Shown here one piece after another: positions 1 to 64,000 of a stretch of DNA of 64,000 bases. Position 1 is the stretch's first letter; the number at the start of each line of letters is the position of its first letter. The translations under genes were made by a program, and so were the position numbers. Under the pieces are notes generated by a model. That model did not search any database. It had not been told where the DNA came from and was given only the letters and a program-made list of their open reading frames with translations. This stretch comes from an uncultured Deferribacteres bacterium (GTDB lineage Bacteria; Zhuqueibacterota; JdFR-76; DREG01), in the NCBI GenBank assembly GCA_913009825.1, contig CAJVYQ010000005.1, forward strand, positions 1-64,000, written 5' to 3'.

Positions 1-10
1 GAGTTCTAAA

Positions 11-173
11 AACCTTATTTTTATCTTTTACACCTTAATAGCATGATTTGCAACCAAGTCTCTAAACCTTATTACCTTAGTTGTGATATGAAAGCATGAA
101 AAATAAGGTAATAAGGTAAAAATGGGGAGGGGCTACTTGCAGCTATTAAGGTTGAAAAAATAAAAATAAGGTT
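11..173. repeat. Nested inverted repeats in the left-edge intergenic region
   Basis: The first 335 bases hold no convincing gene. An outer inverted repeat pairs AACCTTATTTTTAT (11-24) with its exact complement at 160-173. An inner one pairs CCTTATTACCTTA (67-79) with its complement at 104-116. The nested arms could fold as a long cruciform or hairpin. It may be a decayed inverted-repeat element or a terminator zone behind the minus-strand gene ending at 336. The fold is seen; the function is unknown. Confidence 0.5.
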
Positions 174-335
174 TATGCATACTTCCACCCGTAACTGAGG
201 TTTAACTAAATTTTATTACGACTCATATTGCCTACGAAATATACAAAAGACACAAAAAAATTCGGGACTGTTTTACCCTGTATAGTCTTTCATATGTTTA
301 GCCTTTGTGCTCCGAAAGCTGATGTTGCATTGTAC

Positions 336-1445
336 CTAAATTTTGATAAATATTTTTCTCCTGTAAAACCACCATAAAATACCAAGCCAGAGGACAATAT
401 AGAGAATCGGATGGAGTAAAGAACCAACCCAGTTGCCGGCAATCGGTTCTAAAATGCTGTGATAAATGAAACCGGTTACGGAAGTTTCTGTGCCATCCGC
501 TCTGCTGAATTTCCACATATAAAATGTTTTTGCCATAAAGCTGGAACCAAAATAAGCTAAGATGGCATTGCTGCCATAAATTACAAATGGCCTGGTAAAT
601 TTTTTGTACCCTTTAATATCTATCAACCAATAACTGACTGCCAGGAAGTGAAGCGCAAGTCCGGAGGTGTACAGAACATAACTCCCGGTCCAAAGTTGTT
701 TGTTGATAGGCATCCAATATTTCCAGATAAGCGCACTAACCAACAGAATATTGGCAGTGATAAACAGTCCGTTTGTCTTCTGCAATCCCGTCCGGTTAGA
801 ACGAAGCCAGTTTCCCGTAAAATAACCCAATAAAACCTGAACAATCGCCGGCAGAGTGCTGATCAAACCTTCCGGGTCGAAATCCGGTTTCCAGGTATGT
901 CCCTTAAGCAGAAGATTGTCCACATATTGGGCGAAATTACTACCCAGTGCCCATGGATCCGTCCCCTGCCCGGGAGACGGAATCAACGTCATCAATGCCC
1001 AGTAACCCAACAGCAAACCCACGGCCCAGATAATCTGGCCTTTTCGTTTGAAATGCAGAACGATCATGGCCGCAAAAAAGTAGCACAGGCCGATTCTCTG
1101 CAGCACTCCCGGATAGCGTAGCGTGCTGAAATCCCAGCGCAGGTAAAAAGCCAGAAACAATCCCAGAAAAATCAACAGGAACGACCGTTTTAAAATTTGC
1201 CGGTAGACCGGCCAGCGGCTTCCCGATTCCTGCAAACGATGGGCGAGTGAGAAGGCCATGGCCACACCCATAATGAACAGAAAGAATGGAAAAACCAGGT
1301 CCGTGGGGGTGCAACCATGCCACTCCGAATGGCGCAGAGGTGGCAGCACGTAACGCCAGCTTCCCGGGTTGTTCACCAAAATCATCAGCATGATAGTAAA
1401 ACCGCGAAAAGCGTCCAGAGAGATCAACCGTTTTGAAGTCGTCAT
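336..1445 (-). CDS. NagX-like membrane acyltransferase (HGSNAT/COG4299 family)
   Basis: A 369-residue polytopic inner-membrane protein of the family of heparan-alpha-glucosaminide N-acetyltransferase and bacterial NagX. The N-terminus has the family signature RLISLDAFRGFTIMLMILVN, followed by an HxxWHGCTPTDLVFPFFLFIMG-like segment whose His is the probable acyl-transfer residue. About ten hydrophobic segments follow to the C-terminus. NagX-type proteins acetylate amino sugars across the membrane. The start ATG overlaps the stop of the upstream symporter gene as ATGA, so the two are translationally coupled. A joint role in taking up and acetylating an amino sugar is inference; no hexosamine catabolic genes are in view. 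Confidence 0.85.
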   Translation of the reverse strand: MTTSKRLISLDAFRGFTIMLMILVNNPGSWRYVLPPLRHSEWHGCTPTDLVFPFFLFIMGVAMAFSLAHRLQESGSRWPVYRQILKRSFLLIFLGLFLAFYLRWDFSTLRYPGVLQRIGLCYFFAAMIVLHFKRKGQIIWAVGLLLGYWALMTLIPSPGQGTDPWALGSNFAQYVDNLLLKGHTWKPDFDPEGLISTLPAIVQVLLGYFTGNWLRSNRTGLQKTNGLFITANILLVSALIWKYWMPINKQLWTGSYVLYTSGLALHFLAVSYWLIDIKGYKKFTRPFVIYGSNAILAYFGSSFMAKTFYMWKFSRADGTETSVTGFIYHSILEPIAGNWVGSLLHPILYIVLWLGILWWFYRRKIFIKI

Positions 1446-2914
1446 TTTCCCTCCTCATCGGATTTCCAAAAAAGGTTCCCGCGACGGAGCCGCTTCGTTT
1501 TTATTATTCCCCACCAGAAAATTGAAACGATGAGACCGGGATACATGGGTTCAATTTGTAGAGGATAGGATGGTGAACCGTTCCGGGAGTGAAAATATCC
1601 GGCGCTCAACCATCCCAGCGAAATAAAAGCGGTTAATATCATCTGTAAGAAAGTTTTCCGGGCGGGAAGCTGAGCGCCGGGGAAAAAGCTGGTGAACAAC
1701 GGCAGGAACAAAATGGGGATCGCCAGCGAACCCAAAACATACCAGATGTCAATCACGGATTTGAAACCGATGGCAATGACAACTGCCAGAACAGCGCTGA
1801 TCAGCAAACCAATGCGGGTGTACAGAGTTAAGTCTCTTTCGGTTGCGGTTTTGTGACGAAGTCGCCAGAGGACATCCCTGCCGAGCGTAATCGCCGACAG
1901 GAATGCCAGGCTATCCAGCGTAGACATGATGGTTGCCAGCATGCCGATAAAAAACAGACCCTTAAAAAAGACCGGCAGCACCAATTGACCTAACAGCGGA
2001 TAGGCCATAACCGGATCGATGTGGGGCAGCGCAACTCTGGCGTACAGTCCGGCAGCGAGTGTCATCATATCAAACAGAAACCAGAAGAAGATAGAAATAA
2101 GGATCCCGTTTTTAGCAACCGCTTCGGATTTTGATGCGGAACAACGCTGGTAAAAGGAGGGGCTCACCATGGTCCACATGGCGATAAATCCCCAGGCTAC
2201 TACCTGCTGCATCGACAATTTACCGATGATAGTTGTGTGCCCAGCCGGAAGTTGGGAAAGAATCGAGGGTAAACTGCCTAATTTACTCCAGGCAAACGGC
2301 AACACCAGACCGAAACCGATGAACATGAGAGCAAATTGCAGCAGATCGGTGCGAATCACCGAACGCAGGCCGCCGAACAGGACATAAATGGTGGAGAATA
2401 TAGCGCCCAATAAAATCGCTTTTGACAGCGACCAGCCGAAAATAATGTGCAACATAGTACCGGACATCAAAATGTATGGCGCCGGCGTGACCAGGATGAA
2501 GGTGAACAGAGCGCCAAGCAGCCCCGTTTTTTGATCGTACTGCTGATACAATTGATCCGGCAGCGTGTATTGTTTGTTCCGCCTGATTTTGGGCGCCAGC
2601 AAATAGGCGTAAACCACGGCAAAAATATAGTAAAACAGTCCCTGTGTGAACCAGCTTACCAGACCATAACGGTAGGTAAACTCGCCAACACCCAAAATCC
2701 CCCCATAGAAAGTGGAAACCAGCGTAGCAACAAAGGCGCCGAGACTCAACCGGCGGCCGGCAATTAAAAAATCCTCGTCACCGGATTTGCTGCGATAATG
2801 ATAAATACCCAAGACAACAATAGCGATAAAATAGAGGGCGATCAAAGTGAGATCAACGGAGGAAAATGTCGGTTGTGTTTGTACCATAATGAACCACATA
2901 ATTCGTTTGCTCAA
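1442..2914 (-). CDS. Sodium:solute symporter (SSS family)
   Basis: An integral membrane transporter of about 480-490 residues with 13 or so hydrophobic segments. The N-terminal part contains ALYFIAIVVLGIYHYR, then GGRRLSLGAF-like and FYGGILGVGEFTYRYG stretches typical of SSS carriers, and TLDSLAFLSAITLGRDVLW, matching the Na+-site region near TM8. Such proteins import sugars, amino or organic acids, or sialic acid with Na+. The longest frame starts at a TTG (2914) with no ribosome site. ATG codons at 2899 and 2887 are equally likely starts. The stop overlaps the NagX-like start. The substrate cannot be read from sequence; the partner gene suggests an amino sugar. Confidence 0.85.
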   Translation of the reverse strand: MSKRIMWFIMVQTQPTFSSVDLTLIALYFIAIVVLGIYHYRSKSGDEDFLIAGRRLSLGAFVATLVSTFYGGILGVGEFTYRYGLVSWFTQGLFYYIFAVVYAYLLAPKIRRNKQYTLPDQLYQQYDQKTGLLGALFTFILVTPAPYILMSGTMLHIIFGWSLSKAILLGAIFSTIYVLFGGLRSVIRTDLLQFALMFIGFGLVLPFAWSKLGSLPSILSQLPAGHTTIIGKLSMQQVVAWGFIAMWTMVSPSFYQRCSASKSEAVAKNGILISIFFWFLFDMMTLAAGLYARVALPHIDPVMAYPLLGQLVLPVFFKGLFFIGMLATIMSTLDSLAFLSAITLGRDVLWRLRHKTATERDLTLYTRIGLLISAVLAVVIAIGFKSVIDIWYVLGSLAIPILFLPLFTSFFPGAQLPARKTFLQMILTAFISLGWLSAGYFHSRNGSPSYPLQIEPMYPGLIVSIFWWGIIKTKRLRRGNLFWKSDEEGK

Positions 2915-3018
2915 TATAGAAATTCAAAAAAATAGAATCAATGGTAAAGAATTTTCACAAACCATCCGAAAAATAGAATGAGGGAAGCTATCGGTAAAGC
3001 CAAACGGGTGCGGGTAAG

Positions 3019-3234
3019 ATGGACAACACAGAATACAGAGCATTCAGGACGTTTGTCCAAAATAGAATCTATTCTGAATTTGGCAAACAGCCGTCGCGTT
3101 TTCGCAACTGGGACAAAAAAGCGCTGCGCTCTCTCTACGTGGAATATCTCAAGCCGCAATATCACATCGTAAGAAATAATCCGAAAATTTTTAAACTGCT
3201 TGAAGAAGTTCAGCGTCATCTGGAATACGATTAA
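3019..3234 (+). CDS. Small hypothetical protein
   Basis: A 71-residue frame rich in Arg, Lys, Phe and Tyr with no signal peptide or membrane segment. It is the most protein-like of three overlapping frames here, with spaced aromatic and charged residues such as LYVEYLKPQYHIVRNN. Upstream there is only a weak GGGTAAG in place of a Shine-Dalgarno. No family is recognised. It could be a genuine orphan or a chance frame; a frame on the opposite strand (2938-3219) competes. Confidence 0.4.
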   Translation: MDNTEYRAFRTFVQNRIYSEFGKQPSRFRNWDKKALRSLYVEYLKPQYHIVRNNPKIFKLLEEVQRHLEYD

Positions 3235-3443
3235 GTAAGCTTTCGCGAATGCTCTCGTGAAACTTGAAAGAAGTTGGTCACAGAATTGAAATGCCGCAGA
3301 AAAAAGTAAAAATCTTAATTCATTATATAATGACCAGTTGAAATCAATTCAATCGTAAGACTTTAATCCTTTGAAACAAATCGGTGATTTTCAGGTACTT
3401 TCACCAAAGAGAACAATTACAATATTTCATAACTTTTCACCAT

Positions 3444-3553
3444 TTTGTCATTCCGAACCCCAGTTTCATCGGGTGAGGAATCTCTTGCCAACAAACGTAC
3501 TTTTGGACACGAGATTCCTCATTTCACCGCCTGAGGTGGATTCATTCAGAAGA
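3444..3553. repeat. Degenerate dispersed repeat with GAGGAATCTC/GAGATTCCTC arms
   Basis: The intergenic stretch 3235-3721 carries a segment beginning GTCATTCCGAACCCC, with inverted arms TGAGGAATCTC and GAGATTCCTCA and inner GGTGA/TCACC-type pairing. This resembles the common GTCATTCCGAAC...GAGGAATC intergenic repeats of FCB genomes, here eroded. The rest of the stretch shows nothing else. Below it, ATGGAGATT is the ribosome site of the DUF3078 gene. Confidence 0.5.
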
Positions 3554-3724
3554 ATATTATCGAAAACTATTTAAATGTCCAATAATCACAGTTTTAAAAA
3601 AACTAAAATTTACACTACTAATTTTCACATCCTATATTGACTTTTATTTCTCAACAAGCTATATTATTTTGCCTTTGGTAATAGAAGGAATTAATTCTAT
3701 TTTTCTGTATAATGGAGATTCGTG

Positions 3725-4600
3725 ATGTCCATAAAAAATCAAATCGTGTCTATCATTTTTATCATTTTCAATGCTAGTTTCTTTACTTCTGCAAGTGCAA
3801 AGGAAACAAAAAAAACTGAAACCGAAGCGAAATTTAGTCTAAAAAAAGAATTGACCACAAAATTCAATGTTTCACAAATCTCTTTTACCAATTGGGCAAA
3901 GGGGGGTGACAATACCATTGCCTACAATTCCGGATTAGTAGCCGGATTGAAGAAAAATCATCCCCAATACAATTGGAATCTTCACGGCAATTTTTTATTC
4001 GGTCAAACCAAACAGGGAGACAGCGGTTTGAGAAATACGTTAGATAAAATTGACATTGACGCCAATATTACCATCAAAGAAAAAAAATATATGAACCCCT
4101 ATTTTTCATTTACGCTTGACAGCCAGTTTGCTAAAGGGTATGATTACAAAAAAGAGCCGCCTGTGGCAAAATCCGGTTTTTGGGATCCGGCTTATGTGGT
4201 CGAGAGTGCCGGTTCGGGAATTATCGTCGGTTCGAATTTTCAGACTAAATTTGGTATAGCGGTGAAAGAGACTTTCACGCGCAACTTCCGGCAGTACAGT
4301 GATGATGGAAAAACACTCGACAAAAAGGAATGGCTCAAAGTTGAACCGGGCTTGAATTCGCGCACCGATTTCATTTATCACTTCAATCACAAGATTAAAG
4401 TCTCTTCAAAATTAATTTTGTTTTCCAATCTGGAAGCGTTCAATGCAATAGATATGCGCTGGGACAGCAATTTTCAGATGAAACTGGCGAAATATATTTC
4501 AGTGGATTTGAGTCTGTTTGCACTTTACGACAAAGATGTATCGCTAAAAACACAAATCAGACAGTTTTTGGGGATCGGATTTAATTACAGCTTTTTTTAG
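3725..4600 (+). CDS. DUF3078-family outer-membrane protein
   Basis: An exported protein of about 291 residues. The N-terminus is a signal peptide (IVSIIFIIFNASFFTSASA, cut before KETK). The mature part shows the DUF3078 hallmark NVSQISFTNWAKGGDNTIAYN, then alternating aromatic/polar beta strands and a terminal GIGFNYSFF that looks like an outer-membrane C-terminal strand. DUF3078 proteins are widespread in Bacteroidota and related phyla; their function is unknown. Two starts are possible: a GTG at 3722 or the ATG at 3725. The ATG sits seven bases after GGAG and is preferred. It stands alone. Confidence 0.8.
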   Translation: MSIKNQIVSIIFIIFNASFFTSASAKETKKTETEAKFSLKKELTTKFNVSQISFTNWAKGGDNTIAYNSGLVAGLKKNHPQYNWNLHGNFLFGQTKQGDSGLRNTLDKIDIDANITIKEKKYMNPYFSFTLDSQFAKGYDYKKEPPVAKSGFWDPAYVVESAGSGIIVGSNFQTKFGIAVKETFTRNFRQYSDDGKTLDKKEWLKVEPGLNSRTDFIYHFNHKIKVSSKLILFSNLEAFNAIDMRWDSNFQMKLAKYISVDLSLFALYDKDVSLKTQIRQFLGIGFNYSFF

Positions 4601-4619
4601 AAGTGTCAAATTGAAACCC

Positions 4620-4640
4620 GGCAGGTTTTTAAAACCTGCC
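4620..4640. repeat. Perfect 10-bp-arm palindrome GGCAGGTTTT/AAAACCTGCC
   Basis: A palindrome with a one-base centre, twenty bases past the DUF3078 stop. It resembles short mobile palindromes seen between genes in this lineage. No clean T tract follows the stem, so a terminator role is possible but not certain. Confidence 0.5.
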
Positions 4641-4657
4641 AGGTCTTTTAAGATTGG

Positions 4658-4858
4658 TTAAGTTATCGGAATGAAATGTTTGGTTAAAATCTTCCCCGGG
4701 GAAATGTGCCGAAGGAACGGGGATGCGGATGACCCTTGCAAGTAGTCCGGTAGCGGAAGAGAATTGCCATCGGCACCGATCGCTGCCAACGGATGTTGCA
4801 GTATCATTTTGCTATTTTCCTCATTCATACCAAAACCGCAGGGCTGAACTTGCGCCCG
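4658..4858 (-). pseudogene. Remnant of N-acyl-D-amino-acid deacylase (D-aminoacylase)
   Basis: Read on the minus strand, 4858 to about 4740 encodes GFGMNEENSKMILQHPLAAI followed by GADGNSL. This matches the C-terminal region of D-aminoacylases (MxEENVxxILxHPxxMIGSDG). A +1 shift then gives KGHPHPRSFGTFPR, the family's HPRSxGTFPR motif. Another shift returns to ILTKHF before a stop at 4658. Only about 65 codons survive, with two frameshifts and no 5' part. The family is recognised from the two motifs in the right order. The region 4860-5280 further on is AT-rich and shows nothing I can identify. Confidence 0.6.
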
Positions 4859-5284
4859 CGTATGATTATATTTTCATGGCACTTATAATATAATCATTTT
4901 TTATGTGAGGCGGAAGGATTTTTTCAATGAACAATTCTAAATGATTAGAGTTTTACCATATAATTCTGAGAGGATACATTTTCCAGCCATTTTTGATAAT
5001 CTTATTGAGCATAAGAAGATGAAAAAAAAAGTAACAAAAATATAAGAAAAATATGAGTTATTTTTTGGGTTTCCATTTCTTCTCACTTTTAGAGTTTACT
5101 AAATAAAAATTGATTAATATCACTAGTGCACAGTATCGTAAATTGTGCTACTAAATATGGCAATACATCTTATTGGCAAACACCTTGCTTTTGACCTACT
5201 TAGTCACAGTATATTGCCTTTATAATTACCGATTCAACGTTAATAATGAGCGTTTAGTGGGTTAAGTATAGCAAGGAGATTAAA

Positions 5285-5488
5285 ATGATTGATTACCCAA
5301 ACATCATATTTTCCCAAGCACTATCAGATGAACGTATCAAAAAAGCATATCGTTCATTTGGTGAAAAAGTTGTCAAACGAATAATTGCTTTAGCTTTTTA
5401 TTGGCGCAGTGTTAATCGCAAACAAATTTCAGAAATTTTAAATTTACCTTTAAATACCGTTAAATCAGGTTTATTCGCAAACTCCTGA
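5285..5488 (+). pseudogene. Truncated helix-turn-helix protein, probably a transposase N-terminus
   Basis: A 67-codon frame with a good ribosome site (AAGGAGATTAAA before ATG). The sequence runs through VVKRIIALAFYWRSVNRKQI to a helix-turn-helix-like QISEILNLPLNTVKS, then ends abruptly in GLFANS. It overlaps the 3' end of the convergent broken gene 5460-7232, and both look cut at the same place (about 5480-5495). It is therefore probably the first domain of a longer DNA-binding protein, perhaps a transposase. The exact family is not recognised. Confidence 0.5.
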
Positions 5489-7232
5489 CATTTTGCGAAA
5501 GGCTATCTCCCAACATGATTGGCATGGAATGCTGCAAGGCTCCCCCTTTGAAAATGAGCAAATCTCCCTGATTTTCATATACAATTCTACCTTTGTGAAA
5601 AAACAGATCATTTTCCGTTGGAATTTTTACGTAGCCCGGCAATCGTACGGCGGGTAATTGACGATGATTTACATAATCTCCGCTTATCCTGCCCAATTGG
5701 GGAAATTGCAAAACAACCTGCGCTAAAACAGGTAATTCGTCACCGGTTTCTTCGATAGCGCCGGAACATTTGAATAAAAATTTCAGACCATTTTTTACTT
5801 CCCTGGTAACCACACTCCAATCAAATCGATTAATATTTTGTGGCTGCCGTTTGTCCCGTTCCATATCCATAATTTTGGGTGCTTTTTCTAAAGGTCCCAT
5901 AAATGCAGCACGTAAATTTGGTCTTTTAAGTTCCCATCGATCTGTTTGAGATTTCAATTCCGAGGCAAAAATAGCTCCCAATCCAAAATAAGAAAAGCTG
6001 CAATAAATCCCTAAAAGTTTGGCATTTCCGTATCGAATTGAAACGATAGATTTGTTAAAAGTAAGTAACGTAGCGCTAAATTTATCATGACGAATTCTTA
6101 CAAAAGGCGCCCCAAATGTTGGGTGGGATCCCAGGAGAGTCATCTCTTTCGTATAAGGTAAAATTAATATACGACTTAATTTTACCCGCTCATTTTGGAT
6201 TTTTTCATCCCCCAATTTTTTCACATAATCAGATGGCCATGTTTCCGGTTCAGGCCAAACCATCTTTTCAGGCGGGGATATTTGAATCCAGGGCAGTAAG
6301 TCAGCGGTGGCCGGAATGAGGTACGATTCGTCATCCTGCCTTGACTGGATAAACGATCGAGAACATTTTTGCACAGGCATCGCGCTGAATGGACTGGGCT
6401 CAAACGCATGAAAAAGATAAGCCGATTCCAGAGACATGGAAATATGGACGTCGATTCCCGCATCATTTCGCTCGGAAAAATCGGTGACACAACAATCATC
6501 GGAATGACCCCAAAACGGAAGCATTTGCAGATTTTTCCCCGGAGCTTCTAACAACTCCGGTTTTTCCAAAGTATAGGCAGCGCTGATCAAACTGCGGTTG
6601 GAATGATTGCTGTAATTCATCGATCGTTCCGAATATTCACCGTCAGAAGAAATGTCGATCCCTTCTTTTAGCCATAAATCAGCGTAATCTCTGGCCTTTT
6701 TATCAGCAAAAAGTTTCCACATCCAGCCAGGATCCTGCACATTACTCCAACGGTGATTGGGTGTGTGAATTCCGCTCTCAATTAATCCGCTGCCGATACG
6801 GTTGGTTAAATCTTCCAGTTTGGGTAAAAATAGATTTAAATCAGAATGGTCATCTTTGCGTAATAACTGCACAATTGGACCCAATCCGTACATGGTAAAA
6901 CCGGTATCCGCCGGACTGGAAAAATTGCAGTAAATCATGGAGATTAAGCCGGATTTTGGTAGATTCCCGGATACAAATTCAACGGCTAAATCAATTTTTT
7001 CCAACCATTAAGGAATCATGGTAATATTTCGATAACGGATCACGCCAGAGAGCCTTTATCATGCCAGGCAAAATGAACCAGCCCGGAACCATCCCAGGGA
7101 ATGCCGCCATGATCTTTTGTTCCTGGAGCTAATATCATAGATTCCGCCCAGGTCTCCATTCGTTTTTCCAATACTTGGACAGTGGTGGAATGTATCCGGT
7201 GTAAAATAGACAATATTTGCCCTTTTGTTCAA
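5460..7232 (-). pseudogene. Broken alpha/alpha-toroid (heparinase-like) protein
   Basis: The largest open piece (514 codons, TTG at 7004) contains FSSPADTGFTMYGLGPIVQL, GIHTPNHRW, WLKEGIDISSDGEYSERS and LEKPELLEAPGKNLQM. I recognise these as motifs of a family of uncharacterised toroid proteins related to heparinase II/III. The family's N-terminal part lies upstream in other frames: HSTTVQVLEKR and HGGIPWDGSGLVHFAW (about 7192-7060), then VIRYRNITMIP, a TAA stop, and WLEKIDL. The gene thus carries a frameshift near 7046 and a nonsense codon at about 7008-7010. Its C-terminus also looks cut short at the junction with the HTH remnant. A role in polysaccharide breakdown is family-level inference. 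Confidence 0.6.
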
Positions 7233-7279
7233 TATTTACAGTTCATATCTAATCAACCTTTATTCCAAAAAAACAACGG

Positions 7280-10200
7280 CTATTTCAACAACAACATTTT
7301 ACGGGATTGTGAAAATAAATTAACCTGTAAACGTAATATATAAATCCCGCTTGCCACACGATTACCCAAATTATCCAAACCGCCCCATCGATAAGTATAA
7401 TTACCCGGAGCTTGACTGCCCAGAAAAAGGGTGTTAATTTTACGCCCCAACTGGTCGTAGATGGAAAGCTCTACTTCACTATTCCCGGAGAGTTGGTAAC
7501 TGATATCAGTTGAGGGATTGAACGGATTGGGATAATTTTGCTGTAAGGCAAAGCCGCGCGGCAGCGGTTCCGAAAAAGTGGCGCCGATCCGGATGCCGGT
7601 CACCTCGCGTGTCAGGTCGAGAAAGGCCATGTAAAAACCGGGCTCGCTTGCGGTGGTGCTGGCGATGCCGTAGGCCAGATTCACATCCGTGGCAACGGGC
7701 TGCCAGCCGTCCTGCCAGCGGTAAATGACAATCGCCGCCGCTTCTCCGGCTTTAAGGGAATCGGCCTCGATGGTGATTCTGAGCTGTGTGCGCATATCGG
7801 AATTTTCCGGGAACGCTTGCAGCGACACCAGTGGGCTGGCCTGGTGCAGGGAATCCGGCAGCCCCTCCTGCGGCACCGGAAAGGGCGAAGTGGTTACGAT
7901 ATACTGCTTCGCCGTGGAACCGGTTTGCGGCAGCAAGCGAATGTTGTCTCTCGCTGCAATCAGTTCTTCGCCGGAATTTGGCAGCAGTGTGACATTCATC
8001 GGCAGGAAAAACGCCGTGTCGGTGCTGTCGGTGGCTCTGAAATACAGGCTGGCATTGCCATAGTCGCCTTCCGGCAGGGCCGCGCTGTAGACTGCAGCGG
8101 AGGTATTCAAGTCGATCACCTGCAGGTCGCCGGAGCCGCTGGAAATCTCCAACTGGGCAGCGCCGTTGAAGGCCTTATTGGCCGCGGCCGAAAACATCAA
8201 GCCGCCGTTGCTGTCGAACGAAACTTGCGGCAGCAGGGTATAGCTGCCCTGCACCGGCTGCAACTCGACGACAATTGCCTCTCCCTTTGCGGCGGATGTT
8301 TTGGCCAGCGCCGAACCCGTCACTTCAACTTCGGCGAATGAATAGCCACGGTGCCCGATTCGCCTCCAGGCAGCGCGCAGCTTATCACCGGTTTGCAGAC
8401 CGAGCGGCCGGATTTTGCCGCGATCGGCTCCATACAACACCGTTTTGCCTTGCAGAATAGTGCGTCCGTTCGCCTTGCCAGCGATAACCACAACCCCGGC
8501 AGCCGGCTGACCGGTTTCTTTGTCGACCATCAGGTAGGCCGGGCGCGGATCGTTGAACGATGAAGTTTTGACCACAAAATCCATCATTGCGTTGATGTCA
8601 AAGTCAGGATACCAAGGATCTTCGTTGGGACCGGTAACAGATTGATTGGCAGTAAGCCCCATGGCAGCCGGTGTTTTGATGGTGGCGTAAATCGCCCCAA
8701 AGTTGTTCTTGGGAATGGTGTCGAAACTGGCGTGCCAAAAGTCCCAGCAGGTCTTGCCGGTTTTGGCAAACTGAGCTGTTTGCTCATAACCGGAAATAAC
8801 AAATGCCGACATTTCGCTTGACATTCTCTGATTGAGTGGGCCACCATCCATGAATCCGTAATTGGTAAAAATATCGATTGTATTCCCTGCTGCGTTTTCG
8901 TATTCATCCCAAAAGCCAAAACCGTAATGGCCGAACTCGTGCACGATGGTCTGCACATCTACCAAGCTATAAAAATACAACGGTTCTTCGGCAAACAAGC
9001 TGTTGACGTTGTCATCTTTTGAACCGTAATGTTTAGGAGGTAGATTAATTGTGGCGTCCGTTTTGCTGGCTTTGCTGATGCCCGAAAGCGTGGCCAACGG
9101 CCATTGGGTGTTGTCGGCGTGGATACGGAGATCGGCATCTTCCCAATATTTCTTGTTATCATAAATTGCTATGGTCTGGAAGAAAGCCTGACCGTTGGAA
9201 ATGTCGTAAAGCTTGTTGCTGGCAAAACGGAATGCTGCTTTCAGATCGGCCACATAATCGTCGGAAGCCGGCCATTCGATGCTGACCAGCAGGTTGTATG
9301 CCAGCGAGGTGTGTTCCATGTAGGTGATGGTCGTGTCCAGCTTATTGGCGGATAATTTTGCCGCGTTAATGTTTCCCTCGTTGTTGATGTGGAGATTATC
9401 GCTGAAAAAGCGCAGCATCTGCCCGTCCAGGTCGTCGTGGTTGGCCTTTACGGCGTCGCGGGCGCCCAGGTCGACGCGCAGGAAAAAAGGATCGCCGGGG
9501 GCAAAATATTCCAGAGGCAACCCCAGCAATCCATCGTCATCACTGGTCAGATAGTTCACGAAAGTCAGCGGGTCTTCCTGTGCCGACAAATCGATCCGGT
9601 AGACGCCGAATTCCGTATTGGCAACCGGCTGCGGTTCGCGACCCAGGGAATCCTGCATCACTTTCACCAAAAGAACCTTGCTCGGCTCCTGCAGCTCGAG
9701 GTCGATTTCAGTTATAAAAGCATCTTGATAACCATTTTTATTCCCTTGCAGAGGAGAAGCGGTAGGAAAATTGTCGGAATAGGTTTTGCCGGTAATGAAG
9801 ACATGTCCATTTGGTCCCACAGCAATTGCACTGGCATATTCATCGCTGCTTCCGCCAACATAAGATGAAAAAAGAACACTTAACCCGTCGGAAGCGATTC
9901 CCGTCACAAAAGCATCGACCGAGCCTTGGTATGCGGCCTCCGTCGGTTTTTCCATCGGGAAATCTATGGATTGTGTCCGGCCGGTAACAAATGCATTGCC
10001 GTTTGCATCCACCGCAATATCATAGGCATAATCGGCTGCGCTGCCGCCCAGAAAAGTCGAAAACAAAACCTCAGAGCCATCGGCTGACAGCTTGGCGACA
10101 AATCCATCCGAATCGCCCCCGCCGTATGTCGGTTGAATTGCATTTGTGGTGTAAAAATTCCTATAGGTATATTGGGAAACACTTCCGGCGACATACACCT

Positions 10201-11806
10201 GTCCATCTTCATCTACCGCGATTCCGTAGCCGCCGGTTAATTTTGTGGAGAAAATTATAGTCGAAGCCTGGGGATTCATTTTGGTAACAAACCATCCCTT
10301 TGATTTCCGATACCCATTGACAATCGGAAAATCACTCGAATAGGAAAAACCGGTCAGATAAATATTGTCAGCATTATCCACGGCAATACCTTCGGCGTTT
10401 TCTCTGCCACTTCCGCCGAGAAAAGTCGAAAAGATAAAGGCGGAACCTTCGGAATTCAGTTTGGTAACAAAGGCATCATTTTCAGAGTCATTCCTGGTCG
10501 GTTGCATTGCGTTCGCCACCGGAAAATTGTCCGAGTTGGTTTCCCCGATGACACAGGCATTGCCGGACTGGTCCACCGCAATATCGCGGCCAAAGTCCGA
10601 TTCTGAACCGCCAAGATAAGTTGAGTAAACGAACGCCGATCCGTCAGAAGTGAGCTTTGTGATGAAACCATCCGCCTGGCCGCCGCCGAAATTTCCTTGC
10701 ACCGCGTTGTGTGTGGGAAAGTTATCCGATACGGTTGAACCGGTAACATAGGCGCTGCCCGCTGCATCCACGGCGATGCCAAAAATTGTTTCGGTGCTAT
10801 CGCCGCCGAGGTAGGTTGCATAAATCAGGGCCGAGCCATCGGGAGACAGTTTGGCAACAAAGGCGTCATAGTATCCCCAGAAATCGCTCTGCACTTTATT
10901 CTTTTGCGCGGCATTGTCAGTTACAGGAAAATTTGCTGTGCTTCCTGTAATATAAATAAAACCGTTTGCATCGATCGCGATGTCTTGGCTTTCGTCTCCG
11001 TTGGAGCCGCCGAGAAAAGTAGAATAAACCAGCACCGGATCGATCACCAGCGGCACGGATGCATCATAATCGCCGATCTCAAAGCCGAATGTATCGTTGC
11101 CGCGGGCAACGAACTGCGCTGCCACCGGCGTGCGCTCGCCTTCCATTTCCTGGTAGGCCACCGGCGCCTGCATGGTAATCTGGCGCGTTCCCACCTTAAC
11201 CAGTAGATCGCCGCTTTCTGTTATTCTTGCGGCTGTGCTTTTTTCAAAGAGAAGGGCGATTGCACCCGGGTCGGCCCCGGGCGAGACGTTGAAATCATAC
11301 TCCAACTTGCCATCCCGGCCGTAGTAAACCAGATCGATTCCGGGATAAACTTCAGTAAATTTAACCTTTTCATAGTTCGTGATATCTGTATGCCACTTTA
11401 AAGGATCATTGCCGATAAAATAATTTGACTTTGTTATCAGCTCATCAACACCTTCTGATCTAACACGTAGGTTGGCGTTGACAAGATGCATTGTTACGTT
11501 TACAAAATTAGTTTTTTGTCCTAACCGGTTGGGTTGCTGAAGTGACATTATTGTCTGGCCAGAACTAAGGGATAGTGCGCAAAACTTATCACGAAAGAGA
11601 AAATCTGTTCCGGGTTCTGCCTGCCCCATATTCTTCTCGAATCGCATCGGTAATTGATCGAATGAATTTAAGTATATTTTCTGCTGTTGATCTGTTTCTG
11701 TCTCCGAAAAATTCTTCAAAAAAACGAAAGCCAAAATACTAAAAAGGGCGATCAATGAGAGAATTGAAAAACTGACAGAACGCTGGTTAAAAATACAGTT
11801 AAACAT
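7280..11806 (-). CDS. Giant secreted SBBP-repeat protein with HEFGH metalloprotease-like motif and C-terminal sorting domain
   Basis: 1508 residues. Order: a hydrophobic N-terminal segment (SILSLIALFSILAFVFL); a DUF7948-type domain (about 55-260, including YPGIDLVYYGRDGKLEYDF); seven SBBP repeats (about 263-735) of the form STFLGGSxxDxxxDIAVDxxGNxYVTG; a middle region with HEFGHYGFGFWDEY at 956-969; further Ig-like segments; and a FlgD/type-A sorting domain at the end (LQQNYPNPFNPSTDISYQL ... ASGIYILRL). HExxH with a following DEY resembles CLCA-type or metzincin-like zinc peptidases. The tail implies outer-membrane export by a type IX-like route and surface anchoring. It is monocistronic, with long AT-rich DNA upstream. 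Protease activity is inference. Confidence 0.8.
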   Translation of the reverse strand: MFNCIFNQRSVSFSILSLIALFSILAFVFLKNFSETETDQQQKIYLNSFDQLPMRFEKNMGQAEPGTDFLFRDKFCALSLSSGQTIMSLQQPNRLGQKTNFVNVTMHLVNANLRVRSEGVDELITKSNYFIGNDPLKWHTDITNYEKVKFTEVYPGIDLVYYGRDGKLEYDFNVSPGADPGAIALLFEKSTAARITESGDLLVKVGTRQITMQAPVAYQEMEGERTPVAAQFVARGNDTFGFEIGDYDASVPLVIDPVLVYSTFLGGSNGDESQDIAIDANGFIYITGSTANFPVTDNAAQKNKVQSDFWGYYDAFVAKLSPDGSALIYATYLGGDSTETIFGIAVDAAGSAYVTGSTVSDNFPTHNAVQGNFGGGQADGFITKLTSDGSAFVYSTYLGGSESDFGRDIAVDQSGNACVIGETNSDNFPVANAMQPTRNDSENDAFVTKLNSEGSAFIFSTFLGGSGRENAEGIAVDNADNIYLTGFSYSSDFPIVNGYRKSKGWFVTKMNPQASTIIFSTKLTGGYGIAVDEDGQVYVAGSVSQYTYRNFYTTNAIQPTYGGGDSDGFVAKLSADGSEVLFSTFLGGSAADYAYDIAVDANGNAFVTGRTQSIDFPMEKPTEAAYQGSVDAFVTGIASDGLSVLFSSYVGGSSDEYASAIAVGPNGHVFITGKTYSDNFPTASPLQGNKNGYQDAFITEIDLELQEPSKVLLVKVMQDSLGREPQPVANTEFGVYRIDLSAQEDPLTFVNYLTSDDDGLLGLPLEYFAPGDPFFLRVDLGARDAVKANHDDLDGQMLRFFSDNLHINNEGNINAAKLSANKLDTTITYMEHTSLAYNLLVSIEWPASDDYVADLKAAFRFASNKLYDISNGQAFFQTIAIYDNKKYWEDADLRIHADNTQWPLATLSGISKASKTDATINLPPKHYGSKDDNVNSLFAEEPLYFYSLVDVQTIVHEFGHYGFGFWDEYENAAGNTIDIFTNYGFMDGGPLNQRMSSEMSAFVISGYEQTAQFAKTGKTCWDFWHASFDTIPKNNFGAIYATIKTPAAMGLTANQSVTGPNEDPWYPDFDINAMMDFVVKTSSFNDPRPAYLMVDKETGQPAAGVVVIAGKANGRTILQGKTVLYGADRGKIRPLGLQTGDKLRAAWRRIGHRGYSFAEVEVTGSALAKTSAAKGEAIVVELQPVQGSYTLLPQVSFDSNGGLMFSAAANKAFNGAAQLEISSGSGDLQVIDLNTSAAVYSAALPEGDYGNASLYFRATDSTDTAFFLPMNVTLLPNSGEELIAARDNIRLLPQTGSTAKQYIVTTSPFPVPQEGLPDSLHQASPLVSLQAFPENSDMRTQLRITIEADSLKAGEAAAIVIYRWQDGWQPVATDVNLAYGIASTTASEPGFYMAFLDLTREVTGIRIGATFSEPLPRGFALQQNYPNPFNPSTDISYQLSGNSEVELSIYDQLGRKINTLFLGSQAPGNYTYRWGGLDNLGNRVASGIYILRLQVNLFSQSRKMLLLK

Positions 11807-12058
11807 AGGTAGTTCTCCCTCTAAATATTAATCAAAATTCATAGCGTTGTTATTTAAAAATAAAGAAAAATGATAGAAATATCAAACAAATTATAACAAA
11901 TTACGGCCATTTTTGCAAAAAATCAATAAAAATAAATTGGAAGGGATAAAATATTGTGCCTGGAAATTGATTAACCCTACAAAGTCAGTTAGAGTGATAG
12001 ATATTGCTACGTAAAAAATATTTTAGCATATTTCTGGTACCCGAAAAGGAGGTGAGCG

Positions 12059-12469
12059 ATGATACCAGATAGTCGGAGTCAGGATATTCTATTTTCAATT
12101 CCCAAATTCAGTTTAGACAAAGAGGGAGTTGAAGGTTTTCTTGATGAATTGCACGGTTCTCATGAAGAATTCAAGGGATGCTTTTCCAGAAGCGAATCAA
12201 GGGATCATTTTTTTCGCTATACTGTTGGCCAGTTTAGTAAGTTAGAGAGAAAATCCATTGAACCAATTGCATTGAATATTCAAGGAGGTAATGTGCGATC
12301 AATGTAAAAGTTTGTAACTGACATTATCTGGGATGAGGAAAAAATGTTGGCCACCTATCACACCCTTTTAAATGTTGATATGGGTGATACCGATGGGGTA
12401 TTGATTTTTGATGAATCAGGATTTATTAAAAAAGGTGTAACTATTCAGGTTGCCCGCTAATATCGCTAA
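12059..12469 (+). pseudogene. IS701-family transposase fragment with two nonsense codons
   Basis: Starts behind a very strong ribosome site (AAAAGGAGGTGAGCG). Codons 1-82 include CFSRSESRDHFFRYTVGQFS and LERKSIEPIA, the IS701 (DDE_5) N-terminal signature. After a TAA at 12305 the same frame continues KFVTDIIWDEEKMLATYH and GDTDGVLIFDESGFIKKG, the first catalytic Asp block, then VAR, a second TAA at 12458 and YR. In the family both stops are Gln positions (LQxF; VARQYCG), so both look like CAA-to-TAA changes. The rest of the transposase is missing; a short inverted-repeat element begins 24 bases later. Confidence 0.75.
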
Positions 12470-12492
12470 AAAACGCGAATCGTTAACTATTT

Positions 12493-12693
12493 TCAGACCT
12501 CGTTAAATTTGATAAATATTAGGTTGAATAACCGGACAAAAATCATCATGAATTTGCACTATATATTGCGTAAGTACTTGTTTTTTAGTTTAAAGTCAAA
12601 CATGCAGTGTTCAATTATTCATGGATTTTCTCACAATTGACTAGTAAACAAGAACTTAATGAACAATAAAACACCTGATTTAACAAGGTCTGA
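12493..12693. mobile_element. Short inverted-repeat element, family A copy 1 (201 bp)
   Basis: Ends are TCAGACCTCGTTAAAT (12493-12508) and ATTTAACAAGGTCTGA (12678-12693), 16-bp inverted repeats with one mismatch. The 201 bp are nearly identical to 40571-40771, differing at only a few bases, and carry no plausible gene. This is the structure of a non-autonomous, MITE-like transposon. No clear target duplication is visible at this copy. Confidence 0.85.
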
Positions 12694-12698
12694 ATTAT

Positions 12699-12752
12699 TG
12701 ATTCACAATTAACAATTAAACGAATTGCTAATTGTGAATTGATAATGGCTAA
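12699..12752. repeat. Imperfect hairpin ATTCACAATTA/TAATTGTGAAT
   Basis: Directly after the family A element, ATTCACAATTAACAATT and AATTGCTAATTGTGAAT form long inverted arms with one mismatch. More degenerate AATTGTTAAC-type sequence follows. No gene is present between 12470 and the tRNA. Function unknown. Confidence 0.45.
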
Positions 12753-12816
12753 TTGTTAACAATCTTTTGCTGATGTCACCTACATTGCCTGCACTTCTTT
12801 CCAAGTTTCACTACAA

Positions 12817-12851
12817 TAAAAAACCCCTAACTTCTGTTTAAGTTAGGGGTT
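12817..12851 (-). terminator. Rho-independent terminator of tRNA-Lys
   Basis: On the minus strand, directly after the tRNA CCA end, AACCCCTAACTT and AAGTTAGGGGTT form a perfect 12-bp stem with a six-base loop, followed by a run of T. The tRNA is therefore the 3' end of its transcript. Confidence 0.9.
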
Positions 12852-12852
12852 A

Positions 12853-12928
12853 TGGTGAGCCTGGCAGGAATCGAACCTGCGACCAACGGCTTAAAAGGCC
12901 GCTGCTCTACCAGCTGAGCTACAGGCCC
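12853..12928 (-). tRNA. tRNA-Lys (UUU anticodon)
   Basis: A 76-base cloverleaf including an encoded CCA. The acceptor GGGCCTG pairs with CAGGCTC (one G-U). The D arm is GCTCAGCTGGTAGAGC, and the anticodon stem GCGGC/GCCGT closes the loop CTTTTAA with anticodon TTT at 12893-12895. The T arm is GCAGG-TTCGAAT-CCTGC. It lies downstream of purA on the same strand and ends in a strong terminator. Confidence 0.97.
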
Positions 12929-12990
12929 AAGATTTTTTGGACTGTCTAATATATAAAAATATTTTTCTTAAATCAATAAAAATAGCAGAA

Positions 12991-14253
12991 TTATTCACAA
13001 ATAATTGTTTGCTTTCTCTCACTGCCGACTGAAATCAGCGTGACCGGGACTTCAATCAACTCTTCTATTTTTTTTACATAATTTTGCGCTTCCCGGGACA
13101 ATTTTTCAAACTCCCGGATATCCGATGTCGGCTGCTGCCAGCCGGGCATTTCTTCATAAACCGGTTCCACCCGGCTAATCGTTTGCCGGTCTGTAAGCAG
13201 GTTTTCAACGAACTCACCTTCAATTTGATAGCCCGTGCAGATGCGAATGGTTCCGAATTGATCGAGCACATCTAGTTTGGTGATGGCCAGCCCGGTTAAC
13301 CCGTTGATCCGAGCAGAATAGCGAGCTAAAACGGCATCAAACCAGCCGCAGCGGCGGGGTCTGCCGGTGGTTGCACCAAATTCATTTCCCCAGCTTCGCA
13401 CCCGTTTGGCAAATTCCTCGTCAAATTCCGTAGGAAAAGGTCCTTCTCCCACACGGGTTGTGTAAGCTTTAAAAACTCCGATGACCGAATCGATATTGGT
13501 AGGACCAATTCCCAGTCCACTGCAGGCGCTGCCCACCGAAGGATTGGAGGAGGTAACAAAAGGATAGGTGCCAAAATCTACATCCAACAGCGTGCCCTGG
13601 GCGCCTTCCAGCAGAACATTTTTCCCGGCTTTGATATCTTTGTTCAGTAAAACGGAAATATCGGCAACATTGGCCCGGAGCTGCTCGCCGAATTGCAGAT
13701 ATTCCGCCACCATCACATCCCGATTAATCTCCTGTCCGGCTAATTGATCCGCTTTCAGTTGCAAATTCAAAGAAATCTTTTCCCGCAAAACATCCTCATT
13801 GAGGAGATCGATCATACGGATGCCGATGCGGTCTACTTTATCTACATAAGCCGGGCCGATTCCACGGCCGGTTGTGCCCAAAAACAGGTTTGGATCACGC
13901 TCTTTTTTCTTATCCAGAATCTGGTGATAGGGTAAAATCACGTGGGCATATCCGCTGATGAACAGCCGGTTGCGCACATGAACTCCCTTTTTTTCCAGAA
14001 AATCAATTTCCCGAAGGACTTCAGCCGGATCGATCACAACGCCATTGCCGATATAGCAAGTTACATCCGGGTGTAAAATTCCGGAAGGAATCAGATGGAG
14101 TATGAATTGTGCATCATTCACAACAACCGTATGACCCGCATTGGCGCCGCCCTGAAACCTGGCCACAACGTCAGATTCAGTGCCCAATAAATCAACGATT
14201 TTCCCTTTCCCTTCATCACCCCACTGTGCGCCGACAATCACCCGAACTGACAT
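12991..14253 (-). CDS. purA: Adenylosuccinate synthetase
   Basis: 420 residues, the usual length. It makes adenylosuccinate from IMP, aspartate and GTP, the first committed step from IMP to AMP. The N-terminus has the GTP-binding loop GAQWGDEGKGK with catalytic Asp13, then GGANAGHTVV with catalytic His41, and GTTGRGIGPAYVDK and TTGRPRRCGWFDAV further on. The C-terminal part matches the family (EKLSREAQNYV). It is complete, 28 bp behind the STAS gene on the same strand. The sec and STAS genes upstream share no pathway with it, so this is a housekeeping cluster rather than a functional operon. Confidence 0.97.
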   Translation of the reverse strand: MSVRVIVGAQWGDEGKGKIVDLLGTESDVVARFQGGANAGHTVVVNDAQFILHLIPSGILHPDVTCYIGNGVVIDPAEVLREIDFLEKKGVHVRNRLFISGYAHVILPYHQILDKKKERDPNLFLGTTGRGIGPAYVDKVDRIGIRMIDLLNEDVLREKISLNLQLKADQLAGQEINRDVMVAEYLQFGEQLRANVADISVLLNKDIKAGKNVLLEGAQGTLLDVDFGTYPFVTSSNPSVGSACSGLGIGPTNIDSVIGVFKAYTTRVGEGPFPTEFDEEFAKRVRSWGNEFGATTGRPRRCGWFDAVLARYSARINGLTGLAITKLDVLDQFGTIRICTGYQIEGEFVENLLTDRQTISRVEPVYEEMPGWQQPTSDIREFEKLSREAQNYVKKIEELIEVPVTLISVGSERKQTIICE

Positions 14254-14281
14254 AATTTTCCGCCTGCGTTTCCCTTTGGTT

Positions 14282-14623
14282 TTAACTAATAAAACTCTGT
14301 TCTGCTTCCGGAACGGATTTATACATTTTGAATACCTGATCCAACCGCATCATACTAAGAATATGAGCCACTTTATCCGTTACGGAGGCTAATTTTATTT
14401 CACCATTCTGATTTTTAGCCGCGGTTAACGCACCAATCAAAATCCCAATCCCGGAGCTGTTAATCAGAGAAACGTCGGTCATATCCAAAACAAAATTAAT
14501 CCGGTTCATCTCCAACTCTTCATGAACCATTTGATGAATCATATTGGCATCCACACCGGAGAGAATATTACCCTTCGGTCTGAGAATTACAATTTCATCA
14601 ACAATTTCTTTACCTATTTCCAT
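14282..14623 (-). CDS. STAS-domain anti-anti-sigma factor-like protein
   Basis: 113 residues forming a single STAS domain (SpoIIAA/RsbV type). The motif LDMTDVSLINSSGIGILIGA holds the phosphorylatable Ser-Ser pair expected at the start of helix 2. Such proteins bind and release anti-sigma factors depending on their phosphorylation. No kinase or sigma factor is adjacent; its neighbours are secF (18 bp upstream) and purA (28 bp downstream). The ribosome site is CCGGAG before ATG. Partners in this genome cannot be named. Confidence 0.9.
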   Translation of the reverse strand: MEIGKEIVDEIVILRPKGNILSGVDANMIHQMVHEELEMNRINFVLDMTDVSLINSSGIGILIGALTAAKNQNGEIKLASVTDKVAHILSMMRLDQVFKMYKSVPEAEQSFIS

Positions 14624-14641
14624 AAATGTCTCCGGAATTGA

Positions 14642-15583
14642 TCAGCGTTTTTTCTTTTTTTTCTCGATTTTATTATGGGTTTGATGCCAGTTTTCCCATT
14701 CAATCAAAATGGGACTGGCGACAAAGATCGAGGAATAGGTTCCGATGACCACACCCACCAACAACGCAAAAGCAAAATTGTGAATCACACTCCCGCCTAA
14801 AAAGTACAAAATCAGAACCACAAACAGTGTCGTTAACGATGTGATGATTGTGCGGCTCAATGTTTCATTAATGCTTTTATTGATAACCACATCGTACTTC
14901 TCTCTCCGTAACGTTCTTAAATTTTCACGGATCCGATCAAAAACAACAATAGTATCGTTCAGGGAATAACCAACAATAGTCAGAAAGGCGGCAACCACAG
15001 CAAGTGAAATTTCCAAATTTAACACAGAAAAGATTCCGAGGGTAATCAGGACGTCATGAAACAGCGGAATGATGGCGCCGACAGCAAACCTTAATTCAAA
15101 CCGCCAGCTAATGTAAATCAAAATGATCAGCAGAGCAAATAGAATTGAATAGATGGCGGCACGCTTCAGTTCATTACCAATTTTGGGTCCCACCGATTCA
15201 ACACTGCGAACCACCACGCTTGAATCGCCGTAATCCGCCCTGAGTTGTGTAAGTACGGAATCGCCGGCGGAACTTGATTCGGTGGATGCGGGAACACGGA
15301 CAATGTATTCTTCTTTTACGGTATTACCCTGCTCCTGGCGAGATTCCTTTAGCTCCGCATCACCATAACCGATTGCACTTAGGGATTTACGAACATCATC
15401 GATGGTAACATTTTGCGCCATTTGAACCCGGATGGAAACACCGCCTTTAAAATCGATGCCATAATTCGGACCGCCGCGCAGAATTAAAGAGATAAACCCG
15501 ATAAGCAGCAGGGTTCCCGAGAACATATAACCGTATTTTCGATTCGTGATAAAATCAATATTCGCACGCGAAAAAAACTGCAT
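14642..15583 (-). CDS. secF: Protein translocase subunit SecF
   Basis: 313 residues, complete. It is the partner of SecD in using the proton-motive force to finish Sec-dependent export. One N-terminal membrane segment (YMFSGTLLLIGFISLIL) is followed by the motif GPNYGIDFKGG, a periplasmic loop, and a block of five membrane segments with the conserved YSLNDTIVVFDRIREN at about 210-225. The C-terminus is a Lys/Arg-rich tail. It lies 31 bp after secD with a good AAGGAG ribosome site, clearly cotranscribed. Confidence 0.96.
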   Translation of the reverse strand: MQFFSRANIDFITNRKYGYMFSGTLLLIGFISLILRGGPNYGIDFKGGVSIRVQMAQNVTIDDVRKSLSAIGYGDAELKESRQEQGNTVKEEYIVRVPASTESSSAGDSVLTQLRADYGDSSVVVRSVESVGPKIGNELKRAAIYSILFALLIILIYISWRFELRFAVGAIIPLFHDVLITLGIFSVLNLEISLAVVAAFLTIVGYSLNDTIVVFDRIRENLRTLRREKYDVVINKSINETLSRTIITSLTTLFVVLILYFLGGSVIHNFAFALLVGVVIGTYSSIFVASPILIEWENWHQTHNKIEKKKKKR

Positions 15584-15614
15584 CTGTATCTTTCTCCTTC
15601 ACTGGTAAACTTTT

Positions 15615-17540
15615 TTATATACTTAGCTTTTTAAACTCGAATTTCGATGTCAGAAAATCAAACACTACTCTGGTTACGATTAAGGCGGTAAACATACTGG
15701 TTAAAATACCGATGAACAAAGTCAGGGCAAATCCTCTGATCGGCCCGGTACCAAATTGGTAAAGAATGGCCGCCGTGAACAGGGTAGTGATATTAGCATC
15801 TAAGATTGCGGAGAGGGCGCGGGCGTATCCGGTATCAATGGCGGCACGAACAGTCCTCCCTGCACGAAGTTCTTCGCGAATTCTCTCAAAAATCAGCACA
15901 TTGGCATCTACCGCCATACCAATGGTTAGAATAATACCGGCAACACCAGGCAAAGTAAGGGTAAATTGAAATCCGGCCAGAACCGCCATAATTATCAAAA
16001 GGTTCATAATCAGGGCTATATCGGCAATGAAGCCGCTCATCCGGTAATAGAAAATCATAAAAAGCACCACAACTGCAAATCCGATGACGGCAGATAGCGT
16101 ACCTTTACGAATGGAATCGGCTCCCAGAGACGGGCCTACGGTACGCTCTTCGATGATATGGATCGGCGCCGGTAATGCACCGGCTCGCAGCACAATGGCA
16201 ATTTCCTGGGCTTCTTTCATATCGTCGATTCCTTCGATGTAAGGATTGCCGCGGGTAATTTTACTTCTAATCACCGGTGAAGAGTAAACCCGGTTATCCA
16301 GCACAATTGCCATACGCTTATTAATATTGGCGCCGGTAACCCGGCCGAAAATCCGTGCCCCTTCGGAATTTAAGGTAAAATGAACTTCCGGTTTACCAGC
16401 CGAATTAAAATTGGAGCCGCTGCCGATTTTTACCTGCGCATCCGTTAAATATTTTCCGGTTAATTCCGGCCGTTTTTTCACCAAATAAAGTTCGTAATAA
16501 TAATCATCACGATAAGCATTTGCCTTGCTGGACCAGAGAAATTGATCATCGTTGGGTATCAGTTTTTTAATATCAGGATCTTTCAATATTTTTTCCACAG
16601 CAAACCGGTTTTTTCTGGGTACACCAACCTCGCCACCGCCGCCGCGAAAATCCCGCAGCAAAGCCAGAAAGGGTGATTCGGTGAAAATTTTCCGATCCAC
16701 TTCCAGACCGGTGGAATCCGCCGCCGTGCTGTCCGAACCGGATTTGGCTGTTTGTTGGCCAAACAGATCCTCCGCACGAATGACGTTCGCTTTCGTCGTA
16801 TCTTTCTCCCCTGTTTTCCCCTCTTTGGTTACAGAGGTATCTTTTGCAGCCGGTGATTTTAACCCCTGTTTCTCTTTCACCGCTTCGTCGATCTTCTTCA
16901 AAACCTCTGATAAAACATCATTATCCGCTAACATTTTAAATTCCAACAGAGCCGTTTGATTGATCAGCTCTTTCGCTCGCTGGATTTCCTGAATACCGGG
17001 CAATTCCACCAAAATTCTCTGACTGCCCCGTTTCTGGATATTGGGTTCGGATACACCAAATTGATCGACACGATTCCATAAGATTTCCCGGGAACGATCA
17101 ATTGCATCTTCGGCTTCTTTGCGTAAATTCGTCAGGATGGTGGCATCAGAATCCAGGCGCGTGCCAAAATAACGGTTCAATTTTAAATTTTTTTGTTTAA
17201 AAATATTGGTGAAAACGGTAAAAAAATCCGCATCAGGATTGGCTTTTAAGTGATTTTTGCACTCATCGATTATCCGGTAGAATTGATCATCTTTTTTTGA
17301 AGCCAGATCGGTTGCCAATTGGGCCAGATCCACTTCCAGAACCAGATAAATGCCACCCTGCAAATCGAGACCTCTCTTGATCGCCTTATTTTCCAACTTT
17401 TGATATTTGCCTTCCAGCTTTAATTTGTTAATCTCCTTGCTGGAAATTGTCTGCATGCGCAATGTCGGATAAAGACTCCAGAGCGACCAAATCAAAATGG
17501 CAAAAATCAAAACTGTTTTTATCAGATTGTTACGTTTCAT
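15615..17540 (-). CDS. secD: Protein translocase subunit SecD
   Basis: 641 residues. It has a short N-terminal membrane anchor, the GLDLQGGIYLVLEVD motif (about 56-70), a large periplasmic P1 region with a charged, low-complexity Lys/Thr-rich insert at about 215-275, and five C-terminal membrane segments with GMAVDANVLIFERIREELR. The length is greater than in E. coli because of that insert. The ribosome site is AGGAGG. The usual upstream partner yajC is not present; 17541-17846 holds nothing I can identify. It forms an operon with secF. Confidence 0.96.
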   Translation of the reverse strand: MKRNNLIKTVLIFAILIWSLWSLYPTLRMQTISSKEINKLKLEGKYQKLENKAIKRGLDLQGGIYLVLEVDLAQLATDLASKKDDQFYRIIDECKNHLKANPDADFFTVFTNIFKQKNLKLNRYFGTRLDSDATILTNLRKEAEDAIDRSREILWNRVDQFGVSEPNIQKRGSQRILVELPGIQEIQRAKELINQTALLEFKMLADNDVLSEVLKKIDEAVKEKQGLKSPAAKDTSVTKEGKTGEKDTTKANVIRAEDLFGQQTAKSGSDSTAADSTGLEVDRKIFTESPFLALLRDFRGGGGEVGVPRKNRFAVEKILKDPDIKKLIPNDDQFLWSSKANAYRDDYYYELYLVKKRPELTGKYLTDAQVKIGSGSNFNSAGKPEVHFTLNSEGARIFGRVTGANINKRMAIVLDNRVYSSPVIRSKITRGNPYIEGIDDMKEAQEIAIVLRAGALPAPIHIIEERTVGPSLGADSIRKGTLSAVIGFAVVVLFMIFYYRMSGFIADIALIMNLLIIMAVLAGFQFTLTLPGVAGIILTIGMAVDANVLIFERIREELRAGRTVRAAIDTGYARALSAILDANITTLFTAAILYQFGTGPIRGFALTLFIGILTSMFTALIVTRVVFDFLTSKFEFKKLSI

Positions 17541-17846
17541 CTTTTTAAAAACCTCCTATTTGCGATGAACCTGTTGAAACTTCAATTAAAAAAGGACGGG
17601 CATATTCTCATTCATCATCGATCCGAATCATTACAGTGTTCCCAATATCTGGTCTACCCAAAGAATGGACACCCATTCCTTCAAATTTTCTCGTCATTGA
17701 AATAATTCCATAAGAATTCCGCCGAAACGGGAACGGCCATTTAAGCCAAACATAACGTGTAAATATAAGTGATTTAAAGGTGTTTTGCAAGCACAAATTT
17801 AGGAGATTCTGAGGAGTAAGTTCTTAAAAAACTTTAAAAAACATGT
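17541..17846. other. Intergenic region without recognisable gene
   Basis: 306 bp between the amidase and secD on the minus strand. One short frame (17608-17796) starts in low-complexity codons and matches nothing I know. yajC, often found here, is absent. A secD promoter probably lies here but no clear boxes can be named. Confidence 0.4.
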
Positions 17847-19295
17847 TCAACGACTACCGTTAAGACTACCCAAAACAGCACGTTCCGAAGATTCTTTGAA
17901 CGTTTTGATACCGGCGAATATTTTTTCTGCAACTTTTTGACGATATTTTTTCGTGCGCAGTTTCTTTGCTTCGGAAGGATTGGAGATGAAACCGACCTCC
18001 ACTAATATCTTTGGCATGGAAGTTCCGATAAGCACAATTAGATTGCTCTGTTTTACTCCACGATTCTTGGTATTTAATGCACGGGGGAGCTCTTTCTGCA
18101 CAGCGGCGGCCAGCTCATGGCTTTCCTGATTGAAAGAGTTCTGTGCCATGGCCAGCAGAATGTAGTTCTCATCGGAAAAATTTGCATAAGTTTCCGACCA
18201 GGAATCTTCATATTTGATGACCGAATTCTCCTTCTCGGCAATTGCCCGGTCAGATTCGGTACGAGCCAGACCCAGACAATAAGTTTCCACACCTTTTGCC
18301 GACCTGCTGTAGTTATTTTTAACCGCATTGGCATGGATGCTTACAAACAGTTTGCCGCCATTCCGATTGGCAAAGGCAGATCTTTCCCGCAATTCAACAA
18401 ACCTGTCGGAATCCCGCGTCATTAATACATCGACATGTAACTTTTTTTGCAGCAATTTTTTCAATCGTTTTCCCACATCCAGGACAACATCTTTTTCTTT
18501 TAGTCTTCCGTATCCGATGGTTCCGGGGTCTTTGCCTCCATGTCCGGGATCGATGATGATTTTATCGATCAGCCATTTTTTTCTTTCCTGCTCCAGATCA
18601 ATAATCATATTATCGGGTATTTTTTTACTGGTACGCACGGAGACCAAAATTTCATTACTGCTGCTGGAGATTGAAATATCCTCTTTTTCCACCGGCTTTT
18701 TCAGATGAAAGGACAATTGAGCGGACTCTTCAAACTGAATGGGCACCAATTTTCTAATAATGCCGACGGAGCGATTGGATCGCAAACGCGTAGAATCGAT
18801 TCTGCCGCCGTAAATATCCACATACATCCAGCCCTGGCTCAGACGTACCGCCAGATTGGGGAGATCAAACTTTCTTAATGTGGCTATGCGGATCAGGGTA
18901 CCGTTTACTTTTTCTTCAACATTAACGGCCAAAATATTAACTCTCTCCTTTACCAGAGAAAGAGTGTGGGTATCGGTATTGTATGAAATAGGTATTGGGG
19001 AATAAACAGAGATCAGATCGATAAAATAATTCAGTGGAACCCAGATACCGTTTTCATCAAAATCGGTGCTGATGGGCATTTGGAAAAATGCATTATCAAT
19101 CATGATGAATGGATTCAGGGCGGTTACCTTTACTTTATGATTCCCAAGGTAAACGACAATTTTTTTGGCCAAATCGTTATAGTACGTGCGCGCTTCCAAA
19201 AGGTCTGCCAATTCACGCACCGGGACAAAATCGATGCCTTTATACAAACGGGAAGAGAGAGAAGAAAAATATTTCCCATTGCCGGACGTTACCAC
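17847..19295 (-). CDS. N-acetylmuramoyl-L-alanine amidase (Amidase_3) with N-terminal beta domain
   Basis: A periplasmic zinc enzyme that cuts the amide bond between muramic acid and the stem peptide. The catalytic domain, roughly residues 240-465 of this frame, shows IIIDPGHGGKDPGTIG (zinc His), LMTRDSDRFVELRERSAFAN, LFVSIHANA (zinc His) and LVEVGFISNPSEAKKL (catalytic Glu). The N-terminal 220 residues look like an AMIN or copper-amine-oxidase-like beta domain (GKYFSSLSSRLYKGIDFVPV). The first standard start is this GTG (19295), but the frame is open and clearly coding for 32 more codons upstream with a signal peptide; see 19296-19391. It lies downstream of the rhomboid gene in the same operon. 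Confidence 0.85.
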   Translation of the reverse strand: MVTSGNGKYFSSLSSRLYKGIDFVPVRELADLLEARTYYNDLAKKIVVYLGNHKVKVTALNPFIMIDNAFFQMPISTDFDENGIWVPLNYFIDLISVYSPIPISYNTDTHTLSLVKERVNILAVNVEEKVNGTLIRIATLRKFDLPNLAVRLSQGWMYVDIYGGRIDSTRLRSNRSVGIIRKLVPIQFEESAQLSFHLKKPVEKEDISISSSSNEILVSVRTSKKIPDNMIIDLEQERKKWLIDKIIIDPGHGGKDPGTIGYGRLKEKDVVLDVGKRLKKLLQKKLHVDVLMTRDSDRFVELRERSAFANRNGGKLFVSIHANAVKNNYSRSAKGVETYCLGLARTESDRAIAEKENSVIKYEDSWSETYANFSDENYILLAMAQNSFNQESHELAAAVQKELPRALNTKNRGVKQSNLIVLIGTSMPKILVEVGFISNPSEAKKLRTKKYRQKVAEKIFAGIKTFKESSERAVLGSLNGSR

Positions 19296-19391
19296 ACGTA
19301 CCCGGTCCTGAGCTCGGCTAATATCTGGTTTGCAGAAAATAATAAGAAGGGTAAAAATAAAAAATACTTTTAACCGCTTGCTAAATTCCAG
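19296..19391 (-). other. Signal-peptide-coding extension of the amidase lacking an ATG/GTG/TTG start
   Basis: Reading in frame upstream of the amidase GTG gives EFSKRLKVFFIFTLLIIFCK and then PDISRAQDRVRV: basic residues, a hydrophobic core and a plausible cleavage after SRA. This is a convincing signal peptide for a cell-wall hydrolase. No ATG, GTG or TTG lies between it and the in-frame TAA that ends the rhomboid gene (19422-19424). The best candidate is a CTG at 19391, or initiation coupled to the rhomboid stop 30 bp upstream. Confidence 0.6.
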
Positions 19392-19421
19392 TTCCGGGAA
19401 ATTGATCAGCGTTTTTGTCCG

Positions 19422-20258
19422 TTAATTGGGTTTTGATTTTTTAGACAGGTCTTCACTGGCTCTCTTCAGAATATCCTTTTCCGTCCGGGAGAGCCGTTTG
19501 TAACCGATCTCATTAATTTTATCAAGAATTTCATCTACCTGCCGTTGCAAATCCTCCGGTTTTTCTGCGCGGTAGACCTTCATTTTTACTTTTTTAGGTT
19601 GCACTGTTTTTTTTATTTGATTGAGAACTTTCTGTGTCCGCCAATCCGATTTAAGATAGAGAAAGCCAATTAACATGCCGCCCAAATGAGCAAAATGTGC
19701 TACACCGTCGTGTGTGCCGAACAGATTGGAGACACCGGAAAAAATGGAAATGAGCGCCATCATCATCACCAGATATTTGGCTTTCATGGAAACAGGCAGT
19801 ACAAAAAATATAAGCAGGGTGATGATTCTTTCCGGAAACAGCAGGCCGAATGCCAACATTATACCGTACACCGCGCCGGATGCGCCGATTATCACGGAAT
19901 GCATTCCCAGGCTAAACAAGAAACCAAACAGACCGGCGCCAATCCCGGTAATGAAATAATATTTGAGGAATTCCCTGGTGCCCCACGCTCGCTCCACTTC
20001 ACAACCAAAAATCCACAATACAAACATGTTAAAAAAAATGTGAAAAAAACTGCCGTGGAGAAACATGTAAGTAATAAATTGCCAGACGGCAAAATAGCCG
20101 ATCACCATGTTGGCACTCAGACCAAACCAATGGATCAGAGCCGGGCCAAAGATGAGCTGCAACAGGTAAATGCCCGCATTGGCGAAAAGTATCCATCTTA
20201 CGCCGGGAGTTAAACCGCCGCCAAATCCTAATTGAAAATTATCCGAATAATATCTCAT
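19422..20258 (-). CDS. Rhomboid-family intramembrane serine protease
   Basis: 278 residues with six or so membrane helices. The catalytic motif GASGAVYG puts the nucleophile at Ser127 and the partner His in HFAHLGGM at about His191. The conserved HGSFFHIFFNM (68-78) supplies the oxyanion-hole residues. A charged C-terminal tail (about 205-278) is probably cytoplasmic. Rhomboids cleave membrane-anchored substrates within the bilayer; the substrate is unknown. Its stop directly precedes the signal-peptide frame of the amidase, suggesting coupled expression. Confidence 0.92.
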   Translation of the reverse strand: MRYYSDNFQLGFGGGLTPGVRWILFANAGIYLLQLIFGPALIHWFGLSANMVIGYFAVWQFITYMFLHGSFFHIFFNMFVLWIFGCEVERAWGTREFLKYYFITGIGAGLFGFLFSLGMHSVIIGASGAVYGIMLAFGLLFPERIITLLIFFVLPVSMKAKYLVMMMALISIFSGVSNLFGTHDGVAHFAHLGGMLIGFLYLKSDWRTQKVLNQIKKTVQPKKVKMKVYRAEKPEDLQRQVDEILDKINEIGYKRLSRTEKDILKRASEDLSKKSKPN

Positions 20259-20311
20259 AATTTTATCAGCTTATAAATGCTTTTCGGCAAAAACGGCTGA
20301 AATCTTTCATT

Positions 20312-20977
20312 TTATCTTTCAAAGCGCAGCCCCAGACGAAAACCGGGGCCGGAAAGATTAACCTCTGTCCAGATAGGCAACCCGTTTTCCGTTTTCCCCC
20401 TATCCCGTTTCAAACCGGCATCGTTGTAAAAAGCCTCCGCTATTAAATAAGAACGGGAACCCATCTTATACATCATGCCCAATCCAAGCTGCCACATTAC
20501 TCCATGGTAGAAACGCTTCTCCGATACATCCGCACTGTAATTACTCTCCCGGTTCCACATCAGTGCATATCCCAAACCGCCATCCAGAAAATAGGTGAAC
20601 GGCATACTACCGCTTAATTTAATAGTGACTGTGCCCATTATTGGCAGAGCCGTTGTAGTGAATTCCATATCCCGCTGGATCTGATGTTCCACTAAACCGC
20701 CTTCGGAAACACTTTTAGCCACTTCGCTGTCCTTTGTATACGTGCGTTGAAACAGATCCACACCAAAGCCCAGATCCACAATTTCATCCACCGCGCCGCT
20801 CATGTTAATGCCGAACAGAGCACCGCCTTTGACATCTTTGGGATTGAAATAGCCAATTTTTATGGTAGTAGATTGGGATCGATGCCTCCCCCAATATCGC
20901 CGGGCCGAACTATCGGAGGCAATAAAAAAGATCAACAGAAAAATGATGCTCAGTTTCAGATAAATCGTTCTTTTCAT
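20312..20977 (-). CDS. Predicted outer-membrane beta-barrel protein
   Basis: 221 residues with a signal peptide (LSIIFLLIFFIASDSSA). The mature part is built of alternating hydrophobic/polar strands with many Gly and aromatic residues and ends in GPGFRLGLRFER, like an outer-membrane beta-barrel strand. No specific family is recognised. Its spacing to rhomboid (54 bp) suggests it heads or belongs to the rhomboid-amidase-secDF cluster. A role in the envelope is likely; transport activity is not shown. Confidence 0.65.
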   Translation of the reverse strand: MKRTIYLKLSIIFLLIFFIASDSSARRYWGRHRSQSTTIKIGYFNPKDVKGGALFGINMSGAVDEIVDLGFGVDLFQRTYTKDSEVAKSVSEGGLVEHQIQRDMEFTTTALPIMGTVTIKLSGSMPFTYFLDGGLGYALMWNRESNYSADVSEKRFYHGVMWQLGLGMMYKMGSRSYLIAEAFYNDAGLKRDRGKTENGLPIWTEVNLSGPGFRLGLRFER

Positions 20978-21124
20978 TGCACATCTCCTTTTAGTTAAAA
21001 CATCATCCGTTTTACTCCGGGAGCAGGTAATCGTTCAAAATCATTTCCGCTTTCATTGAACAGATAAAGGATATAAAATTTTCGTTTCTAAATCAAGGTG
21101 AATTTAAAAATTTAAGGTAACTAT

Positions 21125-23320
21125 TCAGCTTGGTTTCTTTTTGCCTGCTTCCCGCCCCGGGGGAACAACTTTCGCTTTCCCGGCATCTTCAATCAAATGA
21201 AAATCAACTAACCGCTCTTCCGGGACAACACGGATCACCTTTATTTTCACCCGGTCACCCAAACGGTAAACAACACCGGAGGTTTTCCCGACAAGCCGGA
21301 AGTTTGCTTCATCGTAGATGTAGTAATCGGAAGTTAAATCTTTAACATGCACTAAACCGTCAATCAGATAATCGACGATTTCCACAAAAATGCCGAACGG
21401 AACGATGCCGGAAATGATACCATTATATTCTTCGCCCAGTTTATCGGTCATAAATTCCACTTTTTTCATTTTGATGGATCGTCTTTCCGCTTCCATGGCA
21501 TTAATTTCCTGATCCGTGGCGATCCGGCATATTTCCGGCAATTCCAGCCTTAATTGGGCTAACCGCTCCTCGGCAGGTTGCCCGGCGTATTCCTTGAGCA
21601 AACGGTGCACGATTAAATCCGGATACCGGCGAATGGGCGATGTGAAATGGGTGTAATGATGGAACGCCAAACCAAAATGCCCAACATTTTTGGTGTCATA
21701 TTTGGCCTTCATCAACGAACGTAACATGACCTGGTTGATGATATCTTCTTCAGGCAGCCCTTTCGCCTGCGCCAAAACATCGCTTAAATGTTTGGCATGA
21801 ATGCGCTTTTTCCCCTTAAATTCAAATCCCAACGACTTAACCAGATTGGCAAAATCCGAAATCTTTTCTTTGGTTGGTTTTTCATGAATCCGGTAAACAA
21901 AAGGCCATTTTCTGTTCAATTGATACTTTTCCGGCAAGCGCAGCGCTATGTGTTCCGCAACCACGCGGTTGGCAAGCAGCATAAATTCCTCGATTAACCG
22001 GTGCGATTCCAGACTCTTTTTCCTGTGAATAGCAACCGGCCGCCCTGATTCATCTAATTCAATTTTCACTTCGGTCGTTTCAAAATCCAGACTGCCGGCT
22101 TGCAATCTGGCCCGGAACAACCGTTGACTCAGGTCGCGCATCTCTGTTAAATCTTGCACAAAATCGCCTTTTCCGGACTTGAGGATTTCCACTACTTCTT
22201 CATAAGAAAATCTCCTTTTGCTGCGAATCACGGAAGGTTTGATTTCATAATTCAGCACGCTGCCTGCTCTGTCCATGGTCATCAGCACGCTGAAAGTCAG
22301 CCGATCCTGATCTGCCTGCAAACTACAGATTTGGTTAGAGAGTTTTTCGGGCAGCATGGGAATCACGCGGTCGACCAGGTACACACTGGTTGCCCGCTTC
22401 AACGCTTCTTTGTCTGTTTCGCTGCCCTCTTCCACAAAATGGCTGACATCGGCGATGTGGACACCTAACCGGAATTTTCCATTAGCGATTTTTTCCAATG
22501 AAACCGCATCATCAAAATCTTTGGCGTCTTCCGGGTCGATGGTAAAACAATTCAGTTGACGCAGGTCTATTCTGTTTTCCAAATCCCGTTTCCTGAGTTT
22601 GCCGGTTATTTGCGCTGCTTCCCGGTCAACTTTTTCAGGAAATGAAAGCGGTAAATTGAAAGCATACGCCACCGAGGAAATATCCACACCCGTATCTTTC
22701 GGGAAACCCAGTATTTCCACAATCTGCCCGGTGGGATTCAAGCCGGTCTCTTCCCAATAATCGATGGTCACCGCCACCTTTTGCCCGGGCTCGGCCCTTT
22801 TGGAAAAATCATCATGGATGATAATATCCCAGGGAATTTTCAGATCGTCGGGAGCGACGAAATTAAAATATTTCCCTCTCTTGTACGTTCCAACAATGAA
22901 CTTTCTCTTTCTTTCGATCACATGATCTATTTTCCCTTCCGCCAACAATCCTTTTCCGGGCTGGGCAAATACCTGCACTGCCACCAAGTCGCCATCCAGG
23001 GCGGTAGCCATGTTCCGCTGACTGATGAACAATTCCTGATCACTCTCCGTCAGTTTCACAAAACCGTAACCCTGCGTTTTCACTTTTAAAGCGCCTATTG
23101 CCAAAGTCGGTTTTTTCTTGTATTGATAGACGTTTCGCCCAACTTTGGCGATGACACTTTTTTGCGCCAGCGACCGTAACAGGTTTCTGAATTCCGTGTA
23201 CTCTGTTTGTGGTATTTCCAGAAAGCAGGAAATGGTTTTACTTTTAAATTTCCGGCCGGGTTGTTTTTCCAGAAAGCCAAGTATTTTAGGTTGCAATGTT
23301 TTTTTTGTTTTTTTTGTCAT
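21125..23320 (-). CDS. rnr: Ribonuclease R
   Basis: 731 residues, usual length. A processive 3'-5' exoribonuclease that degrades structured RNA. Order: an N-terminal winged-helix-like segment, cold-shock domains (about 70-220), the RNB catalytic domain with FTIDPEDAKDFDDAVSLE (the Asp cluster binding Mg2+) and HYTHFTSPIRRYPDLIVHRL, and an S1 domain near the end (GEEYNGIISGIVPFGIFVEI). A short basic tail follows (EAGKKKPS). It appears monocistronic: the gap to the next genes on both sides is larger than 100 bp. Confidence 0.96.
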   Translation of the reverse strand: MTKKTKKTLQPKILGFLEKQPGRKFKSKTISCFLEIPQTEYTEFRNLLRSLAQKSVIAKVGRNVYQYKKKPTLAIGALKVKTQGYGFVKLTESDQELFISQRNMATALDGDLVAVQVFAQPGKGLLAEGKIDHVIERKRKFIVGTYKRGKYFNFVAPDDLKIPWDIIIHDDFSKRAEPGQKVAVTIDYWEETGLNPTGQIVEILGFPKDTGVDISSVAYAFNLPLSFPEKVDREAAQITGKLRKRDLENRIDLRQLNCFTIDPEDAKDFDDAVSLEKIANGKFRLGVHIADVSHFVEEGSETDKEALKRATSVYLVDRVIPMLPEKLSNQICSLQADQDRLTFSVLMTMDRAGSVLNYEIKPSVIRSKRRFSYEEVVEILKSGKGDFVQDLTEMRDLSQRLFRARLQAGSLDFETTEVKIELDESGRPVAIHRKKSLESHRLIEEFMLLANRVVAEHIALRLPEKYQLNRKWPFVYRIHEKPTKEKISDFANLVKSLGFEFKGKKRIHAKHLSDVLAQAKGLPEEDIINQVMLRSLMKAKYDTKNVGHFGLAFHHYTHFTSPIRRYPDLIVHRLLKEYAGQPAEERLAQLRLELPEICRIATDQEINAMEAERRSIKMKKVEFMTDKLGEEYNGIISGIVPFGIFVEIVDYLIDGLVHVKDLTSDYYIYDEANFRLVGKTSGVVYRLGDRVKIKVIRVVPEERLVDFHLIEDAGKAKVVPPGREAGKKKPS

Positions 23321-23426
23321 AATTGTTTTATTTGGTTTCCTTTAATTTAGTATCATTAAAACGGCTGCCGGTTTACAAACCGGAATGTCAACAGATGGGT
23401 GTGTTTGACATCTCAAACAAAGGAGA

Positions 23427-23717
23427 TTAATGATGATATTCATGTAAATATTTCTGTAAACGGCGGATAAACTTTTTTGCATTTTTCAATTGAATTTCTG
23501 CCTCTTCCCTGCTTATAATATAAAAATCTTTGTCATCACTATCATTCCGAAATTTGTAAGCCGCCATCAGTATTTTGGAATATTCTATTTCAAATATTTA
23601 GGATCGGTTGATTGACTGAGAGAACTTTTTGTTCTTCAGCATAATTTCAGACGTTTCCAAATCATCCGGAGCCTTTTCTATGCGGTATTTCGACAAATCA
23701 ATTATTCGATCATCCAT
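23427..23717 (-). pseudogene. HEPN-domain toxin, internally deleted
   Basis: Starts at ATG 23717, overlapping the end of the MNT gene by eight bases. The first 39 codons encode the HEPN N-terminus (LSKYRIEKAPDDLETSEIML and KFSQSINRS), then a TAA. The same frame resumes with EYSKILMAAYKFRNDS and YIISREEAEIQLKNAKKFIR and ends at 23427. The central YYAIFHAxRALL helix and its surroundings, about 35-40 residues in the family, are missing, so a deletion joined the two ends. HEPN proteins are RNases paired with MNT antitoxins. This one cannot fold normally. Confidence 0.75.
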
Positions 23718-24039
23718 AAATCACAATGCCTTCCTTGCTAATATTTTTATAGAAAGGTAAATATTGTGACAACTCGTTGTAACGATGAACCGTCTCTTCA
23801 GTTATCGAGATTAATATGTTATGATTTAGAGATGACTCTGACATGATATCGGCAATGGGGAATTTACTTTTCCTTAATCGATCTTCAGATTCGTCCACCA
23901 ACACCATAAAATCGATATCGGATTCATCTGTCTGCCTGTTTTTTGCATAAGAGCCATATAATATTATCTTTTTCAGTTTATCTCCAAACAACATTGTAAG
24001 GTTTCTGTTCATTTCGGAAAACAGTTTTCTTTGATTCAT
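23710..24039 (-). CDS. MNT-type nucleotidyltransferase (antitoxin of a HEPN/MNT pair)
   Basis: 109 residues from the ATG at 24039, chosen because CCGGAG lies eight bases upstream. An ATG at 24081 is in frame but sits inside a hairpin. The fold signature GSYAKNRQTDESDIDFMVLV holds the GSxA loop and the Asp pair (DID) of minimal nucleotidyltransferases. In HEPN/MNT modules this protein neutralises the HEPN RNase, in studied cases by AMPylating it. Here it is intact while its toxin gene (overlapping by eight bases) is broken. Confidence 0.85.
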   Translation of the reverse strand: MNQRKLFSEMNRNLTMLFGDKLKKIILYGSYAKNRQTDESDIDFMVLVDESEDRLRKSKFPIADIMSESSLNHNILISITEETVHRYNELSQYLPFYKNISKEGIVIYG

Positions 24040-24073
24040 AATATTCTCCGGAGATAAAATTATCTTAAAGACC

Positions 24074-24100
24074 GATTCCATCGCTTAAAGCGATGGAATC
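24074..24100. repeat. Perfect 13-bp hairpin between manB-like gene and MNT gene
   Basis: GATTCCATCGCTT and AAGCGATGGAATC pair perfectly around one base. The hairpin includes the upstream in-frame ATG (24081) of the MNT gene and lies just after the phosphohexomutase stop (24115). It could attenuate read-through or hide that start. No T tract follows in the minus direction. Confidence 0.55.
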
Positions 24101-24114
24101 TGTATCTATTCAGT

Positions 24115-25503
24115 TTAACCTTTTACTATCTGTATTTCATCGGGATTTAATTTTTCCACAGACGGATATTCCGCCAGTTTCCCGGCAAAGATTCCCATAA
24201 TCTTTTTCAGCTTGTCTTCCGTCTTCGCTTCGAAGCGCAATACCAGCACCGGCTGGGTGTTGGAAGCACGAACAAGTCCCCAGCCGTCGCCGAACAGCGC
24301 ACGCACGCCGTCAACATCGATGACATCGTATTTTGATTTGAAATATTCTACCAACTCTGCCACAATCCGGAATTTTTCCTCTTCCGCACAAGTTACCCGG
24401 ATTTCCGGCGTAGAGTAAAAAGCCGGGATTTCATCGACAATTTGCGCAAATGTTTTATCCGATTCGGAAAGAATCCGCAATAGAAGCGCCGACGCATAAA
24501 TGGCATCATCAAAGCCGTAATAATTTTCACTGCAAAATATATGGCCGGACATTTCACCGGCTAACGGCGCCTTCTCTTCCCGCATTTTTGCTTTTAACAG
24601 CGCATGGCCGGTTTTCCACATCATCGGCACGCCGCCATATTTTTCTATCTGTTCGGGCAAGCTTTGCGAACATTTCACATCGAACAACACTTTGGCGCCG
24701 GGATTGCGGGACAACATATCCCGGGCGATAACCGCCAGCAAACGATCGGCAAAAACAGGCCGGCCCAAATTATCGATAATACCAACCCGGTCGGAATCGC
24801 CATCGTAGCCAACACCCAAATCGGCGCCTTCGTCTACCACTTTTTCCCGTAGCGGCTGAATATATTTTAACACAGTTGGATCCGGCAAATGATTGGGGAA
24901 ATTACCATCCGGTTCGCAAAAAATACATTCCACGTCAAATCCTTTTTCGGTGAAAAATGATTTGGTAAAAGGTCCTGCCGTGCCGTTTCCGGGATCGATA
25001 ATGATCTTCAGCTTCCGCTCGAAATCAAACTTACTGTCCAGCATTTTACGGTATTCCGGCAAAACATCCCGCTTCTGCACACTCCCGCTGCCGGTCTCCA
25101 GATCATTACTTCCTATTAATTTTCGCATCTCCTGTATTTGCCCGCCGTAAACGGAACTCATGCCAAGATTCATTTTCAGACCGTTGTATTCAATTGGATT
25201 ATGGCTGCCGGTAACCATCAAACCCCCATCCGTATTAAAATGAGCAATGGAGAAATAGAGCACCGGCGTGGGAACGGTGCCGATATCGATCACATTTACA
25301 CCGGTACTGGTAATCCCTTCGATGACGGCCGCTTTCAAACCGGGAGAGGTCAAACGCACATCGCAACCGACAGATACCTGTTTTGCACCATGCCGTTGCA
25401 CAAAAGTACCGTACGCTTTGCCAATTTCTCCCACAACTTCCACAGTTAAATCTGTAGCTACAATACCACGGATATCGTATTCCCGAAAAATAGCAGGATT
25501 CAT
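24115..25503 (-). CDS. Phosphomannomutase/phosphoglucomutase
   Basis: 462 residues, four-domain alpha-D-phosphohexomutase. It interconverts hexose-6-phosphate and hexose-1-phosphate for sugar-nucleotide synthesis. Domain 1 carries TGSHNP with phosphoserine Ser100; domain 2 the Mg2+ loop DGDSDR; domain 3 the sugar-recognition loop GEMSGH; and domain 4 the phosphate loop RASNTQPVLVLRFEA. All are intact. It is closest in look to the bifunctional ManB/AlgC type. It lies 63 bp after prmC on the same strand, perhaps at the end of the rho-prfA cluster. Confidence 0.94.
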   Translation of the reverse strand: MNPAIFREYDIRGIVATDLTVEVVGEIGKAYGTFVQRHGAKQVSVGCDVRLTSPGLKAAVIEGITSTGVNVIDIGTVPTPVLYFSIAHFNTDGGLMVTGSHNPIEYNGLKMNLGMSSVYGGQIQEMRKLIGSNDLETGSGSVQKRDVLPEYRKMLDSKFDFERKLKIIIDPGNGTAGPFTKSFFTEKGFDVECIFCEPDGNFPNHLPDPTVLKYIQPLREKVVDEGADLGVGYDGDSDRVGIIDNLGRPVFADRLLAVIARDMLSRNPGAKVLFDVKCSQSLPEQIEKYGGVPMMWKTGHALLKAKMREEKAPLAGEMSGHIFCSENYYGFDDAIYASALLLRILSESDKTFAQIVDEIPAFYSTPEIRVTCAEEEKFRIVAELVEYFKSKYDVIDVDGVRALFGDGWGLVRASNTQPVLVLRFEAKTEDKLKKIMGIFAGKLAEYPSVEKLNPDEIQIVKG

Positions 25504-25566
25504 TCATTCCTCCTTTGATCCGTTTCAGATGATATTCAGTTTGATCTAAAATCCATTTTAAAATGA

Positions 25567-26463
25567 TCACACCCGGTCATTTCTTCCTACTTGCAGCACC
25601 CTTTCAATCCCGGCCAGATCCCGACGTAAATCAATAAACCTGAACCCATGTGATGCAAAAATTTCTTTCACGGGATCTGCCTGTTTATGGCCGATTTCCA
25701 CAAAAACGGCGCCATCTTCTTTAAGCAGCCGGGCGGCAGCGCCGGCAATTTTTTGATAATAATAACCGTTCTGCTCGCCATCCCGCAGAGCAAGATGAGG
25801 TTCATGTTTTAAAATTCCCCCGGAGAGGAATTCAAATTCATGTTCCGGAATATATGGCGGATTAGAGACAATGTAATCAAATTTAGCCTGAAATACATTC
25901 ACAAAATTCTCGTGAGTGAAATTACTGCGAAAAAAATGCACCCTCGCGGTACAATTATTTTCCCTGCAATTCGCAGCCGCAATTCGCAAAGCCGCCGGAG
26001 AAACATCGATGGCCACAACATGAATAAAAGGCAGGTAGTGGGCAAGGCTCACGGCAATGTTGCCGGAACCGGTGCCAATATCCAAAATCCATTTTTTTCC
26101 CCCGGTCCGGCAAGTCTCAATCACCCACTCAACTAAAGTCTCCGTATCCGGGCGCGGGATTAAAACAGCGGGCGTTACTTTGAAAGGAAGCGACATGAAT
26201 TCGGTTTTACCAAGAATATATTGCATCGGTTCATCTGTCAGACGACGACGAACCAAATTTCTGTAAGTGGTTAATTCAACCTCGTTCAGGGGACGATCAT
26301 AATTCAAATAAAGCCGGACTCTGTCCATTTGCAGTGTATGTGCCAACAACAATTCGGCATTAAGGCGAGCATTTTCAATTTGATGTTTTTTAAACAATTC
26401 GACCGATGTTTTTATGAGTTCGGCCAAACGCCAATGCTTTGATTTCATTTCATTTTGATTCAA
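25567..26463 (-). CDS. prmC: Peptide chain release factor N5-glutamine methyltransferase
   Basis: 298 residues. It methylates the Gln of the GGQ motif in release factors using S-adenosylmethionine. It has the N-terminal helical release-factor-binding domain, the SAM-binding motif ILDIGTGSGNIAVSLA, and the catalytic VSNPPYIPE. It sits 28 bp behind prfA, its own substrate, the classic gene order. The C-terminus ends in the family's RRDLAGIERVL pattern. Complete. Confidence 0.96.
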   Translation of the reverse strand: MNQNEMKSKHWRLAELIKTSVELFKKHQIENARLNAELLLAHTLQMDRVRLYLNYDRPLNEVELTTYRNLVRRRLTDEPMQYILGKTEFMSLPFKVTPAVLIPRPDTETLVEWVIETCRTGGKKWILDIGTGSGNIAVSLAHYLPFIHVVAIDVSPAALRIAAANCRENNCTARVHFFRSNFTHENFVNVFQAKFDYIVSNPPYIPEHEFEFLSGGILKHEPHLALRDGEQNGYYYQKIAGAAARLLKEDGAVFVEIGHKQADPVKEIFASHGFRFIDLRRDLAGIERVLQVGRNDRV

Positions 26464-26491
26464 ATAAGATTTGAAACGGCAAACATAGTAA

Positions 26492-27559
26492 TTAACCGGC
26501 CTGTTTCAACAACTCCATCTGATTAGCAATTTGCAGTGCTTCGATTAAATCATCCAGGGCACCGTCTTTAATTTGCTCCAGTTTATACAGTGTTAAATTG
26601 ATCCGGTGATCGGTAACCCGGTTTTGAGGATAATTGAATGTACGAATTTTTGCGCTCCTGTCGCCGGTGCCGACCATAGCACGGCGGGCAGCGGTAATTT
26701 TGGCCATCTCTTCTTCCTGTTTTTTAGCCAAAAGGCGGGAGCGAAGAATTTTCATCGCTTTCATCCGGTTTTTATGCTGGGATTTTTCATCCTGGCACGA
26801 AACCACAATCCCCGTAGGAATGTGAGTGAGGCGAACCGCCGATTCCACTTTGTTCACATTTTGTCCGCCCGGTCCGGAAGAACGAAACAGATCGATACGA
26901 ATCTCTTTTTGATCGATATCGATATCTACTTCCTCCGCTTCAGGCAGCACAGCAACAGAAACCGCCGAAGTATGAATGCGGCCACCCGATTCGGTGGCGG
27001 GGATTCGCTGAACGCGGTGAACTCCGCCTTCAAATTTTAAATGGCTGTAAACATCATTGCCGCTGATATTGAAAATAATCTCTTTAAAACCGCCAATCCC
27101 CTGCTCATGGGCAGCCATAATTTCAATTTTCCAATTTTTTCTTTCCGCATAGCGAGAGTACATTCTGAAAAGATCCCCGGCAAACAGGCCTGCTTCATCG
27201 CCTCCGGTTCCGGCCCGGATTTCCATGATGATATTTTTCTCATCCATGGGATCCCTGGGAATCAGCATGATTTTCAACTTTTGTTCCAGATCCTCCTTCT
27301 GCTGCAAAAGTTCTTCCATCTCGGTTTCTGCCAATTCACTGAGCTCCGGATCGGAATTGTCGTCGATGATTTCCCGGTTCCCGGCGATGTTGTGTAACAC
27401 ATCCTTGTATTGGCGAACCAGCATAATCAGCGGCGCTAAATCGCTCTGCTCTTTGGCAAGCTGTGTGTAGCGTTCGATATTGGAAACCACATCGGGTTTC
27501 CCAAGCTCATCCTGCAGAAATTTATACCGTTCTTCAATTTCTTTTAATTTTTCAATCAT
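26492..27559 (-). CDS. prfA: Peptide chain release factor 1
   Basis: 355 residues. It ends translation at UAA and UAG. The N-terminal coiled coil is followed by GGDEAGLFAGDLFRMYSRYA, by GVHRVQRIPATESGGRIHTS, where the codon-recognition tripeptide PAT is visible, and by the catalytic loop GPGGQNVNKVESAVRL. All of these are RF1-type. Its start overlaps the end of the DUF1385 gene by eight bases, indicating translational coupling. prmC follows 28 bp later. Confidence 0.97.
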   Translation of the reverse strand: MIEKLKEIEERYKFLQDELGKPDVVSNIERYTQLAKEQSDLAPLIMLVRQYKDVLHNIAGNREIIDDNSDPELSELAETEMEELLQQKEDLEQKLKIMLIPRDPMDEKNIIMEIRAGTGGDEAGLFAGDLFRMYSRYAERKNWKIEIMAAHEQGIGGFKEIIFNISGNDVYSHLKFEGGVHRVQRIPATESGGRIHTSAVSVAVLPEAEEVDIDIDQKEIRIDLFRSSGPGGQNVNKVESAVRLTHIPTGIVVSCQDEKSQHKNRMKAMKILRSRLLAKKQEEEMAKITAARRAMVGTGDRSAKIRTFNYPQNRVTDHRINLTLYKLEQIKDGALDDLIEALQIANQMELLKQAG

Positions 27560-28505
27560 GATTGTTCGTTTTAATGATTTCAGTAGGTTTGGAAAAATCC
27601 GGACTTATGGATGATTTTAATGCCGCGAATGCAACTTCTAATTGGGAATCGTCCGGCTCTTTGGTAGTGATACGCTGCAGCCAGAGACCGGGAGCTACCA
27701 GAAAGGAGGCAAATTTCCGATCGGCGTATTTTCCGGACAGACGAATAAATTCGTAAGAAATGCCGCCAATTACGGGAACAAACAACAGGCGGATGAGTCG
27801 GTCGGAGATTGTTTCCGGCCGGCCGAGAAACAGAAAAACCAGAACGCTGACAATCATCACAATCAAAAGAAAACTAGTGCCGCATCTGGGATGGAAAGTG
27901 GTGAATTTTCTGGTGTTGGACACCGTTAGTTCCAGCTTGTTTTCGAAGGTAAAAATGCTTTTATGTTCCGCACCGTGATATTCAAAAATCCGGCGAATAT
28001 CCTTCAGCATTGTAATGAAAATCAGATAGAGAAAAAATACCAACAGGCGGAAGCCACCGTCCACTATATTGAACCAAAAACCGGATTTGATCCCCAACAG
28101 ATCGGTAAGCACCAATGGCAGATAGAAAAACAGCAATAGCCCGATCCCAAACGATACAATCAAAAGCAATCCCAAACGGAAACCAGACATTTTTTTGGGT
28201 ATTTCAAGTGTCTCCTCCGCCCCCGGTTTACCATTAGATTTCTCCTCTTCCATGGCAATATCACCGGAGAAAGCGAGCGCGCGAATCCCCAAAACGATGG
28301 ACTCTATTAAAACAACCGCACCACGGAATATCGGTAGATTCAAGATTTTAAAACGTTTGGTCCATGAAATGTAACGATCCTTTTTCACTACAATATCACC
28401 GGAAAGTTTACGTACAGCAACCGACACCGCATGAGGCGATCTCATCATCACCCCTTCTATAACGGCCTGTCCTCCAACATTTATTTCTTCATTTTTTTCT
28501 TTCAT
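27552..28505 (-). CDS. DUF1385 membrane protein
   Basis: 317 residues with four or five membrane segments. The family signature VGGQAVIEGVMMRSP opens the protein, and YHGAEHKSIFTFEN and HPRCGTSFLLIVMIVS mark the conserved His/Cys-bearing core. DUF1385 proteins are widespread in bacteria and very often sit between rpmE and prfA, exactly as here; their function is not known. Overlap with prfA suggests coupled translation. Confidence 0.93.
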   Translation of the reverse strand: MKEKNEEINVGGQAVIEGVMMRSPHAVSVAVRKLSGDIVVKKDRYISWTKRFKILNLPIFRGAVVLIESIVLGIRALAFSGDIAMEEEKSNGKPGAEETLEIPKKMSGFRLGLLLIVSFGIGLLLFFYLPLVLTDLLGIKSGFWFNIVDGGFRLLVFFLYLIFITMLKDIRRIFEYHGAEHKSIFTFENKLELTVSNTRKFTTFHPRCGTSFLLIVMIVSVLVFLFLGRPETISDRLIRLLFVPVIGGISYEFIRLSGKYADRKFASFLVAPGLWLQRITTKEPDDSQLEVAFAALKSSISPDFSKPTEIIKTNNHD

Positions 28506-28558
28506 TTATCCTGTTCTCTTAAAAAACCCACATCGTAAGTATATTTGCAACAAATAAA

Positions 28559-28598
28559 AAACGGAATGCACGCGTCCGGAGACGTAATGATTCCGTTT
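28559..28598 (-). terminator. Terminator-like hairpin after rpmE
   Basis: AAACGGAAT and ATTCCGTTT form a nine-pair stem, with inner GACGT/ACGCG-type pairing, followed on the minus strand by a T run. It lies between rpmE and the DUF1385 gene and may uncouple their transcription. Confidence 0.7.
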
Positions 28599-28619
28599 AA
28601 AAATTTTACATTAAAAAGG

Positions 28620-28838
28620 CTAATTCTGGGCAGTGTTACTTTGCATTTTGTATTTACGTCTGAATTTTTCAACCCGGCCGGCCGTGTCTACCAATTTTTG
28701 CTTCCCGGTAAAAAATGGATGACAACTGGAACAAATATCCAGTTTGATATCCCCAATGGTAGATTTGGTCACAAAGCTGTTGCCACAGGCACAAGTTACC
28801 GTCGCCATCTTATATTTAGGATGAATTCCCTTCTTCAA
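28620..28838 (-). CDS. rpmE: 50S ribosomal protein L31 (zinc-binding type)
   Basis: 72 residues. [20 protein letters not shown] starts the protein, and the four Cys of CACG and [13 protein letters not shown] form the zinc site of the C+ L31 type. It is a component of the large subunit near the central protuberance. The gene order rho-rpmE-DUF1385-prfA is conserved in several phyla. A terminator-like hairpin follows. Complete. Confidence 0.97.
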
Positions 28839-28926
28839 CGTTCATCTCCTCTTTGAACTCACAATTCTTCTCTAAATTTACAAATTATAAATGTAATCCA
28901 AAAATCTTCTAATTGCAAGCCATATT

Positions 28927-30174
28927 TTACATACTCATGGATTCCAGAAAATCCTTATTGGTTTTAGTTCTTTTAATTCGGCTCAGTAAAAATTCCATTG
29001 CTTCAACGGAATTGAATTCGCTGAAAAATTTTCTCAGAATCCAAACCCGGTTCAACATCAGTTTATCAAGCAACAATTCTTCCTTTCTGGTACCGGAACG
29101 GGTAATATCGATAGCCGGAAAAATCCGCCGGTCGGACAGGTTGCGATCCAGCACAATTTCCAGGTTTCCGGTTCCCTTAAACTCTTCAAAAATAACCTCA
29201 TCCATACGGCTGCCGGTGTCGATCAAAGCTGTGGCGATAATGGTCAGGCTACCGCCCTCTTCCACATTCCTTGCGGCGCCGAAAAATCGCTTGGGCCATT
29301 GCAGGGCATTGGCATCTACACCACCGGAAAGAATTTTACCGGAATGGGGAATTACTGCATTATTGGCCCGGGCCAGCCGGGTGAGGCTATCCAGCAAAAT
29401 TACCACATCTCTGCCGTACTCCACCAGCCGCTTTGACTTTTCCAATACCATATTGGCTACATGAACATGCTGCTCTGCCGGTGAATCAAACGTAGAACTG
29501 ATTACCTCCGCTTCCACCGAGCGTTTCATGTCAGTCACTTCCTCCGGTCGTTCATCGATGAGCAGAACAATAAGATGCACTTCCGGATGATTACGCGTGA
29601 TGGCATTAGCGATGGATTGCAAGATTGTTGTTTTTCCCGTTTTCGGCTGTGCCACAATCATCCCACGCTGTCCTTTGCCTACCGGAGTTAACATATCCAT
29701 AATCCGGGTAGAATATTCATTGCTCATATATTCCAGTTGGAGTTTCTCTTCAGGGTAAAGTGGCGTCAGATTGTCAAAAATGATCTTATTCTTGGCATCA
29801 TCGGGATTTTCGTAGTTCACCGCTTCCACTTTGAGTAAAGCAAAAAATCGTTCATTTTCCTTGGGGGGCCGGATCTGGCCTGACACCACATCACCGATTC
29901 TCAGACTGAACCGTTTAATTTGCGAAGGCGACACATAAATATCGTCCGGACCCGGCAGAAAGTTGTAGTCCGCTGCGCGTAAAAATCCATACCCATCCGG
30001 TAATACTTCCAGAGCACCTTCGGCAAAAATAAGTCCTTCTTTCTTGGTTTGTTCTTCTACTATTCTGAAGATCAACTCCTGCTTGGACATACTTGCGAAA
30101 TTATAAATACTATTTTCCTGAGCTAATTTTGTAAGTTCCGGAATCTTCAGCGTTTTCAAATCGTTAATTTCCAT
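28927..30174 (-). CDS. rho: Transcription termination factor Rho
   Basis: 415 residues, the compact form without a large N-terminal insert. Order: the N-terminal helix bundle ([19 protein letters not shown]), the RNA-binding OSB fold ([20 protein letters not shown]), then the RecA-like ATPase with Walker [10 protein letters not shown], Walker [15 protein letters not shown], and the R loop GTGNLEI. It acts as a hexameric helicase ending transcription of untranslated RNA. It heads the rho-rpmE-DUF1385-prfA-prmC cluster. Confidence 0.97.
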
Positions 30175-30289
30175 TGTTATTCCCTCAAATTATTTTGTTA
30201 AATGGATCAACCATCTCTTATATTTATCGGCAAAAAACTGAATTATTAATAACTATTCAGGTATGCGAATTGTTTTTTAAACAGGAAGC

Positions 30290-30405
30290 ATTCGACTGAG
30301 TTTCCCTGAGCGTGTCGAAGTGTTCAATCTGACTTTAAGAGCCATGCTGAACGCCTGTCCGCTGCGGGCAGACCCGCCTGCAGTAAGCAGGGAATCGAAG
30401 CGTGA
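30290..30405. repeat. Degenerate intergenic repeat (CTGAGCGTGTCGAAG type)
   Basis: Within the 467-bp gap upstream of rho, a stretch with CCCTGAGCGTGTCGAAGTGT, ATGCTGAACGC and GGAATCGAAGCGTG resembles a common dispersed bacterial intergenic repeat. It includes a GC-rich inverted pair around CCGCTGCGGGCAGACCCGCCTG. It lies 35 bp from a family B inverted-repeat element. No gene is present in this gap. Confidence 0.45.
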
Positions 30406-30440
30406 TTTAGGTAAATATTTAGAGCATCCCTTAATATTTA

Positions 30441-30590
30441 CCTAAATTGAGCGATTCTTAGCTTAAAACAACCACCCAAAGATTTTTGTCATTCTGCCTG
30501 CCCAACCGCAGGCGGGAAAGAATCTTGTTAGTTCTGTGCACTAAACCAACAAAATTCCTACGGAATGACATTAGAATCGCTCAATTTAGG
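30441..30590. mobile_element. Short inverted-repeat element, family B copy 1 (150 bp)
   Basis: Perfect 18-bp terminal inverted repeats: CCTAAATTGAGCGATTCT at 30441-30458 and its exact complement at 30573-30590. The element is flanked by ATTTA on both sides, a 5-bp target duplication. The interior carries a nested GTCATTC...GAATGAC palindrome and no gene. A second copy is at 53313-53429. Confidence 0.85.
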
Positions 30591-30641
30591 ATTTAGTAAC
30601 ATTTACAATTTTCCCTTGTATTTCCCAATCATTCGCAACAA

Positions 30642-31742
30642 TTATACAATTCTATTTTCCGTATCACTATCAAACAGATGCATTTTACTCAGATCAAAAA
30701 TCAGGTCAATCTGACTTCCGCTTTTGGGCAGGGAATCTGCAGTTAATCGGGCAATAATATTATGTGCTCCTGTTTTAAGATAAATGTATACTTCATTCCC
30801 CATCGGTTCGACAACTTCCACCTCATTTCGCAATGATAGCTTCTCAGTCACTCCAAACGCCTTTTCCGGTAAATAAATATCTTCCGGGCGTATTCCTAAA
30901 AACACCTGTTTGCCGACATACACAGATATTTTTTCCTGATACTTTTCAGGAACCGGAATTTCTATCTTGCCATCCATCAGTTTAAATTTGCCATTTTTCG
31001 CCACCCGGCAAGTTAAAAAATTCATTGCCGGCGAACCGATAAAACCGGCGACAAATTTATTAACCGGGTGATGATACAAATTAAGCGGCGTATCGAGCTG
31101 GTGAACTTTCCCGTCTTTCATCACCACAATACGGTCTCCCATGGTCATTGCTTCAACCTGATCATGGGTCACGTAAATCATGGTCGATTTCAACTGCTGA
31201 TGTAATTTACTAATCTCGGCGCGCATCTGCACACGCAGCTTTGCATCCAGGTTGGACAACGGTTCATCGAACAGAAAAACCTTGGGCCTGCGCACGATGG
31301 CACGCCCCACGGCAACCCGCTGACGCTGCCCGCCGGAGAGTACTTTCGGCTTTCTTTTAAGTAAACCGGTGATACTCAAAATTTCAGCTGTTTCTTCTAC
31401 ACGCTGCCGAATTTTGTCTTTCGGATATTTTCGCAATTTCAAACCGAAAGCCATATTGTCATAAATCGTCATGTGGGGGTATAGCGCGTAATTTTGGAAC
31501 ACCATGGCAATGTCTCTGTCCTTTGGCGGCACATCATTAACCAAACGACCATCGATATATATTTCCCCCGCACTAATTTCCTCCAGGCCGGCAATCATCC
31601 GCAATGTAGTTGACTTGCCACATCCGGAAGGCCCCACTAAAACGATAAATTCTTTATCCTTAACCGTTACGTTTACACTATCAACCGCAACAATATTCTT
31701 GTCGAACAATTTGGAAACTTTTTTTAGTACAACTTCGGCCAT
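30642..31742 (-). CDS. Sugar-type ABC transporter ATP-binding protein (MalK/UgpC family)
   Basis: 366 residues. Walker A GPSGCGKSTT, Q-loop MVFQNYALYPHMT, signature LSGGQRQRVAVGRAI, Walker B VFLFDEPLSNLDAKLR and the H-loop YVTHDQVEAMTMG are all intact. The C-terminal 120 residues form a TOBE-type regulatory domain (VFLGIRPEDIYLP). This is the ATPase type shared among carbohydrate importers. No permease or binding protein is adjacent, so it probably serves transporters encoded elsewhere. Confidence 0.94.
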   Translation of the reverse strand: MAEVVLKKVSKLFDKNIVAVDSVNVTVKDKEFIVLVGPSGCGKSTTLRMIAGLEEISAGEIYIDGRLVNDVPPKDRDIAMVFQNYALYPHMTIYDNMAFGLKLRKYPKDKIRQRVEETAEILSITGLLKRKPKVLSGGQRQRVAVGRAIVRRPKVFLFDEPLSNLDAKLRVQMRAEISKLHQQLKSTMIYVTHDQVEAMTMGDRIVVMKDGKVHQLDTPLNLYHHPVNKFVAGFIGSPAMNFLTCRVAKNGKFKLMDGKIEIPVPEKYQEKISVYVGKQVFLGIRPEDIYLPEKAFGVTEKLSLRNEVEVVEPMGNEVYIYLKTGAHNIIARLTADSLPKSGSQIDLIFDLSKMHLFDSDTENRIV

Positions 31743-31967
31743 CTTCTTCTCCGGTTAAATAAGCAGCAAACGAAACACGAACCCCAACACTGTAGCATTT
31801 ATTCAGGAAATAAAAATATGGTTTAAATGAAATTGACTCTTGCCTCGGTGGATTTATAAAACAGTGAGGGAAACAGAATGCGGACAAAAAATTAAAAGCC
31901 CACAACTCATATCAAAGCAACAACTTATACAGCGACAAAATAAAAATATAAAAAAATTCTCCCTTTG

Positions 31968-33251
31968 TCAAGGATTTTTATAATAATTGATAACTTCTCC
32001 GGCAACAAAATGAGAACCGATGATACAAATCAAATCTTCCGGCCCCGCCAATCTCTGCGCTTTTTTTAAACCGTCGATGATGGAATTCCCGGCAACCACC
32101 CTTTTCCCCATCTTTGCAATCTGTTCCCGCAGTTCACCGGCAGGCAGCGCCCGCTCATCATTTGGCGTAACCGCTATATAGAAATCCACAAAAGGATTCA
32201 TCGTCCGCAGCATTTTGCTGAAATCTTTATCTTTCAAAACACCAAACACACAAAATAATTTCTGATGCAAAAATATTCTGTCTACTTCTTTTATGGTTAC
32301 GGAAATCCCCTGATCATTGTGCGCCACATCCACCACCACAGTTGGTTTCTCCTGTAGTACTTGCATCCTTCCGTTCCATTTCACCCTTTCAAGTCCGGCG
32401 TAAACCGCCTTTCTTTTTACGGGCAAAATGTTGTCGTGCAGGGTTTCCACAGCGCGAACAGCGGTTACAGCATTTTGAACCTGGTGTTTCCCCAACAAGG
32501 ACAATTGCATTTTCGGCCAGTGATTTTGAGGTGTAGTAAGATCGAAATAACAGGCTCTCGGGGTACAATCCGGATTTTCTATCTTCATCCCGGCAGAAGC
32601 ATCGATAAATTCCGCATCTCTCTCCCGGCAAACCAAGGCAAATAGTTCCTGCACTTTCCGGTCACTGGCGTTAGACAACACCGGAACTCCCGGTTTGATA
32701 ATACCGGCTTTTTCCTGCGCAATCTGTAAAAACGTGGCTCCCAACTGCTTAACATGATCAATATCTATTTCCGTGATCACCGAGAGCTTAGGGTGCAGAA
32801 CGTTGGTGGCATCCAGCCGCCCCCCCAACCCGGTTTCAACAATGGCGATGTCCACTTTTTCATCCCGGAAATGAGCAAAAGCGGTGGCGGTTAAAATTTC
32901 AAAAAAGGAACAACCGTGTTTTTGGATTGTGGAATAGAGGAATTCTATTTTTTCGCGAAATACGTCCAGCGGCACAAATTGCCCATCGATGCGGATCCGT
33001 TCCCGGACATCGATCAAATGAGGCGACGTGTTCAACCCCGTTTTATACCCCGCCGCCATGTAGATCGCTTCTAAAAGCGCGCTGGTTGAACCCTTGCCGT
33101 TGGTGCCGGCAACATGAATCGAGGCATAACTTTCTTCCGGGTGTCCAAATACACTCAGCAGATGCCTGATATTGTCCAGTCCCAATTTAATTTTTATTCT
33201 CTTTCGGGAGAATAAAAATTCGATCATTTCTTTATTCGAAGAAAATTTCAC
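31968..33251 (-). CDS. folC: Folylpolyglutamate synthase / dihydrofolate synthase
   Basis: 427 residues, Mur-ligase-like. It adds glutamate to folates and, in bifunctional members, to dihydropteroate. The P-loop AGTNGKGSTSALLEAI lies near residue 50, followed by ETGLGGRLDATNVLHPKLSVITEIDIDHVKQLG, the FolC omega and Mg2+-binding region, and the C-terminal ligase domain with VVDVAHNDQGI. Complete and monocistronic as far as visible. Confidence 0.94.
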   Translation of the reverse strand: MKFSSNKEMIEFLFSRKRIKIKLGLDNIRHLLSVFGHPEESYASIHVAGTNGKGSTSALLEAIYMAAGYKTGLNTSPHLIDVRERIRIDGQFVPLDVFREKIEFLYSTIQKHGCSFFEILTATAFAHFRDEKVDIAIVETGLGGRLDATNVLHPKLSVITEIDIDHVKQLGATFLQIAQEKAGIIKPGVPVLSNASDRKVQELFALVCRERDAEFIDASAGMKIENPDCTPRACYFDLTTPQNHWPKMQLSLLGKHQVQNAVTAVRAVETLHDNILPVKRKAVYAGLERVKWNGRMQVLQEKPTVVVDVAHNDQGISVTIKEVDRIFLHQKLFCVFGVLKDKDFSKMLRTMNPFVDFYIAVTPNDERALPAGELREQIAKMGKRVVAGNSIIDGLKKAQRLAGPEDLICIIGSHFVAGEVINYYKNP

Positions 33252-33508
33252 GCAGCTCTTTTACCTTATAAATGCCAAGGATAATCGGATCAATTATACT
33301 GGTTTTTTGTAACTACTCAGGTATGCTCATTTTTGAGGTGCAGGAAGACAACCTGAGTAGTTACGGTTTTTTACAAAATGGTTGTTCCGCTTGCCTGCAG
33401 ATTTTATCACACCGCCGGAAGGTTTTCACTCCGTAATGGCCGGAAAATAAATTTAGGACTTTTTTTAGGAAAAACAATATTTTTTATACGTAATCAACAG
33501 TTTGGAAA
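33252..33508. repeat. Intergenic inverted repeat GTAACTACTCAGGT/ACCTGAGTAGTTAC
   Basis: Upstream of folC, perfect 14-bp arms at 33309-33322 and 33351-33364 are bracketed by GGTTTTTTGT and CGGTTTTTTAC. A similar AACTATTCAGGTATGC string occurs at about 30249. The rest of the gap shows nothing identifiable. It could be a small decayed mobile palindrome. Confidence 0.45.
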
Positions 33509-33557
33509 TAAAAAAAGCGCCTGTGCAAAAGTAAGCTTATTCTTTGCAACATGCGCT
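33509..33557 (-). terminator. Rho-independent terminator of the 1339-residue protein gene
   Basis: On the minus strand AAAGCGC ... GCGCTTTTTTT forms a stem with inner TTGCAAAGAATAAGCTTA pairing and a T tract. It lies about 95 bp past the stop at 33651. Confidence 0.7.
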
Positions 33558-33650
33558 TTGCTATAAAAAAAAGGAAATAGTTACCGGGTCGCTGCCCAAT
33601 TTACCCAATTCCGGGCGGGCGGAATCAGGTAAATTTCGGACAGTTTTTGC

Positions 33651-36600
33651 TTAATTCACAATCATCAATTTGCGCAACTGTGTGAAATTGGGCGCAGTCA
33701 TTTTGATAAAATACAACCCATTCCCCACAGTTACACCGTTCCGGTCTCTCCCCGTCCACTGCAGTTGATGTTGCCCTGCCTGCATCTCACGGTCGATGAG
33801 CCGCGCAATCTCCTGTCCCAGCAAATTGTAGATTGAAATGGTGACATGGGCAGCTTTCGGAATCTGAAACGCCACAGTAGTTATATTTGCTATGCGTAAA
33901 TTAAAGGGGTTCGGATAATTTTGCAATAGCGAAAATGTTTTCGGCTGCGTTTTTTGTGCTTTATCTACAGCGGAAAATTTGGAAAATTGTATTTCCACCG
34001 TATCTCCCGGAGCAGCATATAGCGGTTGTGGACTGATTAAATTGTACTCTGCCTGTGTGAATCGATCGAAATCTTCCCCATCGACTCTCACTTCATATTG
34101 ACCTGCAATTTGGGAGACGTGAATCGCAAAAAATCCGCTTGCATCCGTAAATGCACCGGCACGTCCGGTGGTGTCATTTTCTGCACTTATACGACGATGG
34201 CCGACAATGGGGTCGCCATCTGCGCTAATCCGGCCGTATATGAAAGCATCCGTTTCATAAACGACAAAATTTGCCAGCAGGGTGTCTTCATTCGCAGGCC
34301 AGCAAATTTCTTGCTGAACCGGTTTCATATATTGCCTTTCAAATTGATCCGACCGGATTCCCACATCCCAGCAGCCTGCATCCCGGGGCAAAAATCCTAC
34401 GAAATAAGTTCCCAGCGTATCAGCTAACCAACCTTCGCGCTGAAAATGGAGCGGTTCGTTCCAAGCGTAAGGATTAAAGCTGCCGCGAAACGGCACGCCA
34501 TTTTGATCGACAACTGTACCGGTTACAACCCATCGAGGTGACTGCAACATAAAATCAACGGGGCCATGATTTCCGGTAATCTGAAAAACCGTGTCCCGCG
34601 GTATGGGGATAAATCCCTTCGCCGTTTCTTTGTCAATGCTGACACGCCACGGATTGGGAACTCCGGCGGCGGAACTATCCAGATCGACGACATAATTTCC
34701 TGAACTATCCGTCATTGCCTGCCAGAAAACCGGTAACTGTGACGGCACTTGCGGTTCCGCCTGAATCAGCACCCAGGGCACACCTGTTCCGTTTTCGCCG
34801 GTCACACGGCCAAATACGGAAAACGCCGGATTTAGCAGCGGTAACACCTGAAAATCCACAGTATCGGCCAGACCTGCCTGAAAAACCCGCATAAAATAAC
34901 GACCGGGAGCCAGGCCGTTTTTCATACTCACCCAAACCCGGCCATTTACCAGACCGTCCATATCCGGAGGACCGTTGCCTTCCGGTTGTCCATCCGTTTG
35001 AGTAAATTGAATCAGGGAAAAATCAATTGCAGGATCCAAAACCGAATTGGTGTCCGTATCGACCCAGATTTCCATATTGGCCGTACTGCCAACCGGGAGA
35101 TTGAATTGCCACGTGAATGGCTCTCCCTGCCGGGCCTGCACGTTGGCCGCCAGTCCGTTGATTAGCAGATTGCCAAACTCAACCGGTTCATCGGAAAAAA
35201 TGATAGAAACCGTATCGCCCGCACCGGCTGTAACCGGATTTTGTGAACTCAAATATAATCCCGCTTGAAGAAAGGAATCATACGCCTCGGGCTGCAACCG
35301 GATTTCATAAGTCCCTCCCACTGAAGATACCGGAATGGTAAAGAAACCCACTGAATCCGTCCGGCCATACGACCGGCCGGTTGTATCATTCATCGCGATC
35401 ACTCCCATATCGCCAACAATTGGATTTCCGCCGGCTATCAATTGCCCCCAAATCGTACCATCTACGGTGAAAGCATGAAAATTAAGAAACACAGAATCAC
35501 TGCCGGCGGACAGGTTCACAAACATTGACGGCGGTTCCATGTAGGTACTCCATTCCTCACCGACCACACGAAATTCCCAGTGTCCGTAGTCATCGGGCGT
35601 AAAGTTGAAAGCAAAACTGCCATCCGGATTTAACGGTTGACGATACCGAATCTGCCGTGCATCATTCCAGACGTCCACCAGAAAATTTCCAGCCAGAGGC
35701 GCATTGTTTTGATCTGCAACCAATCCGTAAACGACAACCTTTCCGGAAGTTTGCCGGAATATGATCGGCCCGTGATCACCGGTTATGTTAAGCATAGTGT
35801 CCGGCGGCTCAAAAAACAGATTCTGTTCATGTGAATCCACAAAAACCCACCAGGGGTTCATGGTAAATCCGGCCGAACTGTCTATATGAAAAACAAAATT
35901 CCCCTGGTCATCCGTAATGGCAAGCCAGAAATTGGGCAGGACCTGCATGTCATTATTTTGCATTCGCACAACAGCCCCGGGAATTCTGTTGTTATCGCCA
36001 TCCAATACCTGGCCAAAAACGGAATATACCGGGTTTACCATCGGCAGCACCTCAAGATCCGCCATATCAGGCGAATCGTAAACAAAAACCTGCATGAAAT
36101 AAAATCCGGGTGCCAAACCGTGGGGAATTTGTGTGAAAATTTCGCCATTGGCGGCGCCATCCATATCCGGAAGGCTGTCCAATCCCATGCCGTTATCCTG
36201 CTGTTCAAAATTGAGAACCTGCAAATCGAACTGAGGATTAAAAATGCGGTTTCCGTCCCGATCCAGCCAGATTTCAACGTGGGCAGTGCCGGAAACGGGA
36301 AGAGAATAATGCCAATTTACAATTTCTCCCGGCGTAGTCTGCGCGCCTGTGCGCATACCATTAATGGTTAAGTCTCCACCCGGAGGGGGTTCATTTGAAA
36401 AAGTCAAAGTAACCGTATCTCCCGGTGCAGCCTGAACCGGATAGGGCTGAACCGGAGAAAAACCCGCCTGGCGGAATAATTCTTCACCATCCCCCTCAAG
36501 ATGTACATCATAAACAGAGCCCGACGAAGAGACCGGAATCACAAAATAACCGCTTGCATCAGTTGTATCCCGGGATCTGCCGGCAATTTGATTTTCGACA

Positions 36601-37670
36601 GTTACAGCCACATTTCCGACGATGGAGTCGCCATTAGCGACAACCACACCCCATATTGTGTCATCAGCCACATAAACCGTGTAATTCTGTATGATAGAAT
36701 CACCTATTGCCGCCAGGGTTATTCTTTGTGACATCGGTTCCAGATAATCTTTGCCGAAAGTTTCACTCCATAAACCGACTTCCCAATCTCCTGTATCATC
36801 GCCGGAGAATCCGATCACGTAACTGCCATCCGGTTTTACGCCGGTATCCCGATTTTTCTGCATCGCCTGATTCCAGGCCCAGGCACCCATTTCCACCGGA
36901 ACAAGGGCGCCAAATTGATCCAGTACTGTACCGGAAATATACATTTGCGGCTGTTTGAGAACAAAGTTTACCGGGCCGTGATTACCGGTTACCGAAATAG
37001 CCGTGTCCTTTTTATCAGCAATCCAGTTAACTAAAAATGATTCTTCAATTTCAACATGCCAGGGCTCTTGAAATAGTCCGGCTGTCGAATCCATATTAAT
37101 AGTATAGTTACCGGAGCTGTCCGAAAAAGCGTACCAAAAGTTGGGCATAATCTGGTCATTATTCTGAAAAGCTCCGACGGGAGCCCAGGGAACACCCGCT
37201 CCCGTTCCATCTGTAATCTGGCCGAATATGGTGTAGCGGGGATTCAGAAGCGGAAGAATGCGAAAGTCGGCACTGTCTGCAACACCATTTTCCGTTACGG
37301 TCATGATGTAATAGGCAACACCCAATCCGTTTGGTAACTGTACGCTAACCTGGCCGTTTGCAGCGCCATCCATGTCCGGCGGGCCATCATCGCCTTCTCC
37401 GCCATCTGCCTGTAAAAATTTAAATGCCGGAAAATCGATGGCGGGATCAAGAATTTTGTTTGTGTCAACATCCACCCATAACTCTACACGTGCACTGCCG
37501 GCAACGGAAAGATTGTATTGCCAGGAGATAATTTCCCCCTGCCGGGCTTGCGCCCCGGTATCCACCCCATTCACCAGTAAATTGGTCACCTGACCCACCA
37601 ACGCTGCCGGAATAAATGCGACCGCCAGCAAAAACAGAATCGGAAGCAAATGATTTTTCTTCATCGTCAC
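33651..37670 (-). CDS. Large secreted protein with three ~400-residue repeats and C-terminal sorting domain
   Basis: 1339 residues. A signal peptide (LLPILFLLAVAFIPAALVGQ) is followed by three homologous units starting near residues 30, 430 and 832. Each opens like LLVNGVDTGAQARQGEIISW, continues through GPPDMDGAANG and a VFGQITDG-type carboxypeptidase-regulatory-like domain, and ends with DTGDWEVG and GDTVTLTFS-like segments. The end is a FlgD/type-A sorting domain (LLQNYPNPFNLRIANITTVA). It is probably a surface-anchored structural or binding protein. No catalytic motif is seen. It is divergent from the PEGA lipoprotein gene across a 279-bp shared upstream region. Confidence 0.75.
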   Translation of the reverse strand: MTMKKNHLLPILFLLAVAFIPAALVGQVTNLLVNGVDTGAQARQGEIISWQYNLSVAGSARVELWVDVDTNKILDPAIDFPAFKFLQADGGEGDDGPPDMDGAANGQVSVQLPNGLGVAYYIMTVTENGVADSADFRILPLLNPRYTIFGQITDGTGAGVPWAPVGAFQNNDQIMPNFWYAFSDSSGNYTINMDSTAGLFQEPWHVEIEESFLVNWIADKKDTAISVTGNHGPVNFVLKQPQMYISGTVLDQFGALVPVEMGAWAWNQAMQKNRDTGVKPDGSYVIGFSGDDTGDWEVGLWSETFGKDYLEPMSQRITLAAIGDSIIQNYTVYVADDTIWGVVVANGDSIVGNVAVTVENQIAGRSRDTTDASGYFVIPVSSSGSVYDVHLEGDGEELFRQAGFSPVQPYPVQAAPGDTVTLTFSNEPPPGGDLTINGMRTGAQTTPGEIVNWHYSLPVSGTAHVEIWLDRDGNRIFNPQFDLQVLNFEQQDNGMGLDSLPDMDGAANGEIFTQIPHGLAPGFYFMQVFVYDSPDMADLEVLPMVNPVYSVFGQVLDGDNNRIPGAVVRMQNNDMQVLPNFWLAITDDQGNFVFHIDSSAGFTMNPWWVFVDSHEQNLFFEPPDTMLNITGDHGPIIFRQTSGKVVVYGLVADQNNAPLAGNFLVDVWNDARQIRYRQPLNPDGSFAFNFTPDDYGHWEFRVVGEEWSTYMEPPSMFVNLSAGSDSVFLNFHAFTVDGTIWGQLIAGGNPIVGDMGVIAMNDTTGRSYGRTDSVGFFTIPVSSVGGTYEIRLQPEAYDSFLQAGLYLSSQNPVTAGAGDTVSIIFSDEPVEFGNLLINGLAANVQARQGEPFTWQFNLPVGSTANMEIWVDTDTNSVLDPAIDFSLIQFTQTDGQPEGNGPPDMDGLVNGRVWVSMKNGLAPGRYFMRVFQAGLADTVDFQVLPLLNPAFSVFGRVTGENGTGVPWVLIQAEPQVPSQLPVFWQAMTDSSGNYVVDLDSSAAGVPNPWRVSIDKETAKGFIPIPRDTVFQITGNHGPVDFMLQSPRWVVTGTVVDQNGVPFRGSFNPYAWNEPLHFQREGWLADTLGTYFVGFLPRDAGCWDVGIRSDQFERQYMKPVQQEICWPANEDTLLANFVVYETDAFIYGRISADGDPIVGHRRISAENDTTGRAGAFTDASGFFAIHVSQIAGQYEVRVDGEDFDRFTQAEYNLISPQPLYAAPGDTVEIQFSKFSAVDKAQKTQPKTFSLLQNYPNPFNLRIANITTVAFQIPKAAHVTISIYNLLGQEIARLIDREMQAGQHQLQWTGRDRNGVTVGNGLYFIKMTAPNFTQLRKLMIVN

Positions 37671-37949
37671 TCTCCTTTTTTAAATATTCATAAATAGTAA
37701 CTAAGATTTATTGGAAGCATCAATCTGACCTGGTAGATTTTTTGCTCTTCAGCCCTCCATTTGTAAATTATCGGATTGTAAGCGGGAATACTTTAAAGAT
37801 AACACCGGTTTGAACCGTGAAGAATGCGCGGTTTTACCGGATTATTTTGGCCAAGCGCAAAATTTCAGTGAACTTATTTTTAACAAATTGGTTAAATAAT
37901 CAACAACCGAAAAAAATTATCACAAACAGAAAATTCCCGGGAGGAAAAA

Positions 37950-38795
37950 ATGAAAAGTGCAAAAACAGGCCTGATTATTTTTGCCGTCTTAATCCCAGTC
38001 CTGATGCTCTCCTGTTTGGGACCCAAGAAACTCACCACCGATCAAACCTTCTTAAACCTGAAACCGGTAGAACAATTGCCGGTTTACGATCTGGAAAGTA
38101 TTCCGGCCAATTTTGAAGTAACCATCGAAAATGTGGCGGATATGGGTTCCAGTTACAAAAATCACACGGCATTTTATATCAACGATTATCTGATTATGCC
38201 GGACGAAGATATTACCAACGTACAAAATGCATATCACTACAAGCTAAAATTGCAACCGGGATTCTATAATATAAAGGGAGAATATTTTGCCCTGGATGGA
38301 TTCTCAGAAAGGAAGTTTACTATCAAACCACAAACCAAAGTGATGGTTAAACCGGGGTTCATCACTAAAGTACAGTGTAAAATAGAAAAAAACTGGGACG
38401 GCACGCCATTGAACAATCCACTTCTGTTCCAGGTAAGCTATCTGCCGCTCACGCAACAAAATACCCGGCAGCCCAAAGTGGTGAAACCACAAGCGCCCAG
38501 ACAACAAAGAAGGCCGGCGCCGGTGGCTAAAATGCGTAGACAATTACCCCCAAAAAAGTTCCCCAATAAACATATGGTTGTTTTACAGATAAATACGGCT
38601 CCCACCGGCGCCGATGTGATTGTGGATGATAAATATATCGGTCAGACACCGTTACGAGTACAAATTGACCGTGACAACGACCATATTTTACAACTTTCTC
38701 TAAAAGGTTACGAAGATGTGATTAAATATTTTGACAAGACTCAATTCGGCAGGGAAAAGACAATTCATTTTCTGCAAAAGCTGAAAGCCAAATAA
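37950..38795 (+). CDS. PEGA-domain lipoprotein
   Basis: 281 residues. The N-terminus ends in LMLSC with lipobox Cys22, so it is a lipoprotein. The middle is unassigned, a Pro/Arg/Gln-rich linker follows (about 170-205), and the C-terminal PEGA domain reads LQINTAPTGADVIVDDKYIG then TPLRVQIDR. PEGA domains occur in surface and periplasmic proteins. The ribosome site is GGGAGGAAAAA before ATG. A strong bidirectional terminator follows. Confidence 0.75.
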   Translation: MKSAKTGLIIFAVLIPVLMLSCLGPKKLTTDQTFLNLKPVEQLPVYDLESIPANFEVTIENVADMGSSYKNHTAFYINDYLIMPDEDITNVQNAYHYKLKLQPGFYNIKGEYFALDGFSERKFTIKPQTKVMVKPGFITKVQCKIEKNWDGTPLNNPLLFQVSYLPLTQQNTRQPKVVKPQAPRQQRRPAPVAKMRRQLPPKKFPNKHMVVLQINTAPTGADVIVDDKYIGQTPLRVQIDRDNDHILQLSLKGYEDVIKYFDKTQFGREKTIHFLQKLKAK

Positions 38796-38936
38796 AAACA
38801 AACAGTTTGGCAAATTTTTCATTGTAAGCACAGCAAAGAATTCATCCATCTCCCGGAGAGTCTTCAATAGGCTGGGAATAACATCGTCCACATAAAACTT
38901 GTTTAATTAGTTTTTGACCGAAAACCCATAAAAACA

Positions 38937-38972
38937 AAAAAAGCCGGAATGACAAATCATTCCGGCTTTTTT
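38937..38972. terminator. Bidirectional rho-independent terminator
   Basis: AAAAAAGCCGGAATGA and TCATTCCGGCTTTTTT form a perfect 16-bp stem with a CAAA loop. It lies between the convergent PEGA lipoprotein gene (+) and the cytochrome gene (-) and serves both. Confidence 0.92.
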
Positions 38973-38988
38973 ATTTAGTGAAACAAAT

Positions 38989-39549
38989 TTACTTCTTGGG
39001 TATTTTATGCTTGATTTTCGCCCAAAATTCGGCATATTTAAATTTTTTGTAGCTAGGGCTTTCCGGATTATGACATTTTTTACAACCTTCCGGTTTCAAT
39101 TTGGTCAGTCCAACGGTTTCAGCTTTAACGGTTCCGGCATGAATCCCCTTCATTATTTTCATGCTTTTGTAAGCGGATCCGGGACCATGGCAGGTTTCAC
39201 AACCGACACCTTCGGCGGCAGCTTTAAAGCTGGCGGCAAACATGGTTTTGGGCTGGCCGGCACCGGTTAAGTGACATTTCAAACATTTTTCACTTTTTTG
39301 CGGATCGGCAATCCCTTTCTCTTTGGCAATTTTTTTGGCTTCCGGGCTTGCCAAAGCAGCATAGGCCTTGGCATGTTTCGAGACGCTCCATACTTTAAAT
39401 TGGGCCCCTTTTTTGGCAGAACTGTGGCATATTTTACATTTTTTAACGCCTACATACTTAAATTTCCCATTCGTTTTTGCGACGCCAAAATCAGATACAA
39501 CTAAAATGAACACGCCCACTGCCATCAGGATTGCGGCTAACTTTTTCAT
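38989..39549 (-). CDS. Tetraheme c-type cytochrome (cytochrome c554-like)
   Basis: 186 residues with a signal peptide (AAILMAVGVFILVVSDFGVA). Four CxxCH heme-binding motifs sit at Cys38, Cys89, Cys117 and Cys156, each with conserved spacing. VSKHAKAYAAL offers a further His ligand. The pattern fits the cytochrome c554 family of periplasmic electron carriers. Partners are unknown: no oxidoreductase is adjacent, but the ferredoxin gene lies further along the same strand. Complete. Confidence 0.9.
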   Translation of the reverse strand: MKKLAAILMAVGVFILVVSDFGVAKTNGKFKYVGVKKCKICHSSAKKGAQFKVWSVSKHAKAYAALASPEAKKIAKEKGIADPQKSEKCLKCHLTGAGQPKTMFAASFKAAAEGVGCETCHGPGSAYKSMKIMKGIHAGTVKAETVGLTKLKPEGCKKCHNPESPSYKKFKYAEFWAKIKHKIPKK

Positions 39550-39775
39550 CTCCGAACCTCCGTTTTTAGGTGAATATTTCGGGCTTATTATGGTAAATTA
39601 CAACTCCGTATCTTAAATAAGAAATATTTTACAAACATACAAGAGTAAAATCATCTTTTTCGTACTCTACCGATTAATCGCTAAAAAAGAGGCCGTGATT
39701 AATCTGTCAACAAAAAAGGGACAAACCGGTGTTTAAAATACGGCTGCCTTTTCACATCTTTATGATTTTAATCTA

Positions 39776-40078
39776 TTAAAATGTTTTATCCGGGTGTAAT
39801 TTTCTGGCTTTTTCCAAAAGCTCTTCTTCGCTTTCTTCATGATCAGGATCCGGCACGCAAGCATCCACAGGACAGACGCTGACGCACTGTTCATCATCAT
39901 AAAAACCTATACATTCAGTGCATTTATCCGGAACTATATAATAAATATCCTCCGATAAAGCAGGTTTGGTTTCGCCCATATATTCATATTCGGCGCCGCC
40001 TTCATAAATAGCAGTGTTTGGGCATTCCGGTTCGCAAGCTGCACAATTAATGCATTCTTCATTGATCATTAAAGCCAT
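39776..40078 (-). CDS. 2[4Fe-4S] ferredoxin (Allochromatium type)
   Basis: 100 residues. The first cluster motif is CINCAACEPECP (Cys9, 12, 15, 19). The second is CTECIGFYDDEQCVSVCP, with the long spacing between the second and third Cys (Cys53, 56, 65, 69) that marks the Allochromatium vinosum-type family. A charged C-terminal helix follows. It is a low-potential cytoplasmic electron carrier. It lies 54 bp upstream of the decayed disulfide-oxidoreductase gene's 3' end, and both are on the minus strand. Confidence 0.92.
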   Translation of the reverse strand: MALMINEECINCAACEPECPNTAIYEGGAEYEYMGETKPALSEDIYYIVPDKCTECIGFYDDEQCVSVCPVDACVPDPDHEESEEELLEKARKLHPDKTF

Positions 40079-40131
40079 TTTAAAACTCCTTTTTTTTAAT
40101 AAATAAAGTAAATGAAATTATTTGACGGATC

Positions 40132-41109
40132 TACTTAAGAGCATCCAATACACGCTGAACAAACATATCTTCGGGAACCGCTCCCTCAAATGAAATAGTC
40201 TCATTCACAATGGTTTTGGGCGCCCCCATAACATTTTATTTTTAGGACAGATGATGGAATTCGGAAGCCTCAACCATGTCGGCAGTGACAAATTCACTTT
40301 CCAGCCTACATTATTCACAAACTTTTGCCACAAAGAGACTAAGTCATTAATAATATTGCAATTATGGCAACCCATTAATTAAAACTCAGTTTTTTTACGT
40401 ATTTTTCTATTTAAATGCAAATTTATATAACTTTTTGTTTATTATACCTTTGTGTCTTTCCTGCCCGATGCAGACGGGGTGCCTTCGCGGCGAATGAATT
40501 TTTCAGGCTAGAGAAATTTGATGCGCCAACAACACCGCCTTCGGGCAATACGGACATCTAAGGAGTAACATCAGACCTCGTTAAATTTGATAAATATTAG
40601 GTTGAATAACCGGACAAAAATCATCATGAATTTGCACTATATATTGCGTAAGTACTTGTTTTTTAGTTTAAAGTCAAACATGCAGTGTTCAATTATTCAT
40701 GGATTTTCTCACAATTGACTGGTAAACAAGAACTTAATGAGCAATAAAACACCTGATTTAACGAGGTCTGAACATAAACCTGAATACGTATCTGTTTATC
40801 AATTTTCTGAATCGACTGTTTGCTTTGTTCTGACAAACCGGATTCTCCCCTGGATACCATAATCTTTTTCCTTCTTGACCACTGTCGCCGGGATTTTATT
40901 TGTTTTGTATTTTTCTGCTTCAGATTTGTTTACCTGAAAATTATAAGCTTGAACCTTCACTTTATCCGACAGCTCGGAGACTTCTGTCTGGTTTCCCGGC
41001 ACCACATACATTCCAGTTCCCGGCTGAAATTGATAAGGGAAACCTCCCTTTCCAACTCGTTTAAACGCTCACGTATGGGACCCTTATCGGCCTTCTGAAT
41101 AAGCGCCAT
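40132..41109 (-). pseudogene. Protein disulfide oxidoreductase (two-thioredoxin-fold PDO/glutaredoxin-like), multiply interrupted
   Basis: Begins at ATG 41109 behind CAGGAG. MALIQKADKGPIRERLNELE is followed by SRELECMWCRE, the first CxxC. A frameshift leads into SELSDKVKVQAYNFQVNKSE and IPATVVKKEKDYGI; later KIDKQIRIQVYV runs up to the family A element (40571-40771). Beyond it VTP, a one-base insertion, and CPYCPKAVLLAHQISLA give the second active site. About 195 bp of foreign AT-rich sequence follows. Then come ESEFVTADMVEASEFHHLS, two stops, and NVMGAPKTIVNETISFEGAV to the end. The order matches full-length PDO proteins, so this is one gene broken by two insertions, at least two frameshifts and stops. 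Confidence 0.82.
40571..40771. mobile_element. Short inverted-repeat element, family A copy 2 (201 bp), inside the PDO gene
   Basis: Perfect 16-bp terminal inverted repeats TCAGACCTCGTTAAAT/ATTTAACGAGGTCTGA. It is flanked by ACA on both sides. Removing the element and one ACA restores the coding sequence for IQVYVTP of the interrupted PDO gene in one frame, which proves the ends and a 3-bp target duplication. Same length as copy 1. Confidence 0.9.
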
Positions 41110-41230
41110 GTTGAAGCTCCTGTTTTATTGCGATAATTTAGTTAACTTTTTTTTGAAATGCAAGATCAAATTTTACTGTAATTGTCTGTAAGTAAATTCA
41201 ATAACGGACCGCCGGTCCGCTTCAAACGCC

Positions 41231-41434
41231 TCAGCCAAAATTTTCTGAGCAGCAACTACTTGCAGATGAACTGAAGTCGCCGGAACCGCCGCCGGACGAG
41301 GCGAAAGTGGAAAGCAATTTTATCGTGTTTTGTGAATCGCAATCCGGACAACAGACCGGGTCTGTATTGGAAAAGGAACGAAACAGCTCGAACTTCCCAC
41401 CACAATCTTTACATCGGTATTCGAATATCGGCAT
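41231..41434 (-). CDS. FmdB-family zinc-ribbon regulatory protein
   Basis: 67 residues. MPIFEYRCKDCGGKFELFRS with Cys8/Cys11 and PVCCPDCDSQ with Cys29/Cys32 make the CxxC...CxxC zinc ribbon of FmdB (Zn_ribbon_8). LLSTFASSGGG is the usual second half, with a Ser/Gly-rich tail ending in a Cys pair. FmdB was named as a regulator of formamidase/amidase genes, but the general function is unclear. Monocistronic; the 278 bp before the next gene show nothing identifiable. Confidence 0.92.
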   Translation of the reverse strand: MPIFEYRCKDCGGKFELFRSFSNTDPVCCPDCDSQNTIKLLSTFASSGGGSGDFSSSASSCCSENFG

Positions 41435-41712
41435 TTTATCTCCTGTTTCAATTATTATTTGATTCTACTTATTTTACAATTCATTCTTATTTTCTGTTTT
41501 ATTTTCAGGTTCTTCGTTTATTTTCGTATCTCCCGCCGGGAGATTACATGATCCGCCCGTTCAGGAACGAATTCCCAATTTGGGAAACACATAAAAAACC
41601 AAAAAAATATACCCACCAACCAACATGATTGCATCGAGCATTTGCATATCCTTTATTTATTTTAATACGTTTAAATTTTGATTCAACAGGCAGGAAAAGG
41701 TTACAATTCGCT

Positions 41713-42306
41713 TCAAACCCGGCAGCTCACCACCTTTTTCCGGGACAAAACCTGGTAATGAGATTCGCCGATATTATCAGCCCGGCTCACGGTAAAACCA
41801 TTTTTCGTCAGACTGGATCGAAGCTCGGTCTGCGAAATCCGGTGAAGGGCCGGCGGTCCCTTGGTTTCCTCCTTCGGCTGCCATTCCAATATCCACAAAT
41901 GACCATCGTCCCTCAAAATACGGCGGATTTCCAATAGAAATTTGTCCCGATTTTCAATCTCATGAAATACGGCGGAAAGTAAAACAAAGTCGATACTGTT
42001 CGTTTTCAGTGGAAAACGGTTTTCTTCGCACAGATGAACCTGTAAATTGGCAGGTGGTCGTCTTGCTTTTAACAAATCCAGCATTTCGGAAGATATATCC
42101 AGAGCATGAAGCATACCGTCCGGCGCTACAATTTTTGCTGCCGGAACACTAAAAAAACCATTGCCGCAACCGATATCTGCCGCAGTCATTCCCGGTTTCA
42201 GATCCATTTCTTTCAAAAGATTCTCCGGATCAAATTCACGAAAACGTTCTGCCGCCAACAGCCGGGCCGCGCCTTTTTGCGGAAATTTTTTATCACTATT
42301 AGACAA
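41713..42306 (-). CDS. Class I SAM-dependent methyltransferase
   Basis: 197 residues. The SAM-binding motif AADIGCGNGFFSVPAA lies near residue 40, then DGMLHALDISSEMLDLL (acidic loop), and the post-motif VLLSAVFHEIENRDKFLLEIRRILRDDGHL, all typical of the Methyltransf_11/25 group. The substrate is unknown. It is 15 bp downstream of the GNAT gene, and both belong to the minus-strand cluster 41.7-45.6 kb. Confidence 0.9.
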   Translation of the reverse strand: MSNSDKKFPQKGAARLLAAERFREFDPENLLKEMDLKPGMTAADIGCGNGFFSVPAAKIVAPDGMLHALDISSEMLDLLKARRPPANLQVHLCEENRFPLKTNSIDFVLLSAVFHEIENRDKFLLEIRRILRDDGHLWILEWQPKEETKGPPALHRISQTELRSSLTKNGFTVSRADNIGESHYQVLSRKKVVSCRV

Positions 42307-42321
42307 GATTATTTTTTTCCA

Positions 42322-42798
42322 TTAAATGTTCTTCCATAATCCGGCAAGATAATTTTCAAAACCGCATTTTCGCCAGAAACCAAATCCAGCCTCATTTGCA
42401 GCGGCAATATAAAGCTGAACAACGGACACCCCTTGCCCGCTGAACCAATCCTGAGTGTTTCCGGCCAATTTTTTTCCAACGCCGCTGTGCCGCATCGGTT
42501 CGATTACAATGAAATCGTTGATAAAACCGACTTTCCTCGGATAAAACCCGGGAACGTTGTTGAAAATAAAGCCGAACACATATCCGACAAAACGGTTATT
42601 CTGTTCCGCCACAAAAATTACCCCCTGTTTTTTCCTGAGATAATAAGTAAACCGGTCCAATACGCCGGGCCAATCATCGGGGAAAAATTGATAACGCGAA
42701 CCAAACTCTGCATGGTAAGACATAAATTCAAGCCAGAGCGGTTTTAACCGGGGCAGATCGGCAAGCTCTGCGCTGCGAATAGAAAGGTCTTCGCTCAT
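42322..42798 (-). CDS. GNAT-family N-acetyltransferase
   Basis: 158 residues. The acetyl-CoA-binding region is visible as GFINDFIVIEPMRHSGVGKKLAGN, with the R/Q-x-x-G-x-G/A pattern present as RHSGVGKKL. The N-terminal strand IRSAELADLPRLKPLW starts the fold. The substrate is unknown. It starts one base after the lipoprotein gene stop, so the two are cotranscribed. Confidence 0.9.
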   Translation of the reverse strand: MSEDLSIRSAELADLPRLKPLWLEFMSYHAEFGSRYQFFPDDWPGVLDRFTYYLRKKQGVIFVAEQNNRFVGYVFGFIFNNVPGFYPRKVGFINDFIVIEPMRHSGVGKKLAGNTQDWFSGQGVSVVQLYIAAANEAGFGFWRKCGFENYLAGLWKNI

Positions 42799-42799
42799 T

Positions 42800-43678
42800 T
42801 CACATCCTTTGGTCCGGTTCGGGAAGAATAGTCAATCTGCCAACCTGCCTTTTGAAAGGAATCCCCAGATAAGCAGGGCCAAATCCCTCGGCATCTTCGC
42901 CGATACTTTTCAACAATCCTTCAGGGATGCCGTATTGCCAGATCAGGATATACGGCACAATCTCGTAATCCCCGATGGGAACGATACCCGGTTTGTAAAA
43001 AATCGGTAAATCCCATTCCGATACTTCGTCTTTAACAATCACACTGCGTTCAGTCGCGCCGCTATTTTCGATAAAAAACATTTCTCCCTCGTCGTTTCGC
43101 AAGATTGCACCGGCTAATGCCTGTCCGGAAATTTTCGGGAATTTGACAATAACCGGTTCTTCCAATGCCGTCAGAGAAACGTGCACATTGACAATGCCGT
43201 TATATTTTTCCGTGATGGTGTCCGGTTCTGTCTTTGCCTTCATCTCAAGAATTTTGATCAACTTAATTTTGTGTTTCAGGCGCCCTTTTTCATCCACATC
43301 GCCTCTTGACAACAGCAAAATACCGTTGTTCACAATGACGATGGCGGATTCCCAATAGTAATTAGCTACGTAAAAATAGAGATGGTAAATTCCGCTCAAT
43401 TTTTGCGCCACCGTTTCACTACCCAACGGCAGCGCCAAAGTGAATTGGCCGTCTTTGTCGCTTCGGGTGTTCAAATCGAAACCCTCCAGCCAGATGAACA
43501 CGCTGTCCGGGGTTGACTCGTCATTCAACACAACCCGGCCGCTGATCTGTCTGATATCCGGTGCAATAATGGCATCGCCGGCAACCGGATTTTTTGTGCA
43601 GCTCATCATAGACAAAATTGAAACCGGAACAAGAAACGATAAGGGCAGGAGGAAAATTGTTTTTTGCAAACCGTTCAT
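42800..43678 (-). CDS. Predicted lipoprotein with carboxypeptidase-regulatory-like domain
   Basis: 292 residues. The N-terminal hydrophobic stretch ends in SILSMMSC, with Cys27 as the lipid-attachment candidate. The next part, ISGRVVLNDESTPDSVFIWL and NTRSDKDGQFTLALP, looks like a carboxypeptidase-regulatory/SdrD-like beta domain. The remainder is unassigned beta-rich sequence. It lies 48 bp after the M14-like gene and one base before the GNAT gene. Confidence 0.6.
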   Translation of the reverse strand: MNGLQKTIFLLPLSFLVPVSILSMMSCTKNPVAGDAIIAPDIRQISGRVVLNDESTPDSVFIWLEGFDLNTRSDKDGQFTLALPLGSETVAQKLSGIYHLYFYVANYYWESAIVIVNNGILLLSRGDVDEKGRLKHKIKLIKILEMKAKTEPDTITEKYNGIVNVHVSLTALEEPVIVKFPKISGQALAGAILRNDEGEMFFIENSGATERSVIVKDEVSEWDLPIFYKPGIVPIGDYEIVPYILIWQYGIPEGLLKSIGEDAEGFGPAYLGIPFKRQVGRLTILPEPDQRM

Positions 43679-43726
43679 TTCTTTTTTCCATAAGCCAAAA
43701 CTTCCGGCTTGTTCATCAACAAAAAC

Positions 43727-45619
43727 TCAGCGTAACTCAATCACTCTTTTCAGGAAACCGATTTGCGCGGCACCGGCTGTAACGGTTATTTTGGATCCCT
43801 GCTTCCCCTGCACGGTCCAGGTAAGGGTTCGCGCGCCGCCCCGGCCGTCGATGGCGGCAATCTCCTCGTACGGCTTGCCGGAATAGAGCATCTGTCCCTT
43901 TCCCGTTTTCAAACGAACCACAATGGGGGCAGGAATTCGTTGTATCCGGCCGTAGGCGGTAGCGGTGGGAAACCAGCCGGAATTAACAAGAGTAACCGAA
44001 ACCGAATACATTTCCCTGCCGTTTTTCACAACTTTCACTTTGCCGATCTCCGTCGATGCGGTATGCAACATCAGAGCGGTGAAAAAATGATTGTGAAACA
44101 AAATGGATTCTTTCATTTTTGCCAAAGGAGGATTGTACCGTAAAAACGGCACAAAGCCGCCTATTTCCACCTGACCCAACTTGGGATGTTTGAAAGGCTG
44201 CCAGGCGACAAATCCTTTCCCGGCCAAAACTGTGTCGGAAAATCTCAGAAAAGCTTGTTCGGTTCGAACCGCGCTTTCCGGCAGTAAAATTTCAGCATAA
44301 TCGCTCTTTGTGTCAAGCGGTCGATTCTCCGTGAAACTTTTTGGGAACGCCATCAAGTTCGCCGAAAAAACCGGCAGACCCAGATGAAAATAGCAATAGG
44401 ACAGAAACGAACCTTTTTTCACACCGGCGTCTGTTTCAGGCCAGAGAGTCAGACCGCTTTCGGCTATCTTTCTGAGGTATTCTTCCCGAACGTATTGAAA
44501 AAATTTCACATCTTCCGGCTCGATGGAAGCGATTGGCGTCAATCCCAGAAAAGAAGCGATCCGGAGTTCATCGAGCATGCTGTCGGCCGGAGCAATCTGT
44601 TTTTGTTCCATTAAGCGCCGGATTTCCCGGAGTGTCGGGGATTGTTGCGGATCGGCTCCCAGATAGCGGGCGAGATGGGGCGGCAATTTTATTTTTCCGC
44701 CGAACATCCGCGGGTCGCCGTCGCCGAACTGCCGGAAATTGAGCAGTGTATTGGTCAGAGAATAACTCAGAATCAGGGAAATATTGGGACGGGCGATTAA
44801 AAAAATCATCCAGGCGGAGGTTTCATTTGTGGAATCCGGCCACATGTCGTTCAGGTTGGTTTGATATTCGAAAAAGTGCGGGAAATCGCGGTTCAGATCG
44901 ATCCCCCCCGGCGGATCTTCATTATATTTCCCGTCGCCGTCGTTATCGATCCCTTCCGTAAACAGAGAATAGGCTGCAACGCCGGCGGAGGAATCTGCGC
45001 GCCGTTCCATCAGGCGGGGATCTGCCCGGTTCAAAACCCACAAACCGTTTTTATCTTTCACCCGCATCTGAGTAATCATGCCGTCGCGATTCAAATCTTC
45101 CGGGCCGTCTTCATCCATTTTGCCGTCCGCATCATCATCCACAGGCTGATCGTTTGTCGTGCGTTCGAAAATGGGTTTCTCAAAATAATTTTTGGCCGCA
45201 TCGGGGTTCATGAGAGGAGCTACATAAACGGTGTGCTTGTTCAGCAGATCGGTGATTTGCGGGTCAGCATTGTAACCGGTTAACAGCTTGTCGATGAGCG
45301 CCAGGATCGCTTGTGTACCGACCAGATGGACACCCTCAATGTTGGCCGAAACAAAGACGGCCGGCCGGTAGTCCGCTTCCTGAATATTTTTGGGCTTTGC
45401 CGCAATGCGCAGTACCACCAATTCGCTCCCGCCGGCGCTTTCACCGGCAATCATCACTTTTGTCAGATCGGGATACTTTTCATGCCAATTTTTGAGTTGG
45501 GCGACAACTTCCTCCGGCTTAAAATAGCGTTGCAAAAAAGCCTGATTTTGCGCGCTGCCGTTTGTGGGAACGGAAAAACCGGGCAACAGAAGATAAAACA
45601 AAAACGAGCGGATATTCAT
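43727..45619 (-). CDS. M14 (zinc carboxypeptidase)-like secreted protein, probably inactive
   Basis: 630 residues with a signal peptide (FLFYLLLPGFSVPTNGSA). The M14 fold is clear: YPDLTKVMIAGESAGGSELV, GGIDLNRDFPHFF (241-250), acidic DDDADGKMDEDGPEDLNRDG inserts, and a C-terminal beta domain. The metal and catalytic positions look changed. The usual HxxE reads ANIEGVHLVGT (Glu95, His98); the usual third His near SHSY reads LILSYSLTN (284-290); and the usual catalytic Glu near FTxEL reads PVFSANLM (Asn421). It may be a binding pseudoenzyme. The residue assignment is by eye. Confidence 0.8.
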   Translation of the reverse strand: MNIRSFLFYLLLPGFSVPTNGSAQNQAFLQRYFKPEEVVAQLKNWHEKYPDLTKVMIAGESAGGSELVVLRIAAKPKNIQEADYRPAVFVSANIEGVHLVGTQAILALIDKLLTGYNADPQITDLLNKHTVYVAPLMNPDAAKNYFEKPIFERTTNDQPVDDDADGKMDEDGPEDLNRDGMITQMRVKDKNGLWVLNRADPRLMERRADSSAGVAAYSLFTEGIDNDGDGKYNEDPPGGIDLNRDFPHFFEYQTNLNDMWPDSTNETSAWMIFLIARPNISLILSYSLTNTLLNFRQFGDGDPRMFGGKIKLPPHLARYLGADPQQSPTLREIRRLMEQKQIAPADSMLDELRIASFLGLTPIASIEPEDVKFFQYVREEYLRKIAESGLTLWPETDAGVKKGSFLSYCYFHLGLPVFSANLMAFPKSFTENRPLDTKSDYAEILLPESAVRTEQAFLRFSDTVLAGKGFVAWQPFKHPKLGQVEIGGFVPFLRYNPPLAKMKESILFHNHFFTALMLHTASTEIGKVKVVKNGREMYSVSVTLVNSGWFPTATAYGRIQRIPAPIVVRLKTGKGQMLYSGKPYEEIAAIDGRGGARTLTWTVQGKQGSKITVTAGAAQIGFLKRVIELR

Positions 45620-45668
45620 GCGGAACCGTATGCCTCCCGAAAAAATTGGTTGACCAAAATATTAAATT

Positions 45669-45826
45669 GTGTCTGTCCGAAAATTCCCCAAAATATTATC
45701 ATTCCGGCCTGTCTGCACAGGCAGGCAATTTTTAAGCCGCCTGCCTGTTGCAGACAGGGAATCTACTTAAAAGCAGCAATGGATTCCCACTGAAAGAATG
45801 CGGGAATGACAAATTCGGACAGACAC
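45669..45826. mobile_element. Short inverted-repeat element, family C copy 1 (about 158 bp)
   Basis: Ends GTGTCTGTCCGAA (45669-45681) and TTCGGACAGACAC (45814-45826) are exact inverted repeats. The interior has CCTGTCTGCACAGGCAGG palindromes and GGGAATGAC, and no gene. It matches 55343-55463 over most of its length, with about 37 bp extra in the middle. It lies between the M14-like and GMC genes; no clean target duplication is seen at this copy. Confidence 0.8.
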
Positions 45827-45926
45827 TAATTATAGTATATACAGATAACTGAAAATTCAACACAAATATTCCTGCCGGCTATTCAGCGAATCGCCCTATA
45901 AGCGCTCGACTCGGATATAAACAAAT

Positions 45927-47501
45927 TTATCGCTTCGCGGTGATTTTACTCACGGCTCTCTCTGTGAGTGCAATAATGGTCATAGAAGGGTTCACGCCGG
46001 GATTTGCCGAAATCATGGAGCCGTCGCAGATCCACATATTTTTGTAGCCGAAAACGCGGTTATCCCGATCAATCACACCTTCAGTGTGATCTCTACCCAT
46101 GACGGCTCCGCCTAAAATATGTGCGGTGGTCGGCCGGCCGAGAATGGTTTCCGACAACAGCGCGCCTGGTTTTCCATCTACAATTTCAGCAAATTCCCTC
46201 ATCAGGCTATTGGCTTCAGGGATAAATGCGGTTGGTTTCTTCCCCTCGTCAAGAGTTGATTTCAGTCCGAAAAGTCCCATGGAAAAGCGTAATGTACTGT
46301 TTACCGTCTGCATAAAAAGCAGAATCTGCGTCCTTTTTGCCCAATCATCCACAAAAAGCATTTTCAGATTTTGCAGCGGGTGTATTACGGCATCCCACAA
46401 AATACTGAACAGCCTGGAATAAAGATGGTTACCGTGGGACATAGGCGACATGATCAACCGCCAGAAACCTGAACCGGCCGAGTAACGAACCGGTTCCACA
46501 TGGCTGAATTGATCCGTGTGCAGAATGGAACCGATGGCGATACCGTCAGAAAAAATATGCTTCTTTTTATAATCCACTACCCCCATCAGACTTTCCGAAT
46601 TGGTGCGGACACCATATCCAACCCGTTCGGAAAGATCAGGGAGAGACCTCTTTTTTAAGCGTAACAATAATGGAATGGTGCCGAGAACACCGCCGGCAAA
46701 GATGATATTTTTCGCCCGCAGTTCTCCCTTTTTTCTGAAAACGGAAGTGGATGAGCGCCATCCGATTTTATACCCACCGGCGCCATCGCTGCCGTTCAGG
46801 GGAATCACATCGAATACTTCTGTCTGCGACTTGATGGTCGCTCCGTTCTTTTGCGCTAGATAAAGATAATTTTTGTCCAAAGAATTTTTTGCGTTGTAGC
46901 GGCAGCCGACCATGCAACCACCGCAGAAAACACAGCCGCTGCGTTCCGGCCCTTCCCCATTGAAATAAGGATCCGGCACCGTTTTTTCCTGTTCGCCGAA
47001 AAATACCGCCACATTGGTCGGTTCGAACTGATCCTCCTTGCCCATTTTCTTTGCCAGGGTTTGCAACGCTTTATCGCCAATCTCCAGGCGCGGATTGGGA
47101 TTAGCGCCCATCATTTTGGCACCGTTTTTGTAAAAAGGCATGAGTTCATTTTCCCAGTCGGCCAGATGTACCCAGGAATCGGATTGAAAAAAATCGCGTT
47201 TGGGCGTTTGCAGACAGTTAGCATAAACCAGCGAGCCGCCGCCCACACCGGCTCCGGACAACACCGTGACATGGCGGAAGAAACTTAAACGAAAAAATCC
47301 GAAGAATCGCAGCGCAGGCAGCCAGAACCATTTTCGCACATTCCAGCTTGTTTTGGGAAAATCTTCAGCCCGGTGCCATTTCCCTTTTTCAACGACCAAA
47401 ACGCGGTAGCCTTTTTCCGCAAGACGCAAAGCAGAAACCGAGCCGCCGAATCCGGACCCGATGATGACGAAGTCGTACTCAAAACTGTGTTGTTCCGGCA
47501 T
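45927..47501 (-). CDS. GMC-family FAD-dependent oxidoreductase (cholesterol-oxidase-like)
   Basis: 524 residues. The FAD-binding motif DFVIIGSGFGGSVSALRLAE opens the protein, with GAGVGGGSLVYANCLQTP following. The C-terminal GMC signature covers HILGGAVMGRD and ICDGSMISANPGVNPSMTII. The Cys-rich segment SGCVFCGGCMVGCRYNAKN (about 188-206) may bind a metal or iron-sulfur cluster and is typical of the cholesterol-oxidase-like GMC subgroup. It oxidises an alcohol; the substrate is unknown. Monocistronic. Confidence 0.9.
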   Translation of the reverse strand: MPEQHSFEYDFVIIGSGFGGSVSALRLAEKGYRVLVVEKGKWHRAEDFPKTSWNVRKWFWLPALRFFGFFRLSFFRHVTVLSGAGVGGGSLVYANCLQTPKRDFFQSDSWVHLADWENELMPFYKNGAKMMGANPNPRLEIGDKALQTLAKKMGKEDQFEPTNVAVFFGEQEKTVPDPYFNGEGPERSGCVFCGGCMVGCRYNAKNSLDKNYLYLAQKNGATIKSQTEVFDVIPLNGSDGAGGYKIGWRSSTSVFRKKGELRAKNIIFAGGVLGTIPLLLRLKKRSLPDLSERVGYGVRTNSESLMGVVDYKKKHIFSDGIAIGSILHTDQFSHVEPVRYSAGSGFWRLIMSPMSHGNHLYSRLFSILWDAVIHPLQNLKMLFVDDWAKRTQILLFMQTVNSTLRFSMGLFGLKSTLDEGKKPTAFIPEANSLMREFAEIVDGKPGALLSETILGRPTTAHILGGAVMGRDHTEGVIDRDNRVFGYKNMWICDGSMISANPGVNPSMTIIALTERAVSKITAKR

Positions 47502-48158
47502 GATTTATCCTTTCATAAAAAAAATGGAAACAATCGGAGTTTCCCTCAAAACACTCAAAAGGTTTTATTTTATTTTTTTCGTGTCTTTTCGAGTCTTTCG
47601 CAGGCTGCCTGAGTAATCGCTGATATGGATAAGCCAAAAAGCAACTTTCAAGGAACTTGAATTTTTTTAGAAGTTTCTTGTATTCAATTAGGTCCGCCGT
47701 TTTTGCGAATCTCTTTTACTATTCAGGAACCGAACCGGAATTACCCCAAAGAAAGGAGATTTCTGCCGGAATATGTAATTCGCTCCCACACGGGGAATGA
47801 TAGGTTAAGTTGTAATACCTCACTTACGGGTTGATAATAAAATGCAATCAGTACCAAAAGATTCATGTTCTGTTTACATCAGGTTTTGATGCTGCTCATC
47901 TAATGTTCTGTAACCCCAAATAGCACACGGATTACGCGGATGACACAGATACACACGGATAAAATCTGTGAAAATCAGTGTGATCCGTGTCATCCGTGTT
48001 CTGTTTACTATTTTGGTTGAATAGATATAATAACATAAACAAATATTCACACCAATAAGTGAGGTGTTACGTTAAGTTTCTGATCGCGGCAATAAATTCC
48101 CGAACATCCCGGTAATTTGCGGCAACGTTCTCCATGATTCAGGCCTAAACTTCTTTTT
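47502..48158. other. 657-bp intergenic region with a degenerate ACGGATGACAC repeat
   Basis: No convincing gene. The segment 47925-47999 pairs ACACGGATTACGCGGATGACA with ATCCGTGTCATCCGTGT across a short loop; strings of this kind (CACGGATGACACGGAT) recur between genes in many FCB bacteria. A 22-codon frame starting MENVAANYRDVREFIAA (48134-48070, minus) may be the stub of a gene downstream of the phosphatase gene; it is not recognised. Confidence 0.5.
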
Positions 48159-49187
48159 TCAGGACAACAGCGTTCTTTTGTGCAGAGCCGCCTGCAGTAA
48201 CGGTTCAATCTGAGTCTGAATATGTTTGTTTGCATAGGCAACCCAGGCAACATCCGCCTCCACATTCAGCGGTGCCGACAGGGGATCGCCCCGTTCGTCG
48301 GTGATGATAATGTCCATTTCCCGGGCGATCAGTTCGGTGCACAGATCGTATGGGTGGCAGCAGATGCCCAATTTCAAACCGCGTTGATGCAATATCTTTT
48401 CCATGAGCGGGCGTAAATCTGCCACAAACCGGTCGTGTCCGGCCATCAATTCATACAATTGTCCGCCGGTGCTGATATACTGATCTTCGAAACAGTGAGC
48501 CTTGCCGGGCTGCACCGGTCCCAGTGCGCCCATGACGATCTCTTCATCCATCCCGGCAAGGATTTCCCGTGCGCCGGGGAAAAAGCGCACCAGCATGGCG
48601 AAACCGTGTGCGATGGTTTTGGCCTGCGACGGTTGTAGCTGCAGGGACCCGCTTTCACCGGTCAGCCGGTTGAACCGCTGCAGTTGGACGCCTTCCCCTT
48701 TGATCGCCCAGAGCGTATCGGAGAGGTGCTGCTTGATTAATGGAATTTCTGTCTGCACTGCCAATCGGATATCCGGCAAACTGGTTTTTACGCCGCGATT
48801 TTCGGCGACGCCGGTCAATATCCAGGCGCTCCGTTTTTGGTACATCAGCCCCCGGGTGCCGTCGATGGGATCCACAATAATCCGCCAATGAGCTTCTTTT
48901 TCAGGCGTTCCCGCGGGCAGCATCATCCTTCCATTCGGAATTCCTTCCGCCACCAAAACCAGCGGAAAAAACGGTCTCATCTCTTTTTGAAAAAATTCTA
49001 CCAGCAGCGCTTCACCGATCCGGTCGACGACGTAAATAGTATCCCCATCCTCCTCTTTGGCAATGCGGCTCAATTGAGTAAAATCGGTCTGTTCGTAAGC
49101 AGCGGTGACCGCAGCGCGAATTTGTCCATGAAGTTTAAGCAGGGCGTTTAGAATGGCTTCGAGATTTTTCCCCGGTTTTTGCATCAT
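48159..49187 (-). CDS. Inositol monophosphatase/fructose-bisphosphatase-family protein
   Basis: 342 residues. The Li+-sensitive phosphatase superfamily signature [20 protein letters not shown] holds the DPxDGT metal-binding residues. An upstream Glu in VLVAEG matches the first metal-site Glu. The protein is longer than typical inositol monophosphatases. It starts 15 bp after the stop of the galT remnant, which suggests a former sugar-phosphate operon. The substrate is unknown; a hexose or inositol phosphate is likely. Confidence 0.85.
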
Positions 49188-49201
49188 GGATCCAATTCAG
49201 T

Positions 49202-49378
49202 TTAAGATTGAACTTTTTTGTATTGAATATCCGGTTGGGCGCGCAGTTCTGCGGCTTTTTCTTCCGGCGACGTATTGCTGAGAAAATTACCGCCGCTAAT
49301 CTCCGGTCCGGCCAGGTATTTGAGCAAACCGGGATGTCGCAGCGGCGGATGAAATTCAACATGAAAATGAAAAGTGTA
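49202..49378 (-). pseudogene. galT: C-terminal stump of galactose-1-phosphate uridylyltransferase
   Basis: 58 codons open with YTFHFHVEFHPPLRHPG, where FHFHVE matches the HxHxE zinc/substrate motif at the GalT C-terminus. They end GGNFLSNTSPEEKAAELRA and QYKKVQS. An in-frame TAA lies directly upstream and nothing of the N-terminal 290 or so residues is left. A short GC-rich palindrome (CACCCC...GGGGTG) marks the cut. The phosphatase gene follows 15 bp away. Confidence 0.8.
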
Positions 49379-49449
49379 TTACACCCCCCGTTCCCCCCTT
49401 GGGGTGTTCCCTCACGTTTCCTTAATAGTTATAAAATCAGAAACAAATT

Positions 49450-49782
49450 TCATTTTCCGCGTGGTGGTTCATAACGTTCGTAATAGCCGATCAACTGACC
49501 ATTCTCATCCCGTACGGCGAGCATGTAAATACGGTATTTTTCACTATCGGTGATGAGCCTTTCCTCCAGCCCCTGCTGCATTTCCGTGTAGATTTCATGA
49601 ATCATTTTTTGAGACGCTTCATTATGACAATCCAGCAGAGATCTGCCCAACAAATTTTCACCTTCATCGTAGTGTTCAATGGCCGCCTTATTCATATAGC
49701 GGATAATGTGGTTTGTATCCGTAAAAGCAACAGGATTTTTCAGGCTGTCTAAAATCAGTGATTTGGTTCTGTCATCGATCAT
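49450..49782 (-). CDS. Single-domain PAS protein
   Basis: 110 residues, one PAS fold. NPVAFTDTNHIIRYMNKAAI and GENLLGRSLLDCHNE are the PAS core and loop, ending in DENGQLIGYYERYEPP. It has no kinase or output domain. Similar stand-alone PAS proteins sense ligands or redox; the ligand and partner are unknown. It lies upstream of the galT stump on the same strand and divergent from the S9 peptidase. Confidence 0.85.
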   Translation of the reverse strand: MIDDRTKSLILDSLKNPVAFTDTNHIIRYMNKAAIEHYDEGENLLGRSLLDCHNEASQKMIHEIYTEMQQGLEERLITDSEKYRIYMLAVRDENGQLIGYYERYEPPRGK

Positions 49783-50027
49783 GCCATTCTCCGTTTTAAT
49801 ATTTAAATAAACCGTTTTAACAGCTTCCGTTCACCCTGCGCTATTATTTAAATTAACCGCTTTTTAGCCACAATCAAGATTTTTTATGCCTAACTTTTGT
49901 TTTGGCGACAATTTCACCACACTTCGGAGAGTAGCATAAAAGTGATTGCTTTCAAAAACGAAATTCCTTATTTTGGTAACACAACTCCAAAACCGGAATT
50001 AAACTCAAATTGTGAAGGAGGAATAAA

Positions 50028-52790
50028 ATGTGCACCAAACCCCATGCACTCATTCGTCTATTTATCTTGTTCATCTTTTTATCTATTTTTTCGCCGCCTA
50101 TTTTTGCTCAGCAGAAAAAGGCACTGACCGTAACCGATATGATGAAATTCAGAGAGATCCACAATCCGGTTATTTCCGAAGACGGAAAATGGATTGCTTA
50201 CGTCGTAAAACCGGACCGCGGCGACGGAGAGGCCATTGTAGAAGCGACGGCAACGGATCGAATATTCCATATTGAAAGGGGCAGTAAGCTTGTGATTTCC
50301 CGGAATGGAAAATGGGCGGCTGCAACGGTTCTGCCAAAAGCCGTTGACATGGAAACGAAAAAAAAGGATAAACCCCAAAACGGATTAGAACTGTTGAATA
50401 TGGAAAACGGGGAAATTTTACAGCGGGAAAAAGTGCAAAAATTTATCTTTTCCAATGATTCAAGATGGCTCATCTATCTTCATTTTAAAGAGGTGAAAAA
50501 AGAAAAAGCGAAAGAGAAAAAAGAAAAAGCAAAGAAATATGTTGGTTCGGATTTAACAGTGAGAGATTTAAATTCAACGGCAGAAACAACGTTTCATTTT
50601 ATAAAATCCTTTGCCCTTGACAGCGCTGCCACCGTACTTGCTTTCACTGTAGCCGACACAAACGGCAAAGGGAACGGCCTGTATTTCATCAATTTGAAAA
50701 GCAAAAAATTGAACAAACGTCCCATAACGGAGAAAGAGAACGGCTATTTTGACTATCTGACCTGGAACAACAAAGCAGGAAAATTAGCTTTCCTCGCCGG
50801 TATTTTGAACCGGAAAGAAAACCCGGATTCCATCTCATTGATGATTTGGGATACTGACAAGAAAAAAATCAATACCGCTATGTCGCAAAAATCTTTGCAA
50901 AAGGGCTGGCTGCTTCATGCAAAAAACGAGCTGCGCTGGAGCAAAGACGGCAGGCGATTGTTTTTGGGGACAAAGCCGGAATCTGAAATTGTGCCGGACG
51001 AAGAAGAAAAAAAGGATGAAAAAACGGTCGATCTATTCAGTATCGATGAAATACTGAAAGGTCGGGGCGTGGATGTCTGGCACTGGAACGATCCGCTCAT
51101 CAATCCCAATCAGAAGAAGATGTGGAAGCGCATTAAAGATCACACGTACCGGGGAGTTTATCATTTAAATTCGGGAAAATTTGTACAGCTTGCCGATGAA
51201 AAAGTCCCTGATGTTCAGGTAAGCGAAAATGCCAAATACACCCTGGGAATTTCAAATCTTCCTTATCAAAAGATGATCACATGGTACGGCCGGCTTAATG
51301 ATTTTTATGTGATCGATATGAAGAACGGTGCAAAGAAAAAGGTAGTGAGCAAAATTGCCAGCCGGGCGTCCCTCTCTCCACAGGGAAAATTTGTCATTTA
51401 TTATAACAAAAAACACTGGCATCTGTACAACACAAAAACCGGCACAACTAAAAACCTTACACAGAATATGAATGTGCCCTTTTACAACGAAGACCATGAT
51501 TACCCTTCCCCGGCGCCCGGCTACGGCATTGCCGGATGGACTAAGGGCAACAAAGCGGTTTTGATTTATGACAAATACGATATCTGGGAATTCCCCACAG
51601 CAAAAGGGGAACCGGTGAATCTGACCAATGGGAGGAAAGAACACGTCATTTACCGGGTACAGAGAACGGATCCCAAACAAAGATTTTTCCGCAACGGAGA
51701 AACGCTGTTCCTGACTGCATACCACGATTTAAAAAAATACACCGCTTTCTACTCGGTTACAGTTGGCAAACCGGGCGTGAAAAAACTAATTCAGGAGGAT
51801 AAAAAATTCACGCTGATTGCCAAAGCGAAAAAAGCCGATAAAATTTTATTCACCCGCCAGAGTTACACGGAATTTCCCGATTTGTGGGTAAGCGATCTGA
51901 ATCTGAACCGGCCAAAGAAAATTTCCGACGTCAATCCGCAGGTGAAGGATTTTGCCTGGGGAACGGCGGAGCTGATTTCCTGGCGCAACGATGACGGCAT
52001 TCCACTGCAGGGTGTTCTCATCAAACCGGGGAATTACGAACCCGGAAAAAAATATCCGGTTTTGGTTTATTATTATCGGTTTTTTTCCCAACGCCTGTAC
52101 GAGTTCAATCAGGTGGTGGTGAATCACCGCCCCTGCTTTCCTTTTTACGCCGGTAACGGATACGCCGTTTTTTTGCCGGATATCCGCTTTGAAGTGGGCC
52201 GGCCCGGTTTTGCGGCCACCAAATGTCTGGTGCCGGGTGTGCAAAAAATTATCGATATGGGTATTGCCGACCCCAACGCCATTGCCCTGCACGGTCATTC
52301 CTGGAGCGGCTACCAGACCGCGTTTGTCATCACCCAGACCGATATTTTTGCCTGTGCTATCGCCGGTGCGCCGGTGTCCAATATGACCAGCGCGTACGGC
52401 GGCATCCGCTGGGGCAGCGGTCTGGCGCGGCAATTCCAGTACGAACAATCGCAGAGCAGAATCGGCGGCACACTCTGGAACGCGCTGCCCAAATACATCG
52501 AAAATTCGCCGCTGTTTTATGCAGACCGTATTCACACCCCTCTTCTGATCATGCATGGCGACAAAGATGATGCTGTGCCCTGGTACCAGTCCATCGAGCT
52601 GTATCTCGGTATGCGCCGACTGGGCAAAGATTGTATTTTTCTCGAATATCGGGGCGAGCCGCATCACCCGCAAAAATACGCAAATAAGTTGGATTATACC
52701 ATCAGAATGAAACAATATCTGGATCACTATTTGAAAGGAAAACCGGCACCGGAATGGATCAGCAAAGGAGTACCGTACAGAGGGAAATAG
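50028..52790 (+). CDS. S9 (prolyl oligopeptidase) family secreted peptidase
   Basis: 920 residues. A strong AAGGAGGAATAAA ribosome site precedes the ATG. The signal peptide is ALIRLFILFIFLSIFSPPIF, cut after AQ. A beta-propeller-like N-terminal part (about 30-640; VISEDGKWIAYVVKP repeats) is followed by the alpha/beta-hydrolase domain with GHSWSGYQ (Ser758), HGDKDDAVPW (Asp847/848) and GEPHHPQK (His879/880), a complete triad. It cleaves peptides, often after Pro. It appears monocistronic. Confidence 0.92.
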   Translation: MCTKPHALIRLFILFIFLSIFSPPIFAQQKKALTVTDMMKFREIHNPVISEDGKWIAYVVKPDRGDGEAIVEATATDRIFHIERGSKLVISRNGKWAAATVLPKAVDMETKKKDKPQNGLELLNMENGEILQREKVQKFIFSNDSRWLIYLHFKEVKKEKAKEKKEKAKKYVGSDLTVRDLNSTAETTFHFIKSFALDSAATVLAFTVADTNGKGNGLYFINLKSKKLNKRPITEKENGYFDYLTWNNKAGKLAFLAGILNRKENPDSISLMIWDTDKKKINTAMSQKSLQKGWLLHAKNELRWSKDGRRLFLGTKPESEIVPDEEEKKDEKTVDLFSIDEILKGRGVDVWHWNDPLINPNQKKMWKRIKDHTYRGVYHLNSGKFVQLADEKVPDVQVSENAKYTLGISNLPYQKMITWYGRLNDFYVIDMKNGAKKKVVSKIASRASLSPQGKFVIYYNKKHWHLYNTKTGTTKNLTQNMNVPFYNEDHDYPSPAPGYGIAGWTKGNKAVLIYDKYDIWEFPTAKGEPVNLTNGRKEHVIYRVQRTDPKQRFFRNGETLFLTAYHDLKKYTAFYSVTVGKPGVKKLIQEDKKFTLIAKAKKADKILFTRQSYTEFPDLWVSDLNLNRPKKISDVNPQVKDFAWGTAELISWRNDDGIPLQGVLIKPGNYEPGKKYPVLVYYYRFFSQRLYEFNQVVVNHRPCFPFYAGNGYAVFLPDIRFEVGRPGFAATKCLVPGVQKIIDMGIADPNAIALHGHSWSGYQTAFVITQTDIFACAIAGAPVSNMTSAYGGIRWGSGLARQFQYEQSQSRIGGTLWNALPKYIENSPLFYADRIHTPLLIMHGDKDDAVPWYQSIELYLGMRRLGKDCIFLEYRGEPHHPQKYANKLDYTIRMKQYLDHYLKGKPAPEWISKGVPYRGK

Positions 52791-52806
52791 AATAGAATTG
52801 CTGCAA

Positions 52807-52838
52807 ACCTTCCGTAACGGTTGCATCTTACGGAAGGT
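52807..52838. terminator. Hairpin after the S9 peptidase gene
   Basis: ACCTTCCGTAA (52807-52817) and TTACGGAAGGT (52828-52838) form an 11-bp stem, 17 bp after the stop. The bases downstream are not T-rich, so termination is likely but not textbook. Confidence 0.5.
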
Positions 52839-52955
52839 AAACCCGGAAGGTTTTTATATACAACGAACTAAATAAAAGAAGCACATAATAATGATCTCCA
52901 CCTAACCGCTATTCTTCTTCGCTCCATAGAGGCAGGTGAACTTGGTCGTTACCGC

Positions 52956-53288
52956 CTACTTTATCCTTTTCAAATTCGGATAAATATTCTGTTTGTGACC
53001 GGCTCCCACCATCAGGATCGTTTCTTCCCAGGTCTCGTAACCGTCCAGCGAAATCCGCACCATATATTCCCCCTTCCTTAAATTGATGACCAAATTACCG
53101 TTTTTATCGGTCATGCCTATAAATTTGCTGTTGAGATACACGTTGGCCTGAGCGTTAAACTCCCGGTTATCCCGTTTCAGATCGATGGTCAGGCGATTTT
53201 CACCCGGCTTTACAACAACTTTGTTGCAGATAAATGAAGAAGAAAACAGGGAGAGAATCAAAATGAGAAAAAGAATTTTTGTTTTCAT
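52956..53288 (-). CDS. Small exported PEGA-like protein
   Basis: 110 residues from the ATG at 53288, chosen over a longer upstream frame because GGCGG lies eight bases before it and MKTKILFLILILSLFSSSFI is a signal peptide. The mature part has VYLNSKFIGMTDKNGNLVIN and GEYMVRISLDGYETWEE, the pattern of a PEGA-type beta domain. An adjacent Cys (SSSFIC) could be lipidated but is not a standard lipobox. A family B element lies 25 bp upstream. Confidence 0.6.
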   Translation of the reverse strand: MKTKILFLILILSLFSSSFICNKVVVKPGENRLTIDLKRDNREFNAQANVYLNSKFIGMTDKNGNLVINLRKGEYMVRISLDGYETWEETILMVGAGHKQNIYPNLKRIK

Positions 53289-53312
53289 AAAAATACCGCC
53301 ATTTAACTCGTA

Positions 53313-53429
53313 CCTTAATTGAGCGATTGTAGGGCGATTCGCTGAATCGCCAATCGGATTTAGTTTAAAAATGAAAATCCGTTTAGTAATAAAAACAAGC
53401 TCAAAAATAAGAGAATCGCTCAATTCAGG
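53313..53429. mobile_element. Short inverted-repeat element, family B copy 2 (117 bp)
   Basis: Ends CCTTAATTGAGCGATTGT (53313-53330) and AGAATCGCTCAATTCAGG (53412-53429) match the family B terminal repeat with a few differences. TCGTA flanks both sides, a 5-bp target duplication, the same length as at copy 1. The interior differs from copy 1. No gene inside. Confidence 0.82.
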
Positions 53430-53975
53430 TCGTACAAAAACAGATTTACGAACTTAATTGGATATTTTTCGAGTATCCGCTCAATAATTGAGGGTAAAAA
53501 TGAAATATTTGTTAATTAGTGCCTTCGCGACAATTATTCCTCTTCACCGTATACATATTGAGCAGATACTTTTTCGACTATATTAAAATCGTAAAAACAA
53601 TTGTTTGATGCAACTACAATTTTGTTAGCATTTTAGGATTCTGAAAATTCTGCCAAACTTCCATACAAGTGTGTAGCTGATCGTGAACGACCCACAGCCT
53701 CTTTGCTTTTTCTTGTAAGGATGGGAAATTCCTTTCCCGGCAAGGCCTGTTCCAAGTTGGTGATCCGGAAGATCGGAATCTATCGTTACAAAAAAACAAT
53801 TGAAACAAAAACGAGCCCCAACCGGCGAATAAAACAGATGCATCGTTTGCCGGGGAATAGAGTGTCACGTTAAAAAAACCTTGAATCAGAGAGAGCCATA
53901 AATTATATTTTCACGCACTCAGTAAGGAGTGCCCGTTCAAAAAAGAGTTCAAAATCATTCAAGGGAACCACATTA
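53430..53975. other. Intergenic region, no recognised gene
   Basis: About 550 bp upstream of thiI. Short minus-strand frames at 53614-53868 and 53625-53843 overlap and share a Gly/Phe-rich, possibly eroded coding look, but I recognise no family. The end contains the thiI ribosome site AAGGGAACC. Confidence 0.4.
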
Positions 53976-55229
53976 ATGAGTCAATTCCGCATCAACAAAA
54001 TCATTATTCATTACGGCGAAATCGGTTTGAAAGGGAAAAACCAGCCTGTCTTTCGCAAGCAGTTAAAAAGGAATATTCAGCAAAAGCTGAAAACAGCGGC
54101 ACTGGACTGGCCGGTAACGGAAACACGGGGTTCACTGTCTATCGACGTGCCGGAGTCCGCTGTTGAGCAGATTGAACAAGCGCGGCAAATTTTGCGGGAA
54201 GTGGCGGGAATTGTCTGGTTTGCCCCAGCCGTAAAAACACTTTTTACCGACGGTAATTTCAGTGATGGAAATACGAAGCTGAAAAAAATGGCAGAGACGG
54301 TTACTCAAATAGCAAACGGGAGAGATGCGGAAGGCAAAACATTTTGCGTCCGGGTGAAACGCAGCGATAAAAATTTTCCATTCAATTCGCTGCAACTGGA
54401 GCGCCGGTTTGGCGCCGCAATTATAGAAAACACCAACTGGAAGAAGGTGAAACTGGACAATCCGGATGTCACCTTTTCTATTATCGTCCAACCAGGCGCC
54501 GCTTTATTTTATGATCAGCGATTTCCGGGGATGGGTGGTTTGCCGGTGGGCACCGTGGGCAAAGCGCTCACTTTGTTATCCGGCGGTATCGATTCGCCCG
54601 TGGCCGCGTTCCTTGCTGCTAAACGGGGCTGCCGGGTTGATTTTATCCACTTCACGGCAACCACGATGCAGCAAAAAGAAGCCGCCGCTTACAAGATCAC
54701 TCAACTGGCACGGGATTTGAGCCATTTTACACTGCGCTCAAAACTGTACCTGGTGCCCTATATTCATTTCGATATGGCTCTGTTCGGCAAACAGGTTTCT
54801 TACGAACTCATCCTCTTCCGCCGCTTCATGGCCCGAACCGCGGCGCGCCTTGCCGGCCGGATCGACGCCGAGGTTCTGCTCAGCGGCGACAACCTGGCGC
54901 AAGTGGCCTCACAAACCATGTCCAATCTGGTCTCAACATCGAGGGCAATCGGCATGCCCATCCTGCGCCCGCTCCTGACTTACGACAAACAGGAGATCAT
55001 CGATCTGGCCAAAAAAATCGGCACCTACCAACTTTCCGTTGAACCGTATAAAGACTGCTGCGCCATCATCAGCCGGCATCCAAAAACTAGGTCCAGGCAT
55101 GAAAATCTGACCCGTTTGGAAGAAGAAATCTTCGCCGGGAAATACGATGATCTGATTGAAAAAACTTTACAGGATACGGTTTGTCTGGAATTCCGGGACG
55201 GGGAAATGCAAAACTCCGGCGTTAACTGA
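53976..55229 (+). CDS. thiI: tRNA 4-thiouridine synthase ThiI
   Basis: 417 residues. It adenylates and thiolates U8 of tRNA, and also supplies sulfur for thiamine synthesis. Order: an N-terminal ferredoxin-like and THUMP domain (INKIIIHYGEIGLKGKNQPV; VRVKRSDKNFPFNSLQLERR), then the PP-loop LLSGGIDSPVAAFLA (SGGIDSP at 202-208), and a C-terminal KDCCAIISRHPKT segment. There is no rhodanese domain, so a separate sulfur donor is implied. The gene ends 5 bp before IS3-derived sequence. Confidence 0.93.
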   Translation: MSQFRINKIIIHYGEIGLKGKNQPVFRKQLKRNIQQKLKTAALDWPVTETRGSLSIDVPESAVEQIEQARQILREVAGIVWFAPAVKTLFTDGNFSDGNTKLKKMAETVTQIANGRDAEGKTFCVRVKRSDKNFPFNSLQLERRFGAAIIENTNWKKVKLDNPDVTFSIIVQPGAALFYDQRFPGMGGLPVGTVGKALTLLSGGIDSPVAAFLAAKRGCRVDFIHFTATTMQQKEAAAYKITQLARDLSHFTLRSKLYLVPYIHFDMALFGKQVSYELILFRRFMARTAARLAGRIDAEVLLSGDNLAQVASQTMSNLVSTSRAIGMPILRPLLTYDKQEIIDLAKKIGTYQLSVEPYKDCCAIISRHPKTRSRHENLTRLEEEIFAGKYDDLIEKTLQDTVCLEFRDGEMQNSGVN

Positions 55230-55233
55230 GCTA

Positions 55234-55627
55234 CAATTTTGAATTAATCCTTCGTCGTTCCTTGTTCCATAATTCATGTTCAATCTGAATCATGAACTGT
55301 GAACCAGATATGGGCGACATTTTTTTTAACCAGTCTAATTCGTGTCTGTCCGAAAATACCCACGATATTATCATTCCGGCATGTCTGCACAGGCAGGCAA
55401 TCTGCTTGAAGGCAGCAATGGATTCCCGCTAAAAGCATGCGGGAATGACAAATTCGGACAGCCTCTAATTCGACCTTTAAACGGCCTGTTTCCTGACAAA
55501 GTTTAGCTTGTAATTTCTCGTTCTTAATACTGGAACCGGAAGATGAATTCGTGGAAAATATATCTTTAATTCCATCTTGAAGTTGTTTCTTCCAATGAGC
55601 AATTTGATTGGTGTGAATACCACTCAA
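55234..55627 (-). pseudogene. IS3-family transposase OrfA remnant, interrupted by a family C element
   Basis: From about 55627, SGIHTNQIAHWKKQLQDGI and DIFST followed by KNEKLQAKLCQETGRLKVEL match the OrfA motifs HxxQIxxWKKxLxxG and LYxxIGxLxVELDWLKK. The family C element (55343-55463) interrupts after VELE. Beyond it ELDWLKKMSPISGSQF continues the same protein until the frame is lost near thiI. No OrfB remains. Confidence 0.8.
55343..55463. mobile_element. Short inverted-repeat element, family C copy 2 (121 bp), inside IS3 orfA
   Basis: Ends TGTCTGTCCGAA and TTCGGACAGCC. TCTAATTCG occurs on both sides (55334-55342 and 55464-55472). Deleting the element and one copy restores KVELDWLKK of the interrupted IS3 orfA, so this is a 9-bp target duplication. 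The interior matches copy 1 at 45669-45826. Confidence 0.88.
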
Positions 55628-55791
55628 GTTTCACATTTATAATAACTCAGGTCTTGTAACTTGTCGGGATCCGAAAAATACAGTTGTCCGGAATATCTTT
55701 TGTTCCATTCTTCGATGTTAATCATCATGTGCATAAAACAAGTATCCGTATGTTTCCGGGACAATCCCTGTTCATTGATTCATATCCTGCG

Positions 55792-55978
55792 AGCCCTGAA
55801 AGGGCGGAATATACCAGCCCGGGGCAACGCCCCGGGGGAAAAAACAACGGAATCAAGCCCTGAAGGGGCGGAATACAAAATTCAAATGAACAGACCGTAC
55901 CGGCACAGGTAAATATTCCGCCCTTTCAGGGCTTGTTATTCTTTTTCCTCTTTCCCCCCCGGGGCGTTGCCCCGGGCT
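55792..55978. repeat. Large nested palindrome (CCCTGAAAGGGCGG / CCCGGGGCAACGCCCCGGG)
   Basis: Outer arms AGCCCTGAAAGGGCGGAATAT (55792-55812) are exactly complementary to 55913-55933. A second pair of GC-rich arms around GCCCGGGGCAACGCCCCGGG (55816-55838) is complementary to 55956-55978. Each arm is itself partly palindromic. A third related unit (AGCCCTGAAGGGGCGGAATA) lies at 55856-55875. This looks like a REP/BIME-type array; no gene fits here. Confidence 0.7.
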
Positions 55979-56030
55979 ATTGTATTTCACCCCGTTGGGA
56001 CGGCTGAAAATATATTTTAATTGCTATGTG

Positions 56031-56223
56031 ACAACCAGCACAACATAGGTTACTCTTTTTTGATGTCGTAAGTGATATAACACCCTCCCCGTGATTGTTT
56101 GTAAGGGAGGGTGTTATATCACTATATAATAATGGTTTATCAGTAATTGAAAAGCATTTGACGGTAAACTTCATAGTTTGACTTACGTCCTATTAATTAG
56201 GTAACCTATGTTGTGCTAGTTGT
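56031..56223. mobile_element. Nested inverted-repeat element (193 bp)
   Basis: Outer 23-bp arms, 56031-56053 and 56201-56223, are complementary with one mismatch and centre on GCACAACATAGGTTAC. An inner hairpin pairs AGTGATATAACACCCTCCC (56071-56089) perfectly with 56105-56123. CTATGTGA occurs just outside both ends (about 56024 and 56229), possibly a target duplication. It has no family relation to A, B or C and no gene. Confidence 0.65.
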
Positions 56224-56262
56224 GAACCTATGTGAATATTCTGTATTGTTATATGTTTTTTG

Positions 56263-56378
56263 TATTTCCGGGTCTTTTGAAGCGCTTTGTCCGCTTCCAA
56301 AATGACAAACTAAAAAGTTAAAAAATTTTGTATAAAATGCAATAGAAAAAGTGGAAGAGCAGTGACTAAAGTTGAAAA
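56263..56378. repeat. Dispersed repeat E copy 1
   Basis: Shares long stretches with 63492-63607: TTTCCGGGTCTTTTG, GCGCTT, AAAATGA, GTTAAAAAG, ATAAAATGCAATAG, GGAAGAGCAGTGACTAAAGT. Same orientation, about 7.2 kb apart, both in the AT-rich zone. It ends in the GTGACTAAAGT motif that recurs throughout this region. Confidence 0.6.
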
Positions 56379-56859
56379 AAACACCAAGCGGTCAGCACTC
56401 AGCTATTAGCTTCTACAGGCTTTATTCAGATCAAATACCTTTTTCTTCTCCCAAGCCCGTTCCAGTTTATTCCGAAATCCTTTAGGCAACCTTTCTCTGG
56501 CCGGATAGATTGCAAAGCTGTTTTTATTTAGGTGAAAGTAAAAGTGAGGTATAGTTACAAGTTGAAAGTGACTAAAGTTACGAGTGAACAAAGAACTAAA
56601 GATAGAAATTGCCAGTATCCAGTGATTGGTGATCAGTTATGGGTTATCGGAAATCTGTGATTAGTTGCCAAAACGACCATGCAGCAGAGAGAAGCTGGCA
56701 ACGAATTGCAAAGGATTTTTATTTCATCTCTCGCCAAGCGCGCTACGAGCGCTAAGGCTTTTTATGGCCTCGCTGGCGTGGCGAGATCATGTATGGCTAA
56801 ATCTTCTCCGTTACCGATATTTAAATGGGAGATTCCATGGTCGTATAAATCAGGCGCAT
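56379..56859. other. AT-rich region with recurring motifs and an unrecognised gene tail
   Basis: On the minus strand 56409-56520 reads NSFAIYPARERLPKGFRNK then LERAWEKKKVFDLNKACRS and stops. It looks like the end of a real gene, but I do not recognise the family. GTGACTAAAGTTACGAGTG recurs at 56566. At 56725-56800 an imperfect inverted pair CTCGCCAAGC/GCTGGCGTGGCGAG is present. No intact gene. Confidence 0.45.
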
Positions 56860-57190
56860 TCACACTTTGGATGAGGTAATAAACGCATCTGCCCGATCGT
56901 CCACATGGAGAATTTCTCGGTGAGGTTTGCCGGTGCTCCAAAGTTTAAGATATACTGTCCACGGTGTATGTTTTATCGATTGATAAAAATGTAATTTCGT
57001 AAAATGTTTTCTTATTTCACAGGGCAGGCTCCTCTTTTTTGTATTTTTCCGCTGCCAGCACAATTCCTTCAGCCGCATTCGCAACATAAACAAATTCTCT
57101 TGAAGCTTTCCCACTTCCCCAGACAGTAACAGTTGGACTGCCATTTGATTTGGCACGCATAAACTTTTTGATTAATGCCGGTATAACATG
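56860..57190 (-). pseudogene. Two NAD-sugar epimerase (GDP-fucose-synthase-like) fragments
   Basis: First fragment (57190 to 57017): HVIPALIKKFMRAKSNGSP then TVTVWGSGKASREFVYVANA and EGIVLAAEKYKKEEPAL, ending at a stop. This is the WGxGxxxREFLYVxDAAEGIV motif of GDP-L-fucose synthase/RfbD-type epimerases. Second fragment (56966 to 56860): VYLKLWSTGKPHREILHVDD then RADAF, the same motif from a second, diverged copy in another frame. Both are broken, with no Rossmann N-terminus left. Confidence 0.7.
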
Positions 57191-57204
57191 GGAAGCGTAT
57201 AGTG

Positions 57205-57290
57205 AACTAAAGCAAGGGAGCAGTGACTAAAGTTTAAAGTGCCTAAAGTTGGAATTTGCCTGAATCTGTGATTGTTTATAGGTGATCAGT
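57205..57290. repeat. GTGACTAAAGT/GTGCCTAAAGT repeat cluster
   Basis: GCAGTGACTAAAGT, then AAAGTGCCTAAAGTTGGAA, then a TGATCAGTGATCC tail. Similar strings lie at 56359, 56566, 58274, 60496, 61436-61495 and 63590, all between genes of this AT-rich zone, in the same orientation and spaced irregularly. Confidence 0.6.
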
Positions 57291-57382
57291 GATCCTTTAT
57301 CTGCTGCGAATACTGCAAAGTAACAGAACAGTGCCGGCAATTTGTTGTGTTGTTATTTTACATAAAATGGTCTTTTGTAACG

Positions 57383-57625
57383 TTACACATACCATCTTAA
57401 ATATTTTAATTCCAAATAAGATTTTTTCTCGTGTATTGTTTTTTCGCCTAAATATTTTCTTGGATTCCCACACATCCAATATGAACAAGGTTTAGGTGTA
57501 TTAATACTGAGACCAAGCTGTTTTTTATTTTTATTATATCCCCAATATTGTTTGGTAATTCTCTTGTTTTTTAATCTCCGGTATTGGTTTCTTCTAAATG
57601 CTCGCTTTGGTACAATATTTAACAT
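57383..57625 (-). CDS. Small Cys-containing hypothetical protein
   Basis: 80 residues, basic, with RRLKNKRITKQYWGYNKNKK and PKPCSYWMCGNPRKYLGEKT. The CxxxCGNPRK core resembles a small conserved protein seen in several Bacteroidota-like genomes; no function is known. The last dozen residues look shifted relative to that core, so it may be eroded at the 3' end. It lies 13 bp past the nucleotidyltransferase stop, on the same strand. Confidence 0.5.
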   Translation of the reverse strand: MLNIVPKRAFRRNQYRRLKNKRITKQYWGYNKNKKQLGLSINTPKPCSYWMCGNPRKYLGEKTIHEKKSYLELKYLRWYV

Positions 57626-57638
57626 AATGAATTAGATG

Positions 57639-58088
57639 CTAATTACCTTTCTTCGTTTTCTTTAATCTTTCTAAATAGTTCAAATCTTCGATATCTTTAG
57701 GTCTTTTTGCTGCTTTTTTTATCTTTATCAAAGAATCCAAAGCTGCAAAGTATGTTTTTACATTTTTATATCGTTCTTCAACTTTATGTTCCCACACTTC
57801 CTCAAATGTAATACCTTTTACGAATGGATGAATATCAGTTTCCACAGAATATTGACGAATTAAAATTTTAGTTCTTAATAAATCAGTCTCAGTAAGTTCA
57901 GTTAAATCATAACCAAATTGTTCCAATGCTTTTTTGGTTCGCCTTGCATTTTCAAGCGAATTTTCAATAAAGATGTCAATATCTAAAGTTGCCCGAATAT
58001 AGCCATGCACAGGGAACGCAGAAGCGCCAATAATCACATATTTTACTTTATGTTCGTTTAATAATTTGAGTAGTTTTTGGGTATTCAT
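57639..58088 (-). CDS. DUF6036/AbiEii-like nucleotidyltransferase
   Basis: 149 residues. The motif YVIIGASAFPVHGYIRATLD then IDIFIEN is the nucleotidyltransferase loop and Asp pair of the AbiEii/DUF6036 group. The C-terminal LDSLIKIKKAAKRPKDIEDL is the usual family ending. Members act as toxins or abortive-infection factors or are of unknown function. It overlaps the small upstream gene by 41 bp, a toxin-antitoxin-like arrangement. Confidence 0.8.
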   Translation of the reverse strand: MNTQKLLKLLNEHKVKYVIIGASAFPVHGYIRATLDIDIFIENSLENARRTKKALEQFGYDLTELTETDLLRTKILIRQYSVETDIHPFVKGITFEEVWEHKVEERYKNVKTYFAALDSLIKIKKAAKRPKDIEDLNYLERLKKTKKGN

Positions 58089-58230
58089 TCTTTTTTAAAA
58101 ATGATCTGATAAAACTATTTTTTTCTTCCATCATTTCGAAACGTTGCTTCAATGGTAAAGACAGAAGATAATTTATTTCAAATTCAATCTCTTTTTCTTC
58201 GTTGTGTTCTTTTAATTTAAGGATTGGCAT
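58048..58230 (-). CDS. Small partner protein of the nucleotidyltransferase
   Basis: 60 residues, highly charged: EEKEIEFEINYLLSLPLKQR then FEMMEEKNSF and a basic IIKRT end. I have seen small proteins with this KExEFExxxxLSLxxxxRFxxM pattern directly upstream of DUF6036 nucleotidyltransferases. The 41-bp overlap indicates one unit; an antitoxin or adaptor role is inference. Confidence 0.6.
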   Translation of the reverse strand: MPILKLKEHNEEKEIEFEINYLLSLPLKQRFEMMEEKNSFIRSFLKKNEYPKTTQIIKRT

Positions 58231-58549
58231 AAATGTAGTGGATAAATAAAATCGCGTGATTGTTCTTCAGAAGATCAGTGACTAAAATTACAAGTGCCTA
58301 AAGTGACCTAAAATTAAAAATTGCCGGTATTTTTATTGGGTGATCGATAATCAATTGCGTAAATAGCCGCGCAACACGATGCAAGTGGTGAAAGCCAGTA
58401 ATTTGTTCTTCAGCTTAATTCTTCCTTGAAAATCGGGTTTAAATCTTTGAGCGCTCTTTAGGGCCCAGATCTTTCGGGATCCTTTTTGTTAATAGCCTGT
58501 GGGTTTACTTTCAGGCGGTGAGAAAACGAAAAAAAATAAAGATAAAAGT
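58231..58549. other. AT-rich intergenic region with GTGACTAAAAT/GTGCCTAAAGT repeats
   Basis: Repeat strings at 58274-58315 (CAGTGACTAAAATTACAAG, GTGCCTAAAGTGACC). The rest shows no gene. It ends in AAAAGT, the target duplication of the IS element. Confidence 0.5.
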
Positions 58550-60493
58550 GACGCATTCGTAAAAAGTAAAATCACTATTTGAAATATTTTAGCCAAATTT
58601 GACTATTGAGATCTAATTTAATCCTAATTCACTGATTTTTTATTGTTCTTCGAAAATTTCGATTTTATTTCCCTCTGATTTGTGCGGAGACAAGTAAATT
58701 ATCACCCAATTAAGCAACATTCAGGGCAATTTCTCTATTTTCGGGCACACTAATCCCATGTTGTAATTGATACTGTGCTGCTCTAAATAGATTTATTCCC
58801 AGAGCCTTTAACCTTGCAGCATAACTAATTTTTGGTAACCCTCGATAATTTAATCGTCTGGCCCCGGTCATATGGATATATCGGGAATTAGTAGCTTCTA
58901 TACCTGACCGATAACGATATTTTTCTTTGAACTCTTTACTCTGTTCATATTGTCGGCGAAGCATCGTGTGAATTTCTTCTCTGGTATAGTTTAAAAGATA
59001 ACCCGATTTCCCTGGTCTTACCGGACAGATGTCCTGACCCGGACAATTTCCGCAGAACGATTCTGACCAGATCGCAGTAATAGAACCTTTTTTGTTATAT
59101 TTTATCTTCTCTGGTTTATGTCCACAACGACATTTCCGAATTTCTTCTGTTTGTTCATCTACTGTGAAAACCGACAAATCTTTTTGGGGCTTTCTACCTG
59201 GTACCGGTGCGATCAAATCCACACCATATTTTTTTGCCTTTTGGTTGTTTGTTTCACTCCCATAAGAGGTGTCGGCGGCCAGTTGGTCGGGTAATAAATC
59301 TCTGTCTTTGACATCTGCTAAAGCAGGCTCCAGAGCGCCACTATCATGTTTATGAGCCGGTTCTACCTCTACATAAGTAAGCAATTCCAGTGAGGGTTTG
59401 TCGGATTTCTCTTGGCTTGCTCCAGGCTCTCCCTTCGTTTTAGGCGTGTATGTTTCCATGATTTGAACCTGATAACCCTGTCCTTTATGACCATCATAAG
59501 TCGCATCGGCATCCGATGGATTCTGCAGACTATCTGATGAAATCTCACTGGATTCTTTGACAATGATCTTATCTTCCTCAATGCGACATTGCTCGGAAAA
59601 CACCCGCTGAAGAAGCGTATAACTATACATCGAAACTACACAGTCATGTTCAGAAAAATGGCTAAGCAAGGTATGTAAATCGGTTGCAATTTCTTCCAAG
59701 CGTTTACGGGAACCGGATGGCTTTACATTACCAAAATAAGTATCATCTTCTTCTTTCTCATAACGTACCCGCAACTCTTGCAATGAGGAATCGAAATATA
59801 AATCCTTGTGATGACGTTTTAAATTCTTTAAAAATGTGGTTATTGTGCGACTTAATAAACGCACCCGCCCTAACTGAGCCATGTTGGACTGAATATGAAC
59901 TGAATCAAGACGTTGTAAACGACTATCTACATGATAAACGTCAGCCAACTTATCGGCTGATTTCGAAAATGTCTCTTTCGCTAAGTTATCATTAACCAAG
60001 ATATTTCGCATGCTCCACAATGTCTTCAGTGATACAACATGATCCTTTGGATTAAAACTGTCTAACGCGTAATGCCATTGTTCATTAAATGCCAATTGAT
60101 CTCGTGTCTCGATGTCGCTTAAATCAAACACTTGTTGAAATACGCACGCTCCAACCACCGTAACTAATTCTTTCGTCGGACGACCCATCGTTTTAGAGAA
60201 GTGTTGACTGACCGCATGTATCGGTAAGGTCTCTAAAAGATGATCTCGAAACACTCCCGCCCACGAGGATTTGAGAAGTTTGATCTTTCGTTCATTTAAA
60301 ATGCCACCCCAAGATTCCATGCCGGGGAAACATGAATTGTCACGTGTTTTAATCTCTACCATTCTTTATCTTATCCTTCTGTTTTATATGATGATAAGAT
60401 AAGTCTTTTTATTGTTAAATGCAATAGCTATTATTGTTTAACTTAATTATTATTAATTGCTTAGAATAGTTTATGACTTTTTACGAATGCATC
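58550..60493. mobile_element. Complete IS1182-family insertion sequence (1944 bp)
   Basis: Terminal inverted repeats GACGCATTCGTAAAAAGT (58550-58567) and ACTTTTTACGAATGCATC (60476-60493) differ at one base. AAAAGT flanks both sides (58544-58549 and 60494-60499), a 6-bp target duplication. The element holds one intact transposase gene and inserted into one of the AAAGTGACTAAAGT repeats. This is the only full insertion sequence in the window. Confidence 0.88.
58710..60362 (-). CDS. IS1182-family transposase
   Basis: 550 residues. The N-terminal DUF772-type domain (HFSKTMGRPTKELVTVVGAC) is followed by the DDE core: QRLDSVHIQSNM, then PDQLAADTSYGSETN (second Asp), and EKYRYRSGIEATNSRYIHMT, GARRLNYRGLPKI (Glu and the conserved C-terminal motif). 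A Cys-rich patch (CGHK, CGNCPGQDICPVR) is typical for the family. Uninterrupted and probably active, able to act on its own 18-bp ends. Confidence 0.93.
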   Translation of the reverse strand: MVEIKTRDNSCFPGMESWGGILNERKIKLLKSSWAGVFRDHLLETLPIHAVSQHFSKTMGRPTKELVTVVGACVFQQVFDLSDIETRDQLAFNEQWHYALDSFNPKDHVVSLKTLWSMRNILVNDNLAKETFSKSADKLADVYHVDSRLQRLDSVHIQSNMAQLGRVRLLSRTITTFLKNLKRHHKDLYFDSSLQELRVRYEKEEDDTYFGNVKPSGSRKRLEEIATDLHTLLSHFSEHDCVVSMYSYTLLQRVFSEQCRIEEDKIIVKESSEISSDSLQNPSDADATYDGHKGQGYQVQIMETYTPKTKGEPGASQEKSDKPSLELLTYVEVEPAHKHDSGALEPALADVKDRDLLPDQLAADTSYGSETNNQKAKKYGVDLIAPVPGRKPQKDLSVFTVDEQTEEIRKCRCGHKPEKIKYNKKGSITAIWSESFCGNCPGQDICPVRPGKSGYLLNYTREEIHTMLRRQYEQSKEFKEKYRYRSGIEATNSRYIHMTGARRLNYRGLPKISYAARLKALGINLFRAAQYQLQHGISVPENREIALNVA

Positions 60494-60613
60494 AAAAGTG
60501 ACTAAAGTTTATAAAACAAGATTAAAGAGCGAAGATTAAAAACCATTAAAACTATATGGCTACTGATAAGTCTGCAATTGCACAAAATTTGTAGTGAATT
60601 TGTCGAAGAATTA

Positions 60614-60703
60614 TCATTGCACAATGATGGCATAGATCAAATCCTTGTACAGAAACTCCTGCTCCACCATTGATTCTGATACAACAGTCTGCGGTTCCAC
60701 ACT
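60614..60703 (-). pseudogene. Stub of a GxxExxY-type protein
   Basis: Directly after the DUF5647 stop, the same frame gives MVEQEFLYKDLIYAIIVQ before a stop. It resembles the start of GxxExxY/PDDEXK_3 proteins (MxxxFLYKDLTYAIIGAAxEVH). Only the first 18 codons remain. Weak but positionally sensible. Confidence 0.4.
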
Positions 60704-60967
60704 CTAAGCAATGGCAACTTTAGGTTTAAGCAGCCTTAATTTGGCTGGTTTGAGGCCTTTCACTTTTATATAAACTACCTTTTGGTCTGGCTCTCTTTGT
60801 CTCTCGGCTAACTGTTTACTCCACTTATTATATTCTTGATCTCCTTCAACCTGAAGAACTATCTGGGCATTTCGTGGTATTTTCATTTCAAATTCAGGAT
60901 GCTCTATCACGTATCGGTCAAATTCCGTTACCAATATGGCATGTTTTTTCTCTAAGATATTCATCAT
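60704..60967 (-). CDS. DUF5647 family protein
   Basis: 87 residues. ILEKKHAILVTEFDRYVIEH then PRNAQIVLQVEGDQEYNKWS and AERQREPDQKVVYIKVKGLK fits DUF5647. The function is unknown. Its start overlaps the end of the DUF7718-like pseudogene, a known gene pair. Complete. Confidence 0.8.
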   Translation of the reverse strand: MMNILEKKHAILVTEFDRYVIEHPEFEMKIPRNAQIVLQVEGDQEYNKWSKQLAERQREPDQKVVYIKVKGLKPAKLRLLKPKVAIA

Positions 60968-61275
60968 TTAGTTACCCTTTAGAAAAGCGGTAAATCTTCC
61001 AATTTCCCTTTATATCTTCATCTGCCAAAATCAAGGCTTCGCTGAGTTTCAAATTGAGTTCCTCTTTGATCTTTCTTCCATCCGGATAGTATCGGTCTAT
61101 ATGAGCAAAGCCGTGAGCGGAATCATAACGAATGACTACCTGCCATCAATCGTCAACTAAAACTTCCAATTGAGCGATAAAACCGATAACCCTACCTTTA
61201 TCTGTTTCATGATAATCCTCTTGCGCGCATTCTCGCCCAAAGGAATTACATACTCAATAATCCTCAAATCCCGGT
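60964..61275 (-). pseudogene. DUF7718-like gene with frameshift and nonsense codon
   Basis: RDLRIIEYVIPLGENARKR then a one-base loss after IIM, continuing ETDKGRVIGFIAQLEVLVDD, a TGA, and WQVVIRYDSAHGFAHIDRYY then PDGRKIKEELN to RFSKRVTK. The RYDxAHGFAHxD motif marks DUF7718. The stop TGA overlaps the DUF5647 start. The N-terminal codon is missing. The partner gene is still intact. Confidence 0.65.
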
Positions 61276-61754
61276 TACCTCAGGTTTTGTTTTGTCCGGA
61301 TTTGTGAAGAAAGGACAGGAGAGGAAAGGAGAAAGTAAAACTGAAAACGGAAAATAATGTAACTGCGAGAAAGGCGCGCTTGCCCAACGTCTTTCTGGTG
61401 GGTTGGTTTGGCGGGAAAAACACGAAATAATAAAAATTAGTGACTAAAGTTAAAAATGATTAAAGTGACTAAAGTAAAAGAGCAGTGACTGAAATTGTAA
61501 GTTGTCGGTGATAGGTTATCGGTTTAAAATCTGAACCGAGCGGTGACTTAAGCGCATGAAGTTAAGAAACAAGAATAAAGATAACAAAACTATGGTTACA
61601 AGCGCCAAAGGATTAGAAATAAATCAAAGATTAACTCTCATTTTTCTATCTCTCTTCTATCTGTGCCAACTTTTCATTCTTTTTCTTAGTTCTTTAATCT
61701 TGCATTTTGATACTTGCTTCCCGGCAATGTCTTTCACCCATGGAAATTTCAAAA
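61276..61754. other. AT-rich intergenic region with the densest GTGACTAAAGT repeats
   Basis: 61436-61560 holds four or five variants (TTAGTGACTAAAGTTAAAAA, ATTAAAGTGACTAAAG, GAGCAGTGACTGAAA, GCGGTGACTTAAG). The plus frame 61556-61849 is low-complexity and is not called. 61330-61430 shows nothing identifiable. Confidence 0.5.
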
Positions 61755-61964
61755 TTATCTTTCATTTACTTTACCCTTTCTATCTTTCACGGCTAATTGA
61801 CTTAATTTATTTACTCCCATATCATCAAAAAGATCTTTTTGCCATTTAGTATAATCAAATGGCTCACACAATAAAAGGGAGATGAATTTTTCAGCATCTA
61901 CTTTTCCCATTTTCTGAGCAAGAATTTGTATTCCTTTAATTTTTATTTCAGTCTCTGTTAACAT
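61755..61964 (-). CDS. Small conserved hypothetical protein
   Basis: 69 residues: MLTETEIKIKGIQILAQKMG then VDAEKFISLLLCEPFDYTKW. The EAEKFISLxxxxPFDYTKW pattern is a small conserved protein family I have seen in several phyla, sometimes near toxin genes. No function known. No partner lies directly downstream. Confidence 0.6.
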   Translation of the reverse strand: MLTETEIKIKGIQILAQKMGKVDAEKFISLLLCEPFDYTKWQKDLFDDMGVNKLSQLAVKDRKGKVNER

Positions 61965-62153
61965 GAATTATTTCTCTAATATTGATGGCAACAATAATTA
62001 ACCACCGGGAACATCCGCTAAAAAGACTAGGGGTTGGCGGTAGGCACCGAAATTTTAATTTTTACATAAATTTGAGAGATACTCATGTCTTTCAGCCTGC
62101 AGATGGTGATTTTAGGCTGATAAATACTCAGTTAAAGTAATAATTAAACAACC

Positions 62154-62381
62154 TTATATTGAGGCAATAGTTGAATAATTTGAAGTTTGAAAAGATATAT
62201 TCACTTCACCTTGTTTTATAAGATTTTTTACCGTAGCATTTCTAAACTCTATTGTAACCGGATTCCCTTGCTTGCCATAGCTTATTATAACTCCGCCCGG
62301 TTCCTCTAAAGCATCGACTGGGGGATCATCACTGATACCTATTAATAATATATCTGATTCCGGATCATATTTGAATCTCAT
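62154..62381 (-). CDS. DUF2283 family protein
   Basis: 75 residues from ATG 62381, chosen because GGAG lies ten bases upstream; nine extra codons are in frame before it. MRFKYDPESDILLIGISDDP then EEPGGVIISYGKQGNPVTIE matches DUF2283. Members are commonly the second gene of a DUF4258/DUF2283 pair thought to be a toxin-antitoxin system, as here. Confidence 0.75.
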   Translation of the reverse strand: MRFKYDPESDILLIGISDDPPVDALEEPGGVIISYGKQGNPVTIEFRNATVKNLIKQGEVNISFQTSNYSTIASI

Positions 62382-62382
62382 A

Positions 62383-62733
62383 TTAAGCATTTCTCCAATA
62401 TTTTTCAATTTTGCTGGTATGATATAGCGTTAGAATTTTACGACTGCCATTAATTTCTATGAATGGCACTCTCATTAAACCATTTTTATATTTTGATTGG
62501 GCAATTAGATCTTCTCCATCTCCCGGTACAATCTGGTTTGGTCTTTTAATTATTTCTTCGATATCTTTTTTTAAAGGATAATTTGTGATAACAATTAACC
62601 GATCTTTTTCTACAAAATAAATAATTTTAAATGGAAATTGAAAATCATTCTGCTTCTTGAGATATTTACACACCAAGTTGGTTAAAAAAGAGCAAGTAAA
62701 AAGTAAAAAGGCAAAAGTGAAAAAAAAGAGCAA
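62383..62733 (-). CDS. Chimeric RelE/ParE-end and DUF4258-like protein
   Basis: 116-residue frame whose first 30 residues look non-coding. FPFKIIYFVEKDRLIVITNY (33-52) resembles the C-terminal strands of RelE/ParE toxins. From D57, DIEEIIKRPNQIVPGDGEDL then GSRKILTLYHTSKIEKYW is the C-terminal half of a DUF4258 protein. So two toxin ends appear joined; the true start is unclear and function is doubtful. It ends one codon before the DUF2283 start. Confidence 0.5.
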   Translation of the reverse strand: MLFFFTFAFLLFTCSFLTNLVCKYLKKQNDFQFPFKIIYFVEKDRLIVITNYPLKKDIEEIIKRPNQIVPGDGEDLIAQSKYKNGLMRVPFIEINGSRKILTLYHTSKIEKYWRNA

Positions 62734-63023
62734 GAGCCTGAAGAAATTTTAACCACGAAATACACGAATAGAGAAAAGTAAGAAGGAGGGAGTGAGAAGT
62801 AAGAAAATAAACAAAAGATCAAAGAAATATCGCCCGCGAATGTTGCGAATAGAGAAAGACGTCACGATTAAAGATTGCTCAATATATTTCTCCATTATTT
62901 ATCTTGTTTTTGTTTTTTTTCCAGGTAATAAATTTAAATTTCAACCCAGTTGTTGAGTTTTAGCAGTTATTCGTAAAACGCCTGGCACTACTTATAACTT
63001 TTTTACTTTCTACTTTTGACTTT
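62734..63023. other. AT-rich intergenic region, nothing identified
   Basis: 290 bp of AT-rich sequence with fragments of AACCACGAAATACACGAATAG-type intergenic repeat at about 62751 and no open frame. Confidence 0.35.
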
Positions 63024-63344
63024 TTATTTCTCTTCCAGCGCGGTTATTCTTTTTTCATGTCTAAGAAGCGCAGAATTGGTGGTTACTTGTTCTGTTCTGA
63101 TGACATCCAATTCTTTAACTATTTTATCTTGCCCAGTGATTATGATATTCATTATATTCTTGAGGTCATTTGCATCATTTTTGATCTCATTGACCTCGGT
63201 TTTGATTTCATTGACCTCGGTTTTGATCTCATTGACCTCGGTTTTGATTTCATTGACTTCGCTTTTCTTAGCCACATCGTTCATTACATATTCTGCAAGT
63301 GTTTCTAACAATGCGTGAATTTTTTCAATTGTTATTTTTGACAT
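63024..63344 (-). CDS. Coiled-coil protein with tandem heptads
   Basis: 106 residues: an N-terminal helix (ITIEKIHALLETLAEYVMN), then tandem heptads EVNEIKTEVNEIKTEVNEIK, and an uninterrupted coiled-coil to the end (HEKRITALEEK). The heptads come from 21-bp DNA repeats at 63187-63270. No other domain. Similar short coiled-coil proteins are common and unassigned. Its copy number could vary by slippage. Confidence 0.65.
   Translation of the reverse strand: MSKITIEKIHALLETLAEYVMNDVAKKSEVNEIKTEVNEIKTEVNEIKTEVNEIKNDANDLKNIMNIIITGQDKIVKELDVIRTEQVTTNSALLRHEKRITALEEK
63187..63270. repeat. 21-bp tandem repeat inside the coiled-coil gene
   Basis: Three units of TCATTGACCTCGGTTTTGAT plus one base (63187-63207, 63208-63228, 63229-63249), the third base of the final codon alternating C/T, and a fourth degenerate unit to 63270. 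Each encodes EVNEIKT on the minus strand. Confidence 0.9.
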
Positions 63345-63648
63345 ATTGGCCGCCCTTTTTATAAACGTTAAATTTTTCTGTGGAGAGGAACCAAATGAAT
63401 ACTCAATTTACAGCTCCGCCATATAACTCACATAAATGAAAGAGATAGCAAGCAGATTTGCACTGAGAATATTGTGTATTATATTTTTTTATTTTTCCGG
63501 GTCTTTTGCAGCGCTTCAGCCCACCCCAAAATGATAAGTTAAAAAGATAAAATATTTGTAATAAAATTCAATAGGGAAATGCGGAAGAGCAGTGATTAAA
63601 GTGAACTAAAGTAAAAAGTAAAAGGGCAAAAGTAAAAAGTTTTTTATC
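63345..63648. repeat. Intergenic region containing dispersed repeat E copy 2
   Basis: 63492-63607 is homologous to 56263-56378 in the same orientation, ending in GGAAGAGCAGTGATTAAAGT. The flanking DNA is AT-rich without a gene. Confidence 0.6.
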
Positions 63649-63988
63649 TTATTTTGGAATTTTTAATTTTGGCTTTGTTTTTGAATTTTTAGCAACTTTA
63701 GTTGAGATTGAACCAAGAATTTTCTTTAGCTGGAAGACTCATCTATCAGTCGGGCAGTTTTGGTCTTATCCGCTATATTAGTTGCTAAAATTAATCTCAC
63801 TAGTAATTTGACTCTCTCATTTCTTCTAACGATATATCCACCTTACTTTTAAAGTCAGCTCTTGATGAAGCAGCTTGCGCCTCTTCGTAATTAGTGCCTG
63901 AACGAAAAGTATCTAAATTGTATATCAAACATCTTGTTTGAATTATAATCTTATTGAAAAGAAGGAAACTAAACAGTTTATAAAACAA
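63649..63988 (-). pseudogene. Four-helix-bundle (23S rRNA IVP-type) protein, broken
   Basis: SGTNYEEAQAASSRADFKSK then DISLEEMRESNY is the family's RSGxxxGANYEEAQAAxSxADFxxK...ExRExxYWLRL signature. A shift at the W gives LVRLILATNIADKTKTARLI then DESS, and another shift QLKKILGSISTKVAKNSKT to the stop. At least two frameshifts; the N-terminal helix is also unlike the family. The gene may extend past the window end. Confidence 0.7.
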
Positions 63989-64000
63989 GCAAGATGCATG

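Follow-up and report, generated by a model that had tools for sequence, protein, structure and literature searches.

The stretch of DNA analysed here (‘the window’) is 64,000 nucleotides long and belongs to a 5.1-Mb draft genome of the KSB1-type phylum. On its minus strand, at 40143–41094, TIGR02187 matches and translations mark the apparent remains of a gene for a protein disulfide oxidoreductase (PDO). Within these remains, in the plus orientation at 40572–40770, lies a 199-bp element, ‘copy 2’, of the form CAGACCTCGTTAAAT ... ATTTAACGAGGTCTG. Its left terminal inverted repeat (40572–40586, plus strand) is conserved in other copies and other genomes, and the right repeat (40756–40770, minus strand) is its perfect complement. 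A search that combined the end with a sub-terminal motif placed GGACA at +41 (40612–40616, plus strand), at the left end only. The element is bordered on both sides by AACAT, the two copies of a 5-bp target duplication (40567–40571 and 40771–40775, plus strand). ‘Copy 1’, also 199 bp and in the plus orientation, is situated at 12494–12692, between a 1508-aa ORF (7280–11806, minus strand) and a tRNA gene (12856–12928, minus strand). The window also contains an intact insertion sequence of the IS1182 family (58549–60494), with a 550-aa transposase, 19-bp ends (TGACGCATTCGTAAAAAGT) and the flanks AAAG / AAAG, and a match to the Acido-Lenti-1 RNA (RF01687; 55792–55836) of 44 bits, above the gathering score.

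The TIGR02187 matches fall at 40143–40307, 40762–40863, 40835–40987 and 40984–41094, all on the minus strand. Because this homology is scattered over at least four segments that differ in frame and have stops between them, the target of copy 2 appears to be a decayed second PDO gene; a full-length PDO is encoded elsewhere in the genome (C52). Judged from the sequence, the locus would be either a pseudogene or a gene disfigured by indel errors in the draft. An earlier reading of the window, made from its sequence only, proposed that copy 2 splits a coding sequence and that excision of the element together with one duplication restores ‘exactly the expected PDO protein’. Excision does leave IQVY and VTP contiguous in the same frame, and copy 2 does lie inside PDO homology, but the locus around it appears decayed and the expected protein does not result. 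The same reading described two near-identical units, at 12493–12693 and 40571–40771. These are present, and the two copies are 98.5% identical (1.5% of positions differ).

The element is widespread in its host. BLAST against the draft genome returned 42 matches distributed over many contigs, or about 40 copies if the pieces of one that another insertion has split are counted together. Of these, 27 are full-length, and several others are truncated or stop at contig ends. The terminal 15-mer, with up to one mismatch allowed, matched 66 times, against 0 for a reversed-pattern control, and the number of repeats is far beyond chance. Most copies are 94–100% identical to copy 2. The full copies differ from their consensus mostly by 1–11 changes (median about 2%), apart from one with an internal duplication, which differs by 27, and variants common to groups of copies in the 27-copy alignment mark sub-lineages. 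Near-consensus copies and shared variants together suggest that the element spread in a fairly recent burst, to which some older copies have been added. Two copies (L021 and L024, on C51 and C45) lie in about 800 bp of common surroundings, 96% identical, and represent a duplicated segment. Most of the other full copies do not interrupt long reading frames; L018 is inside an open stretch of 253 codons, close to the N-terminal end. The flanks average 36% G+C. No copies were found when 81 other genomes of the phylum, two of them from the same family, were searched, and comparison with plasmid and phage records gave no significant match. The sequence-only reading had envisaged a gene-less mobile element, recently copied and driven from elsewhere. 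This is borne out by the absence of any ORF of note within it, by the roughly 40 copies, several of them very recent, and by the lack of any counterpart at the same place in relatives.

The ends, as distinct from the whole element, do occur in other genomes. A phylum-wide search that allowed one mismatch found the same end in four (G069, G081, G053 and G075); other single matches were taken as chance. In G069 the element with these ends is 211 bp long and has a TACTG duplication; in G081, by reading of the sequence, it is about 0.4 kb, with ATTCG on both sides. When the end was combined with GGACA, the motif was found at exactly +41 in the present genome, G075 and G053, and at +40 in G081; the reversed-pattern control gave 0 in those four genomes. 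Two further genomes of the phylum have the combination at other spacings, which we took as chance. Matches in viral contigs with paired ends 2.4–2.6 kb apart (L142, L152 and L166) were dismissed likewise, as they lie inside phage genes, and TCAGACCGGCTTAAAT sites in the present genome proved to be part of a different palindromic repeat.

A full-length element with these ends was also sought. The present assembly contains neither a partner element with both ends nor an intact partner transposase, and no genome searched contains a complete autonomous element. The best candidate is in G075 (KSB1 isolate BS750m-G10), where the stop codon of a 405-aa ORF on C258 lies 63 bp from an end of this type, which itself interrupts what reads as an integrase-like gene. 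This transposase-bearing element has one end and the sub-terminal motif in common with ours. The other end is missing from the sequence because the 5′ part of the gene meets another repeat where the contig stops. Searches for the protein found only the G075 record itself among genome contigs, nothing in viral contigs, and nothing significant in plasmids or phages. The 405-aa protein has no significant match in Pfam, NCBIfam or PDB, and its single-sequence AlphaFold model (mean pLDDT 39.5) is too poor to use. It gives no match to Transposase_29 (PF21804), and we class it as ‘related to’ that family rather than a member. Several comparisons point to this relationship. A Streptomyces ‘putative transposase’, reached via a weak plasmid match, matches PF21804 at 5.6e-22, and two colinear stretches of it can be aligned with the G075 protein. 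The PF21804 transposase of G075 itself (C196), which is nearly complete, aligns with residues 142–397. Both BLAST scores exceed those of all 200 locally shuffled controls, and profile–profile comparison gives a probability of 94.7%. By eye, in translation, the C196 blocks VYSGYKA, FDRESYSP and RWTQENFFKY resemble AYSGKEK, VSDRESW and RWGASENGFK of the 405-aa protein. On these alignments, the G075 protein is judged homologous to Transposase_29 proteins through intermediate sequences, rather than by a direct match to PF21804.

Remnants of both kinds of enzyme occur in the present genome. Two fragments are of the G075 type (C78:5–130, 64% identical, E 1e-11; C29:17638–17766, 51%, E 1e-5); within the sequence read, neither is flanked by the 199-bp element's ends. 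One is the C-terminal fragment of a typical PF21804 element (C18:38306–38524, L289), with the end CAGAACTCCTGACCCATC. The corresponding element in G075 (C196:13718–15381, L290) is a nearly complete Transposase_29 insertion sequence with a frame break, and has CAGAACTCCTGACC at both sides. The product of the G075 gene beside our type of end is homologous to theirs across the C-terminal region, RWGASENGFK block included, and the ends of the C196 and C18 elements also begin CAGA.CTC (CAGAACTCCTGACC). The end of the 199-bp element, CAGACCTC, is of the same general type but otherwise different in sequence, and the G075 protein is too divergent for the Pfam model. The transposase that moved the element—its ‘driver’—probably belonged to this divergent, Transposase_29-like group. 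It would have been encoded by an insertion sequence with the ends CAGACCTCGTTRAAT and GGACA at +41.

Two intact insertion sequences of this genome, the IS1182 element in the window and an IS1634 element on C40, might have driven the element instead of a lost relative. Both possess full-length transposases, and IS1634-family elements make duplications of 5–6 bp. Their ends, TGACGCATTCGTAAAAAGT and CTAGCGGAAGTTTCCTA, however, have nothing in common with CAGACCTCGTTAAAT, and this makes either an improbable source. It is somewhat less probable still that the element is a Tn3-derived miniature element (TIME). AT-rich duplications of 5 bp, of the kind seen here, are also made by transposons of the Tn3 family, but Tn3 ends are about 38 bp long and start GGGG, whereas those of our element extend for only 15–16 bp (CAGACCTCGTTAAAT) and start CAGACC. 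The gene found beside the same ends in G075, moreover, is Transposase_29-like, and not Tn3.

The extent of the element and the size of its duplication follow from comparison of copies. Alignment of the 27 full copies, together with analysis of the target duplications, sets the true boundaries at CAGACC...GGTCTG. The terminal inverted repeats are 15–16 bp and perfect in most of these copies. With this 199-bp boundary, the 5-mers on the two sides agree exactly in 16 of 26 testable copies, and the AT-rich target has the consensus AANTT. Counting the duplicated locus L021/L024 once, exact duplications number 15 of 25; when right flanks were permuted among copies (100,000 permutations) the mean was 1.8 and the maximum 8. 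Ten testable copies have no exact duplication, and their non-matching flanks could reflect recombination between copies, or decay. The sequence-only reading had arrived instead at a 201-bp element with 16-bp inverted ends and a 3-bp duplication, and had considered the ends and the target size provable. The case for this is that the 201-bp unit of copy 2 does have ACA immediately to its left and right. Most targets, furthermore, begin with A and finish with T, and so T...A resembles the tips of an element. At copy 2, excising the element with AACAT, or 201 bp with ACA, leaves identical sequence. Given the AANTT consensus, the outer T and A were taken for such tips, and the middle three bases for the duplication. 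Copy L022 refutes this: it has GAGTT on both sides, and the base after GGTCTG is G, not A, which places the outermost T and A in the duplication and not the element. The outer T or A is also missing at L006 and L008, and in the G069 and G081 elements these positions, within their 5-bp duplications, are occupied by other bases. We consider the 3-bp alternative very unlikely. Ends and target size had each been misjudged by one base per side; the inverted ends stood up, with all 16 bp perfect on both sides of copy 2 and one mismatch at the right end of copy 1. Copy 1, with the flanks ATTTT / AATTA and no matching duplication, cannot fix the ends. The pitfall is a general one: where the first and last bases of a target are fixed they mimic element tips, and too few bases are counted as duplicated.

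A palindromic repeat or RNA belonging to the host itself (REP/ERIC-like) is the least credible alternative. Both strands of the whole 199-bp unit do fold strongly (z about −4.4 and −4.7), but two 150-base sub-stretches, each without one end, gain nothing over shuffled sequence, no Rfam family matches there, relatives have no copies, and target duplications are present. Since the fold is lost from the sub-stretches, its strength is tied to the inverted ends. A role as RNA or in regulation was considered and, from sub-stretch folding and Rfam, is unsupported.

The element is almost certainly a MITE with a 5-bp duplication. At 199 bp, and with no overlapping ORF longer than 55 aa, it lies within the bounds for MITEs (below about 600 bp, and without a transposase gene), and it has terminal inverted repeats, a target-site duplication and multiple dispersed, similar copies. 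By every structural test applied, except that of a completely sequenced autonomous partner, it is one. Bacterial MITEs have been described before, for example Chunjie of Geobacter uraniireducens (178–235 bp, 38 copies), and QMITE1 and QMITE2 of Coxiella; PMC10969869 reviews them. Ours resembles elements of this sort in being short and gene-less, with inverted ends, a duplicated target and no driver inside, and in having tens of copies, mostly between genes. It is unlike them in its end sequence and its 5-bp AANTT target.

The best explanation overall, to which we assign a probability of roughly 85%, is a family of MITEs moved by a transposase supplied in trans, probably from an insertion sequence of the divergent Transposase_29-like type. 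In mechanistic terms, the MITE would be an internally deleted, non-autonomous, 199-bp DNA transposon. A DDE transposase supplied in trans would bind the 15-bp inverted ends, mobilize the unit by excising or copying it, through cut-and-paste or related DDE chemistry, and insert it where AANTT had been cut with a 5-bp stagger. The 5-bp duplication would arise as the resulting gaps were repaired. The scheme takes as its basis features that are observed—ends, length, 5-bp duplication, target preference, dispersal, near-identical copies, absence from relatives and no coding capacity—and supplies a presumed enzyme, its presumed chemistry and a presumed role for GGACA. Because the assembly contains only fragments of the enzyme, the MITE may be immobile here now, or an intact copy of the transposase may be hidden in assembly gaps.

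The mechanism is an ordinary one. The transposase branch behind it is modestly interesting and unrecognised: current Pfam and NCBIfam models miss the group, and such elements are probably under-annotated as a result. Ends of the form CAGACCTCGTYRAAT, GGACA at +41, a 5-bp duplication and a divergent Transposase_29-like protein could together define an unrecognised insertion-sequence group of the KSB1-type phylum, present mostly as gene-less derivatives that have outlived their transposase, although we offer this only tentatively. No description of this MITE family turned up in the papers searched, which describe no such mobile-element family for this uncultured phylum. Here the ends, target and duplication of one were fixed from sequence alone.

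Nested short elements of other kinds abound in the host genome. Another family of short repeats, AACGAAAAGTATCTAAATTG...ACTTTTCGTT, of roughly 110–130 bp, is represented in the window at 63900–64000 and elsewhere (L066, L090, L015 and L232); one copy lies in the C29 transposase fragment, and one beside a copy of the MITE. The split MITE copy (L060, on C30) is broken by inserted DNA, about 263 bp long (about 3193–3455), with an 8-bp duplication, GCAGTGTT. This insert, with the ends GTAATCGTTCACC / GGTGAACTGTTAC, is another gene-less element, distinct from the MITE. Dispersed repeats ending in TTCGGACAGACACTAATT (45681–45831 and 55353–55470 in the window; L084) probably form another MITE family, since similar sequence occurs as inverted ends in L084. 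Finally, a palindromic unit, CTTCGACAAGCTCAGG...TCAGACCGGCTTAAATAG, and the motif ACCTGAATAGTTAC, which adjoins many insertions, are further repeats noticed among L080–L084 and the flanks in L010 and L027.
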